A stretch of 37,454 nucleotides of DNA from the NCBI GenBank assembly GCA_950054195.1, contig CATLPG010000028.1, forward strand, positions 1 through 37,454. The letters run 5' to 3'. Below, piece by piece: positions 1 through 37,454 of the stretch. A program made the translations under genes and the position numbers. The notes beneath the pieces were generated by a model. It was not told where the DNA came from. It made no database searches and saw nothing but the letters and a program-made list of their open reading frames with translations. Each line of letters opens with the position of its first letter. The first letter of the stretch is position 1. This DNA comes from an uncultured Saccharospirillaceae bacterium (GTDB lineage Bacteria; Bacteroidota; Bacteroidia; Flavobacteriales_D; CAJJDF01).

Positions 1-350
<350 letters not shown>

Positions 351-376
351 TTAATAAAATTCAACAAATTAGATTT

Positions 377-482
377 TATAGTGATTATAGCGGTAGTTAC
401 ACCTCTTACCATTTCGAACAGAGAAGTTAAGACTACTTGCGCAGATGGTACTGCTATTGCGGGAGAGTATGTAGTTGCTATT
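377..482 (+). rRNA. 5S ribosomal RNA
   Basis: Conserved 5S segments are visible: ACCTCTTACCATTTCGAACA near 401-420, GAGAAGTTAAG at 421-431 and GGTACTGC near 447-454. Helix I closes between TAGTGATT at 379-386 and AGTTGCTA at 473-480, with three G.U pairs, which sets the ends at about 377 and 482. The gene is more AT-rich than most 5S genes (for example TACCATTTCG where TTCCCATTCCG is common) but all structural landmarks are present. Confidence 0.93.
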
Positions 483-486
483 TTTT

Positions 487-517
487 AAGCAAGGCCTTTG
501 GTCTTGCTTTTTTTTTA
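487..517 (+). terminator. Intrinsic terminator of the rRNA operon
   Basis: A 10-bp stem (AAGCAAGGCC at 487-496 with GGTCTTGCTT at 500-509, one G.U pair) closes a TTT loop and runs into a tract of T residues to 516. It lies directly after the 5S gene and before the transaldolase start. Confidence 0.92.
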
Positions 518-532
518 CCCTAATTTTACGAT

Positions 533-1189
533 ATGAAATTCTTTATAGATACTGCTAATTTAGAAGAAATCAAAAATGCACAAGACCTTGGTGTTTTAGA
601 TGGTGTTACTACTAATCCATCTTTAATGGCTAAAGAAGGAATTGGTGGAAGCGAAAATATAATAAAACACTACCTCACTATTTGTGAAATGGTAGATGGA
701 GATGTTAGTGCTGAAGTTATTTCAACAGATTTTGAAGGAATGGTGCAAGAAGGAGAACATTTAGCTTCTTTACACAATAATATTGTAGTAAAAGTTCCTA
801 TGATAAAAGAAGGGGTTAAGGCTATAAAATATTTCTCAGATAAAGGAATTAAAACGAATTGTACGTTAGTTTTTTCTCTAGGTCAAGCTTTATTAGCTGC
901 TAAGGCAGGAGCAACTTATGTATCTCCTTTTATTGGACGTCTTGATGATATTAGTTCTGATGGGCTTAATTTAATTGGTGAAATTAGGGACGTTTATGAT
1001 AATTATGGCTATGAAACACAAATATTAGCTGCTTCAGTAAGACATTCTATGCATATTATTGATTGTGCAAAAATTGGAGCTGATGTTATGACTGGTCCAT
1101 TAAAAGCTATTGAGTCGTTATTTAATCATCCACTAACCGATATAGGTTTAGAGAAATTTTTAGCAGATTATAAAAAAGTTAATGCTTAA
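533..1189 (+). CDS. Transaldolase, TalC/FSA-like small type
   Basis: A 218-residue TIM-barrel aldolase of the small transaldolase / fructose-6-phosphate aldolase family, which transfers dihydroxyacetone units in the non-oxidative pentose phosphate pathway in the cytoplasm. The Schiff-base lysine is Lys87 in IVVKVPM. The N-terminal [11 protein letters not shown] and TTNPS motifs are family hallmarks. Two positions that separate true transaldolases from fructose-6-phosphate aldolases point to transaldolase: Glu at residue 61 (FSA has Gln) and Phe at residue 133 in SPFIGR (FSA has Tyr). The start lies only 16 bases after the rRNA terminator's T tract, so the 5' leader is short or a promoter overlaps the terminator. 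The stop abuts the next gene (TAAATG), so the two are probably co-translated. Confidence 0.95.
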
Positions 1190-1810
1190 ATGAAAGTTTT
1201 TGAGATTACCGATCAATCTGATGGAGCTTTTTATAAAGCTATAAGAGAGGTCGTTAATCTTTTGAATAAAGATGAGGTTTGTATAGTTCCTACTGATTCT
1301 GTTTATTCTTTTTGCTGTAGTATTAATTCTAAAAAAGCTATAGCTAAAATTGCAAAGCTTAAAGATGTAAAACCCCAAAAGGCTAATTTTTCTATTATAA
1401 TTCCAAGTTTAAGTAAATTAAATGATTTTGTAAAGCCCTATTCTAGGTCTACGTATAAGCTTTTAAATAAGAACCTTCCAGGTCCTTTCACGTTTATATT
1501 ACAGGCAAATAACTTCGTTCCAAAATTATTCGATACTAATCGAAAGGAAATAGGCATTAGACAGCCTAATCATAGTTTTATTATGGAATTAATGCAACAG
1601 TTCGATGAAGCTTTAGTTGTTTCGTCTGTCTCTACAGATGATTTAATAGAAAACTTGAATGATCCTGAGTTGATCATAGATGAATATAATAATAGAGTAG
1701 CTGGAGTCGTTGATGCTGGTATATTGGATATTGTTGGATCAACAATTGTGGATTGTACTGATGAAGAACCAATAATTATAAGACAAGGATTAAAAGAATT
1801 GGAGATGTAA
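1190..1810 (+). CDS. Sua5/YciO/YrdC-family protein (YciO-like)
   Basis: A 206-residue single YrdC domain with no C-terminal Sua5 domain, the same length as E. coli YciO. YciO-like features are the KPQKANFSIII segment near residues 61-71, the conserved LPGPFTFIL loop near 95-103, and the GIRQPNH segment. The fold binds ATP, threonine and bicarbonate in TsaC/Sua5, which make threonylcarbamoyl-AMP for tRNA t6A. For YciO-type members this activity is weaker or less certain, so a role in t6A synthesis is plausible but not proven here. It begins directly at the transaldolase stop and is followed after 2 bases by the membrane protein. Confidence 0.88.
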   Translation: MKVFEITDQSDGAFYKAIREVVNLLNKDEVCIVPTDSVYSFCCSINSKKAIAKIAKLKDVKPQKANFSIIIPSLSKLNDFVKPYSRSTYKLLNKNLPGPFTFILQANNFVPKLFDTNRKEIGIRQPNHSFIMELMQQFDEALVVSSVSTDDLIENLNDPELIIDEYNNRVAGVVDAGILDIVGSTIVDCTDEEPIIIRQGLKELEM

Positions 1811-1812
1811 TT

Positions 1813-3060
1813 ATGGCTCTAAATTACGTTTGGATATCCTTCTTTTTAGTAGCCTTTCTAATCGCTATTATAAAAACTATTCTCGGAGACCTTACTGTAT
1901 TTTCTGATTTAACCAAGAGCATTTTTGACAATGGTAAGCTTGGTTTTGAACTATCAATTGGATTAACTGGAGCTTTAGCATTTTGGCTCGGTATTATGAA
2001 GATTGGAGAAAAGGCAGGTGTAGTCAATTTTCTTTCTAAATTATTGAATCCTTTTTTCTCAAGAATATTTCCAGAAATACCAAAGAATCATCCAGCGATT
2101 GGTTCCATGGTAATGAATTTTTCTGCTAATATGTTGGGGTTGGATAATGCTGCTACTCCAATGGGGTTAAAAGCTATGGGGCAATTGCAAGAGGTTAATA
2201 CAAATAAAGAAGTTGCCTCCAATGCACAAATATTATTTTTAGTATTAAATACATCTGGTTTAACTCTCATACCAGTTAGTATTTTGGCCTTGAGGGCATC
2301 ATATGGCTCTCAAGACACAGTGATGGTATTCATACCAATACTTTTAGCTACTTTCTGTTCCAGTATGTTTGGTCTGATAGCTGTTTCAATTGTCCAACGC
2401 CTAAATATTTTTAATAGGGTTGTTTTATCCTATTTAATAGGTGCTTTTATAATTGTAGGAGGCTTGGTTTATTATACGCACTCACTACCAAAAGATGAGC
2501 TTAAGATTTTTTCTAACTTAACATCAGGAATAATATTATTTAGTGTAATTGCTTCCTTTATTACTGCTGGTTTATACAAAAAAATTGATGTTTACAGTGC
2601 TTTTATAGAAGGAGCTCAGGACGGATTTAAAGTAGCAATAAAAATAATACCTTACTTAATAGCTATTTTGTGTGCAATCGGTGCCTTTAGAGCATCAGGA
2701 GCTATGGATGTTTTAATTGAATCAATCAGAGTGTTTTTTGAATTTTTAGGAGTTGATACTCGTTTTGTTGATGCCTTACCCACTGGAATAATGAAGCCAT
2801 TTTCTGGAGGAGGGGCTAGAGGAGTTATGGTTGAAGCTTGGGATAATTATAATACTTCAACTAAAAACGGAGCTGACACTTTTGTAGGAAAATTAACATC
2901 GATCATGCAAGGTTCTACGGAAACTACTTTCTACGTATTAGCTGTTTATTTTGGATCCGTCAATATTAAAAAAACACGTTATGCATTAGGCATAGGGTTA
3001 TTGGTAGATTTAGTCGGTTTAATAGCTGCTATAATTATCGGATACATGTTTTTCGGTTAA
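1813..3060 (+). CDS. Nucleoside-recognition (Gate) domain membrane protein, SpmA-SpmB fusion
   Basis: A 415-residue polytopic membrane protein with roughly ten hydrophobic segments. The N-terminal half (about residues 30-190) resembles SpmA: FWLGIMKIGEKAG, the GLDNAATPMGLKAM loop and NTSGLTLIP. The C-terminal half (about 255-410) resembles SpmB, with a PFSGGGARG motif and QGSTETTFY. In Bacillus these are two spore-maturation proteins. Fused versions occur in non-sporulating Bacteroidota, where the transported or sensed molecule is unknown. It follows the YciO-like gene by 2 bases. No function beyond membrane transport or gating of a small solute can be claimed. Confidence 0.9.
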   Translation: MALNYVWISFFLVAFLIAIIKTILGDLTVFSDLTKSIFDNGKLGFELSIGLTGALAFWLGIMKIGEKAGVVNFLSKLLNPFFSRIFPEIPKNHPAIGSMVMNFSANMLGLDNAATPMGLKAMGQLQEVNTNKEVASNAQILFLVLNTSGLTLIPVSILALRASYGSQDTVMVFIPILLATFCSSMFGLIAVSIVQRLNIFNRVVLSYLIGAFIIVGGLVYYTHSLPKDELKIFSNLTSGIILFSVIASFITAGLYKKIDVYSAFIEGAQDGFKVAIKIIPYLIAILCAIGAFRASGAMDVLIESIRVFFEFLGVDTRFVDALPTGIMKPFSGGGARGVMVEAWDNYNTSTKNGADTFVGKLTSIMQGSTETTFYVLAVYFGSVNIKKTRYALGIGLLVDLVGLIAAIIIGYMFFG

Positions 3061-3158
3061 AGCGATAAATAATATAAAACACCTTTTAATAGGCAATGTA
3101 TTTTTCGTATAAAATCTTAATTAACTTTTCTAACTTAGGAGTAAATAATTTTTAGACT

Positions 3159-3704
3159 ATGAAACTTAATAACCTTGTTTTTTTAGGATTTTTAGTTCTT
3201 CTCTTTAGTTGTTCTCAATCAGAGCAAAGATCAAAGGAATTAACAGAACTTACAGAGACTGAACTAAAGGATAGTGTTTATAAATTAGAGAGTAATTTAT
3301 TGAACCAAAACTTAAAAGCTGATATTGAAATAGCAAAGCAGCTGCAAGAAGCCACTAATCAATATGCAGAACGATTCCCAGAATCTCCAAACAGAGAGGA
3401 TATCTTATATAAATCAGTTTTAGCGGCTAGAGGAATGGAAAAACCGTATTTTGCCATTCAAACTTTATCTAAGTTGATTATAGAATATCCTCAAAGTAAA
3501 CATTTAGTTGACTATTTGTATGAAAAGGCAAGTATTTTTGATTTTCAATTAAATGCTAAAGAAGAAGCAAAAAAAATATACGGTCAAATAGTAAAAGACT
3601 ATCCGGATAATCAATGGGCAGATGATAGTAAAGCTAGACTGGAAACAATAGATCTTTCTGATGATGAGCTTATCAAAAAATTTGAACAACAAAATGCACA
3701 ATAA
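3159..3704 (+). CDS. TPR-like lipoprotein
   Basis: A 181-residue exported lipoprotein. The first 17 residues form a hydrophobic signal and the lipobox LLFSC places the lipidated cysteine at residue 18. The rest is helical with two or three tetratricopeptide-like hairpins, for example PYFAIQTLSKLIIEYPQS and AKKIYGQIVKDYPDN, which resemble BamD/YfiO-type TPRs. It is shorter than BamD (about 245 residues), so a generic scaffold or outer-membrane accessory role is safer than BamD itself. Its 3' end overlaps the likely mazG start by 11 bases, implying translational coupling. Confidence 0.8.
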   Translation: MKLNNLVFLGFLVLLFSCSQSEQRSKELTELTETELKDSVYKLESNLLNQNLKADIEIAKQLQEATNQYAERFPESPNREDILYKSVLAARGMEKPYFAIQTLSKLIIEYPQSKHLVDYLYEKASIFDFQLNAKEEAKKIYGQIVKDYPDNQWADDSKARLETIDLSDDELIKKFEQQNAQ

Positions 3705-4455
3705 ACTAGAAGCTTTTCAGAGACTTTTAACCATCATGGATGATTTGCGTGAAAAATGTCCATGGGATAGAAAGCAGACTTTTCAGTCTTTGAGAAGGCT
3801 TACTATAGAAGAAACGTACGAATTGGCTGATGCCATTTTAAATGAAGACATTGATGAAATTAAAGAGGAAGTAGGTGATATCATGCTGCACATGGTTTTT
3901 TATGCAAAGATTGCATCTGAAACTGGAGATTTTGATATTGCAGATGCTTTGAATAGTGTATGTGATAAATTAGTAGAAAGACACCCTCATATTTACGGTG
4001 AAGTAATAGCCAATACGGAGGAAGAGGTAAAAGCAAACTGGGAAAAAATAAAGTTGGCAAAAGGTAAGAAGTCAGTTTTAGAAGGTGTTCCAAATTCATT
4101 ACCAGCAATGGTTAAAGCTAGTCGAATACAAGAAAAGGTTCGGGGAGTTGGTTTTGATTGGGAAAACAAAGAGCAAGTTTGGGATAAAGTAAATGAAGAA
4201 ATTGCAGAGTTGAAAGTCGAAGTTGATAGTCAATCAACGCAAATAGAAGATGAGTTTGGGGATGTATTATTTTCTTTAATCAATTATGCCAGATTTTTAG
4301 GTATAGATCCAGAGGCGGCTTTAGAACGTACTAATAGAAAGTTTATCAAAAGATTTCAGTATCTTGAAAATGAATCTAAAAAAGATGGTAAATCCTTATC
4401 TGAAATGACTTTAGAAGAAATGGATAAATACTGGAACGAAGCTAAGAATCACTAA
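3694..4455 (+). CDS. mazG: Nucleoside triphosphate pyrophosphohydrolase MazG
   Basis: A 253-residue tandem MazG protein that hydrolyses NTPs and dNTPs to monophosphate and PPi, a housecleaning role. The first MazG domain contains the CPWDRKQT signature, then IEETYEL and EEVGDIMLH, the acidic Mg-binding EExxE...ExxD pattern. The second domain repeats it with EEIAELKVE and DEFGDVLFS. The start at 3694 (MHNKLEAF) was preferred because other MazG proteins begin just before the LLTIMDDLREKCPWD region. An in-frame ATG at 3661 would add 11 residues lying inside the lipoprotein gene. The stop abuts the sigma factor ATG (TAAATG). Confidence 0.94.
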   Translation: MHNKLEAFQRLLTIMDDLREKCPWDRKQTFQSLRRLTIEETYELADAILNEDIDEIKEEVGDIMLHMVFYAKIASETGDFDIADALNSVCDKLVERHPHIYGEVIANTEEEVKANWEKIKLAKGKKSVLEGVPNSLPAMVKASRIQEKVRGVGFDWENKEQVWDKVNEEIAELKVEVDSQSTQIEDEFGDVLFSLINYARFLGIDPEAALERTNRKFIKRFQYLENESKKDGKSLSEMTLEEMDKYWNEAKNH

Positions 4456-5013
4456 ATGTCTACAAAAAATCAAATAGATACTTCACAATGGGTTGATCAA
4501 TACTCAGATGCTTTGTTTGGCTATGCTTATTATCGGTTGAATGATAGAGAGCTTGCTTACGACTATGTACAGGAAACCTTTTATTCTGCCTTAAAGGCCC
4601 TTGATAGGTTTGAGCAAAAAAGTTCAGTTAAAACCTGGTTGTTTTCTATCTTGAAAAGAAAAATCATTGATTATTGGAGACAACAAGAAGCCAGAAAAAC
4701 AAAAGCAGTTTCAAAAATTGTTTCGAATCAAGATCAAGATACTAGCTGGGTGGAATATGTTACTGCTAAGAACGATAGACCAGAGGTTGAGATAGAAATT
4801 GAGAACAGTGAATTAAGGTCAGCTTTAATGAGTTGTATTTCTGGATTACCAGAAAAATGGAAAGCAGTATTCGTAGATAAATATATAGATGAGAAAGATT
4901 CAGAAGAAATTTGTAATGAACATAATATCACATCGTCCAATTTTTGGGTAATCATTCATAGAGCCAAGGCAAGGCTTCAAGGGTGTATGAAAGAAAATTG
5001 GTTAAATAATTAG
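4456..5013 (+). CDS. ECF-type RNA polymerase sigma factor
   Basis: A 185-residue group 4 sigma-70 protein. Region 2 covers about residues 14-76: YAYYRLNDRELAYDYVQETF, then VKTWLFSILKRKIIDYWR for -10 recognition and melting. Region 4 covers about 119-178, with SGLPEKWKAVF and the helix-turn-helix ending in SNFWVIIHRAKARLQ. The SSNFWVIIHRA signature belongs to an ECF group often paired with a very small zinc-binding partner, and such a gene follows 2 bases downstream. It directly follows mazG without a gap, so it is probably read through from the upstream operon. The regulon cannot be inferred. Confidence 0.93.
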   Translation: MSTKNQIDTSQWVDQYSDALFGYAYYRLNDRELAYDYVQETFYSALKALDRFEQKSSVKTWLFSILKRKIIDYWRQQEARKTKAVSKIVSNQDQDTSWVEYVTAKNDRPEVEIEIENSELRSALMSCISGLPEKWKAVFVDKYIDEKDSEEICNEHNITSSNFWVIIHRAKARLQGCMKENWLNN

Positions 5014-5015
5014 TT

Positions 5016-5246
5016 ATGATAAGTTGTGAGAAGGCAGCAAAAATAATGGATCAAAGAGACTTTAAACAGTTATCGTTTAAGGAAAAATTCTTAATGAAGT
5101 TCCATAATTTGCATTGTAAGGGATGTCGTGTTTATGATAAATTGTCAAAAAGATTGTATAAACTGATAGAAAAAGAAAAGTCAAATCCACCTGCGCTTAG
5201 TTCGTCTGAAAAAGATCAGCTTAAAAAACAGTTGTTGAAGGATTAA
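5016..5246 (+). CDS. Small soluble zinc-binding anti-sigma factor candidate (ZAS motif)
   Basis: A 76-residue basic protein with no membrane segment. Cys4 near the N-terminus and the sequence HNLHCKGC at about residues 31-38 form the HxxxCxxC arrangement of zinc-binding anti-sigma (ZAS) domains such as RsrA and ChrR. It starts 2 bases after the ECF sigma gene, the standard arrangement of sigma/anti-sigma pairs. A cytoplasmic ZAS protein suggests a redox or metal signal sensed in the cytoplasm. That is inference from family and position. The last 26 bases overlap the 3' end of the convergent acetyltransferase gene. Confidence 0.8.
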   Translation: MISCEKAAKIMDQRDFKQLSFKEKFLMKFHNLHCKGCRVYDKLSKRLYKLIEKEKSNPPALSSSEKDQLKKQLLKD

Positions 5247-5748
5247 CTAGTTGATATAATTCCTCATTTTCCCATCCATTGTTGGTTTTTATCCAACATT
5301 TTTTAAGTCCAATGAGCTGGAATCCATGTTTAGTAAACAATGCTTTACTAGGGGCATTACTTTCTAAAATGTTGCAATAAATATTTTTAAGAAGTAATGT
5401 GTCGAAACAGTAATCAATAACTAATTGAAGTGCTTCTGATGCTACCCCATTACTCCTTTTTTGAGGAGAAATAATTATACCAATACCTAATCGTTGGTGT
5501 TGTGGATCAAAATCAAATAAATCAATAGTTCCCAAGAAGGCATTATCCAAATCACAAATAATAAAGCGAACTTGTTTTGTTAAGTAAATATCATGGGAGC
5601 TAGCAATGTAAGCTTTAAGAACATTTTTGGAATAGGGAACCAATGTATGACTTACCAACCAATTTTGGATGTTGTTTTCAAGTGCATACATCTCCTCTAA
5701 ATCCTCAGGTTCTGGTGTTCTTAAACTAATGTGCTTCCCTTTTAACAT
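5221..5748 (-). CDS. GNAT-family N-acetyltransferase (RimL/SpeG-like)
   Basis: A 175-residue GNAT protein of the RimJ/RimL type. Visible features are the N-terminal ISLRTPEPEDLEEMY strand-helix, the central GTIDLFDFD strand, the IGIIISPQKRSNGVASEA segment holding the acetyl-CoA pyrophosphate loop (variant of Q/RxxGxA), and the C-terminal NAPSKALFTKHGFQ motif. The acceptor could be a ribosomal protein N-terminus, a polyamine or another amine, and nothing in the sequence decides. The ATG directly follows the dapF stop codon, so it is the last gene of the rhomboid-dapF-GNAT operon. Confidence 0.9.
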   Translation of the reverse strand: MLKGKHISLRTPEPEDLEEMYALENNIQNWLVSHTLVPYSKNVLKAYIASSHDIYLTKQVRFIICDLDNAFLGTIDLFDFDPQHQRLGIGIIISPQKRSNGVASEALQLVIDYCFDTLLLKNIYCNILESNAPSKALFTKHGFQLIGLKKCWIKTNNGWENEELYQLVNPSTTVF

Positions 5749-6525
5749 TTAGATAGTAATTTGTCCAGAAAATACATGTTTAGCTTCACCTATCAACCAA
5801 ATATTTTCAAATTTTTCATCAGTGATTTTATCAAAAGAGATCATTAATTCACCTCCTTGAACTTTAACGCGAATTGGAGAGTCGAATTGAAATTTATTAC
5901 TAGCAGTTAAAGCAACCGCAGTAGCACCAGTTCCACATGAAAGCGTTTCATCCTCAACACCTCTTTCATAGGTTCTAATTTCAACACCATCATCTTTGCG
6001 CTCAACAAAATTTATATTTGTTCCCTCTGATTTAAAACGTTCATTATACCTAATGGAATGAGCTTCAGAAATAATATCTATAAGAGTAACATTTTCGACA
6101 AACTTATTGTAATGAGGAGACCCTGTATTTAAATAAAAATCATTATTTATTTTTTCAATACCCTCTACATCATTCATTTTTAAATGAACTAAATCATTTT
6201 TGATTTGTGCGGTATGGATGCCATCAATAGCATTAAACGTTGTCGTATTTTCAATTATTCCAAGGTTTTTTGCAAAGGCTACACCACATCTACTGCCATT
6301 TCCACAGAAGCTCTTGCTTCCATCTGAGTTGAAGTAAACTAAGTCAAAATCTAGTTTGTTGTGGTTTTCAATTAATATTAAACCATCTGCTCCAATACCG
6401 AACTTTCTGTCGCAAAGTTTTTTTACTAGATCTAGATTTGTATTATCGAATATTTGCGTTCTGTTGTCAATAATGACAAAGTCATTACCCGTTCCTTGGT
6501 ATTTATGGAATGAATATTTTTTCAA
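5749..6525 (-). CDS. dapF: Diaminopimelate epimerase DapF
   Basis: A 258-residue enzyme that converts LL- to meso-diaminopimelate for lysine and peptidoglycan synthesis in the cytoplasm. The two catalytic cysteines are both present: Cys74 in the FCGNGSRC motif and Cys197 in LSCGTGA. The substrate-binding GNDF near residues 13-16 and GSPH near 135-138 are also intact. The length is slightly short of E. coli DapF (274) but typical for Bacteroidota. It lies 25 bases downstream of the rhomboid gene and abuts the acetyltransferase gene. Confidence 0.97.
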   Translation of the reverse strand: MKKYSFHKYQGTGNDFVIIDNRTQIFDNTNLDLVKKLCDRKFGIGADGLILIENHNKLDFDLVYFNSDGSKSFCGNGSRCGVAFAKNLGIIENTTTFNAIDGIHTAQIKNDLVHLKMNDVEGIEKINNDFYLNTGSPHYNKFVENVTLIDIISEAHSIRYNERFKSEGTNINFVERKDDGVEIRTYERGVEDETLSCGTGATAVALTASNKFQFDSPIRVKVQGGELMISFDKITDEKFENIWLIGEAKHVFSGQITI

Positions 6526-6550
6526 TTGAAGTTTAATTTGTAGGATAAAA

Positions 6551-7516
6551 CTAACGTCTATTTGATTGATTAAAAAGAAAATCTTTTTCCTTTTTTGTCA
6601 AACTATCATATCCAGATTTCGATATTTTATCTAATATAGCATCTATTTGTTCTTGAGTGTATGCTTTATTTTCGTTGTATTCATAGTCGTCTCTAGGTGG
6701 AGTGGTATCACCAGATTTACTACTAGAGCGTTTATATTTCACCTTTAATTTACTTGGCGATCGCTTAAAAAGAGTAGCAATTTTATCAATAATTGATTCG
6801 ACCCACTTATTGATGTTTTTCCCCCTTTTCAGTTGATTGGCATAGATAAACCCAAAGATAGCTCCCCCGATGTGAGCTAACCAACCTCCGGTATTTGCAT
6901 TGTCAACCCCTATACTAGACTGAAGTCGTATAAAATCGAGAAGTACAAAAAAAGCAACAACATGGATAAGTTTAAAACTTTGAGGGATAAATAATAATCG
7001 AATTTGATAATTGGGCATGTATATCCCTATAGCCACAAAAATGGCAGTGATTGATGCTGAAGCACCAATTAAAACTTCATTTCTATCAGGTGTGATAAGT
7101 GCGGGCAAAAAGTTATATCCAAGTGTAAAAAGTAAAAAGCCTGCTATACCACCTATTAAATAGGTACTTAGTAATTTTCTGCTGCCTAACGTTTGTTCAA
7201 ATAGATTCCCAGCAAAATATAATATTAACATGTTCCAAAATAAATGGCCGATACCACCTAGAGAATGAACAAAATTATAAGTAATTACTGTCCATGGCAT
7301 TACTAATAACGTACTAAAATCCGAAGGAGCCTGTACATAATCTAAAATGGAAAAATTGATCGATAATAATTTAAAAATGACCATTAGTAAGAGTGTTACG
7401 ATAAAAACTCCCACATTAATCATGATTAATTTAAGGTTCATAGAACCATTTTTATATTGCAATTTTATTTGATCTAAAAAAGATGCCATTGTCTTTGATG
7501 TTTTCTGCACGTTCAA
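6551..7516 (-). CDS. Rhomboid-family intramembrane serine protease
   Basis: A 321-residue six-helix membrane protease that cleaves transmembrane substrates. The catalytic serine is Ser153 in GASAS (a GxSx variant of the usual GxSG) and the catalytic histidine is His215 in WLAHIGGAIFG. The oxyanion-site pair His91/Asn95 is in HLFWN. After the last helix (about residue 230) comes a basic, disordered cytoplasmic tail and a short helical C-terminal motif near 287-317 (YTQEQIDAILDKISKSGY) seen in many Bacteroidota rhomboids. The start could be this ATG or the methionine at residue 10. Its promoter would lie in the 188-base divergent region shared with the FG-GAP gene. Confidence 0.93.
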   Translation of the reverse strand: MNVQKTSKTMASFLDQIKLQYKNGSMNLKLIMINVGVFIVTLLLMVIFKLLSINFSILDYVQAPSDFSTLLVMPWTVITYNFVHSLGGIGHLFWNMLILYFAGNLFEQTLGSRKLLSTYLIGGIAGFLLFTLGYNFLPALITPDRNEVLIGASASITAIFVAIGIYMPNYQIRLLFIPQSFKLIHVVAFFVLLDFIRLQSSIGVDNANTGGWLAHIGGAIFGFIYANQLKRGKNINKWVESIIDKIATLFKRSPSKLKVKYKRSSSKSGDTTPPRDDYEYNENKAYTQEQIDAILDKISKSGYDSLTKKEKDFLFNQSNRR

Positions 7517-7704
7517 CTGAACCTTTGGGCAGAATATGTTATTTATAATTTAATCTGTTTTAACGAAAATCATCCGGGTCAACACTTATCAAAATCACAG
7601 TTGTTTCGTTAAAATCTCTAGTTAATATAACGATTATAAGCAACTAAATCTTACACGCTATCGTTAATATTTTGTAATTTGTTGATATAAATTTCATTTT
7701 AAAT

Positions 7705-9933
7705 ATGAGAATAGTCGTTTTAATCAGTTTTCTAATCAGTTTTGTATTGGATGGATTTACTCAAATTCCATTTTACAGAAACAATGATATACCCGTTTCG
7801 AAAGGTTCATTAATAGCTTCTGGATGGTCTGGTGGTCTTCATGCTCCGCAATTTTCCACGATGGATTTGAATGGAGACGCAATTGAAGATTTAGTCGTTT
7901 TTGATCGAGCAGATGATAAATTATTAACCTTCATTAATGAAGGAACTCCCAACCAATCAGACTATAGATACGATAGTCAATACGAGGAGTTTTTCCCTAC
8001 CATGCAAAATTGGACATTACTTCGAGATTACGATGGTGATGGGAAAAAAGACATTTTTACTTCAACTAATATTGGAATTAAAGTTTTTAAAAATACATCA
8101 TCAGGAAGTAATTTACAGTTTGATTTGGTTAAGCCTGTTATTATTTCTTATCAAGGGTTTACTTCGGTTTACGACTCAACCAAGCTTTTTAATCTTTATG
8201 TATCTTCAGTTGATATTCCGTCTATAAGCGATATCGATGGGGACGGTGATTTGGATGTGCTCACTTTTGGTGTATTAGGCGCTTATATCGAGTATCACAA
8301 AAACATGAGTATAGAAAATTATGGTCATCAAGATAGCCTATATTTTGAAATGAAAAATACTTGTTGGGGATATTTCTCCGAGACTGGTGTAAATAGCAAC
8401 AAGTTAGTTCTTAACGATACTTGCTCATTTAATGTGTATCAACCCCAGGTAAGGCATGCAGGTAGTACCATGCTTGCATATGATAGTGATGGTAATGATA
8501 TTAGCGATTTATTAATAGGAGATGTTTCCTTTAGGAATGTAGTTTTAGCCCAACATGGGGGATCTTTGCCAATTAGTAGTTTAGCAATAACTGCTCAAGA
8601 TACCATATTTCCTTCCTATGATGTACCGGTTGATTTAGAGCTTTTTCCTGCTATGTTTATGGAAGATTTAGATAATGATGGTAAAAAAGATTTAGTATTT
8701 TCTCCCAACGTAGAAACACTAAGTGAAAACACAACAAGTGCTCATTTTTATAAAAATGTAGGAACTAGCTCAATCCCTAGTTTTCAATATGTAAAAAATA
8801 ACTTTTTGCAAGATGAATCTATTGAAGCAGGAGAAATTAGTAATGTAACTTTTTTTGATCATAACGGAGATGGCTTGCAAGATATGATTGTATCATCTTT
8901 TGGTTTTTTTGATAAAACAACCATTTCTCATGAATCAAAAATGGTCTTGTATGAGAACACAGGCACATTATCTAATCCTCAGTTTACAGAAGCAAATACC
9001 GATTATGGTAATTTTTCTGGGTTGAGTTTAGGTTTAGCTTTATTCCCTACGTTTGGAGATATCGATGGGGATTTAGATATGGATTTAATTTTAGGTGACA
9101 TTGACGGTAACCTTCATTTGTTAACGAATACAGCGGGTGTTGGTAACACGGCATCATTTACATTAACACAACAAAATTTACAAGATGATAGTTCTCAGGT
9201 AATTGATGTGGGGCAATTTGCTGCTCCTCAACTGTACGACTATGATAAAGATGGGGATTTAGATTTAATCATTGGGGAGAAAAATGGATTATTGAGCTAT
9301 TATGAAAATAGAGGAAATAGTACAAGTTATTCCTTCCATTTCGTAACAGATACAATGGGAGGACTACAAATAAAAGAACCTTGGGATGTTAATGGAACTT
9401 CTACAGGATATTCAGTGCCACACTTTTTCTCTTACCAAGGTGCAGATTATGCTATGGTTGGTGGTCAACAAGGGCAGGGGATCTTATTCAGTAATATTGA
9501 TTCTAATGATCCACTTAATGAGTTTACTCCAAGCGATACAATCATTAGCAAAAAAGAAATAGGGTTATATCTCTCACCTTTTTTAATAGATATTGATAAC
9601 GACAATGACCTAGATATTTTTGCAGGTAACCGTAGAGGAGGAGTTGTTTGTTATTATGGAGGTACTAATACAGTTGGAATAAAATCTGTAACGAAAGAAG
9701 TAAAACTAAATATTTTTCCTAATCCATCAAGTGATTTAGTAACTATCTCAATGACACAGCAGGTTCCAAATAGCTCTATTCGATTGTTTTCAACTGATGG
9801 AAAAATAATCCATACACAATTAGCTAACCAAATAAATACACTGGATGTTTCTCACTTATCTAAAGGAATTTATTTTGTTGAACTTGCAACTAATCAAAAA
9901 CGCATAGCAATTAAAAAATTAATTGTTCAGTAA
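7705..9933 (+). CDS. FG-GAP/VCBS repeat protein with T9SS type A sorting domain
   Basis: A 742-residue secreted protein. Residues 1-20 are a signal peptide ending near GFTQ. The body contains about nine calcium-loop motifs of the DxDxDG type typical of FG-GAP/VCBS beta-propeller blades, for example DYDGDGKKD, DIDGDGDLD, DLDNDGKKD, DYDKDGDLD and DIDNDNDLD. The final ~75 residues form a type A sorting domain: LNIFPNPSSD, the IRLFSTDGK strand, GIYFVEL, and a short KKLIVQ end. It should be exported by Sec, moved across the outer membrane by the T9SS and attached to or released from the surface. The next gene starts 5 bases downstream, although that gene is cytoplasmic. Confidence 0.93.
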   Translation: MRIVVLISFLISFVLDGFTQIPFYRNNDIPVSKGSLIASGWSGGLHAPQFSTMDLNGDAIEDLVVFDRADDKLLTFINEGTPNQSDYRYDSQYEEFFPTMQNWTLLRDYDGDGKKDIFTSTNIGIKVFKNTSSGSNLQFDLVKPVIISYQGFTSVYDSTKLFNLYVSSVDIPSISDIDGDGDLDVLTFGVLGAYIEYHKNMSIENYGHQDSLYFEMKNTCWGYFSETGVNSNKLVLNDTCSFNVYQPQVRHAGSTMLAYDSDGNDISDLLIGDVSFRNVVLAQHGGSLPISSLAITAQDTIFPSYDVPVDLELFPAMFMEDLDNDGKKDLVFSPNVETLSENTTSAHFYKNVGTSSIPSFQYVKNNFLQDESIEAGEISNVTFFDHNGDGLQDMIVSSFGFFDKTTISHESKMVLYENTGTLSNPQFTEANTDYGNFSGLSLGLALFPTFGDIDGDLDMDLILGDIDGNLHLLTNTAGVGNTASFTLTQQNLQDDSSQVIDVGQFAAPQLYDYDKDGDLDLIIGEKNGLLSYYENRGNSTSYSFHFVTDTMGGLQIKEPWDVNGTSTGYSVPHFFSYQGADYAMVGGQQGQGILFSNIDSNDPLNEFTPSDTIISKKEIGLYLSPFLIDIDNDNDLDIFAGNRRGGVVCYYGGTNTVGIKSVTKEVKLNIFPNPSSDLVTISMTQQVPNSSIRLFSTDGKIIHTQLANQINTLDVSHLSKGIYFVELATNQKRIAIKKLIVQ

Positions 9934-9938
9934 GTTTA

Positions 9939-10307
9939 ATGGCTCGGTTAGATAAATATTTATGGTCTATTCGGTTGTTTAAAACAAGAAACAAAGCCAG
10001 TGAAGCTTGCAAAAAAGGACATGTATTCGTTAACGATATACCCTCTAAACCTGCTAAAGAAATTAAGATAGATGATGTTATTACCGTTCGAAAACACGGT
10101 ATTCGTTTTGAGTATCAAGTGTTAGAGCTACTAGAAAAGAGAGTAGGAGCCAAGCTAGTAGAAAACTATATGAAAGAAGTAACTCCATTGGAAGAACTTG
10201 AGCGTTTTAAAATGATTAAACTAGCCCAAAAAGAATATCGAGCTAAAGGAGAAGGACGACCTACTAAAAGAGATAGGAGAGAAATTGATGAATGGTTGGA
10301 TTGGTAA
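9939..10307 (+). CDS. S4-domain RNA-binding protein, Hsp15/HslR-like
   Basis: A 122-residue basic protein. The S4 domain occupies about residues 1-65: MARLDKYLWSIRLFKTR, then the KGHVFVNDIPSKPAKEI turn. The tail is rich in Lys, Arg and Glu (AKGEGRPTKRDRREID), as in heat-shock protein Hsp15. In E. coli Hsp15 binds 50S subunits carrying nascent chains and helps recycle stalled ribosomes. The same role is likely here but not shown. The gene lies 5 bases after the FG-GAP gene and is followed by a short repetitive spacer. Confidence 0.9.
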   Translation: MARLDKYLWSIRLFKTRNKASEACKKGHVFVNDIPSKPAKEIKIDDVITVRKHGIRFEYQVLELLEKRVGAKLVENYMKEVTPLEELERFKMIKLAQKEYRAKGEGRPTKRDRREIDEWLDW

Positions 10308-10320
10308 TATGATGGTCCTT

Positions 10321-10376
10321 AGTCATGAGTTTTTAGTAGTTAGTAGGGAGTCATGAGTTGTGAGTAGTTAGTTAGA
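10321..10376. repeat. Two tandem copies of a ~28-base AGT-rich unit
   Basis: Bases 10321-10348 and 10349-10376 both begin AGTCATGAGTT and continue with a TAGTAGTTAG-like stretch; about 22 of 28 positions agree. The region lies between the S4 gene and the 76-residue gene and has no open frame of its own. Its composition (runs of AGT/TAG trinucleotides) differs from the flanking sequence. Confidence 0.7.
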
Positions 10377-10433
10377 CAGTGGAGTTATAGAGCGTGATTG
10401 TAATAGGTGAGGAATATAAATATAATTTGAGCC

Positions 10434-10664
10434 ATGATAATAAAACTTATTTGGGATATAAAAGGAGCTGACGCAGAGCAAACAGCTAAACATCACGAAA
10501 TTCATTTAAAAGAATTTGCAGAAAGAGAAAATATGAATTCTCAAATAGGTATTGAGGTTCAAAATGAAATGCATACCATCGTTTTTATGACAGTTGATAA
10601 ATCAGTTGTTTATCAAGTAAGGGATGCCTTAAAACCTCATCGCGCTGAAATTGTTGAGGAATAA
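10434..10664 (+). CDS. Small conserved-looking protein of unknown function
   Basis: A 76-residue protein that I do not recognise with confidence. It starts with a beta-like MIIKLIWDIKG segment, then a charged helix (AEQTAKHHEIHLKEFAEREN), a strand pair, and ends DALKPHRAEIVEE. The pattern suggests a small alpha/beta ferredoxin-like fold with a His-rich helix, which could bind metal or another protein. There is no signal peptide or membrane segment. It lies 66 bases upstream of ssb in the same direction. Codon use matches its neighbours, which supports it being a real gene. Confidence 0.7.
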   Translation: MIIKLIWDIKGADAEQTAKHHEIHLKEFAERENMNSQIGIEVQNEMHTIVFMTVDKSVVYQVRDALKPHRAEIVEE

Positions 10665-10730
10665 TAATAAATCTAATTTTCCTGTAGAACATAAAATGCT
10701 TATTTTAGTGTAATTAGATGAATAAATTAA

Positions 10731-11159
10731 ATGGCAGGATCTGTTAATAAAGTAATATTAATCGGGAACTTAGGTAGAGACCCAGAGGTAAGACACCTCG
10801 AAAATGGTGCAGTTGTAGCTAACTTTCCTATCGCAACTAGCGAAACATATAAGGATAGAAATTCTGGAGAAAGAGTTTCTCAAACGGAGTGGCACAACAT
10901 TGTGGTTTGGAGAGGACTTGCTGAAGTTGCTGAAAAATACCTTAAGAAGGGAAATTCTGTTTATATCGAAGGAAAACTCAAAACCCGTAATTGGGAAGAT
11001 AAAGATGGAAACACCCGCTACACAACAGAAGTTGTAGCAGATAATTTAACAATGCTAGGTGGTCGACCAGAAGGAACTGAAGGTAGTCAACCAAGCACAA
11101 AACCAGCCAATGATCCAGGTAATGCATTTGATGACGATACCGATGATCTCCCTTTTTAA
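10731..11159 (+). CDS. ssb: Single-stranded DNA-binding protein
   Basis: A 142-residue SSB. The OB fold covers about residues 1-108, starting [18 protein letters not shown], with the typical [26 protein letters not shown] and TTEVVADN strands. A short Gly/Pro/Ser/Asn linker leads to the acidic tip DDDTDDLPF, the conserved protein-interaction tail that recruits replication and repair enzymes. It is shorter than E. coli SSB (178) because the linker is short. It is followed after 9 bases by gldE, an ssb-gldE-gldD order widely conserved in Flavobacteriia. Confidence 0.97.
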
Positions 11160-11168
11160 TTAATTAAT

Positions 11169-12503
11169 ATGGAACCTCCGAGTATTGAGCCTCTGTCGGG
11201 GCTTTTAATCACATTTAACTCAGTAGATACTTCTATCATTGTTGCCATTGTAATCATGGCTATATTACTAATGAGCTCTGCACTAATTTCAGGGTCTGAA
11301 GTAGCATTTTTCTCTTTATCTCCATCCGATAGGGACACTTTAAATAGTGAAAAAGATAATGCTTCTGATCGGGTGTTGGGATTGTTAAATCGACCAAAAC
11401 GGTTGTTAGCTAATATTCTTATAGCAAATAACTTTATCAATGTAGGTATTGTTATCATTTCAACTTATCTAGTTGGGAACTTAATGGAGTTTGAAAAAGG
11501 GGAAAAATTTCTAGAAATTCTTATTACAGTTGTTGGTGTAACTTTCCTAATCCTACTCGTAGGAGAGGTTATTCCTAAAGTTTATGCAGCAAATAATAGC
11601 ATGCAATTAGCAAAATTCATGTCTTTCCCGTTAATTGTAACAGGTAAAGTGTTTTCTCCTTTGAGTGAGCTCTTGGTTAGAAGTACGTCATTTATCGATA
11701 AGCGAATAAAAAAGAAAGGAACAGATATTTCTGTAACCGATTTAGAGGAAGCACTTGAGATAACAGAGATCGAAGATGTATCAGATGATGATAAACGTAT
11801 TCTAGAGGGGATAGTTAAGTTTGGAAATACAGATGTAAAGCAAATCATGAAATCTAGAATTGATGTAATTGCCTACGATATCTCAACTCCTTACGATGAA
11901 TTATTAAAAGAAATTATTGAAAGTGGGTATTCTAGAATACCTATTTATATGGAATCTTTCGATCAAGTAGAAGGAGTTTTATACGTTAAAGATTTGCTTC
12001 CTCACTTAAACGAAAAAGAGAATTTCGACTGGACAAAGCTCATGCGAGCACCATTTTTTGTTCCAGAAATGAAAAAGATTGATGATTTATTAAAGCAATT
12101 TCAGGAGTCGAATATCCACATAGCAATCGTGGTAGATGAATACGGAGGAACATCTGGAATAGTTACACTCGAAGATATTATCGAAGAAATTATAGGAGAA
12201 ATCACAGATGAATTTGATGATGATGACTTGATTTATAGTAAGCTAGATGATCATAATTATGTTTTTGAAGGGAAAATATCTTTAATTGATATGTACAAAG
12301 TACTTGATATTGATGGTGATATTTTTGAAGAAAATAAAGGAGAATCAGATACATTAGCCGGGTTTTTGATTGAGCAATCTGGGAAAATAATGTTGAAGAA
12401 TGAGAAACTAAACTTTGAGAATTATACGTTTGTAGTAGAAGCAGCAGATAAACGAAGAATAAAGCAAATTAAAGTAACGATAAATGAGCGTGTGGAAGAA
12501 TAA
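11169..12503 (+). CDS. gldE: Gliding motility-associated protein GldE (CNNM/CBS family)
   Basis: A 444-residue membrane protein of the CNNM/CorC (TlyC-like hemolysin) family. Hydrophobic segments at about residues 22-48, 80-103, 116-137 and 150-170 form the membrane domain. Two CBS domains follow at about 225-280 (RIPIYMESFDQVEGV...KDLL) and 295-345 (IAIVVDEYGGTSGIVTLEDI), then a CorC/HlyC C-terminal domain from about 360. In Flavobacterium johnsoniae GldE supports GldD and gliding. The family also includes magnesium exporters, so ion transport remains possible. The last 20 bases overlap the gldD start, so the two are translationally coupled. Confidence 0.93.
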   Translation: MEPPSIEPLSGLLITFNSVDTSIIVAIVIMAILLMSSALISGSEVAFFSLSPSDRDTLNSEKDNASDRVLGLLNRPKRLLANILIANNFINVGIVIISTYLVGNLMEFEKGEKFLEILITVVGVTFLILLVGEVIPKVYAANNSMQLAKFMSFPLIVTGKVFSPLSELLVRSTSFIDKRIKKKGTDISVTDLEEALEITEIEDVSDDDKRILEGIVKFGNTDVKQIMKSRIDVIAYDISTPYDELLKEIIESGYSRIPIYMESFDQVEGVLYVKDLLPHLNEKENFDWTKLMRAPFFVPEMKKIDDLLKQFQESNIHIAIVVDEYGGTSGIVTLEDIIEEIIGEITDEFDDDDLIYSKLDDHNYVFEGKISLIDMYKVLDIDGDIFEENKGESDTLAGFLIEQSGKIMLKNEKLNFENYTFVVEAADKRRIKQIKVTINERVEE

Positions 12504-13083
12504 ACAGTTTTTTGTGATCTTATTGGTTGGAGTACTTGTTTCATGTAATAGCGAAGCCCCGTATTTCCCAAAACCTTTAGGCTACCATCGTGTTGCTTTA
12601 CCAGATCATGAATATACCAAAGAATTCAATCAACCCGATTGTCCATTTACGTATAAATATTCTAATCAGGCTTTTGTAGTGCCTAGTCAAGAAAACAGTT
12701 GCAACCATAATTTGTTTTATCCAAGGTATAAGGCTACACTGTATGCCTCTTATGTTCAACTAGATCAAACCAATGATAAAAATAATTTATTTTATCACAC
12801 AGAATCATCTAGAAACCTTGTGTATGAGCATACGATTAAAGCAGATAAAATAGAGGAAACACTTGTTGAGAATGATTCAACAGGGGTTTATGGCGTTACG
12901 TATGATATTGCTGGTAACGTAGCAAGTAACTATCAATTTTTCTTAACTGATACTACAGATCATTTTTTTAGAGCTGCCCTATATTTTGAAACTACTCCAA
13001 ATATTGATTCGATCCAACCTATCCTAGACTATATAAAAGTTGATCTAGAAGAAATGGTAGAGACTTTTGAGTGGAAGAAATAA
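12484..13083 (+). CDS. gldD: Gliding motility lipoprotein GldD
   Basis: A 199-residue lipoprotein. The signal reaches LVGVLVSC, with the lipidated Cys at about residue 21. The signature APYFPKPLGYHRVALPDHEY directly after the lipobox matches GldD proteins (PKPxGYxRIxLP). GldD is required for gliding and works with GldE in Flavobacterium. Its biochemical role is unknown. Position after ssb-gldE with a 20-base overlap supports the assignment. Confidence 0.93.
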   Translation: MSVWKNKQFFVILLVGVLVSCNSEAPYFPKPLGYHRVALPDHEYTKEFNQPDCPFTYKYSNQAFVVPSQENSCNHNLFYPRYKATLYASYVQLDQTNDKNNLFYHTESSRNLVYEHTIKADKIEETLVENDSTGVYGVTYDIAGNVASNYQFFLTDTTDHFFRAALYFETTPNIDSIQPILDYIKVDLEEMVETFEWKK

Positions 13084-13089
13084 AGGCTT

Positions 13090-13611
13090 TTGAGGTATCG
13101 TCATCTATATATACTATTATTACTATTAATTCTTTCCCTAAGAATAACTTCTCAATCTGCATTGAACAATAGGATTTTCTACAAAACAGAATACCCTATA
13201 GAAAATGAGGAGCAGACCGATATTCTGTTCTTTACTGATAGTAATGTTTATCAATTAAAAATTTGCTCATTCGATATTAGTTATTGCTTTAAATATTCAA
13301 AAGATTCCTTCATTAGGAATAAAGGTAAAGAAGTAAAAAAGTTATTTAAAAAATATGACTTCAACTTAGATTCATTGTTAAGTATGCAATATAAATCTGT
13401 GATATATGATTATTATATCGAGCAATATATAAGTGGTTTTGGTGTAGTTTTATATGTAAAAGAATCTTCCTACAAAGAGAAAACTACATTCTTAATAGAA
13501 GAAAACCATCTTTGTCAACTCTATTATAATCATGACAATAAATTAAGTAATGTGAGCTGTTACAAAGAGTTTACTAATAAAAGAATAATCAGAAAGCTAT
13601 TTAAGCTTTAA
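13090..13611 (+). CDS. Exported protein of unknown function, TTG start
   Basis: A 173-residue protein read from TTG at 13090, six bases after the gldD stop. The N-terminus (MRYRHLYILLLLLILSLRI, then TSQS) is a clear signal peptide, so the mature protein should be periplasmic or outer-membrane. The remainder is rich in Tyr, Lys and Phe with several Cys (FSFDISYCF, NHLCQLYY, NVSCYKEF), and I recognise no domain. There is no ATG that would keep the signal peptide, so the TTG start is favoured. Co-transcription with gldE-gldD is likely from spacing alone. Confidence 0.68.
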   Translation: MRYRHLYILLLLLILSLRITSQSALNNRIFYKTEYPIENEEQTDILFFTDSNVYQLKICSFDISYCFKYSKDSFIRNKGKEVKKLFKKYDFNLDSLLSMQYKSVIYDYYIEQYISGFGVVLYVKESSYKEKTTFLIEENHLCQLYYNHDNKLSNVSCYKEFTNKRIIRKLFKL

Positions 13612-13656
13612 TCTAAGCTACCTATTGTGTTACGCTTTGATTCCTTGCCTAATTCT

Positions 13657-13679
13657 GGCGCTCGTTTGCAACGAGTGTC
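13657..13679. repeat. REP-like palindrome
   Basis: A 10-bp stem with a three-base TGC loop. GGCGCTCGTT at 13657-13666 pairs with AACGAGTGTC at 13670-13679, including two G.U pairs; the central CTCGTT/AACGAG is perfect. It lies in a 207-base stretch (13612-13818) without a convincing gene, between the gld operon and the convergent minus-strand locus, and lacks a T tract, so it is not a normal terminator. Confidence 0.6.
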
Positions 13680-13818
13680 AATTATCAAATAGTATGTCAT
13701 TTTTAAGTCCAGAATATTTGTATTTGTTACTTGATACGATAAGGGATAGGTAGTAAAGAATATGTACTCGTCATACTATTGTAAATTGCTAGCTATCTAA
13801 GATACGGGGCACATGGAA

Positions 13819-14124
13819 TTAAATAATTTTCCGATGATTTTTGATACAGTTTAGAAGCAGTCTGTAAATTAAAACATAGGTTGTTGAAACAATAATAACT
13901 GACAGAACTAAAACTGCTGTATTTGTTAAGGCTGTGTGTTTTGTAAGAAAGTGTATCAGCCAAAAAACAGGTATTGCCAATGGTTGTAGTATATCGCTTA
14001 AAATTGTGAGAAAACCATTCGTTACAAAGCCTTCTGATTTTGATATTATAGTTAGTGTAGTTAAGCCTAGCAAAAACATTACACCAATAATCAACACTAA
14101 GTTGAATAATGTTCTGTTAATCAT
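13819..14124 (-). CDS. Small membrane protein of unknown function
   Basis: A 101-residue hydrophobic protein with about three predicted membrane helices: LFNLVLIIGVMFLLGL, then a segment around ILQPLAIPVFWLIHFL, then TAVLVLSVIIVSTTYVLIY. The C-terminus is basic (NCIKNHRKII), fitting a cytoplasmic end. It begins 34 bases downstream of the large type B cargo gene on the same strand, so it may be the last gene of that operon. No family is recognised. An overlapping plus-strand frame at 13934-14149 looks less protein-like. Confidence 0.55.
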   Translation of the reverse strand: MINRTLFNLVLIIGVMFLLGLTTLTIISKSEGFVTNGFLTILSDILQPLAIPVFWLIHFLTKHTALTNTAVLVLSVIIVSTTYVLIYRLLLNCIKNHRKII

Positions 14125-14158
14125 GAAATTAGACGCTTTAAACCCCTGAAAGATTTAT

Positions 14159-16804
14159 TTACCTAAACAAAGTAATATGCCCTGTCATTTTTTGGTTTTT
14201 GGTATCGTCTAACTCCTTAAACCTAATAAGGAATGAATAAATACCCATTGGAGCAGGAGAACCATCTTTTAATCGACCATTCCATTTGTAATCTAACTCC
14301 ATATCATCCGATTCACTAACGATATTACCCCAACGATCAAATATATAAACATTATATTCAATCAAATCACTGTTTGTTAAAACTGGATAAAAGAAATCGT
14401 TTGCATTATCTCCATTAGGAGTAAACGAATTAGGCACAAAAATACTAAGGAAGTTCTTTACAGTTACGTCCTTTGAAACAGTATCCGCACAGCCACCTTC
14501 ATTATAAGTAATTAGCGTGTTTGTATACGTGCCTCCAAAGGTTGTAGGAAACTCATAAATTGGATTCTCGCTAGAATCTATTGCTAGCGTATCAAAAAAC
14601 CAAATGTACTGTAAGCTATCATTTCCTGAACCAGTTGAGAGATTAGTAAAAGTAACTTGTGTTTGAGGCACAACAGGCTCAAATGGATTAAATGTAAAAT
14701 TAGCCGTAGGATAGTTATATGCACATACAAAACTTGGGAAGATAGAATCGACTGTACATCCTTCAGGACTAGTTAGTGTAACAATTATGTCATAACAACC
14801 TACACTAGTGTAACCATGTACTGGAGCTGCCTCAGAGTCTATTTCAGTTCCATCACCTAGGTTCCATGTAATATCAGAAAACTGAGTCATGTCACTCAAA
14901 TTAGCAAAGGTTACTTCGTTTGGAATACAAACTGTATCATTATCAACACCAATGTCTATCGTATTAATAAGTGAGTAATATAATACATTAATTGTGTCTG
15001 GATAACTTTGGCATCCATTAACGTCTTCCGTCAGGGCGTAACTATATACCCCAGTATCTAATGCTTTCACTATTGGGGTATGAATAAGCGAATCATCAAA
15101 TTCGAACGATCCATTTCCGCTAATTGTAGACCATACAGGGTCTATGCCTTTAACTTCAGGATTCAATTGAATTTGCATTAAACAAGTGGTTGTATCGTTT
15201 CCAGCAAACGATTGTGGACGATCTTTCACATATATAGATATTGTCGTATCATGCGCACAACCAAAATCGTCTTGTACCTTAAACACATATGAATATTTAC
15301 CAGAATCTGCAGGTGAAACAATAATTGTTGAGTCATTAGGATTATCGACTATTGTTGGGGTAGGATCCCAAGCCATAGCTATTACTTGAGGAATAACCGT
15401 TTGAGCACTGGTATCTGTCATAATAATTTCATTGAATGTAATTCCCCATTCGAAGACAAAACCATCATCAATACCCAAGTTATCTGTAATTTCAATTGTC
15501 CAAGGACCGTTTAGAGGACAACCAGTTAAAAGTAGGTCGTAATTTTCTTCAGGAAGATAACTCCCAGAAGGTAAGTAATCTTCATTTGTATAATTGTTAC
15601 CTAAAGCATCTGTAAAATTTTGTTGATAATTACCTGCCTCACCAACCATCGTTCCGAAATTGTTATTGTTTTGGCTAAAGCCATACAAATAACCAACTCC
15701 AGGTACTCCATTATTGGCAGTTACATCAACTGGTTCTCCTAAATATGTTCCACCACCTCCAGGATATCCTTTAAGGATGGCTTCTTGTCCATTCGGACAA
15801 ATAATTTTAATTTCTAAATCACCTAAAAAAGAGTGTTCCATACTAGAGAAAAACTCTTCAATAAAGCCAGGCTCATACGTAGTTCCAGGATCAAAAATAT
15901 TAATATTTAAGGACGAGGTATATGATTGTCCACTACCATCAGGTAAGTTTATTGTATCACCAACATCTAGAGAAGGAAGTGTTAATTCTGTAGGTTGAGG
16001 AGATATTGTAATTGTTACAGAATCATCCAAACAGATGGTGTCATTATCAGTAAAAACTAAGTCAGAGAAAGTAGGAGGTAATCCAGCACTAACAATTCCA
16101 GCTTTAACAGTATCTGAACAGCCTTCTATATCTTCTACTATTAAATACAAGCCACTTCTTCTCGGAGAGTTATAAGTTATGTTTACTGATTGTCCATCGG
16201 TTTTAAATCCACCACCTGAGAACCAAGTGAATGTTGAGGTAGCAGCTGATTGAGCGTAATAAGTGTTGTTTTCAGGGAAGGCAACATTAGCAGTTGCTTG
16301 AACCGAATCACCCAAACAAATTTGAATAGAATTTTCTGGACCTGTTGGGGTTGGTGTTACTGAAGAAACGGTTGCATCAACCGCTTGGCAAGGAGCTTGG
16401 CAATCAAATGTGGCTTCCCATCCTGGATCTGCAATAATGAAATCGCTATAAAATTCAAAAGTTAAGCAACCTCCAGTTCCTTCAATAGTTTCACCATTTA
16501 ATTCGGTGCCACTAAAGCATCCAATTAAGGGAGCACCAGTTGTGTTACCATCATAGATACATAAATCATCATATCCACTTTCTGTATCAAACGAGTTAAA
16601 TATAACCGACATAGTAAACCCTGGGTTTGAAGAACAAACCGTATATGTTAATGTTGTGTCGACTGCATAGTCGTTTCCAATACCTCCATCATCATAGAAA
16701 TCACCAGAACAGGTAGATATTGATCCATTAGTCATGATATAGGTTTGTGAATAAAAAGAAAGATTAACTAGTAAAGCCAATCCTGTAATAAGTAAATGTC
16801 TCAT
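14159..16804 (-). CDS. CUB/P-domain/PKD surface protein with T9SS type B (gliding-associated) C-terminal domain
   Basis: An 881-residue secreted multidomain protein. Signal peptide 1-20 (LLVNLSFYSQ). Residues 22-135 form a CUB-like domain with paired cysteines (STCSGDFYDDGG, YDDLCIYDGN). Residues ~290-460 resemble a proprotein-convertase P-domain (HSFLGDLEIKIICPNG, GPWTIEITDN, GFVFEWGITF). Ig/PKD-like domains follow, the clearest with WNLGDG near 647-652. The last ~90 residues are a gliding-motility-associated C-terminal domain: PNSFTPNGDNANDFF at 791-805, then YIFDRWG and PMGIYSFLIR. Type B domains target proteins through the T9SS to the cell surface. Its start overlaps the preceding gene's end by 4 bases (ATGA). 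It shares the PKD-plus-CTD architecture with the membrane-anchored protein upstream. Confidence 0.92.
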   Translation of the reverse strand: MRHLLITGLALLVNLSFYSQTYIMTNGSISTCSGDFYDDGGIGNDYAVDTTLTYTVCSSNPGFTMSVIFNSFDTESGYDDLCIYDGNTTGAPLIGCFSGTELNGETIEGTGGCLTFEFYSDFIIADPGWEATFDCQAPCQAVDATVSSVTPTPTGPENSIQICLGDSVQATANVAFPENNTYYAQSAATSTFTWFSGGGFKTDGQSVNITYNSPRRSGLYLIVEDIEGCSDTVKAGIVSAGLPPTFSDLVFTDNDTICLDDSVTITISPQPTELTLPSLDVGDTINLPDGSGQSYTSSLNINIFDPGTTYEPGFIEEFFSSMEHSFLGDLEIKIICPNGQEAILKGYPGGGGTYLGEPVDVTANNGVPGVGYLYGFSQNNNNFGTMVGEAGNYQQNFTDALGNNYTNEDYLPSGSYLPEENYDLLLTGCPLNGPWTIEITDNLGIDDGFVFEWGITFNEIIMTDTSAQTVIPQVIAMAWDPTPTIVDNPNDSTIIVSPADSGKYSYVFKVQDDFGCAHDTTISIYVKDRPQSFAGNDTTTCLMQIQLNPEVKGIDPVWSTISGNGSFEFDDSLIHTPIVKALDTGVYSYALTEDVNGCQSYPDTINVLYYSLINTIDIGVDNDTVCIPNEVTFANLSDMTQFSDITWNLGDGTEIDSEAAPVHGYTSVGCYDIIVTLTSPEGCTVDSIFPSFVCAYNYPTANFTFNPFEPVVPQTQVTFTNLSTGSGNDSLQYIWFFDTLAIDSSENPIYEFPTTFGGTYTNTLITYNEGGCADTVSKDVTVKNFLSIFVPNSFTPNGDNANDFFYPVLTNSDLIEYNVYIFDRWGNIVSESDDMELDYKWNGRLKDGSPAPMGIYSFLIRFKELDDTKNQKMTGHITLFR

Positions 16805-17232
16805 TTCTTTGCGATGGCTTTGTGCGAATATAATGTAAATAAGTAATTAGAGTTCTCTAAACGATAGGTAATGCTGTTGTTAACATCCCTTTGAACGTTC
16901 AACAATAAAATATTAAATGATCCATCTTCAATTTCTTGGACCATTTCTTCAGTAGAAACTTGTATCATTGAGTGGTCAGCAGGGTTTCTCTTTTCAATTT
17001 TAGCCAAAACAGGAAAGCTATTGCTCTTTAATTTTTTGGCATCAACTTTTTCGAGCTTATATGAGCGATATACTACATTTTTATAGTGAGCATTAAGTTG
17101 CTCATTATTTAAAATGCGTTCTACTCTGCCAGGGGCATATATTTCGTTTAGTTTATTTTCAAAATCCTGATCCGTTTGGCTAAAACTAACCATGGACAGC
17201 ACACTGAAAAGTATACTTATTATTAATTTCAT
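16801..17232 (-). CDS. Small exported protein of unknown function
   Basis: A 143-residue protein with a signal peptide (MKLIISILFSVLSMVSFSQ). The mature part is hydrophilic and mixed alpha/beta, for example GRVERILNNEQLNAHYKN, SFPVLAKIEKR and SFNILLLNVQRDV. I recognise no domain. It overlaps the type B cargo gene by 4 bases and lies 74 bases downstream of the anti-sigma-like gene. A periplasmic partner, chaperone or co-secreted protein for the 881-residue protein is possible, but this is inference from position. Confidence 0.78.
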   Translation of the reverse strand: MKLIISILFSVLSMVSFSQTDQDFENKLNEIYAPGRVERILNNEQLNAHYKNVVYRSYKLEKVDAKKLKSNSFPVLAKIEKRNPADHSMIQVSTEEMVQEIEDGSFNILLLNVQRDVNNSITYRLENSNYLFTLYSHKAIAKK

Positions 17233-17306
17233 ATTAAATTTTAATTAATTTTTTAGTAAACCTCTAAAATAAGAAAATTAGAGCTACTAGCGGAAGTATT
17301 TGACTA

Positions 17307-18680
17307 TTAATTTGATCCAGCTGTTACAGTACCGAGGTAAACTTCTGGATTACCTAATTCATTCACAAATTCTAATTTCCAAACGTATACTTCATTAAGG
17401 CGAACCATTTTTCCTTCCATATCTCTACCTTTCCATCCATTGTCAATAGATGAACTAACAAAGATTGGCTTACCAGATCGATCAATAACAGTGAATTTAA
17501 CTTTTTGAGTTAGGTTATTATTGATCATAGTTTGTTTTAAATCTAGTGGGAAAAATTCATCATTCAACCCATTACCGTCTGGGATAAATGGCCAGTCAGC
17601 TTTATAATTGTAATATGAGCCAACATCCACATAATCTGTTTTTGTAAACACACAACCTGCATAATTCTTAGCAACCATAGTAACAGTATACTTGCCTCGG
17701 TTATTATATGTGTGTTGAGAAGACAATTCGTTTGAGCTTGTACCATCTCCAAAATTCCATGTTACTTCTTTAACTTCCCTATTAAGCGTAAAAATATGGT
17801 TGTTTTTGATGGTACTCTTATCCTTGATAGGATCAAAAGTTACTGATTGATAAAATTCAGTGTTTTTAGTTATTTCTTTTGATTCATCACCTTTTCTATG
17901 CTTAACAACTAATGTAATGTTGTTTTGACCTTCAACTAATTTTATGTTTTTGAGTGATTTTTCCTTACTAATAACGACACCATTCTTTAACCAAGAATAC
18001 TGAAAGTCATTCTCATTTAACGAACTAGAGAGCATTGGTGTTACACTAATCCTATCGCCCTCACAATACGTGTTTTTAAGATCAAAATCTATAGTAAAGT
18101 CATCATAGTCTACGATGTTTTGTTGTGGAACAACTTCATCATTATTACTATTCTCAGTTACATTTTTTTCATCGGTTGTGCTAGTTTGTACAGCCGCAGG
18201 TTTTGAATCTTCATTTAGTGACTCAGTATTGTTTTCAGAGATACTAGCTACATCTTTTTCAGAAGCAACTTCATCGTTTGTTTTTGTTCCCTCATTAGAA
18301 ACTACAACATCTACAGGTTCAGTTACTGAATTGTTGGGAGTATCTTGAGTTATGTTACTCGTATTTTCTTTTACCTCCTCCTCAGCATTATTTGTAATAG
18401 CTTTATTATCTACTACTTTGTTGTTTTTAGTAGGAGTTTTGGCTTCTGTTTGGTTACTAGCTATTGGTTTTGTTATAGTTGAGTCGCTATTAGGTAGAGT
18501 TAAGTATACTCCTCCAGCAATAGCAGCAACAACAGCTGCAGAAACAAACCATTTTGATTTATAAAAAGGATTGTTTAACTGCTTGCTAACAGCATCCCAA
18601 GAGGCAGGATTGTAAGGCTCCTCATGGTTTTCTAGTGATGCTTTAACAAAAGACTCAAATTGATCTAAATTCTTATCCAT
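17307..18680 (-). CDS. Membrane-anchored anti-sigma-like protein with external PKD and degenerate T9SS type B-like C-terminal domain
   Basis: A 457-residue protein with an unusual layout. Residues 1-43 are charged and cytoplasmic, with a short helix ending NPASWDAVSKQL that resembles N-termini of Bacteroidota anti-sigma proteins. One membrane segment spans about 44-61 (WFVSAAVVAAIAGGVYL). Residues 65-190 are an Asn/Thr/Glu/Ser-rich spacer. A first Ig-like domain (~195-275) and a PKD domain (~280-353, WNFGDG at 308-313) follow. Residues 360-453 resemble the gliding-associated C-terminal domain, but the usual PNxFTPNGDGxND is altered to PFIPDGNGLND. The ECF sigma gene lies 81 bases upstream on the same strand. 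There is no cleavable signal peptide, so it is probably not secreted. Role as regulator is inferred from context. Confidence 0.8.
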   Translation of the reverse strand: MDKNLDQFESFVKASLENHEEPYNPASWDAVSKQLNNPFYKSKWFVSAAVVAAIAGGVYLTLPNSDSTITKPIASNQTEAKTPTKNNKVVDNKAITNNAEEEVKENTSNITQDTPNNSVTEPVDVVVSNEGTKTNDEVASEKDVASISENNTESLNEDSKPAAVQTSTTDEKNVTENSNNDEVVPQQNIVDYDDFTIDFDLKNTYCEGDRISVTPMLSSSLNENDFQYSWLKNGVVISKEKSLKNIKLVEGQNNITLVVKHRKGDESKEITKNTEFYQSVTFDPIKDKSTIKNNHIFTLNREVKEVTWNFGDGTSSNELSSQHTYNNRGKYTVTMVAKNYAGCVFTKTDYVDVGSYYNYKADWPFIPDGNGLNDEFFPLDLKQTMINNNLTQKVKFTVIDRSGKPIFVSSSIDNGWKGRDMEGKMVRLNEVYVWKLEFVNELGNPEVYLGTVTAGSN

Positions 18681-18761
18681 CTTTATTTATTTAAATCCTA
18701 AAAAGGATATTATTTACCGACATTTCTGTCGAGTTCATTCATTTTTATTTTTTCATCTTCA

Positions 18762-19322
18762 TCAAGCGATGTTAAATCTAGCTTGCAAAATGGTTTTCAT
18801 TTTTGCTTTTGCTTTCGCATAGTTTGATTTTGATGTTCCTATATTAATATCTAAGATTTCAGCAATTTCTTGATGAGTGAAATTTTCAATAGCATAGAGA
18901 TTAAAAACTGTTTTATAAGCAGGAGATAATTCCTCCATGGCTTCTAAAATATCGTCTGATTTAATATTCCCATATGTGCTATCTTCTGGTTCTTCATCAT
19001 ATGAATCATCTTTAATATTGCCTTCGTCTTCTAAATTAAATTTGTTTTTATTTTTTCTGTAATGGTCGATAGCTGTGTTAACAAAAATTCGTCTTACCCA
19101 ACCTTCTATCGATCCTGTTACTTCATATCTATATAAATTTTCAAACACTTTTATAAAACCTTCTTGAACGATATCTTCAGCTTCATCTCCATCACGAGCA
19201 TATCGTTTGCAAATAGCTTTCATTTTACCATAGAAGTACTTGAAAAACTCTTGCTGGCTTTTACGCTTTCTTTTCGCACATCCTTGAATAATATCATTCA
19301 GTTCTTCTTTGGTCAAATTCAT
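18762..19322 (-). CDS. ECF-type RNA polymerase sigma factor
   Basis: A 186-residue sigma-70 family protein. Region 2 covers about residues 24-91: FFKYFYGKMKAICKRYARD, DIVQEGFIKVFENL, and GWVRRIFVNTAIDHYRK. Region 4 covers about 126-180: MEELSPAYKTVFNLYAIE, then the helix-turn-helix HQEIAEILDINIGTSKSNYAKAK. The SKSNYAKAK-type recognition helix is common in Bacteroidota ECF factors paired with membrane anti-sigma proteins. It heads a minus-strand locus with the membrane protein next to it and is divergent from mdh across 126 bases that must hold both promoters. It is unrelated in detail to the ECF factor at 4456-5013. Confidence 0.93.
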   Translation of the reverse strand: MNLTKEELNDIIQGCAKRKRKSQQEFFKYFYGKMKAICKRYARDGDEAEDIVQEGFIKVFENLYRYEVTGSIEGWVRRIFVNTAIDHYRKNKNKFNLEDEGNIKDDSYDEEPEDSTYGNIKSDDILEAMEELSPAYKTVFNLYAIENFTHQEIAEILDINIGTSKSNYAKAKAKMKTILQARFNIA

Positions 19323-19448
19323 GTGTTTTCAATTGTTAAGACGATTCAAAAATATTGAGGTTGCCTGTTAGTCACAATAATTTTAAATTTTATATAAAAT
19401 TCTTATTTTTAATCGATATTAAAAACAATTATTTAAAACCAATCACAC

Positions 19449-20384
19449 ATGAAAGTAACAGTTGTAGGAGCAGGAGCAGTAGGCGCAAGTTGTGCCGAGT
19501 ATATTGCAATCAAAAATTTTGCTTCGGAAGTAGTTTTAGTAGACATTAAAGAAGGATTTGCAGAAGGTAAAGCCATGGATTTAATGCAAACTGCGTCATT
19601 AAACGGATTTGACACTAAAATTGTTGGAAGTACGAACGATTATTCAAAAACTGCTGGATCAGATGTAGCTGTTATTACGAGTGGTATTCCAAGAAAGCCA
19701 GGGATGACTCGTGAGGAGTTGATTGGTATTAATGCAGGAATTGTAAAAAGTGTTACATCAAGTATTTTAGAGCATTCACCAAATGCAATAATTATCGTGG
19801 TAAGTAACCCAATGGATACGATGACTTATTTAGTTCATAAATCTACTGATATACCAAAAAATAGAATTATTGGAATGGGAGGAGCTTTAGATAGCGCTAG
19901 GTTCCAGTACCGTTTAGCAGAGGCTTTAGAATGTCCTTCATCTGATGTTGATGGAATGGTAATCGCTGTTCATAGTGACAAAGGAATGTTACCATTAACA
20001 CGTTTAGCTACAAGAAATGGAGTTCCAGTTAGTGAGTATTTATCAGAAGAAAGACTAAACCAAGTAGCAGAAGATACTAAAGTTGGTGGAGCTACTTTAA
20101 CAGGTTTATTGGGTACGAGTGCATGGTATGCTCCAGGTGCTGCTGTTTCTGAATTAGTTAGAGCTATTGCTCAAGATTCTAAGAAAATATTCCCATGCTC
20201 TACTTATTTAGAAGGTGAGTACGGATTAAATGATATTTGTTTAGGAGTTCCTGTAGTATTAGGTAAAAATGGAATTGAAAAAGTAGTAGAGATTAGTTTA
20301 AATGATGCTGAAAAAGCTAAATTGAACGAAAGTGCCGAAGGAGCTAAAAAAACGAATGGTTTATTAGCTGCTGAGACTGCTTAA
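19449..20384 (+). CDS. mdh: NAD-dependent malate dehydrogenase (LDH-like type)
   Basis: A 311-residue TCA-cycle enzyme interconverting malate and oxaloacetate. The N-terminal GAGAVGASCA is the Rossmann loop, and Asp32 in VDI indicates NAD preference. Substrate and catalytic residues include Arg82 and Arg88 (PRKPGMTRE, which fits malate rather than lactate), Asp148 and Arg151 in LDSARFQ, and His175. The segment around His175 reads VIAVHSDKGMLPL instead of the more usual GGHGDTTMIPL, so the catalytic loop is somewhat divergent while His and Asp remain. The C-terminus matches Flavobacteriia enzymes (TGLLGTSAWYAPG, EGEYGLNDICLGVP). It is monocistronic with its own terminator. Confidence 0.95.
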   Translation: MKVTVVGAGAVGASCAEYIAIKNFASEVVLVDIKEGFAEGKAMDLMQTASLNGFDTKIVGSTNDYSKTAGSDVAVITSGIPRKPGMTREELIGINAGIVKSVTSSILEHSPNAIIIVVSNPMDTMTYLVHKSTDIPKNRIIGMGGALDSARFQYRLAEALECPSSDVDGMVIAVHSDKGMLPLTRLATRNGVPVSEYLSEERLNQVAEDTKVGGATLTGLLGTSAWYAPGAAVSELVRAIAQDSKKIFPCSTYLEGEYGLNDICLGVPVVLGKNGIEKVVEISLNDAEKAKLNESAEGAKKTNGLLAAETA

Positions 20385-20409
20385 ACCTAAGGTTTAACAT
20401 GATTTAAGA

Positions 20410-20434
20410 GACCTAACATCGTTAGGTCTTTTTT
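20410..20434 (+). terminator. Intrinsic terminator after mdh
   Basis: A perfect 8-bp stem, GACCTAAC at 20410-20417 and GTTAGGTC at 20421-20428, with an ATC loop and a T run to 20434. It lies 25 bases after the mdh stop codon. Confidence 0.92.
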
Positions 20435-20472
20435 GTTTCATGCATTTTTGATTATCGTTTTGTTACATAATC

Positions 20473-20550
20473 AGAGAAATTTATGTTTTTTTAATTTTAA
20501 CACACCCCCAATCCCTCTCAAGAGGGAAGATTGAGTTGTCAAATTTCTCT
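20473..20550. repeat. Nested inverted repeat, possible miniature element
   Basis: Outer arms AGAGAAATTT (20473-20482) and AAATTTCTCT (20541-20550) are perfect inverted repeats. Inside is a hairpin CCCTCT-CA-AGAGGG (20513-20526), extended by CAAT/ATTG (20509-20512 and 20530-20533) across a small internal loop. The inner part, a C-rich tract followed by CCCTCTCAAGAGGG, is locally GC-rich against an AT-rich background. No T tract follows. Confidence 0.6.
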
Positions 20551-20609
20551 TAGTAATCAAATTAGGTTATTATGTGGACATTCAATATGCATCTAATAAG
20601 AAATAATTA

Positions 20610-20617
20610 TATATTTG
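20610..20617 (+). promoter_or_regulatory. Candidate -7 box (TAnnTTTG) for the L,D-transpeptidase gene
   Basis: TATATTTG at 20610-20617 is an exact match to the Bacteroidota -7 consensus and lies 15 bases before the ATG at 20633. No convincing TTG -33 element is visible 19-21 bases upstream. If it is used, an upstream in-frame TTG at 20615 lies inside the promoter and cannot be the start codon. Confidence 0.4.
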
Positions 20618-20632
20618 GAATCCTTGAAACCT

Positions 20633-21367
20633 ATGACTCTACATATAATTCTATTGCTAATAGGCAGTCTTTTTATATCATTTTCAAATGAAGAAAAGGC
20701 AAACGATGAAGAAGTATCTTTAACATCCTTATCCTATCGTGCAGAAAAATTTAATTATTATGTTAAAGATATGTACAACTGTCTTGGTGAAGAAGAATTA
20801 TCATTTAACTGTTTTTATAATGGGGTTAAAGCTTTCGAGAGTTTAAAAAACAAAAGAAAGCATATAAACGATAGTTTATTAGTTGTGATCGATTTCTCTG
20901 TGGAGAGTGATAAAAATCGTTTTTTCTTAATTAACCTTAATACACATGAGGTTATATATAAAAAGAGGGTGGCTCATGGGAGAAGGTCAGGAGATATAAT
21001 CCCAACGCGTTTCTCTAATGTTCATGGGTCTAAAATGAGTAGTTTAGGCGCGTATATTTGTGGCAGAATGTACGATGGTAAATATAAAAATAGCGTGAAG
21101 TTAAAAGGGCAAGAGTACTCGAATAACTTAGCTTATGATCGAGGAGTGGTTATTCATGCTGCTGATTATACAACAGAAGAATACCTGCAAAAAAACGGAC
21201 GTTTGGGAAGAAGTTATGGTTGTCCTGCTTTACCTCACAAGGACTACAAAGAGATATCAGAAAAAATTAAAGAAGGTACCGTTTTATTTATCTATCAAAA
21301 AGATCACCGATACCTTCATAAATCCAGATTGTTAAAAGAAAGAAATTACTTAAAAAATTTCTATTAG
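20633..21367 (+). CDS. Murein L,D-transpeptidase catalytic-domain protein
   Basis: A 244-residue exported protein of the YkuD-like family found in Bacteroidota. A signal peptide covers about residues 1-18 (MTLHIILLLIGSLFISFS). The catalytic region is about 82-222: the strand LLVVIDFSVES, then a His at residue 175 in GVVIHAADY, and the SYGCPALP motif with the nucleophile Cys197 and Ser194. The family forms 3-3 peptidoglycan cross-links or anchors proteins, and also includes carboxypeptidase-like relatives. The ATG at 20633 was chosen over an in-frame TTG at 20615 because the latter overlaps a -7 box. The 3' end overlaps the opposite-strand small gene by 4 bases. Confidence 0.88.
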   Translation: MTLHIILLLIGSLFISFSNEEKANDEEVSLTSLSYRAEKFNYYVKDMYNCLGEEELSFNCFYNGVKAFESLKNKRKHINDSLLVVIDFSVESDKNRFFLINLNTHEVIYKKRVAHGRRSGDIIPTRFSNVHGSKMSSLGAYICGRMYDGKYKNSVKLKGQEYSNNLAYDRGVVIHAADYTTEEYLQKNGRLGRSYGCPALPHKDYKEISEKIKEGTVLFIYQKDHRYLHKSRLLKERNYLKNFY

Positions 21368-21567
21368 TTTAACACAACTTCATACTGCTCAATAATATTA
21401 GATGGCCTAACGCTTAATACGCGAGAATAATTTTTAATATTACAGATTGTTTCTTTGCTTAATCCCATTGCTTGTTTTGTTTCTTTTTCTCCAAAAAGTT
21501 CTTCGAGAAGCATTGATTCGTTTAAATAAAATTCAGTAAGTTGATTAAGAGTAATTGTTTCGCTCAT
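21364..21567 (-). CDS. Small conserved hypothetical protein (Bacteroidota type)
   Basis: A 67-residue cytoplasmic protein, mostly helical: ITLNQLTEFYLNESMLLEEL, then KETICNIKNYSRVLSVRPS and a final YEVVLN. The end pattern (a helix followed by NYSRxLSVRPS...EVxLN) resembles small uncharacterised proteins I associate with Bacteroidota, but I cannot name a family. It runs opposite to its neighbours, with its own 100-base upstream region to the AcpH-like gene. Possible roles such as a small regulator are guesswork. Confidence 0.7.
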   Translation of the reverse strand: MSETITLNQLTEFYLNESMLLEELFGEKETKQAMGLSKETICNIKNYSRVLSVRPSNIIEQYEVVLN

Positions 21568-21667
21568 AGGCTTGTTTAAAAATGTTATATAGTTGTTAAC
21601 GAAGTTTATTTTTACTTATTATCTATTCGTATAAAAAAGTTTTAAATAGTTTGATATTTTTGTCACT

Positions 21668-22255
21668 ATGAACTTCTTAGCTCATCAACATTTATCCTTT
21701 CAAGTATTAGAGTTACAAATAGGTAATTTTAGCGCGGATTTTTTGAGGGGAATCGATTTTAAAAGCTTGTCAGATGATGTTTTGAAAGGTGTTGAGCTTC
21801 ATCGTAAAATAGATGCTTTCACAGATGCTCATCCAGCTATTCAAGAAGGGGTTTCATTATTAAAACCTCATCAAGGAAGGTATTCATCGGTAGTGATGGA
21901 TGTGTATTTAGATTATTTTTTGGCTAAACATTGGCTTGCCTTTAATGAGGTGTCGTTGGAAGAATGGAGCAGTAAGCTATACAAATCTTTTAGTGATAAC
22001 AGACTTCTTTTTCCTGCTAAAACGAGAGAAGCATTGGATTCTTTGGTGACCAATGATTGGTTTACTAGTTATGGGAACAAAAAAGGCTTATTTTATCCCT
22101 TTCATTTTATGAAAAAAAGACTTTCGTTTGAAAACAGGATGGAGTTTGCTATTGAAGATTTAACTTTATTAGAAAGTCAATTAGAACCGTTATTCTTTGC
22201 TTTTTATCCAGAGGCGATGAAAATGTCAAAAGAGTTTATTGCCAATTCATTATAA
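21668..22255 (+). CDS. Acyl carrier protein phosphodiesterase-like protein (AcpH/DUF479)
   Basis: A 195-residue helical protein of the AcpH family, HD-like hydrolases that in E. coli remove 4'-phosphopantetheine from acyl carrier protein. Family motifs are the N-terminal MNFLAHQHLS, the GNFSADFLRG segment with the metal-ligand Asp near residue 24, GVELHRKIDAFTDAHP, and the VVMDVYLDYFLAKHW helix. The length agrees with E. coli AcpH (193). In Bacteroidota the physiological substrate is not well established. The paaG ATG at 22275 lies 19 bases downstream, so the two may be co-transcribed. Confidence 0.9.
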   Translation: MNFLAHQHLSFQVLELQIGNFSADFLRGIDFKSLSDDVLKGVELHRKIDAFTDAHPAIQEGVSLLKPHQGRYSSVVMDVYLDYFLAKHWLAFNEVSLEEWSSKLYKSFSDNRLLFPAKTREALDSLVTNDWFTSYGNKKGLFYPFHFMKKRLSFENRMEFAIEDLTLLESQLEPLFFAFYPEAMKMSKEFIANSL

Positions 22256-22274
22256 AAAGATTAATTACAACTTT

Positions 22275-23051
22275 ATGGAACATATACAATTTGAAAAAAT
22301 AAATGGTGTTGGTATTATTACCTTAAATCGCCCAGAGGTTTATAATAGTTTTACCATACCCATGGCATTAGAAGTTCAAGAAGCATTTAAAACTTGTGAT
22401 GAGGATGCGGAAATAAGAGCTATTATTTTAACAGCTAAGGGTAGAGGTTTTTGTGCAGGACAGGATTTAAAGGAAGCTACAGGTCCTGATGCTCCTTCTA
22501 TTGAAACAATTGTTGATACAACTTACAATCCAATTATTAAATGGATAAGAAATATTGAAAAGCCTGTGATTGGAGCGGTCAATGGAGTAGCAGCAGGTGC
22601 AGGTGCTAATATAGCATTTGCTTGTGATATCACCTTTGCTGCGAATACAGCATCTTTTATTCAATCATTTTCGAGTATTGGTTTAGTTCCAGACAGTGGA
22701 GGAACATTTTTCTTACCTCGTTTAATAGGGATGCAAAGAGCAACAGCTCACATGTTTTTGGCTAATAAGTTTTCTGCGGAAAAAGCAAAAGAATTAGGGA
22801 TGATTTACGAAGTTGTTGAAGCTGATAAGCTCATGAGCGAAGCGCAATCTTTTGCAGAAATGTTAGCTAAGCGTCCGACAAAAGGATTAGGACTGACTAA
22901 GCGTGCTTTAAATAAAGCAATGTTCAATACGCTGGAAGAACAACTAGAGGTAGAAAGAGACTTACAGGCAATAGCAGGTAAAACATATGATAATAAAGAA
23001 GGTATTCAAGCTTTTTTAGAAAAGAGAAAACCAGTTTTTAAAGGGGAGTGA
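22275..23051 (+). CDS. paaG: Enoyl-CoA hydratase/isomerase, PaaG-like
   Basis: A 258-residue crotonase-fold enzyme. Oxyanion-hole segments GRGFCAGQDLKE (~57-67) and NGVAAGAGANIAFACD (~103-118) are intact, and GLVPDSGGTFFLPRL carries the acidic catalytic Asp (~140), as in E. coli PaaG. The C-terminus EGIQAFLEKRKPVFKG is nearly the same as in PaaG. PaaG converts ring-epoxide phenylacetyl-CoA to oxepin-CoA and also isomerises enoyl-CoAs. No paaABC genes are in the window, so a general beta-oxidation role is possible. The ATG at 22275 (MEHIQFEK) fits the family; an in-frame ATG at 22239 overlaps the previous gene. paaH follows after a repetitive 112-base spacer. Confidence 0.9.
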   Translation: MEHIQFEKINGVGIITLNRPEVYNSFTIPMALEVQEAFKTCDEDAEIRAIILTAKGRGFCAGQDLKEATGPDAPSIETIVDTTYNPIIKWIRNIEKPVIGAVNGVAAGAGANIAFACDITFAANTASFIQSFSSIGLVPDSGGTFFLPRLIGMQRATAHMFLANKFSAEKAKELGMIYEVVEADKLMSEAQSFAEMLAKRPTKGLGLTKRALNKAMFNTLEEQLEVERDLQAIAGKTYDNKEGIQAFLEKRKPVFKGE

Positions 23052-23062
23052 TAGAGATGACT

Positions 23063-23146
23063 GGTTGATTAGTGAACTAGTTTACTAGTGCAATGACTAA
23101 TCAGCTAATCAACTGCTTAACTAATATACTAGTTGCCTAATCAACT
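23063..23146. repeat. Inverted and direct repeats between paaG and paaH
   Basis: The arms at 23063-23081 and 23128-23146 are inverted repeats matching at 17 of 19 positions (one G.U pair). Between and around them are repeated motifs such as CTAATCAACT (23105-23114 and 23137-23146), ACTAATCAGC and AACTAATTAACT. The whole spacer 23052-23163 is built from CTAATC/GATTAG-like words and contains no gene. Confidence 0.7.
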
Positions 23147-23163
23147 AATTAACTAAAAAGAAT

Positions 23164-24321
23164 ATGAAAGTAGGAATAGTAGGAAGTGGTTCCATGGGAA
23201 CTGGGATAGCACAAGTAGCAGCTACTGCAGGGGAAACTGTAGTTATATTCGATAATAATCCATCGTCTGTTGATCGTGCTAAGAAAAGCTTAGATAAAGT
23301 TTTTAATCGTTTAGTCGAAAAAGGAAAGTATACCCAAGATCAAGCGAATGAGATTTTTGGAAGGATAACATTCAAATCTCAGTTAATAGATTTACAAGGA
23401 TCAGATATTATTATTGAGGCAATAATTGAAAACCTAGAAGTAAAGCAGGATGTTTTTAAGCAGCTTGAAGGTATTGTTCAGGAATCTGCTATACTAGCTT
23501 CAAATACCTCTTCATTATCAATTGCGTCAATTGCTTCTGCTTGTAAGCATGCAGATCGAGTAATTGGGGTTCATTTTTTCAATCCAGCGCCTTTAATGAA
23601 GCTAGTTGAAATTATACCAGCTGTTTCCACTTCTGATGAAATTGCAGATAAAGCAAAAAGTATTGTTGATAGCTGGGGTAAAACTACGGCTATGGTAAAA
23701 GATACACCGGGGTTTATTGTAAACCGAGTTGCTCGTCCGTTTTATGGTGAAGCTTTACGTATTTATGAAGAAGGAATTGCTGATTTTGCTACCATAGATC
23801 ATGCAATGAAAACTATTGGAGGTTTTCGAATGGGACCTTTTGAGCTTATGGATTATATTGGAAATGATGTGAATTACACCGTTACAGAAACAGTATTTCA
23901 TGCTTTTTATAACGATCCAAGATACAAGCCATCATTTACCCAAAAAAGAATGAGTGAGGCTGGATTTTTAGGTCGTAAATCGGGTAGAGGGTACTATCAG
24001 TATTCAGATGATGTTGAAAAAGCTCAGCCAAACGAAGATAAAGGTTTATTGGAGCAAATATTTAATCGAATACTAGCCATGCTAATAAACGAAGCGGCTG
24101 ATGCGCTGTTTTGGAATATTGCCAGTAAGGAGTCTATCGATTTAGCGATGAAAAATGGCACTAATTATCCAAAAGGTTTGTTGGCTTGGGCAGATGAAAT
24201 TGGAGTAGAGTTAGTATTTAATCGATTAAATGATCTTTACGAGACCTATTGTGAGGATCGATACCGACCTAGTCCGCTGTTGAGAAAAATGGCGAAAAAT
24301 AACGAGAGATTTTATAATTAA
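23164..24321 (+). CDS. paaH: 3-hydroxyacyl-CoA dehydrogenase, PaaH/Hbd-like
   Basis: A 385-residue NAD-dependent enzyme. The Rossmann loop is GSGSMGTGIAQ (residues 7-17), with Asp30 after the second strand for NAD. Catalytic features are NTSSL (~114-118), His137 in GVHFFNPAP and Glu149 in KLVEIIP. The first C-terminal domain begins with TPGFIVNRVARPF, and a second C-terminal 3HCDH domain covers about 290-380 (FNRILAMLINEAADALF, GLLAWADEIG), which makes it longer than E. coli Hbd-type proteins (~285). It oxidises 3-hydroxyacyl-CoA (3-hydroxyadipyl-CoA in phenylacetate breakdown). Pairing with paaG suggests phenylacetate or fatty-acid catabolism. Confidence 0.92.
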   Translation: MKVGIVGSGSMGTGIAQVAATAGETVVIFDNNPSSVDRAKKSLDKVFNRLVEKGKYTQDQANEIFGRITFKSQLIDLQGSDIIIEAIIENLEVKQDVFKQLEGIVQESAILASNTSSLSIASIASACKHADRVIGVHFFNPAPLMKLVEIIPAVSTSDEIADKAKSIVDSWGKTTAMVKDTPGFIVNRVARPFYGEALRIYEEGIADFATIDHAMKTIGGFRMGPFELMDYIGNDVNYTVTETVFHAFYNDPRYKPSFTQKRMSEAGFLGRKSGRGYYQYSDDVEKAQPNEDKGLLEQIFNRILAMLINEAADALFWNIASKESIDLAMKNGTNYPKGLLAWADEIGVELVFNRLNDLYETYCEDRYRPSPLLRKMAKNNERFYN

Positions 24322-24324
24322 TTT

Positions 24325-24355
24325 TTTGCAAAAATCTTTCTTTACTATATATTTG
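24325..24355 (+). promoter_or_regulatory. Bacteroidota-type promoter of tRNA-Ser
   Basis: TTTG at 24325-24328, a 19-base spacer, then TATATTTG at 24348-24355, an exact TAnnTTTG -7 box. The tRNA begins 11 bases later. Spacing and both boxes match the primary sigma promoter of Bacteroidota. Confidence 0.82.
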
Positions 24356-24366
24356 CGTTCCCTTTA

Positions 24367-24449
24367 GGAGAGGTGGCAGAGTGGTAATGCAGCAGATTGC
24401 TAATCTGTCGTCCGTTAAGGACGCCAGGGTTCGAGTCCCTGTCTCTCCG
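24367..24449 (+). tRNA. tRNA-Ser (anticodon GCU)
   Basis: A class II tRNA of 83 bases. The acceptor stem GGAGAGG (24367-24373) pairs with TCTCTCC (24442-24448), and the discriminator is G24449. The anticodon arm GCAGA-TTGCTAA-TCTGT gives anticodon GCT. The long variable arm CGTCC...GGACG is typical of serine tRNA, and the T arm GGGTTCGAGTCCC is canonical. The 3' CCA is not encoded. Confidence 0.97.
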
Positions 24450-24454
24450 CAAAC

Positions 24455-24491
24455 AACCCTTATTAACCTTGTGTTAGTAAGGGTTTTTTTT
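24455..24491 (+). terminator. Intrinsic terminator after tRNA-Ser
   Basis: A 13-bp stem, AACCCTTATTAAC (24455-24467) with GTTAGTAAGGGTT (24473-24485), one G.U pair, followed by a T run. It begins six bases after the tRNA. Confidence 0.93.
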
Positions 24492-24698
24492 ATACGTACT
24501 ATCAAGCTAATATTAATTTCATTTGAATTCTCAATTACCGAGAACTTTTTACCCTATTTGTTTCTTTTAACAACACTTCTAATTTGTTGTGCAATAATGA
24601 ATTTGTTTTCTTTTTACTGTTAATCAGTTATTTGTATTCGCTTCAATTATGAATTTTTGTCTAGTATGGTATTTGCACTAGACCTAGCAAAAAGAACA

Positions 24699-25160
24699 AT
24701 GAATATTTATAATAAAATAATTGAAGATCACGACAAACAGCGTGATTTATGCAAAAAAATTACAAATACATCACTGAGTACAGATCAAAAAGAAATGATT
24801 TGGAAAGAGCTTAAAAAAGAGTTAGAAGTTCATGCAGTAGCAGAAGAAAGATATTTCTACTCACCCTTAATTGATTCCGATAAAATGCAAGAAGATGCAC
24901 GTCATGGAATGGCAGAGCATCACGAAATGGATGAGTTAATTGCAGACATTGACAATATATCATTTAGTGATAATATGTGGATGGAGAAAGTTAAGGAATT
25001 AACTGAGAAGATTGAGCATCATCTGAAAGATGAAGAAGAAGAGTTTTTTGACAAAGCAAAAGATATTTATACTGATAAAGAAGAAGAGTCTTTAGCTAAA
25101 GGTTATGAAACTACCATGAAAGAATACAAGAAAGAGTGGCCGGAATCAATTCCGAGCTAG
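24699..25160 (+). CDS. Hemerythrin HHE cation-binding domain protein
   Basis: A 153-residue four-helix protein of the hemerythrin HHE family, which binds a di-iron centre and deals with oxygen, nitric oxide or related stress. Metal-ligand candidates follow the family order: His11 in EDHDKQRDL, HAVAEERYFY, the AEHHEMDE helix and KIEHHLKDEEEEFF. The start at 24699 (MNIYNKIIEDHDKQ) was chosen because family members begin just before the first HHE helix. In-frame starts at 24666 (ATG) or 24657 (TTG) would add a poorly conserved N-terminus. It is followed after 45 bases by a CsbD-like gene, consistent with a stress-related pair. Confidence 0.88.
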   Translation: MNIYNKIIEDHDKQRDLCKKITNTSLSTDQKEMIWKELKKELEVHAVAEERYFYSPLIDSDKMQEDARHGMAEHHEMDELIADIDNISFSDNMWMEKVKELTEKIEHHLKDEEEEFFDKAKDIYTDKEEESLAKGYETTMKEYKKEWPESIPS

Positions 25161-25205
25161 ATCTAGAATAAATAAATTAAATAATAACAAAAAAACAAAG
25201 AAAAA

Positions 25206-25397
25206 ATGAGTTCAACAACAGACAAGATTTCAGGACAATGGAAACAAATCAAAGGTAAAGTTCAAGAGAAATATGGTGAGCTTACCGATGATGATGTAGC
25301 AAAAGCTGAAGGAAAAAAAGAAAATTTAGTAGGAATTATTCAAGAAAAGACTGGAAAAGCAAAAGAAGAAGTAAAGTCTTTTATTGATAACCTATAA
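25206..25397 (+). CDS. CsbD-like stress protein
   Basis: A 63-residue charged helical protein. DKISGQWKQIKGKVQEKYGE and DDDVAKAEGKKENLVGII are the characteristic CsbD repeat pattern (GxWKQxKGKxKxxxGxLTDDD...GxxxxLxGxxQ). CsbD-like proteins are abundant general-stress proteins of unknown mechanism, induced through SigB in Bacillus. The gene lies 45 bases downstream of the hemerythrin-like gene and is followed by a strong terminator. Confidence 0.93.
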   Translation: MSSTTDKISGQWKQIKGKVQEKYGELTDDDVAKAEGKKENLVGIIQEKTGKAKEEVKSFIDNL

Positions 25398-25419
25398 TAG
25401 TCAATAGTCATACATTTGA

Positions 25420-25458
25420 AGCCCAACATTAATTTTAAATTAGTGTTGGGCTTTTTTT
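25420..25458 (+). terminator. Intrinsic terminator after the CsbD-like gene
   Basis: A 14-bp stem, AGCCCAACATTAAT (25420-25433) with ATTAGTGTTGGGCT (25439-25452), one G.U pair, then a T run to 25458. It lies between convergent genes. The minus-strand side lacks a comparable T tract, so it acts mainly on the plus strand. Confidence 0.93.
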
Positions 25459-27142
25459 ATATTTTCCAACCAATTAGCTCATGTATCGTATCTGATGATA
25501 TTTCTGAAGTAATCTTAAGTTTGTTTTCATAACGATTAGCTAAAAATGAAAGTGCAGGATTTATCCACTTTTGATTCTCATCATTTTTTTCGTTAACTAA
25601 AATAGCTACTTGGTATAAATTTGTTAAACGATCAAAAAACAATGGAGCAGAAGCTTGAATAGTGTCTGGGTTTTTAAGCTCGTTAATTTCCGAAATTAAT
25701 TGTTGTAAACCTTTTAATTCACTTGCTATCCAATCTTTGTGGTTTTCAGCTTTAGGTAGACAAGTAGCTATTTCTTCAAAGATTAACTGTAGACCACTCG
25801 ATTTACTCGCAGCTCTTAACATATCTAAGTATTGAATATTACCAGCACCTTCCCAAATAGGAAGCACCATAATATCTCTCATAAGTTTTGGCATAATACC
25901 ATCCTCAATATATCCAATACCTCCCATTATTTCCATGCTCTCACGAGTAATGTATACACCTTCTTGTGCAGACCATTTTTTTAGCATAGGCGTTAAAAGC
26001 CTGAGCTTGTTAGCACTTGTTTCGTCTCCTAGTTCAGCTTTGTCCATTTCCTTGATGGCTTTCCAAAGCAAATACATGTTAGCAACGTTTAGAGATCCAA
26101 GTTCAAGGAAATTTCGTTTCATTAAAGCATGATCAATCAACGTTTTGTTAAAGGTGGTTCTGTTGATAGCATATTCGTAGGCTTCAATAAGGGCTCTTCT
26201 AGCAACTGCTGTAGATGCTAAGGCATTATGGATCCTTGAAATATTAACCATTTCTGCCATGATTTTAAATCCTTCACCCTGTTTACCTATTCGTTTCCCT
26301 ATAGTATCAGTAAGTATAATTTCTGCACTAGCCATTGATTTTACACCTAACTTATCTTTTAAACGAATCTTATTCATATAGTTTTCAGAGCCATCCACTA
26401 ATGTTTTTTCTATCAAAAAGAGCGATAATCCTTTTATACCGTCTTGGCTTCCTTCTTCGCGAGCAAGAGCTAAAATAACTTCGGCATTAGCATTACTGCA
26501 AAACCATTTTTCCCCATTTAAATAATATAAATCATCCTTAAAATGTGTGGCTTTTACTAGATTTCTACCTACATCAGAGCCTCCAGATTTTTCGGTTAAA
26601 AACATAGCACCTGAAAAAAAAGTTTCTATTTCCTTAGAAGAAATTGCTTTCAAAATTCTGTTTTTATCTTCTTCAGAGCAATAATCATTAACAACTTTTG
26701 CTAAACCATCTGTCATACAAAGTGGACAATGCAAGCCTATATCGCACATAGCAAAAAGGAAAAAACTCCCAAACCCCATAGCATGGGCTTGTTCTTTAAA
26801 TTTATTTCTCAAATTAGTGTCCCACTTCACATGTAGCATATTTGAGTCTAATGCAATTCTTAGCATGCTTTTATATGCTGGATGAAATTCTATTTTATTA
26901 ATTTCTTCACCATAAAAGTCACGTTTTACCAGTTGAGGTGGATTTTTATCAGCAAGCATGGCATGTTTGTCAAGATCACTAGCAGCGTGTTTACCAATTT
27001 TTTGGTAGTGCTCGCTCATAAATGACAAAGCTTCATCAGAAAAATAATTTTTGATAATATTCTGAAGGATTATATCCGACTCATAAAAATTCGAACTCTT
27101 TTTGTTATTAGGTAAAACTTTGTTTTCGATAGGTGTGGACAT
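25457..27142 (-). CDS. Acyl-CoA dehydrogenase, AidB-like
   Basis: A 561-residue flavoprotein of the acyl-CoA dehydrogenase superfamily closest to the AidB branch. Typical segments are NPPQLVKRDFYG and IEFHPAYKSML at the N-terminus, LTEKSGGSDVGRN (the AidB MTExxGGSDV FAD/substrate loop), KWFCSNANAEV, RLKDKLGVKSMASAEI, and a C-terminal MEIMGGIGYIEDG followed by LPIWEGAGNIQYLDMLRA, whose Glu is at the catalytic-base position. AidB in E. coli is an alkylation-damage protein that binds DNA; Bacteroidota homologues are probably metabolic. It is monocistronic on the minus strand, divergent from the SFPD-repeat gene over 194 bases. Confidence 0.92.
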   Translation of the reverse strand: MSTPIENKVLPNNKKSSNFYESDIILQNIIKNYFSDEALSFMSEHYQKIGKHAASDLDKHAMLADKNPPQLVKRDFYGEEINKIEFHPAYKSMLRIALDSNMLHVKWDTNLRNKFKEQAHAMGFGSFFLFAMCDIGLHCPLCMTDGLAKVVNDYCSEEDKNRILKAISSKEIETFFSGAMFLTEKSGGSDVGRNLVKATHFKDDLYYLNGEKWFCSNANAEVILALAREEGSQDGIKGLSLFLIEKTLVDGSENYMNKIRLKDKLGVKSMASAEIILTDTIGKRIGKQGEGFKIMAEMVNISRIHNALASTAVARRALIEAYEYAINRTTFNKTLIDHALMKRNFLELGSLNVANMYLLWKAIKEMDKAELGDETSANKLRLLTPMLKKWSAQEGVYITRESMEIMGGIGYIEDGIMPKLMRDIMVLPIWEGAGNIQYLDMLRAASKSSGLQLIFEEIATCLPKAENHKDWIASELKGLQQLISEINELKNPDTIQASAPLFFDRLTNLYQVAILVNEKNDENQKWINPALSFLANRYENKLKITSEISSDTIHELIGWKI

Positions 27143-27336
27143 CTTAAAAATCTTTTAGAAATTAAAAATAAGGCTTTAAGATCAAAAAAGGATTAGGATA
27201 GGATCGGTTTTATCTTACCATTTGTTAAAATATTCAAGATGAAACGTTAAAATAAAGCAAAGAAACTGTTAATGTTTGCTCTAAAGCTCATTCCTTTTTT
27301 TAGGATTTATAGATTTGTTTTAAATAAGTTTTAGAA

Positions 27337-27726
27337 ATGAAATCAATTGTTGGGATACTATTAATAGGAATGTTTTTTCTGTCGTCATCGTTTATGGTAA
27401 ATAACACAAATTTACCTTTAACGTTTAAAGACTTGTCAAAAAAGGAAAAGAAAGAAGCTGTGGCTTACATGTTGAGTACGGGGAATTGCGAGTGGAAAGG
27501 TATCAAGTTACATGGAAAAGTAAAGTTTGTTACTAGCTTTCCAGATATTAAAATTCAATACGTTAATTCATTTCCAGATATTAAAGTGAAATTTGTTAAT
27601 TCATTTCCAGATGACTGTGGAGAGTGGAAGGAGGTAAGTAACTTCCCTGATTTTACAGTTCAAGTAGTGAATAGTTTTCCTGATTTAAAGGTTAAAAAAG
27701 TTACTTCTTTTCCTGGAATGAACTAA
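27337..27726 (+). CDS. Exported SFPD-repeat protein of unknown function
   Basis: A 129-residue protein. A signal peptide covers about residues 1-20 (MKSIVGILLIGMFFLSSSF). A short helix (LSKKEKKEAVAYML) follows. From residue 65 the protein is built of 11-residue units with the core V-x-S-F-P-D: SFP occurs at residues 67, 78, 89, 113 and 124, with a variant NFP at 102 after one 13-residue unit. Between cores are alternating Lys/Val/Ile/Gln/Tyr residues (IKIQYVN, LKVKKVT), as in an extended beta strand. Two cysteines sit in similar contexts, GNCEWKG and DDCGEWKE. I recognise no named domain. A small beta-solenoid or beta-sheet with Pro turns is plausible. It probably acts outside the cytoplasm. 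Confidence 0.85.
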   Translation: MKSIVGILLIGMFFLSSSFMVNNTNLPLTFKDLSKKEKKEAVAYMLSTGNCEWKGIKLHGKVKFVTSFPDIKIQYVNSFPDIKVKFVNSFPDDCGEWKEVSNFPDFTVQVVNSFPDLKVKKVTSFPGMN

Positions 27727-27740
27727 GTGTTTCAATGTGC

Positions 27741-27780
27741 TAAAAAATTTAACGGTGACTTGAAAAAGTTGCCGTTTTTA
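27741..27780. terminator. Bidirectional terminator hairpin with GAAA loop
   Basis: An 11-bp stem, AACGGTGACTT (27751-27761) with AAGTTGCCGTT (27766-27776), two G.U pairs, and a GAAA tetraloop. An A-rich stretch lies to its left and a T tract to its right, between the convergent SFPD-repeat and outer-membrane barrel genes. The hairpin end touches the stop codon of the minus-strand gene. Confidence 0.8.
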
Positions 27781-28470
27781 GTATAACACCATTCGGAAAA
27801 ACAGGTGTGCATAAAGATTACCAAAATGACCTTCAATATTTGGGTATTCTTTTTTGAAGATGGATGTAATTCCATAGGTAGCATTCATACCAATTGACAT
27901 TCGCTCAGGATAAACATAAAATTCTCCTCCTAAAAGCAGTCCAAAATCATAGGGAGCAATAAATTCGGAATCATCAAACTCATCATTAATTTGAGAAAAA
28001 TTTTCTCCGAGGGTTAAATCTACATTTCCTTCATGAGAGCCATCAATCAATATAGCATGATAAAAGCCTATGTTAGTTCTCATTCTTTTAAATTTGAAAG
28101 AAGCATAAAAGGGCATATCAACATATGCGTTATTAAAAGCACCTTTTACCCGGCCTTCAAAAGTAGTTGGAAACAAAGCAGGCGGTTGATTTGGAATTTC
28201 AAAAGCATACACCGTGTCGCCTTGGGTATAAGCATCATATGCTCCTTTTTTGTTGCTTAGTTTTAGTTCGTAATGAAAAGCTAGATAATTTTTTACTTTG
28301 TAAGATATACCTAACCCAAAACTTGGTCCGCCTTGTAGAGATCCTTCATCACCTTCTTTTATCGGACCTATTGGTGCTCCTAGAGTTGACCCAGAAACTG
28401 CATGTACATTGATTTGGGCGTTTATAAAATAAAAATTGATTAATAAAAATAATAATAAACTATACCTCAT
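27778..28470 (-). CDS. Outer-membrane beta-barrel protein
   Basis: A 230-residue protein with a signal peptide (MRYSLLLFLLINFYFINAQ, cleavage after NAQ). The mature part shows alternating hydrophobic strands with aromatic belts (SFGLGISYKVKNYLAFHYELKLS, YASFKFKRMRTNIGFYHA, PYDFGLLLGGEFYVYPE) and a C-terminal strand ending in LFFRMVLY, as in Bacteroidota outer-membrane barrel proteins of the OmpA/porin-like type. About eight strands are likely. Ligand and function are unknown. It lies 7 bases downstream of a T9SS cargo gene on the same strand. Confidence 0.83.
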   Translation of the reverse strand: MRYSLLLFLLINFYFINAQINVHAVSGSTLGAPIGPIKEGDEGSLQGGPSFGLGISYKVKNYLAFHYELKLSNKKGAYDAYTQGDTVYAFEIPNQPPALFPTTFEGRVKGAFNNAYVDMPFYASFKFKRMRTNIGFYHAILIDGSHEGNVDLTLGENFSQINDEFDDSEFIAPYDFGLLLGGEFYVYPERMSIGMNATYGITSIFKKEYPNIEGHFGNLYAHLFFRMVLY

Positions 28471-28477
28471 TGGCTAA

Positions 28478-29380
28478 TTAGTTTTTTACAAATTTTGCAG
28501 ATGAAACTAACCCTTTTCCATCTTTGATTGAAATATAATATGTACCAGTGGCCCAATCCGAAACATCAATAGATTCGGTTTTCAATATGTTTGTATTGTA
28601 CACTTCTTTGCCAGTAATATTATAGATAATTAATTGTTGTGCATTGTCCGAATCAATGGAAATAGTTAGTTCGTTGCTTGTTGGGTTTGGATAAGTTTTA
28701 ATAGCAACCTCATTAACTAATAGCTCATTAATTCCAGCAGAGTTAGGTAATGTAAATTCATCGATAAATAGGGTTGAACCTACTTGTCCTTGAAAATCAC
28801 CAGCAGCAGCACTTGAGCCAAATAAAACAGAAATAGTATCTGGTATGTCAGTACTGTAATAATTAATAGGAATGTTTAGTTGCGTATAGGCAGAAACAGT
28901 ATTGTATTCTGTGTAGAATGCTTCTCCAATAGTATCTCTTGAACTTGTTGAAGAATTCCATTTTGTAAGTGCTAAATAAAATGCAGCAGAATCACTATTA
29001 ACTGATGTGTACTTGTAATAAACGTCAAAATTAAGTGGTCTTTCAGTATAAGGTTGTCCTAGTTTTACATTTTGACCAGGAGAAGCATTGTTATCGAATA
29101 TTCCAGCAGCAAGTAATCCGCCAATAAGAGTCCCGAAACCTGTAATTTCTTTCGTTTCTAAACGTGCAGCATAAGTGCCAGAATAACTATCAGTAGTCTT
29201 ACTAACAGTAACAGGGTTTAATGAACCTAAGTCTCTTAATTTATTTAAGGTTGTCCATCCACCAGAAGGCTCTTCATAATTCCCAGTGTTTGTCCACATT
29301 TCAAATGAAGTATTGGAAGTTATTTGACTATTTAACAATCCAGTTAAACAAAGAAGTACAAGGGGTAATAGTCTTTTCAT
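28478..29380 (-). CDS. Secreted protein with T9SS type A sorting domain
   Basis: A 300-residue protein with a signal peptide (MKRLLPLVLLCLTGLLNSQ). An earlier in-frame start 29 codons upstream is unlikely because it would bury this signal. Residues 20-215 form a jelly-roll-like module starting SNTSFEMWTNTGNYEEPSGG and containing DSYSGTYAARLET, which resembles carbohydrate-binding or putative glycan-metabolism modules in Bacteroidota. The final ~75 residues are a type A sorting domain: KTYPNPTSNELTISI, LIIYNITGKEVYN, GTYYISIKDGKG and AKFVKN. It precedes the outer-membrane barrel gene by 7 bases, suggesting a pair in which the barrel interacts with the cargo or its ligand. That is inference. 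Confidence 0.9.
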   Translation of the reverse strand: MKRLLPLVLLCLTGLLNSQITSNTSFEMWTNTGNYEEPSGGWTTLNKLRDLGSLNPVTVSKTTDSYSGTYAARLETKEITGFGTLIGGLLAAGIFDNNASPGQNVKLGQPYTERPLNFDVYYKYTSVNSDSAAFYLALTKWNSSTSSRDTIGEAFYTEYNTVSAYTQLNIPINYYSTDIPDTISVLFGSSAAAGDFQGQVGSTLFIDEFTLPNSAGINELLVNEVAIKTYPNPTSNELTISIDSDNAQQLIIYNITGKEVYNTNILKTESIDVSDWATGTYYISIKDGKGLVSSAKFVKN

Positions 29381-29614
29381 AATAAAATCTTTGTATAAAA
29401 ATATAAAATTGCCTGGACTATTTTTTGTAAAAATGATGTTTATGGATTTTCCAGTTACATGTTTCATGAAGAGTTCAATCTCTTATTTAACATAGTTGTT
29501 TATTTTTGATATATATTAACGCTTTTAAATATTAAACTGGTTTATAAATAAATCAAGATAATATCTTCCGTGTTTTATATGTAACTTTATAAGCAATTGT
29601 AACTCCTTATTTGG

Positions 29615-32600
29615 TTGAGAAGAATTCTGTTTAATATCATATTCTTAGTTTTTTTCATTAACTACAGTATTTCTCAGACTACTGTTTTGCTTGGTCCAAA
29701 TGAAGTAATGATAGGAGATACTATAGTGTATACAATTGATGGTACATTATGTACAGGAGTGGATAGTTGTAATTATTCGCTTACATCTAGCTTTTCAAAT
29801 GTTTTTATAGTAAATGCAGACTCCATTGATTGTGGTAATCAATTTAAAGTAGCTTTTGATTCTTGTGGAGTATTTACTTTAGATGCATTAAGACCGTGTG
29901 ATGGCTTTACTATAGGTAGTTTTTCTGTAAGGGTAAGAGATATACCACCAAGTCCAGTTGGAGTTTTTGATACTATATGCGAAAATGATTCAACAATATT
30001 GAGCTCAAGCTGTGCGGCAGGAGATTTGTTTTGGTATGATGATACAATTACCCCAAACCTTCTGTTTTTGGGAGATAATTATCAAACACCAACTTTAGAT
30101 ACAACAACAACTTTTTACGCAAGATGCGAAACAAATTGTGATTCTTCATTTTATACTCCATTTAAAGTTACCATAAGAGAAGCGCCTAGTCAGCCTAACT
30201 TTTTGCAAGCTAGTGATAGCATCGAGTGTGTACCATTTAATACTGTTTTAAGTGGAACAGTTGATGCTGGAATCATCCGATGGTTTTCAAATTCAGTAGA
30301 TACAGGGATAGGAATTGCTAATGTTCAAACGATAACTTCTGATACAAGATTTTATGCAAAAGCGTATTTAGAATCAAACCCAGAAGGTTGTAGATACAGT
30401 GTGGAAGCTGATAGCATTTTGTTGATAGCGAAATATCCTATTTACGATACCATATACGATACTACTTGTCAAGGTAAAGTTGTTTCTCACGGAATATTTA
30501 ATGCAACTAACTCAGGAATTTACAACGATACCTTAGTAGCTGATAATGGCTGTGATAGCATAGTTACTCTTATTTTGCATGTAACACCTCCGCCAAGAGA
30601 TACGATTTATGCTTCCATTTGCTTTGGTAGTACCTATTCATTTGGAGGAATGAATTATGGAGCAACAGGAAATTATTTTGATACTACTTTAACAGCCGAG
30701 GGTTGTGATAGTATTACCATGTTAGATCTTTTTGTACGTCCTTTGATCCAGCGGATATTATTTGTTGGAACATGTGAGGGAATACCTTATGATTTCAATG
30801 GGAAACAGTTGGATAGTAGTGGGGTGTATTCTGATACGTTGGTTACTCCCGCAGGGTGTGATAGTGCTATTACGGTATCATTAGATGTTTTTCCAATAGA
30901 AAGAAACACCATTGATTCTACAGTTTGTGCAGGAAAGAATGTTGTGTTTGGAGGAAACCCCAGAGATACTGCAGGTCAATACTACGATACTACCTTTGAT
31001 ATTTTTGGGTGTATGATCATTACCGAGCTAGACTTATCTATAACTGATCCTCCAACATTCAATGAAAATGCAACTATTTGCAGTGGGCAGTCTTTCATGT
31101 GGAATGGTAATTCCTTGATAGCATCTGGTGTTTATTATGATACTACTGTTAAGCCCGATGGATGTGATAGTATTACCATTTTAACATTAACAGTAACTGA
31201 TACAATAAGAGATACACTGGATGTAAATATCTGTTTAGGAACATCCTATTCTTTTGGAGGAAATTTGTTGGATTCAGCAGGATTTTATAGCGATACTTTG
31301 GTTTCACCAGAGGGCTGTGATAGTATCAGTATTTTAAATTTGACGATTGATCCAATCATTCGAGATACAGCTAATGTATTCACTTGTTTAGGAACATCAT
31401 TTTCATTTGGAGGGAATAATGTTGATACAACAGGCTATTATAGCGACACACTAGTTTCCCCTGCTGGTTGCGATAGTATAAGTGTAATCTATTTAACCAT
31501 CGAACCAATTATTCGAGACACATTTGATGTAAACATTTGTTTGGGAACATCCTATTCTTTTGCAGGTCAAAACCTAAATTCAACGGGGTATTATAGTGAT
31601 ACCTTGGTTTCACCTGCAGGCTGTGATAGTATTAGTATTTTGAGTTTGGTAATTGATCCGATTATTCGAGATACGTTTAATGTAAACATTTGTTTAGGTA
31701 CTTCTTATTCTTTTGCTGGTCAAAATTTAGATTCAACTGGTCGTTACAGCGATACCTTGGTTTCACCTGCAGGCTGTGATAGTATAAGTATTTTGAGTTT
31801 GGTAATTGATCCAATTATTCGAGATACGTTTGATGTAAACATTTGTTTAGGAACATCTTATTCTTTTGCAGGTCAAAATTTAGATTCAACAGGTCATTAC
31901 AGTGATACCTTGGTTTCTCCAGCAGGATGTGATAGTATCAGTATTTTAAGTTTAACCATTGATCCGATTATTCGAGATACGTTTAATGTAAACATTTGTT
32001 TAGGAACTTCTTATTCTTTTGCAGGTCAAAATTTAGATTCAACTGGTCATTATAGCGATACCTTGGTTTCACCTGCAGGCTGTGATAGTATTAGTATTTT
32101 GAGTTTGGTAATTGATCCGATTATTCGAGATACGTTTGATGTAAACATTTGTTTAGGAACATCTTATTCTTTTGCAGGTCAAAACTTAGATTCAACAGGT
32201 CACTATAGTGATACATTAGTTTCATCAGCAGGGTGTGATAGTATTAGTGTATTAAATTTAGTTATTGATCCTATCATCAGAGATAGCATTTCGGAAACTA
32301 TTTGTTTTGGTTCAACCTATAACTTTGGAGGAGACTTACTCAATGCTCCAGGAATTTATAATGATACTTTAACAACATCAATTGGTTGTGATAGTATAAG
32401 TGTTATAGATCTATCAGTTGATCCTATCATTAGGGATAGTATAATTGACACTATTTGTTTTGGAACAACGTATAGTTTTGGAGTTAATAGTCTTGATGCT
32501 TCTGGTGTTTACAATGATACACTTAAAACAACAGTAAATTGTGATAGTATATCTACTATCAGTTTGTATGTTACTCCAATAATAAGAGATACTTTTCAAA

Positions 32601-34315
32601 GAGAAATATGTTTTGGTTCATTTTTCCCATTTGGGATGGATAGCTTAGATCAATCTGGAGTTTATTCGGATACACTGCAAAATGCTGAAGGGTGTGATAG
32701 TATATCAACTGTTGAGTTAAGTATAGCAGCTGTATTAAGAGATTCAATTATTGATACCATTTGCTTTGGAAGTTACTATTTGTTTGGAACTGATTCCTTA
32801 GTACAGTCTGGAGTTTATAATGATACATTAAAAACTGCATTAAATTGTGATAGTATTAGTACCATCTCCTTGCATGTGAACGGAGTTTTGAGAGATACCA
32901 TTTATGACACAACCTGTGTTGGATTTCCAGTAACGATTGGTAACATAACAACAAATACAAGTGGCATATATAATGATTCTGTAGTTAACGCAGATGGTTG
33001 TGATAGTATTATAAGTGTCGTTTTATATGTTACGCCAATTTTGAGAGACACTATCTATGATTCTATTTGTAAAGGGACATATTATTATTTAAGTATTGAT
33101 TCGGTAAATCAATCAGGGATTTATGATGATACAATAAAAAATAGTGCTGGGTGTGATAGTATAACTACTATTCATTTATTTGTCAAGCCAATTTTGAGAG
33201 ATACACTCATTGATTTTGTTTGTGAAACATATCAGTATAATTTTAATGGTAGAATCTTTTTAGAGGATACAATCGTATCAGACACATTAAAAAATTCACA
33301 AGGTTGTGATAGTATTATTGTGTTGGAGTTAACACAAGTAGAAAGTAAGCGAGATACTATTAATGAGGAAATTTGTCAGTTTGAGTCTTATTTGTTTGCT
33401 GGACAATATTTCTTTCAAACAGGCTTTTATAGTGATACTCTAGTAAGTCCATCAACATCTTGTGATAGCATCATTACACTATCTTTGCAGGTAAATCCTA
33501 CCCAAACGATCTACTTATATGATACCATATGCGAAACCAACTATTACTTGTTTGGAGGAGATAGTTTAACGCTTTCAGGCATTTATACAGATAGTTTAGT
33601 TAATTCATTAGGATGCGATAGCATTACTGTTTTAAACTTAAATGTTACCAGTACAGAAGAATTCTCTTTTACAGAGAGCATTTGTGATGGAGACACCTTG
33701 TTTTATGGAGGAATTGAAATTTTTGAATCTGGTGTGTATTATGATACAGTTAATGCCTCGAGCGGTTGTTTATTAATTAATACGTTAATTATACAAAAAC
33801 TGCCACTACCCTTACTGTTTTTAGAAGGAGATACCTCTACTTGTGAAGGAGAAAATGCTTCTTTGTCCGTAACCACTAGCGGAAGTTTAGTAACATGGAA
33901 TACAGGGGATACAACCAACTTCATAGAAGTAGATTCACAAGGTATGTATATTGCCTATGCTTTAGACGACCTTGGGTGTGTAGCAAGTGATTCTATGTAT
34001 GTACGTGTGGATACATGTAATTCTGATACATGCCATATTTTTGCTCCAAACAGTTTTACACCTAATGGAGATGGGGTAAATGATTTCTTTTATTTAGGAG
34101 CTTCGGATGGCTGTAGTTTTATAGATTACAGATTAAGGATTTTTGATCGTTGGGGAGAAGTGATTTTTGAAACTAATGATGAAACAGAGCTTTGGGATGG
34201 TAAAAAAGATGGAGTGATATGCAAATCCGAGGCCTACATTTATTTAATTACTTATAAAAAAGCAGGAAGTGTTGAAGATAAAAGAGTACATGGTGTATTA
34301 CAATTAATTAGGTAA
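29615..34315 (+). CDS. Giant surface protein with 22 tandem 51-residue repeats and T9SS type B C-terminal domain
   Basis: A 1566-residue secreted protein read from TTG at 29615, since the signal peptide begins directly there (RRILFNIIFLVFF, ending SISQ). Residues ~21-276 hold an Ig-like and two or three small Cys-containing modules. Then come 22 tandem units of 51 residues (unit 20 has 52), each with RDT..., a Cys in IC(L/F)G, GxYxDTL and GCDSI. Most units have two cysteines. After unit 22 a short Ig-like module (SGSLVTWNTGDT) leads to the gliding-motility-associated domain PNSFTPNGDGVNDFF, DRWGEVIF and LQLIR at the end. This is a long, stalk-like adhesin or sheath candidate delivered through the T9SS. 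It stands alone between the minus-strand cargo gene and tRNA-Gln. Confidence 0.93.
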   Translation: MRRILFNIIFLVFFINYSISQTTVLLGPNEVMIGDTIVYTIDGTLCTGVDSCNYSLTSSFSNVFIVNADSIDCGNQFKVAFDSCGVFTLDALRPCDGFTIGSFSVRVRDIPPSPVGVFDTICENDSTILSSSCAAGDLFWYDDTITPNLLFLGDNYQTPTLDTTTTFYARCETNCDSSFYTPFKVTIREAPSQPNFLQASDSIECVPFNTVLSGTVDAGIIRWFSNSVDTGIGIANVQTITSDTRFYAKAYLESNPEGCRYSVEADSILLIAKYPIYDTIYDTTCQGKVVSHGIFNATNSGIYNDTLVADNGCDSIVTLILHVTPPPRDTIYASICFGSTYSFGGMNYGATGNYFDTTLTAEGCDSITMLDLFVRPLIQRILFVGTCEGIPYDFNGKQLDSSGVYSDTLVTPAGCDSAITVSLDVFPIERNTIDSTVCAGKNVVFGGNPRDTAGQYYDTTFDIFGCMIITELDLSITDPPTFNENATICSGQSFMWNGNSLIASGVYYDTTVKPDGCDSITILTLTVTDTIRDTLDVNICLGTSYSFGGNLLDSAGFYSDTLVSPEGCDSISILNLTIDPIIRDTANVFTCLGTSFSFGGNNVDTTGYYSDTLVSPAGCDSISVIYLTIEPIIRDTFDVNICLGTSYSFAGQNLNSTGYYSDTLVSPAGCDSISILSLVIDPIIRDTFNVNICLGTSYSFAGQNLDSTGRYSDTLVSPAGCDSISILSLVIDPIIRDTFDVNICLGTSYSFAGQNLDSTGHYSDTLVSPAGCDSISILSLTIDPIIRDTFNVNICLGTSYSFAGQNLDSTGHYSDTLVSPAGCDSISILSLVIDPIIRDTFDVNICLGTSYSFAGQNLDSTGHYSDTLVSSAGCDSISVLNLVIDPIIRDSISETICFGSTYNFGGDLLNAPGIYNDTLTTSIGCDSISVIDLSVDPIIRDSIIDTICFGTTYSFGVNSLDASGVYNDTLKTTVNCDSISTISLYVTPIIRDTFQREICFGSFFPFGMDSLDQSGVYSDTLQNAEGCDSISTVELSIAAVLRDSIIDTICFGSYYLFGTDSLVQSGVYNDTLKTALNCDSISTISLHVNGVLRDTIYDTTCVGFPVTIGNITTNTSGIYNDSVVNADGCDSIISVVLYVTPILRDTIYDSICKGTYYYLSIDSVNQSGIYDDTIKNSAGCDSITTIHLFVKPILRDTLIDFVCETYQYNFNGRIFLEDTIVSDTLKNSQGCDSIIVLELTQVESKRDTINEEICQFESYLFAGQYFFQTGFYSDTLVSPSTSCDSIITLSLQVNPTQTIYLYDTICETNYYLFGGDSLTLSGIYTDSLVNSLGCDSITVLNLNVTSTEEFSFTESICDGDTLFYGGIEIFESGVYYDTVNASSGCLLINTLIIQKLPLPLLFLEGDTSTCEGENASLSVTTSGSLVTWNTGDTTNFIEVDSQGMYIAYALDDLGCVASDSMYVRVDTCNSDTCHIFAPNSFTPNGDGVNDFFYLGASDGCSFIDYRLRIFDRWGEVIFETNDETELWDGKKDGVICKSEAYIYLITYKKAGSVEDKRVHGVLQLIR
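30443..33811 (+). repeat. Tandem coding repeat, 22 units of ~153 bases
   Basis: Units begin every 153 bases (for example 31208, 31361, 31514, 31667, 31820, 31973, 32126, 32279), with one 156-base unit starting at 33350. Units 8-12 (31514-32278) are nearly identical, while the outer units keep only Cys, DT, Y and GCDSI. Within units 8-12, synonymous differences group units 9 and 11 together and units 10 and 12 together. Confidence 0.93.
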
Positions 34316-34340
34316 ACACATATCGAAAAAAGTAAAAGCT

Positions 34341-34373
34341 TTTGTTTTTTCTTTCTAATTTTTTTTATCTTTA
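34341..34373 (+). promoter_or_regulatory. Bacteroidota-type promoter of tRNA-Gln
   Basis: TTTG at 34341-34344, a 21-base T-rich spacer, then TATCTTTA at 34366-34373 (7 of 8 to TAnnTTTG). The tRNA begins 18 bases later. It is similar in form to the tRNA-Ser promoter but the -7 box is less exact. Confidence 0.65.
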
Positions 34374-34391
34374 CGTCCCGATTAGGGAGAT

Positions 34392-34464
34392 TGTCTCATG
34401 GTGTAACTGGCAACACGTCTGGTTTTGGTCCAGAAGAGTCTAGGTTCGAGCCCTAGTGAGACAA
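34392..34464 (+). tRNA. tRNA-Gln (anticodon UUG)
   Basis: A 73-base class I tRNA. The acceptor TGTCTCA (34392-34398) pairs with TGAGACA (34457-34463), and the discriminator is A34464. The first-pair U1-A72 is typical of glutamine tRNA. The anticodon arm TCTGG-TTTTGGT-CCAGA gives TTG, and the T arm is CTAGGTTCGAGCCCTAG. The 3' CCA is not encoded. Confidence 0.97.
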
Positions 34465-34474
34465 CAGAATAAAG

Positions 34475-34512
34475 CCTCAATTAGTTCGTTTTGAATTGAT
34501 TGAGGTTTTTTT
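34475..34512 (+). terminator. Intrinsic terminator after tRNA-Gln
   Basis: A 13-bp stem, CCTCAATTAGTTC (34475-34487) with GAATTGATTGAGG (34493-34505), two G.U pairs, a GTTTT loop, and a T run to 34512. Confidence 0.92.
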
Positions 34513-34545
34513 GTGAGGATTATTTATGCTTTTAGATATTTCGAT

Positions 34546-35628
34546 ATGAAAAAATACTTATTAAATACGTTTGTATGCGTATGTTTAAGCTATACAGGCT
34601 TTAGCCAGTTATTAGACTCAGGGAATTTAAAATTAAACGGCTATCTAGAAACTTATTATATCTATGATTTTAATGAGCCAGTAACTAACGATCGCCCCGA
34701 TTTTTTCTATTCGTTTGATCGGCATAATGAGATAAACATCAACTTAGGTGCTATTATGCTTTCGTATGAAAGTGAAAGAATAAAATCAAAAATAGCTTTA
34801 ATGTCTGGCACATATGCACGAGCCAATCTAGCGCATGAACCTTCTATCTATAGAAGTATTCTAGAAGCTACAATAAGTTATAAGCTCAGTGAAAAAAGTA
34901 ATACTTGGGTAACTGCTGGAGTTTTTCCTTCTCACATCGGTTTTGAAAGTGCAATTGGAGCAGATTGTTTTAATATGACCAGAAGTTTAATGGCCGAAAG
35001 TTCTCCTTACTATTTGGCTGGAGCTAAAATTAATCACACAACAAAAAATGAAAAATGGGAAGTTGGTTTAACTGTAGCTAACGGGTGGCAAAGAATTCAT
35101 CGATCAGAACCGCTGGAAAGCATAGGTGTTGGACATAACTTGAGCTATATGCCTACAGATAAGTTATCATTAAACAGTAATTCCTATGTAGGAGAGGTTG
35201 CTAGAGATAGTTCAGCTGTTATGAGATATTTTCATGATTTTTATTCTGAAATAAAGCTTTCAAATAGCATGGATATTATCCTTGGTTTTGATATTGGTGC
35301 TCAACAATCAAGTATTAACCGAGATGAATATTTCTTTTGGTATACTCCAGCGGTTATTGCTAGATATAAAATTTCCGAAAAACTTCGTTTAGGAGGTCGA
35401 TTAGAATACTATGATGATCCAGATGAAGTAATTATAACAAGTATAGAACAAAATGGTTTTAGTGTATTCGGAGGATCGCTAAATTTAGACGTACAATTAT
35501 CCGATCGTTTATTATTTAGAACCGAAGCACGAGGATTTTTATCCGAAAAATTTATTTTCAGACAAGATAATTTACTGGTTAACTATAATTTCTTTATAGG
35601 AAGTTCCTTATCATTTAAACTAGAATAA
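34546..35628 (+). CDS. Outer-membrane beta-barrel porin (BBP2/OmpL-like)
   Basis: A 360-residue porin-like protein. The ATG at 34546 gives a clean signal peptide (KKYLLNTFVCVCLSYTGFSQ); an in-frame GTG at 34513 directly follows the tRNA terminator's T run and would add 11 poorly fitting residues. The mature protein begins LKLNGYLETYYIYDFNEP, the standard opening of putative beta-barrel porin 2 proteins, and continues with the DRHNEININLGAIMLSYES strand and a series of amphipathic strands. It closes with SSLSFKLE, a Phe-containing terminal strand. About 14-16 strands are expected. The substrate is unknown. It is monocistronic, with its promoter in the short region behind the tRNA. Confidence 0.88.
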   Translation: MKKYLLNTFVCVCLSYTGFSQLLDSGNLKLNGYLETYYIYDFNEPVTNDRPDFFYSFDRHNEININLGAIMLSYESERIKSKIALMSGTYARANLAHEPSIYRSILEATISYKLSEKSNTWVTAGVFPSHIGFESAIGADCFNMTRSLMAESSPYYLAGAKINHTTKNEKWEVGLTVANGWQRIHRSEPLESIGVGHNLSYMPTDKLSLNSNSYVGEVARDSSAVMRYFHDFYSEIKLSNSMDIILGFDIGAQQSSINRDEYFFWYTPAVIARYKISEKLRLGGRLEYYDDPDEVIITSIEQNGFSVFGGSLNLDVQLSDRLLFRTEARGFLSEKFIFRQDNLLVNYNFFIGSSLSFKLE

Positions 35629-35778
35629 TAATTTCTTACGGGTGTACTTCCTCTACAGTTTGTAGATTATTTCTTCAATAATTCATGATGTTTATGTAGT
35701 CGTTTGCCTAATCATCAGATGATTGCTAATGATTTTGTTCATGGAACACTTTTTGGACTACATAAATCAAAAAAAACT

Positions 35779-36339
35779 ATGAGTACATTAAGTAACAAAA
35801 GAGTAGCCATTTTAGCAACCGATGGTTATGAACAAAGTGAGTTAGAATCTCCAATGGTTGCATTAAAAAGTCAAGGTGTAAAAGTTGATATTGTATCACC
35901 AAGTGCTAAAGAAATAACTGGATGGTCAAATGGTAATTGGTCTAAAACACAATCGGTAGATGTTGAACTAGAAAATGCACATGCAAAAGATTATGATGCA
36001 TTGGTTTTACCTGGTGGCGTTATAAACCCAGATAAATTAAGAAGAAATGACAAAGCAGTTTCATTTGTAAGAAACTTTTTTGAGCAACATAAACCAGTAG
36101 CGGCTATTTGTCATGCACCATGGCTTTTAGTAGAAGCAGATGTAGTAAATGGAAGAAAAATGACATCTTTTCATTCTATTAGTAAAGATTTAAAAAATGC
36201 TGGAGCTGATTGGGTAAATGAAGCTGTGGTAGTAGATAGTGGTTTAATTACTTCAAGATCTCCTCAAGATTTAGAAGCTTTCAACGCTAAACTAATAGAA
36301 GAAGTTAAGGAAGGGAAGCACGAAGAGCAAACAGTGTAA
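35779..36339 (+). CDS. PfpI/DJ-1 family protein (YhbO-like)
   Basis: A 186-residue DJ-1/PfpI protein. It starts with NKRVAILATDGYEQSELESP, which includes the conserved acidic partner residue of the catalytic cysteine. The nucleophile is Cys in AAICHAPWLLVEADVV with an adjacent His, the nucleophile-elbow motif of YhbO/PfpI. The C-terminal DSGLITSRSPQDLEAF completes the fold. Members have been described as deglycases, chaperones or proteases, and the in vivo activity is debated. The ATG at 35779 was chosen because family proteins begin just before KRVAIL; an in-frame TTG at 35704 would add 25 residues unlike the family. It is followed by a bidirectional terminator. Confidence 0.92.
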   Translation: MSTLSNKRVAILATDGYEQSELESPMVALKSQGVKVDIVSPSAKEITGWSNGNWSKTQSVDVELENAHAKDYDALVLPGGVINPDKLRRNDKAVSFVRNFFEQHKPVAAICHAPWLLVEADVVNGRKMTSFHSISKDLKNAGADWVNEAVVVDSGLITSRSPQDLEAFNAKLIEEVKEGKHEEQTV

Positions 36340-36360
36340 TGCTGAGATTAGCATATAAAC

Positions 36361-36392
36361 AAAAAACACCTTCAAATTGAAGGTGTTTTTTT
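36361..36392. terminator. Bidirectional intrinsic terminator
   Basis: A 12-bp stem, AAAAACACCTTC (36362-36373) with GAAGGTGTTTTT (36379-36390) around an AAATT loop, flanked by A residues on the left and T residues on the right. It separates the convergent PfpI-like gene and the T9SS repeat gene, and can end both transcripts. Confidence 0.92.
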
Positions 36393-36414
36393 ATACACGA
36401 TATTCTAATTTATA

Positions 36415-37454
36415 TTAAAAGGTAATCATTGATTTGGATGCAACTGTAACACCGTCTACAAATAAAGTGTAAAGGTAAGTTCCATTTTCAACCATTGAGA
36501 TAGGTATTATAACGCTGCCGTGTCCGGTTCCATCTAACCTTAATTCTTTTACTAATTGCCCATTAGATGCAAAAATTTTAAGTGATGCAGTATTCACTGT
36601 GTTTGGTAAATAATACTTAACCGTTGTAAAATCATTAAATGGATTTGGCTCGTTTTGAAATAGTAAAGGGTTGTCCTCATCTTCAGTTGACGTACCTACT
36701 TGCTCAATGTAAGTAGATTGAGAACAACAAGCATCTAATTCATCTTCTAAAGAGTCTACTTTGTTTTGAAGTGCAGCAATTGATGCATCAGCACTAGCTT
36801 TATTTGCATCTATTTGATTTTGTAAATTATCGAATAATGAAGCAAAATCAACAGAGTTACCAGCACTAATTTGAAGTTCTGTTCCAGATAATGTTAATAC
36901 TTGATCATCTGTATTATCAAGGTAAGGCTTCAAATCTACATCGTTTCCTTCGGAAATAGTCAATGTATCATTAGTAATGCTTAGTGTTTGATCGTCAGTA
37001 TCTGTATCAATAGTTGATAAATCAACAGAGTTACCACCAGTGATCGATAAAGTACTTCCTGATAAAGAAACTGTCTGAGCATCTGTATTATCTAAATAAG
37101 GTTTTAAATCTACATCATTACCATTAGCAATGGTTAATGTATCATCAGTAATAGCTAAAGTCTGTGCGTCTGTATTGTCTAAGTATCCGCTTAAGTCTAC
37201 AGAGTTACCATCAGCAATGGCCAGTGTGTTTGCAGTTAAGGATAATGTTTGATCATCAGTGTCCGTATCAATAGAAGCTAAGTCAATTGTATTACCACCA
37301 GTAATGGTAAGATCAGTACCAGATAAAGAAACAGTTTGTGCATCTGTATTATCTAAATAACCGCTTAAGTCTACAGAGTTACCATCAGCAATGGCCAGTG
37401 TGTTTGCAGTTAAGGATAATGTTTGATCATCAGTGTCCGTATCAATAGAAGCTA
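36415..37454 (-). CDS. Repeat-rich secreted protein with T9SS type A sorting domain (5' end outside the window)
   Basis: The frame is open on the minus strand from the window edge to the stop at 36415, about 346 codons, with the start not seen. It consists of pairs of short beta-type units, for example LSGSTLSITGGNSVDLS, IDTDTDDQTLS and GNDVDLKPYLDNTDAQ, with a 58-residue (174-base) period. A coiled-coil-like helix follows (LQNQIDANKA, then IAALQNKVDSLEDELDACC), then a type A sorting domain: NEPNPFNDFTTVKYYL, LKIFASNGQLVKEL, NGTYLYTLFVDG and a final SKSMITF. The repeats resemble head or stalk modules of trimeric fibre-like proteins common in Flavobacteriia. A stalk or adhesin role is inference. 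Confidence 0.9.
   Translation of the reverse strand, partial: ASIDTDTDDQTLSLTANTLAIADGNSVDLSGYLDNTDAQTVSLSGTDLTITGGNTIDLASIDTDTDDQTLSLTANTLAIADGNSVDLSGYLDNTDAQTLAITDDTLTIANGNDVDLKPYLDNTDAQTVSLSGSTLSITGGNSVDLSTIDTDTDDQTLSITNDTLTISEGNDVDLKPYLDNTDDQVLTLSGTELQISAGNSVDFASLFDNLQNQIDANKASADASIAALQNKVDSLEDELDACCSQSTYIEQVGTSTEDEDNPLLFQNEPNPFNDFTTVKYYLPNTVNTASLKIFASNGQLVKELRLDGTGHGSVIIPISMVENGTYLYTLFVDGVTVASKSMITF
37187..37454 (-). repeat. 174-base direct repeat with a 94-base identical block
   Basis: Bases 37187-37280 and 37361-37454 are identical over 94 bases, at a 174-base offset. The second copy runs into the window edge, so the identity may extend further. It lies inside the minus-strand repeat protein and encodes the DTDTDDQ...ANTLAIADGNSVDLSG part of the unit. 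Confidence 0.93.

Follow-up and report, generated by a model that had tools for sequence, protein, structure and literature searches.

A locus of five minus-strand genes in the window (the whole stretch of 37,454 nucleotides that was analysed) probably encodes an ECF sigma/anti-sigma switch that regulates itself and adjusts the expression of T9SS cargo, which is the best explanation of the data. Control of T9SS cargo genes by the switch is supported by a promoter-like motif. Sensing of the T9SS state would occur through the C-terminal domain (CTD) of the anti-sigma-like protein, and a cell may in this manner rely on its own export tag both to follow export and to tune it. The locus supplies a conserved, putatively autoregulated sigma factor, a definite promoter motif whose target cargo genes can be named, and a sensor in which one domain resembles the export tag. 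With these, the adjustment of T9SS cargo expression to secretion capacity in Bacteroidota other than Porphyromonas gingivalis becomes directly testable.

Gene organization and conservation of the locus

The original prediction described five minus-strand genes separated, from the sigma gene to the gene of 101 aa, by 81, 74, -4 and 34 bases, and the ORF coordinates agree exactly with this layout. The first gene (18762-19322) encodes an ECF sigma factor of 186 aa, which scores 105.6 bits with TIGR02937 (cut-off 42.9) and is also above cut-off with Sigma70_r2 (58.2 bits) and Sigma70_r4_2 (55.0 bits). It is followed by the gene of a membrane-anchored anti-sigma-like sensor of 457 aa (17307-18680; PKD_4 43.4 bits), then by that of a small exported protein of 143 aa (16801-17232), which overlaps the next gene by 4 bases. 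The latter (14159-16804) encodes a T9SS type B cargo of 881 aa with CUB (29 bits), P-domain (P_proprotein, 28.4 bits), PKD and CTD, all above cut-off, the CTD scoring 56 with CHU_C (cut-off 27) and 48.8 with TIGR04131 (cut-off 35). The last gene (13819-14124) encodes a membrane protein of 101 aa with three hydrophobic helices by hydropathy and no family match. No kinase or response regulator is found among the genes of the locus, where the sigma factor is directly followed by the membrane anti-sigma-like protein.

Judged from sequence conservation, the core of the locus is the pair formed by the ECF sigma gene and the sensor gene. This pair is present across the families of the window's order, a distribution which indicates that the pairing is not due to chance. 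Of 150 genomes, most have a best match above 200 bits to an order-wide sigma profile. The best match in the present genome is the gene at 18762-19322 (298.6 bits), and in a phylum sample matches above 220 bits occur only in the window's own order. Because the 101-aa gene is missing at the corresponding place even in the congener (G001, L039), the conserved unit comprises at most four genes, with only two over most of the order; the 101-aa membrane protein probably lies outside it.

Within the window's own family, the sensor, the small protein and the cargo stay together. Orthologues of the 143-aa protein are found in G001, G004, G005 and other f1 genomes, and orthologues of the cargo adjoin the sensor in G001-G005. 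Taken across families, the small exported proteins encoded before the cargo genes do not form one homologous set, as they belong to several unrelated families. The expectation that related genomes would keep the sensor next to both sigma and cargo genes holds in part: the sensor lies beside the sigma gene and often beside a type B cargo gene, but adjacency to cargo is absent in many Crocinitomicaceae/Fluviicola-like genomes, in which the sensor is followed by convergent genes or by mutL. Only 8 of 55 named loci have a recognised type B cargo within three co-directional genes, with 13 others running off the contig. The pair repeatedly has cargos at its side in several families; these are different and unrelated, the adjacent cargos being non-orthologous between families. 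On this comparison of neighbourhoods, cargo adjacency is recurrent and lineage-specific.

The sensor and its relatives

In the AlphaFold model and alignment A3, the sensor comprises two helices (residues 7-18 and 25-36), a membrane helix (~44-62), a disordered tether (~63-185) and, distally, an Ig/PKD domain (~196-290), a PKD domain (~276-357) and a type B-like CTD (~358-457). Hydropathy gives a hydrophobic segment at residues 44-62. In the tether, pLDDT is mostly below 50 (~61-180), and the median tether length in 55 sensors is 122 aa. Neither a Pfam match nor a Sec signal peptide is found at the N-terminus, where a helical cytoplasmic part precedes the membrane segment, which begins at residue 44. 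Foldseek/VIA retrieved general PKD/Ig folds (PKD Z about 11), and the CTD (358-457) matched only an Ig-like domain of C5a peptidase with a Z of 8.3, which says little.

The sensor and the cargo had been proposed to share PKD and C-terminal domains. Both carry PKD; the sensor CTD of this genome falls under the curated cut-offs (CHU_C 18.6 bits versus 27; TIGR04131 14.1 versus 35) and is recognised mainly through its orthologues. The CTD fold and the W/G positions 50 and 52 are retained in 65 of 66 sensors. The RWG tryptophan, present in 92 of 98 cargos, is found in one of the 66 sensors; given this loss and the divergence of the sensor CTD, docking in the manner of cargo is not assured. That the sensor is itself an ordinary T9SS cargo can be rejected, as it has no signal peptide, its CTD is under cut-off and RWG is lost.

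Relatives of the same sigma factor are paired with other modules. At four loci (L222, L227, L234 and L244), the same N-terminus is found with an OMP barrel (PF13568); the window's sensor has no beta-barrel, and PKD and CTD stand in its place. At L189, the anti-sigma is fused to PorP/SprF (PF11751, 1.5e-21), which is known as a receptor of type B CTDs, and followed by a CTD protein, while at L208 and L211 a short anti-sigma precedes PorP/SprF. In the window's own genome, which encodes about 20 PorP/SprF proteins, a sigma gene is followed by that of a TM-tether-PorP/SprF protein (C35). By analogy with PorP/SprF fused to or beside these related anti-sigmas, we infer that the sensor may report the state of the secretion route.

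Promoter-like motif and predicted regulon

Of 78 sigma orthologues, 71 have the motif GGCAACC-N14/15-CGT(C/T) 5' of the gene, compared with 1 on the opposite strand and a mean of 0.14 after shuffling. In the window, an exact match, GGCAACC-N15-CGTC, lies at 19340-19365 on the minus strand. The motif may represent an autoregulated sigma promoter with an AAC-type -35 and a CGT-type -10 element. In this genome it is not shared by ECF genes in general, since among about 15 ECF genes only that at 18762-19322 has a site immediately upstream; the match at C33 falls inside the preceding gene.

A search for a shared motif, suggested with the original prediction, succeeded: cargo genes at other places in the genome share the promoter-like motif with the sigma gene. 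Sites were assigned to genes by joining search tables and individual sequence stretches. Among the 64 type B cargo genes of the window's own genome, 9 have a site upstream, compared with 0 on the opposite strand and a mean of 0.35 in shifted windows (Poisson p 2e-13), and 55 have none. Predicted target cargo genes include those at C1, C8, C11, C15 and C16; the nine are not independent, because three of them (C1 twice, C8) are related copies. A second site of the same type within the window, GCAACT-N16-CGTT (7640-7665, plus strand), lies 40 bases 5' of the T9SS cargo gene at 7705-9933, which is of type A (Por_Secre_tail 58.6 bits, FG-GAP). Enrichment of the motif before cargo genes recurs in the congener and in one other family. 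The congener G001 has 14 strict sites versus 0 for the reversed pattern, and its 13 non-sigma sites include six before type B operons and two before type A genes. G051, which has no cargo beside its sensor, has four sites before type B operons (one by coordinates only). Cargo-regulon enrichment is absent in three other sigma-bearing genomes (G037, G044 and G019). In the sigma-less genus g24, two genomes with 36 type B places contain three strict sites, none of them upstream of type B, a pattern that agrees with the sigma-cargo model in a sample too small for proof. Other genes with a site before them are lipoprotein genes, ribD, the genes of a CAP-domain lipoprotein and of a tail protein with S74 peptidase and, in G019, one that resembles pqiA.

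The idea that the sigma factor drives the adjacent cargo gene is only partly supported. The motif precedes the sigma gene, and a separate cargo promoter in the 74-base gap behind the sensor can be rejected, as neither an ECF site nor a sigma-A -7 box (TAnnTTTG) is present there. The cargo gene at 14159-16804 is not itself preceded by a site, and its transcription would require read-through that starts at the sigma promoter. A weak A+T-rich hairpin in the gap (folded region, -11.5 kcal/mol) makes partial termination possible.

These targets might also belong to an ordinary envelope-stress ECF pair, in which PKD/CTD would be a periplasmic sensor of another signal (cell-wall or outer-membrane damage, or a ligand) and cargo would enter the regulon as surface proteins, with no sensing of the T9SS. 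Sites before the non-cargo genes, the missing RWG tryptophan of the sensor CTD and the lack of a site upstream of the PorP/SprF genes of this genome would suit such a pair. It is nevertheless rather unlikely, considering the retained CTD fold and W/G positions, the strong bias of motif targets to T9SS cargo and the occurrence of PorP/SprF in the same place in related systems. A feedback restricted to the one neighbouring cargo, the genome-wide sites belonging to other ECF factors with similar promoters, is improbable. The cohesion of sensor, small protein and cargo in the window's family and the genomes without a regulon beyond their own operon (several, G037 and G044 among them) could be read in this way, but in this genome the sites have no counterpart immediately upstream of another ECF gene, target cargo genes occur in G051 although no cargo adjoins its sensor, and neighbouring cargos are not orthologous between families. 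That the pair came to lie beside surface-protein genes by historical accident, with the motif as a shared general ECF element, fits the many genomes without adjacency but is very improbable in view of the unrelated cargos that recur in several families and of a motif enrichment that stands against strand and shift controls.

Proposed mechanism and known systems

In the autoregulated switch favored here, gene order and the Dma layout suggest that the N-terminal helices of the sensor would keep the sigma factor bound at the inner membrane. The predicted single membrane helix and tether of ~120 residues would allow PKD-PKD-CTD to reach the outer membrane, where the CTD may dock on a T9SS protein, most likely a PorP/SprF-like barrel; the docked sensor would not be secreted because it is anchored in the inner membrane. 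A change at the dock (free receptor, blocked or idle secretion, or real-cargo displacement) would release the sigma factor. As motif conservation and enrichment suggest, the latter would then transcribe its own operon, with the neighbouring cargo gene if there is one, and other cargo genes via GGCAACC-N15-CGT(C/T) promoters. More tentatively, these proteins could form an anti-sigma family that uses a non-secreted type B sorting domain as an outer-membrane dipstick: the mimic, tethered to the inner membrane, would compete with cargo for PorP/SprF-like receptors, whose occupancy would set cargo transcription order-wide, and related lineages would have fused PorP/SprF itself to the anti-sigma.

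A comparable system, Dma, was reportedly first described in PNAS in 2024. Like Dma, the present system is confined to Bacteroidota and consists of an ECF sigma gene followed by that of a protein with an N-terminal sigma-binding part (here predicted), one TM segment and a long disordered tether (PMC13088901). It differs in its C-terminal module, PKD-PKD-CTD instead of an outer-membrane beta-barrel, and in its predicted regulon, T9SS cargo instead of OMV/PUL genes (PMC13088901). The Dma idea is widened to a tethered anti-sigma layout that ends in a general barrel, PorP/SprF or a T9SS CTD.

In the PorA-PorXY-SigP system of P. gingivalis, as proposed here, an ECF sigma factor over T9SS genes is autoregulated (here by motif) and a CTD-bearing protein feeds the signal (here presumably) (PMC7712824, PMC4800418). 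In P. gingivalis, however, the CTD protein is secreted and exerts its effect on T9SS machinery genes by way of a two-component system, whereas here the CTD lies within an anti-sigma-like protein of the inner membrane and cargo genes are the predicted targets. The SM6 promoters of Flavobacterium psychrophilum are comparable in their ECF-type -10 box with CGT; their targets include the T9SS genes gldN and porU and an ECF/anti-sigma pair (PMC9723704). THC0290_1774/1773 of this species is at most a candidate for orthology. The T9SS targets reported for SM6 are, unlike those predicted here, machinery genes (PMC9723704). PorP-like proteins serve as binding partners of type B CTD proteins (PMC9143113), and binding to such a barrel is proposed for the sensor CTD; unlike the sensor, PorP-held type B CTD proteins are secreted adhesins or caps without a regulatory part.

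Organization and conservation of the sigma-sensor pair

The five minus-strand genes of the locus were found exactly in the predicted order, with spacings of 81, 74, −4 and 34 bases. By domain search, the first (18762-19322) encodes an ECF sigma factor and the fourth (14159-16804) a genuine type B cargo comprising CUB, P-domain, PKD and C-terminal domain (CTD). The second (17307-18680), the presumed sensor, contains PKD domains and matches CHU_C weakly (18.6 bits, cut-off 27; TIGR04131 gives 14.1 bits, cut-off 35). On the plus strand, gldE-like and gldD genes of gliding and type IX secretion (T9SS) are convergent with the locus (11169-13083), and in the congener gldD and the cargo gene are immediate neighbours.

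The anatomy of the sensor is established at the level of prediction. Its AlphaFold model (48 sequences, mean pLDDT 71) comprises helices at residues 7-18 and 25-36, a membrane helix at 47-60, disorder to about 180 and then well-predicted beta domains up to 457, among which residues 276-357 form a PKD fold (Z about 11). No signal peptide was detected in the sensor, and the predicted topology places the N-terminus inside. The tether (median 122 residues in 55 orthologues) could in principle be long enough to span a periplasm. In 65 of 66 sensor CTDs the WDG position retains its W and G while the RWG tryptophan is lost (present in 1 of 66 sensors versus 92 of 98 cargo CTDs), so that the sensor CTD is a separate conserved subfamily and not merely a decayed cargo domain.

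Conservation of the pair is well established. When 60 related genomes were searched for the sensor and 40 neighbourhoods fetched, sigma factor and sensor proved to adjoin in many families of the order, mostly divergent from malate dehydrogenase. The 80 named loci take in Cryomorpha, Fluviicola, Brumimicrobium, Crocinitomix and Vicingaceae; the record names Glaciecola, Polynucleobacter and Kuenenia among them resemble mislabelled bins or records. Of 150 genomes in the order, 148 contain a match (E <= 1e-20) to a profile built from 18 sigma orthologues (A1), most of them scoring about 207 to 304 bits, and no genome outside the order exceeds about 219 bits in a phylum-wide sample of 296. The same search of the order indicates that reduced genomes of genus g24 apparently lack the sigma factor. 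These small genomes (G032, G045, G056 and others) form a natural comparison set, and G032 and G045 have 16-20 type B CTD places each despite the apparent loss.

A promoter-like motif upstream of cargo genes

The sequence GGCAACC-N15-CGTC is located upstream of the sigma gene. The motif precedes 71 of 78 orthologues in the order, with spacers of 15 (57 cases), 14 (13) or 16 bases (1), compared with 1 on the opposite strand and 0.14 in shuffled windows; its shape and place suggest a −35/−10 promoter. None of the other ECF genes of the source genome (about 15 in all) carries it immediately upstream.

In this genome, GCAACY-N15-17-CGTY has 51 matches versus 31 for the reversed pattern. Enrichment before cargo genes is clear: the motif occurs in the upstream window of 9 of the 64 type B genes, with none on the opposite strand and a mean of 0.35 in shifted windows. 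The nine genes (two on contig C1, one each on C8, C11, C15, C16, C19, C30 and C43) start 1-105 bases after the site and represent about seven independent cases, since the three on C1 and C8 are mutually related. They are mostly solitary, without a PorP/SprF neighbour. The motif is absent upstream of all 20 PorP/SprF genes of the genome (L302-L321). A second site in the window, GCAACT-N16-CGTT, lies ahead of a plus-strand gene for a type A T9SS cargo of 742 aa that contains FG-GAP repeats (site plus gene, 7640-9933), a likely further target. Both congeners also have the promoter-like site before ribD, of riboflavin synthesis (G000:C64:6871 and L291 on G001:C72), which would be an unexpected conserved target.

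Other genomes were scanned with the strict motif GCAACC-N15/16-CGTY. The congener G001 has 14 sites and no reversed match; apart from the site of the sigma gene, six lie before type B operons (L282, L284, L286, L287, L289, L294) and two before type A genes (L283, L290). G051, where no cargo adjoins the sensor, has 18 sites versus 29 reversed; one is that of the sigma gene and four precede type B operons, one of these, on its contig C1, being assigned by coordinates. No comparable excess of type B targets was seen in G044, G037 and G019, and a wide regulon is thus supported for the genus itself and G051 only. In two g24 genomes without the sigma factor there are 36 type B places and three sites, none upstream of these places, which is consistent with control of cargo genes by the sigma factor without being decisive.

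The search for a shared promoter motif proposed in the original prediction was therefore positive for cargo genes in the source genome, the congener and one other family. To that extent the proposed self-monitoring secretion circuit is partly supported, whereas the cargo adjacent to the sensor proves to be a lineage-specific addition. The predicted target genes would depend on the sigma factor.

Cargo genes beside the sensor

The source genome (3.27 Mb) has 64 type B CTD places, so a cargo near any given gene is not striking by itself. Within the family (G001-G005), orthologues of the small exported protein (16801-17232) and the cargo follow the sensor. In other families, distinct and far larger CTD proteins stand after the sensor (lengths of 3447 aa in G025, 3761 in G007, 4638 in G015 and 4011 in G016), or else a series of two or three CTD cargos (G044, G036, G040). 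Among 55 named loci, a type B cargo was recognised within three co-directional genes in only 8; another 13 are cut by a contig end. A type A gingipain-like C25 protein follows the sensor in L179 and, in L220, a PKD protein whose CHU_C score exceeds the cut-off; many of the Crocinitomicaceae and Fluviicola-like loci inspected have no cargo beside the sensor. Adjacency thus recurs with unrelated cargos, yet is not general. The fifth gene (101 aa, 13819-14124) is not retained, even in the congener. Directly 5′ of large cargo genes there are repeatedly genes for small exported proteins (110-170 aa) that are unrelated to one another (L282, L295, L296, L298, L299, L045, L046 and others), each forming a two-gene unit with the cargo gene.

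Known systems, related layouts and proposed docking

Dma anti-sigma factors of B. thetaiotaomicron consist of a sigma-binding domain, a membrane helix, a disordered tether and a beta-barrel (PMC13088901); the first three match those of the sensor, as known from sequence and model, and the sensor would likewise act as an anti-sigma factor. In P. gingivalis the CTD protein PorA is coupled to T9SS gene expression via PorY-PorX-SigP (PMC7712824, PMC4800418), and in F. psychrophilum ECF-type SM6 promoters precede gldN, porU and an ECF pair (PMC9723704). The end is similar, but the system described here would take a one-step anti-sigma route and, judged by the motif, target cargo genes more than machinery genes. 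Searches of freely accessible full texts yielded no account of an anti-sigma factor that carries a T9SS CTD or PorP/SprF.

Outside the order, relatives of the sigma factor are paired with proteins that combine the same N-terminal layout with a terminal outer-membrane barrel (L222 of Carboxylicivirga, L227, L234, L244). At L189 (4703-7762), the sigma gene is followed by a 614-aa anti-sigma factor with several N-terminal helical repeats, a membrane helix, a tether and a fused PorP/SprF barrel, and then by a 211-aa CTD lipoprotein-like protein; at L208 and L211 a short anti-sigma gene precedes a PorP/SprF gene. These three loci tie the tethered layout to T9SS, which the sensor would monitor. The source genome itself holds a second T9SS-linked tethered anti-sigma factor: on contig C35 (L323, 2116-4401) an ECF gene precedes that of a 595-aa protein in which an anti-sigma-like N-terminus, a membrane helix and a long tether lead to a C-terminus of PorP/SprF type.

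Type B CTD proteins have PorP-like proteins as their demonstrated partners (PMC9143113), and in the sigma tree sensor type tracks phylogeny with few switches (7 changes versus a shuffled mean of 23.7). Taken together with the Dma layout and the barrel and PorP/SprF relatives, this makes docking of the sensor CTD on a PorP/SprF-like protein our best guess, by analogy.

A third ECF gene of the source genome, on contig C8 (L140), is followed by a Dma-like 456-aa membrane-tether-barrel-like protein and is immediately preceded by a gene for a 404-aa protein resembling type A cargo. A further ECF sigma gene of the window is followed by that of a 76-aa cysteine-containing protein resembling small zinc-type anti-sigma factors (both genes, 4456-5246, plus strand).
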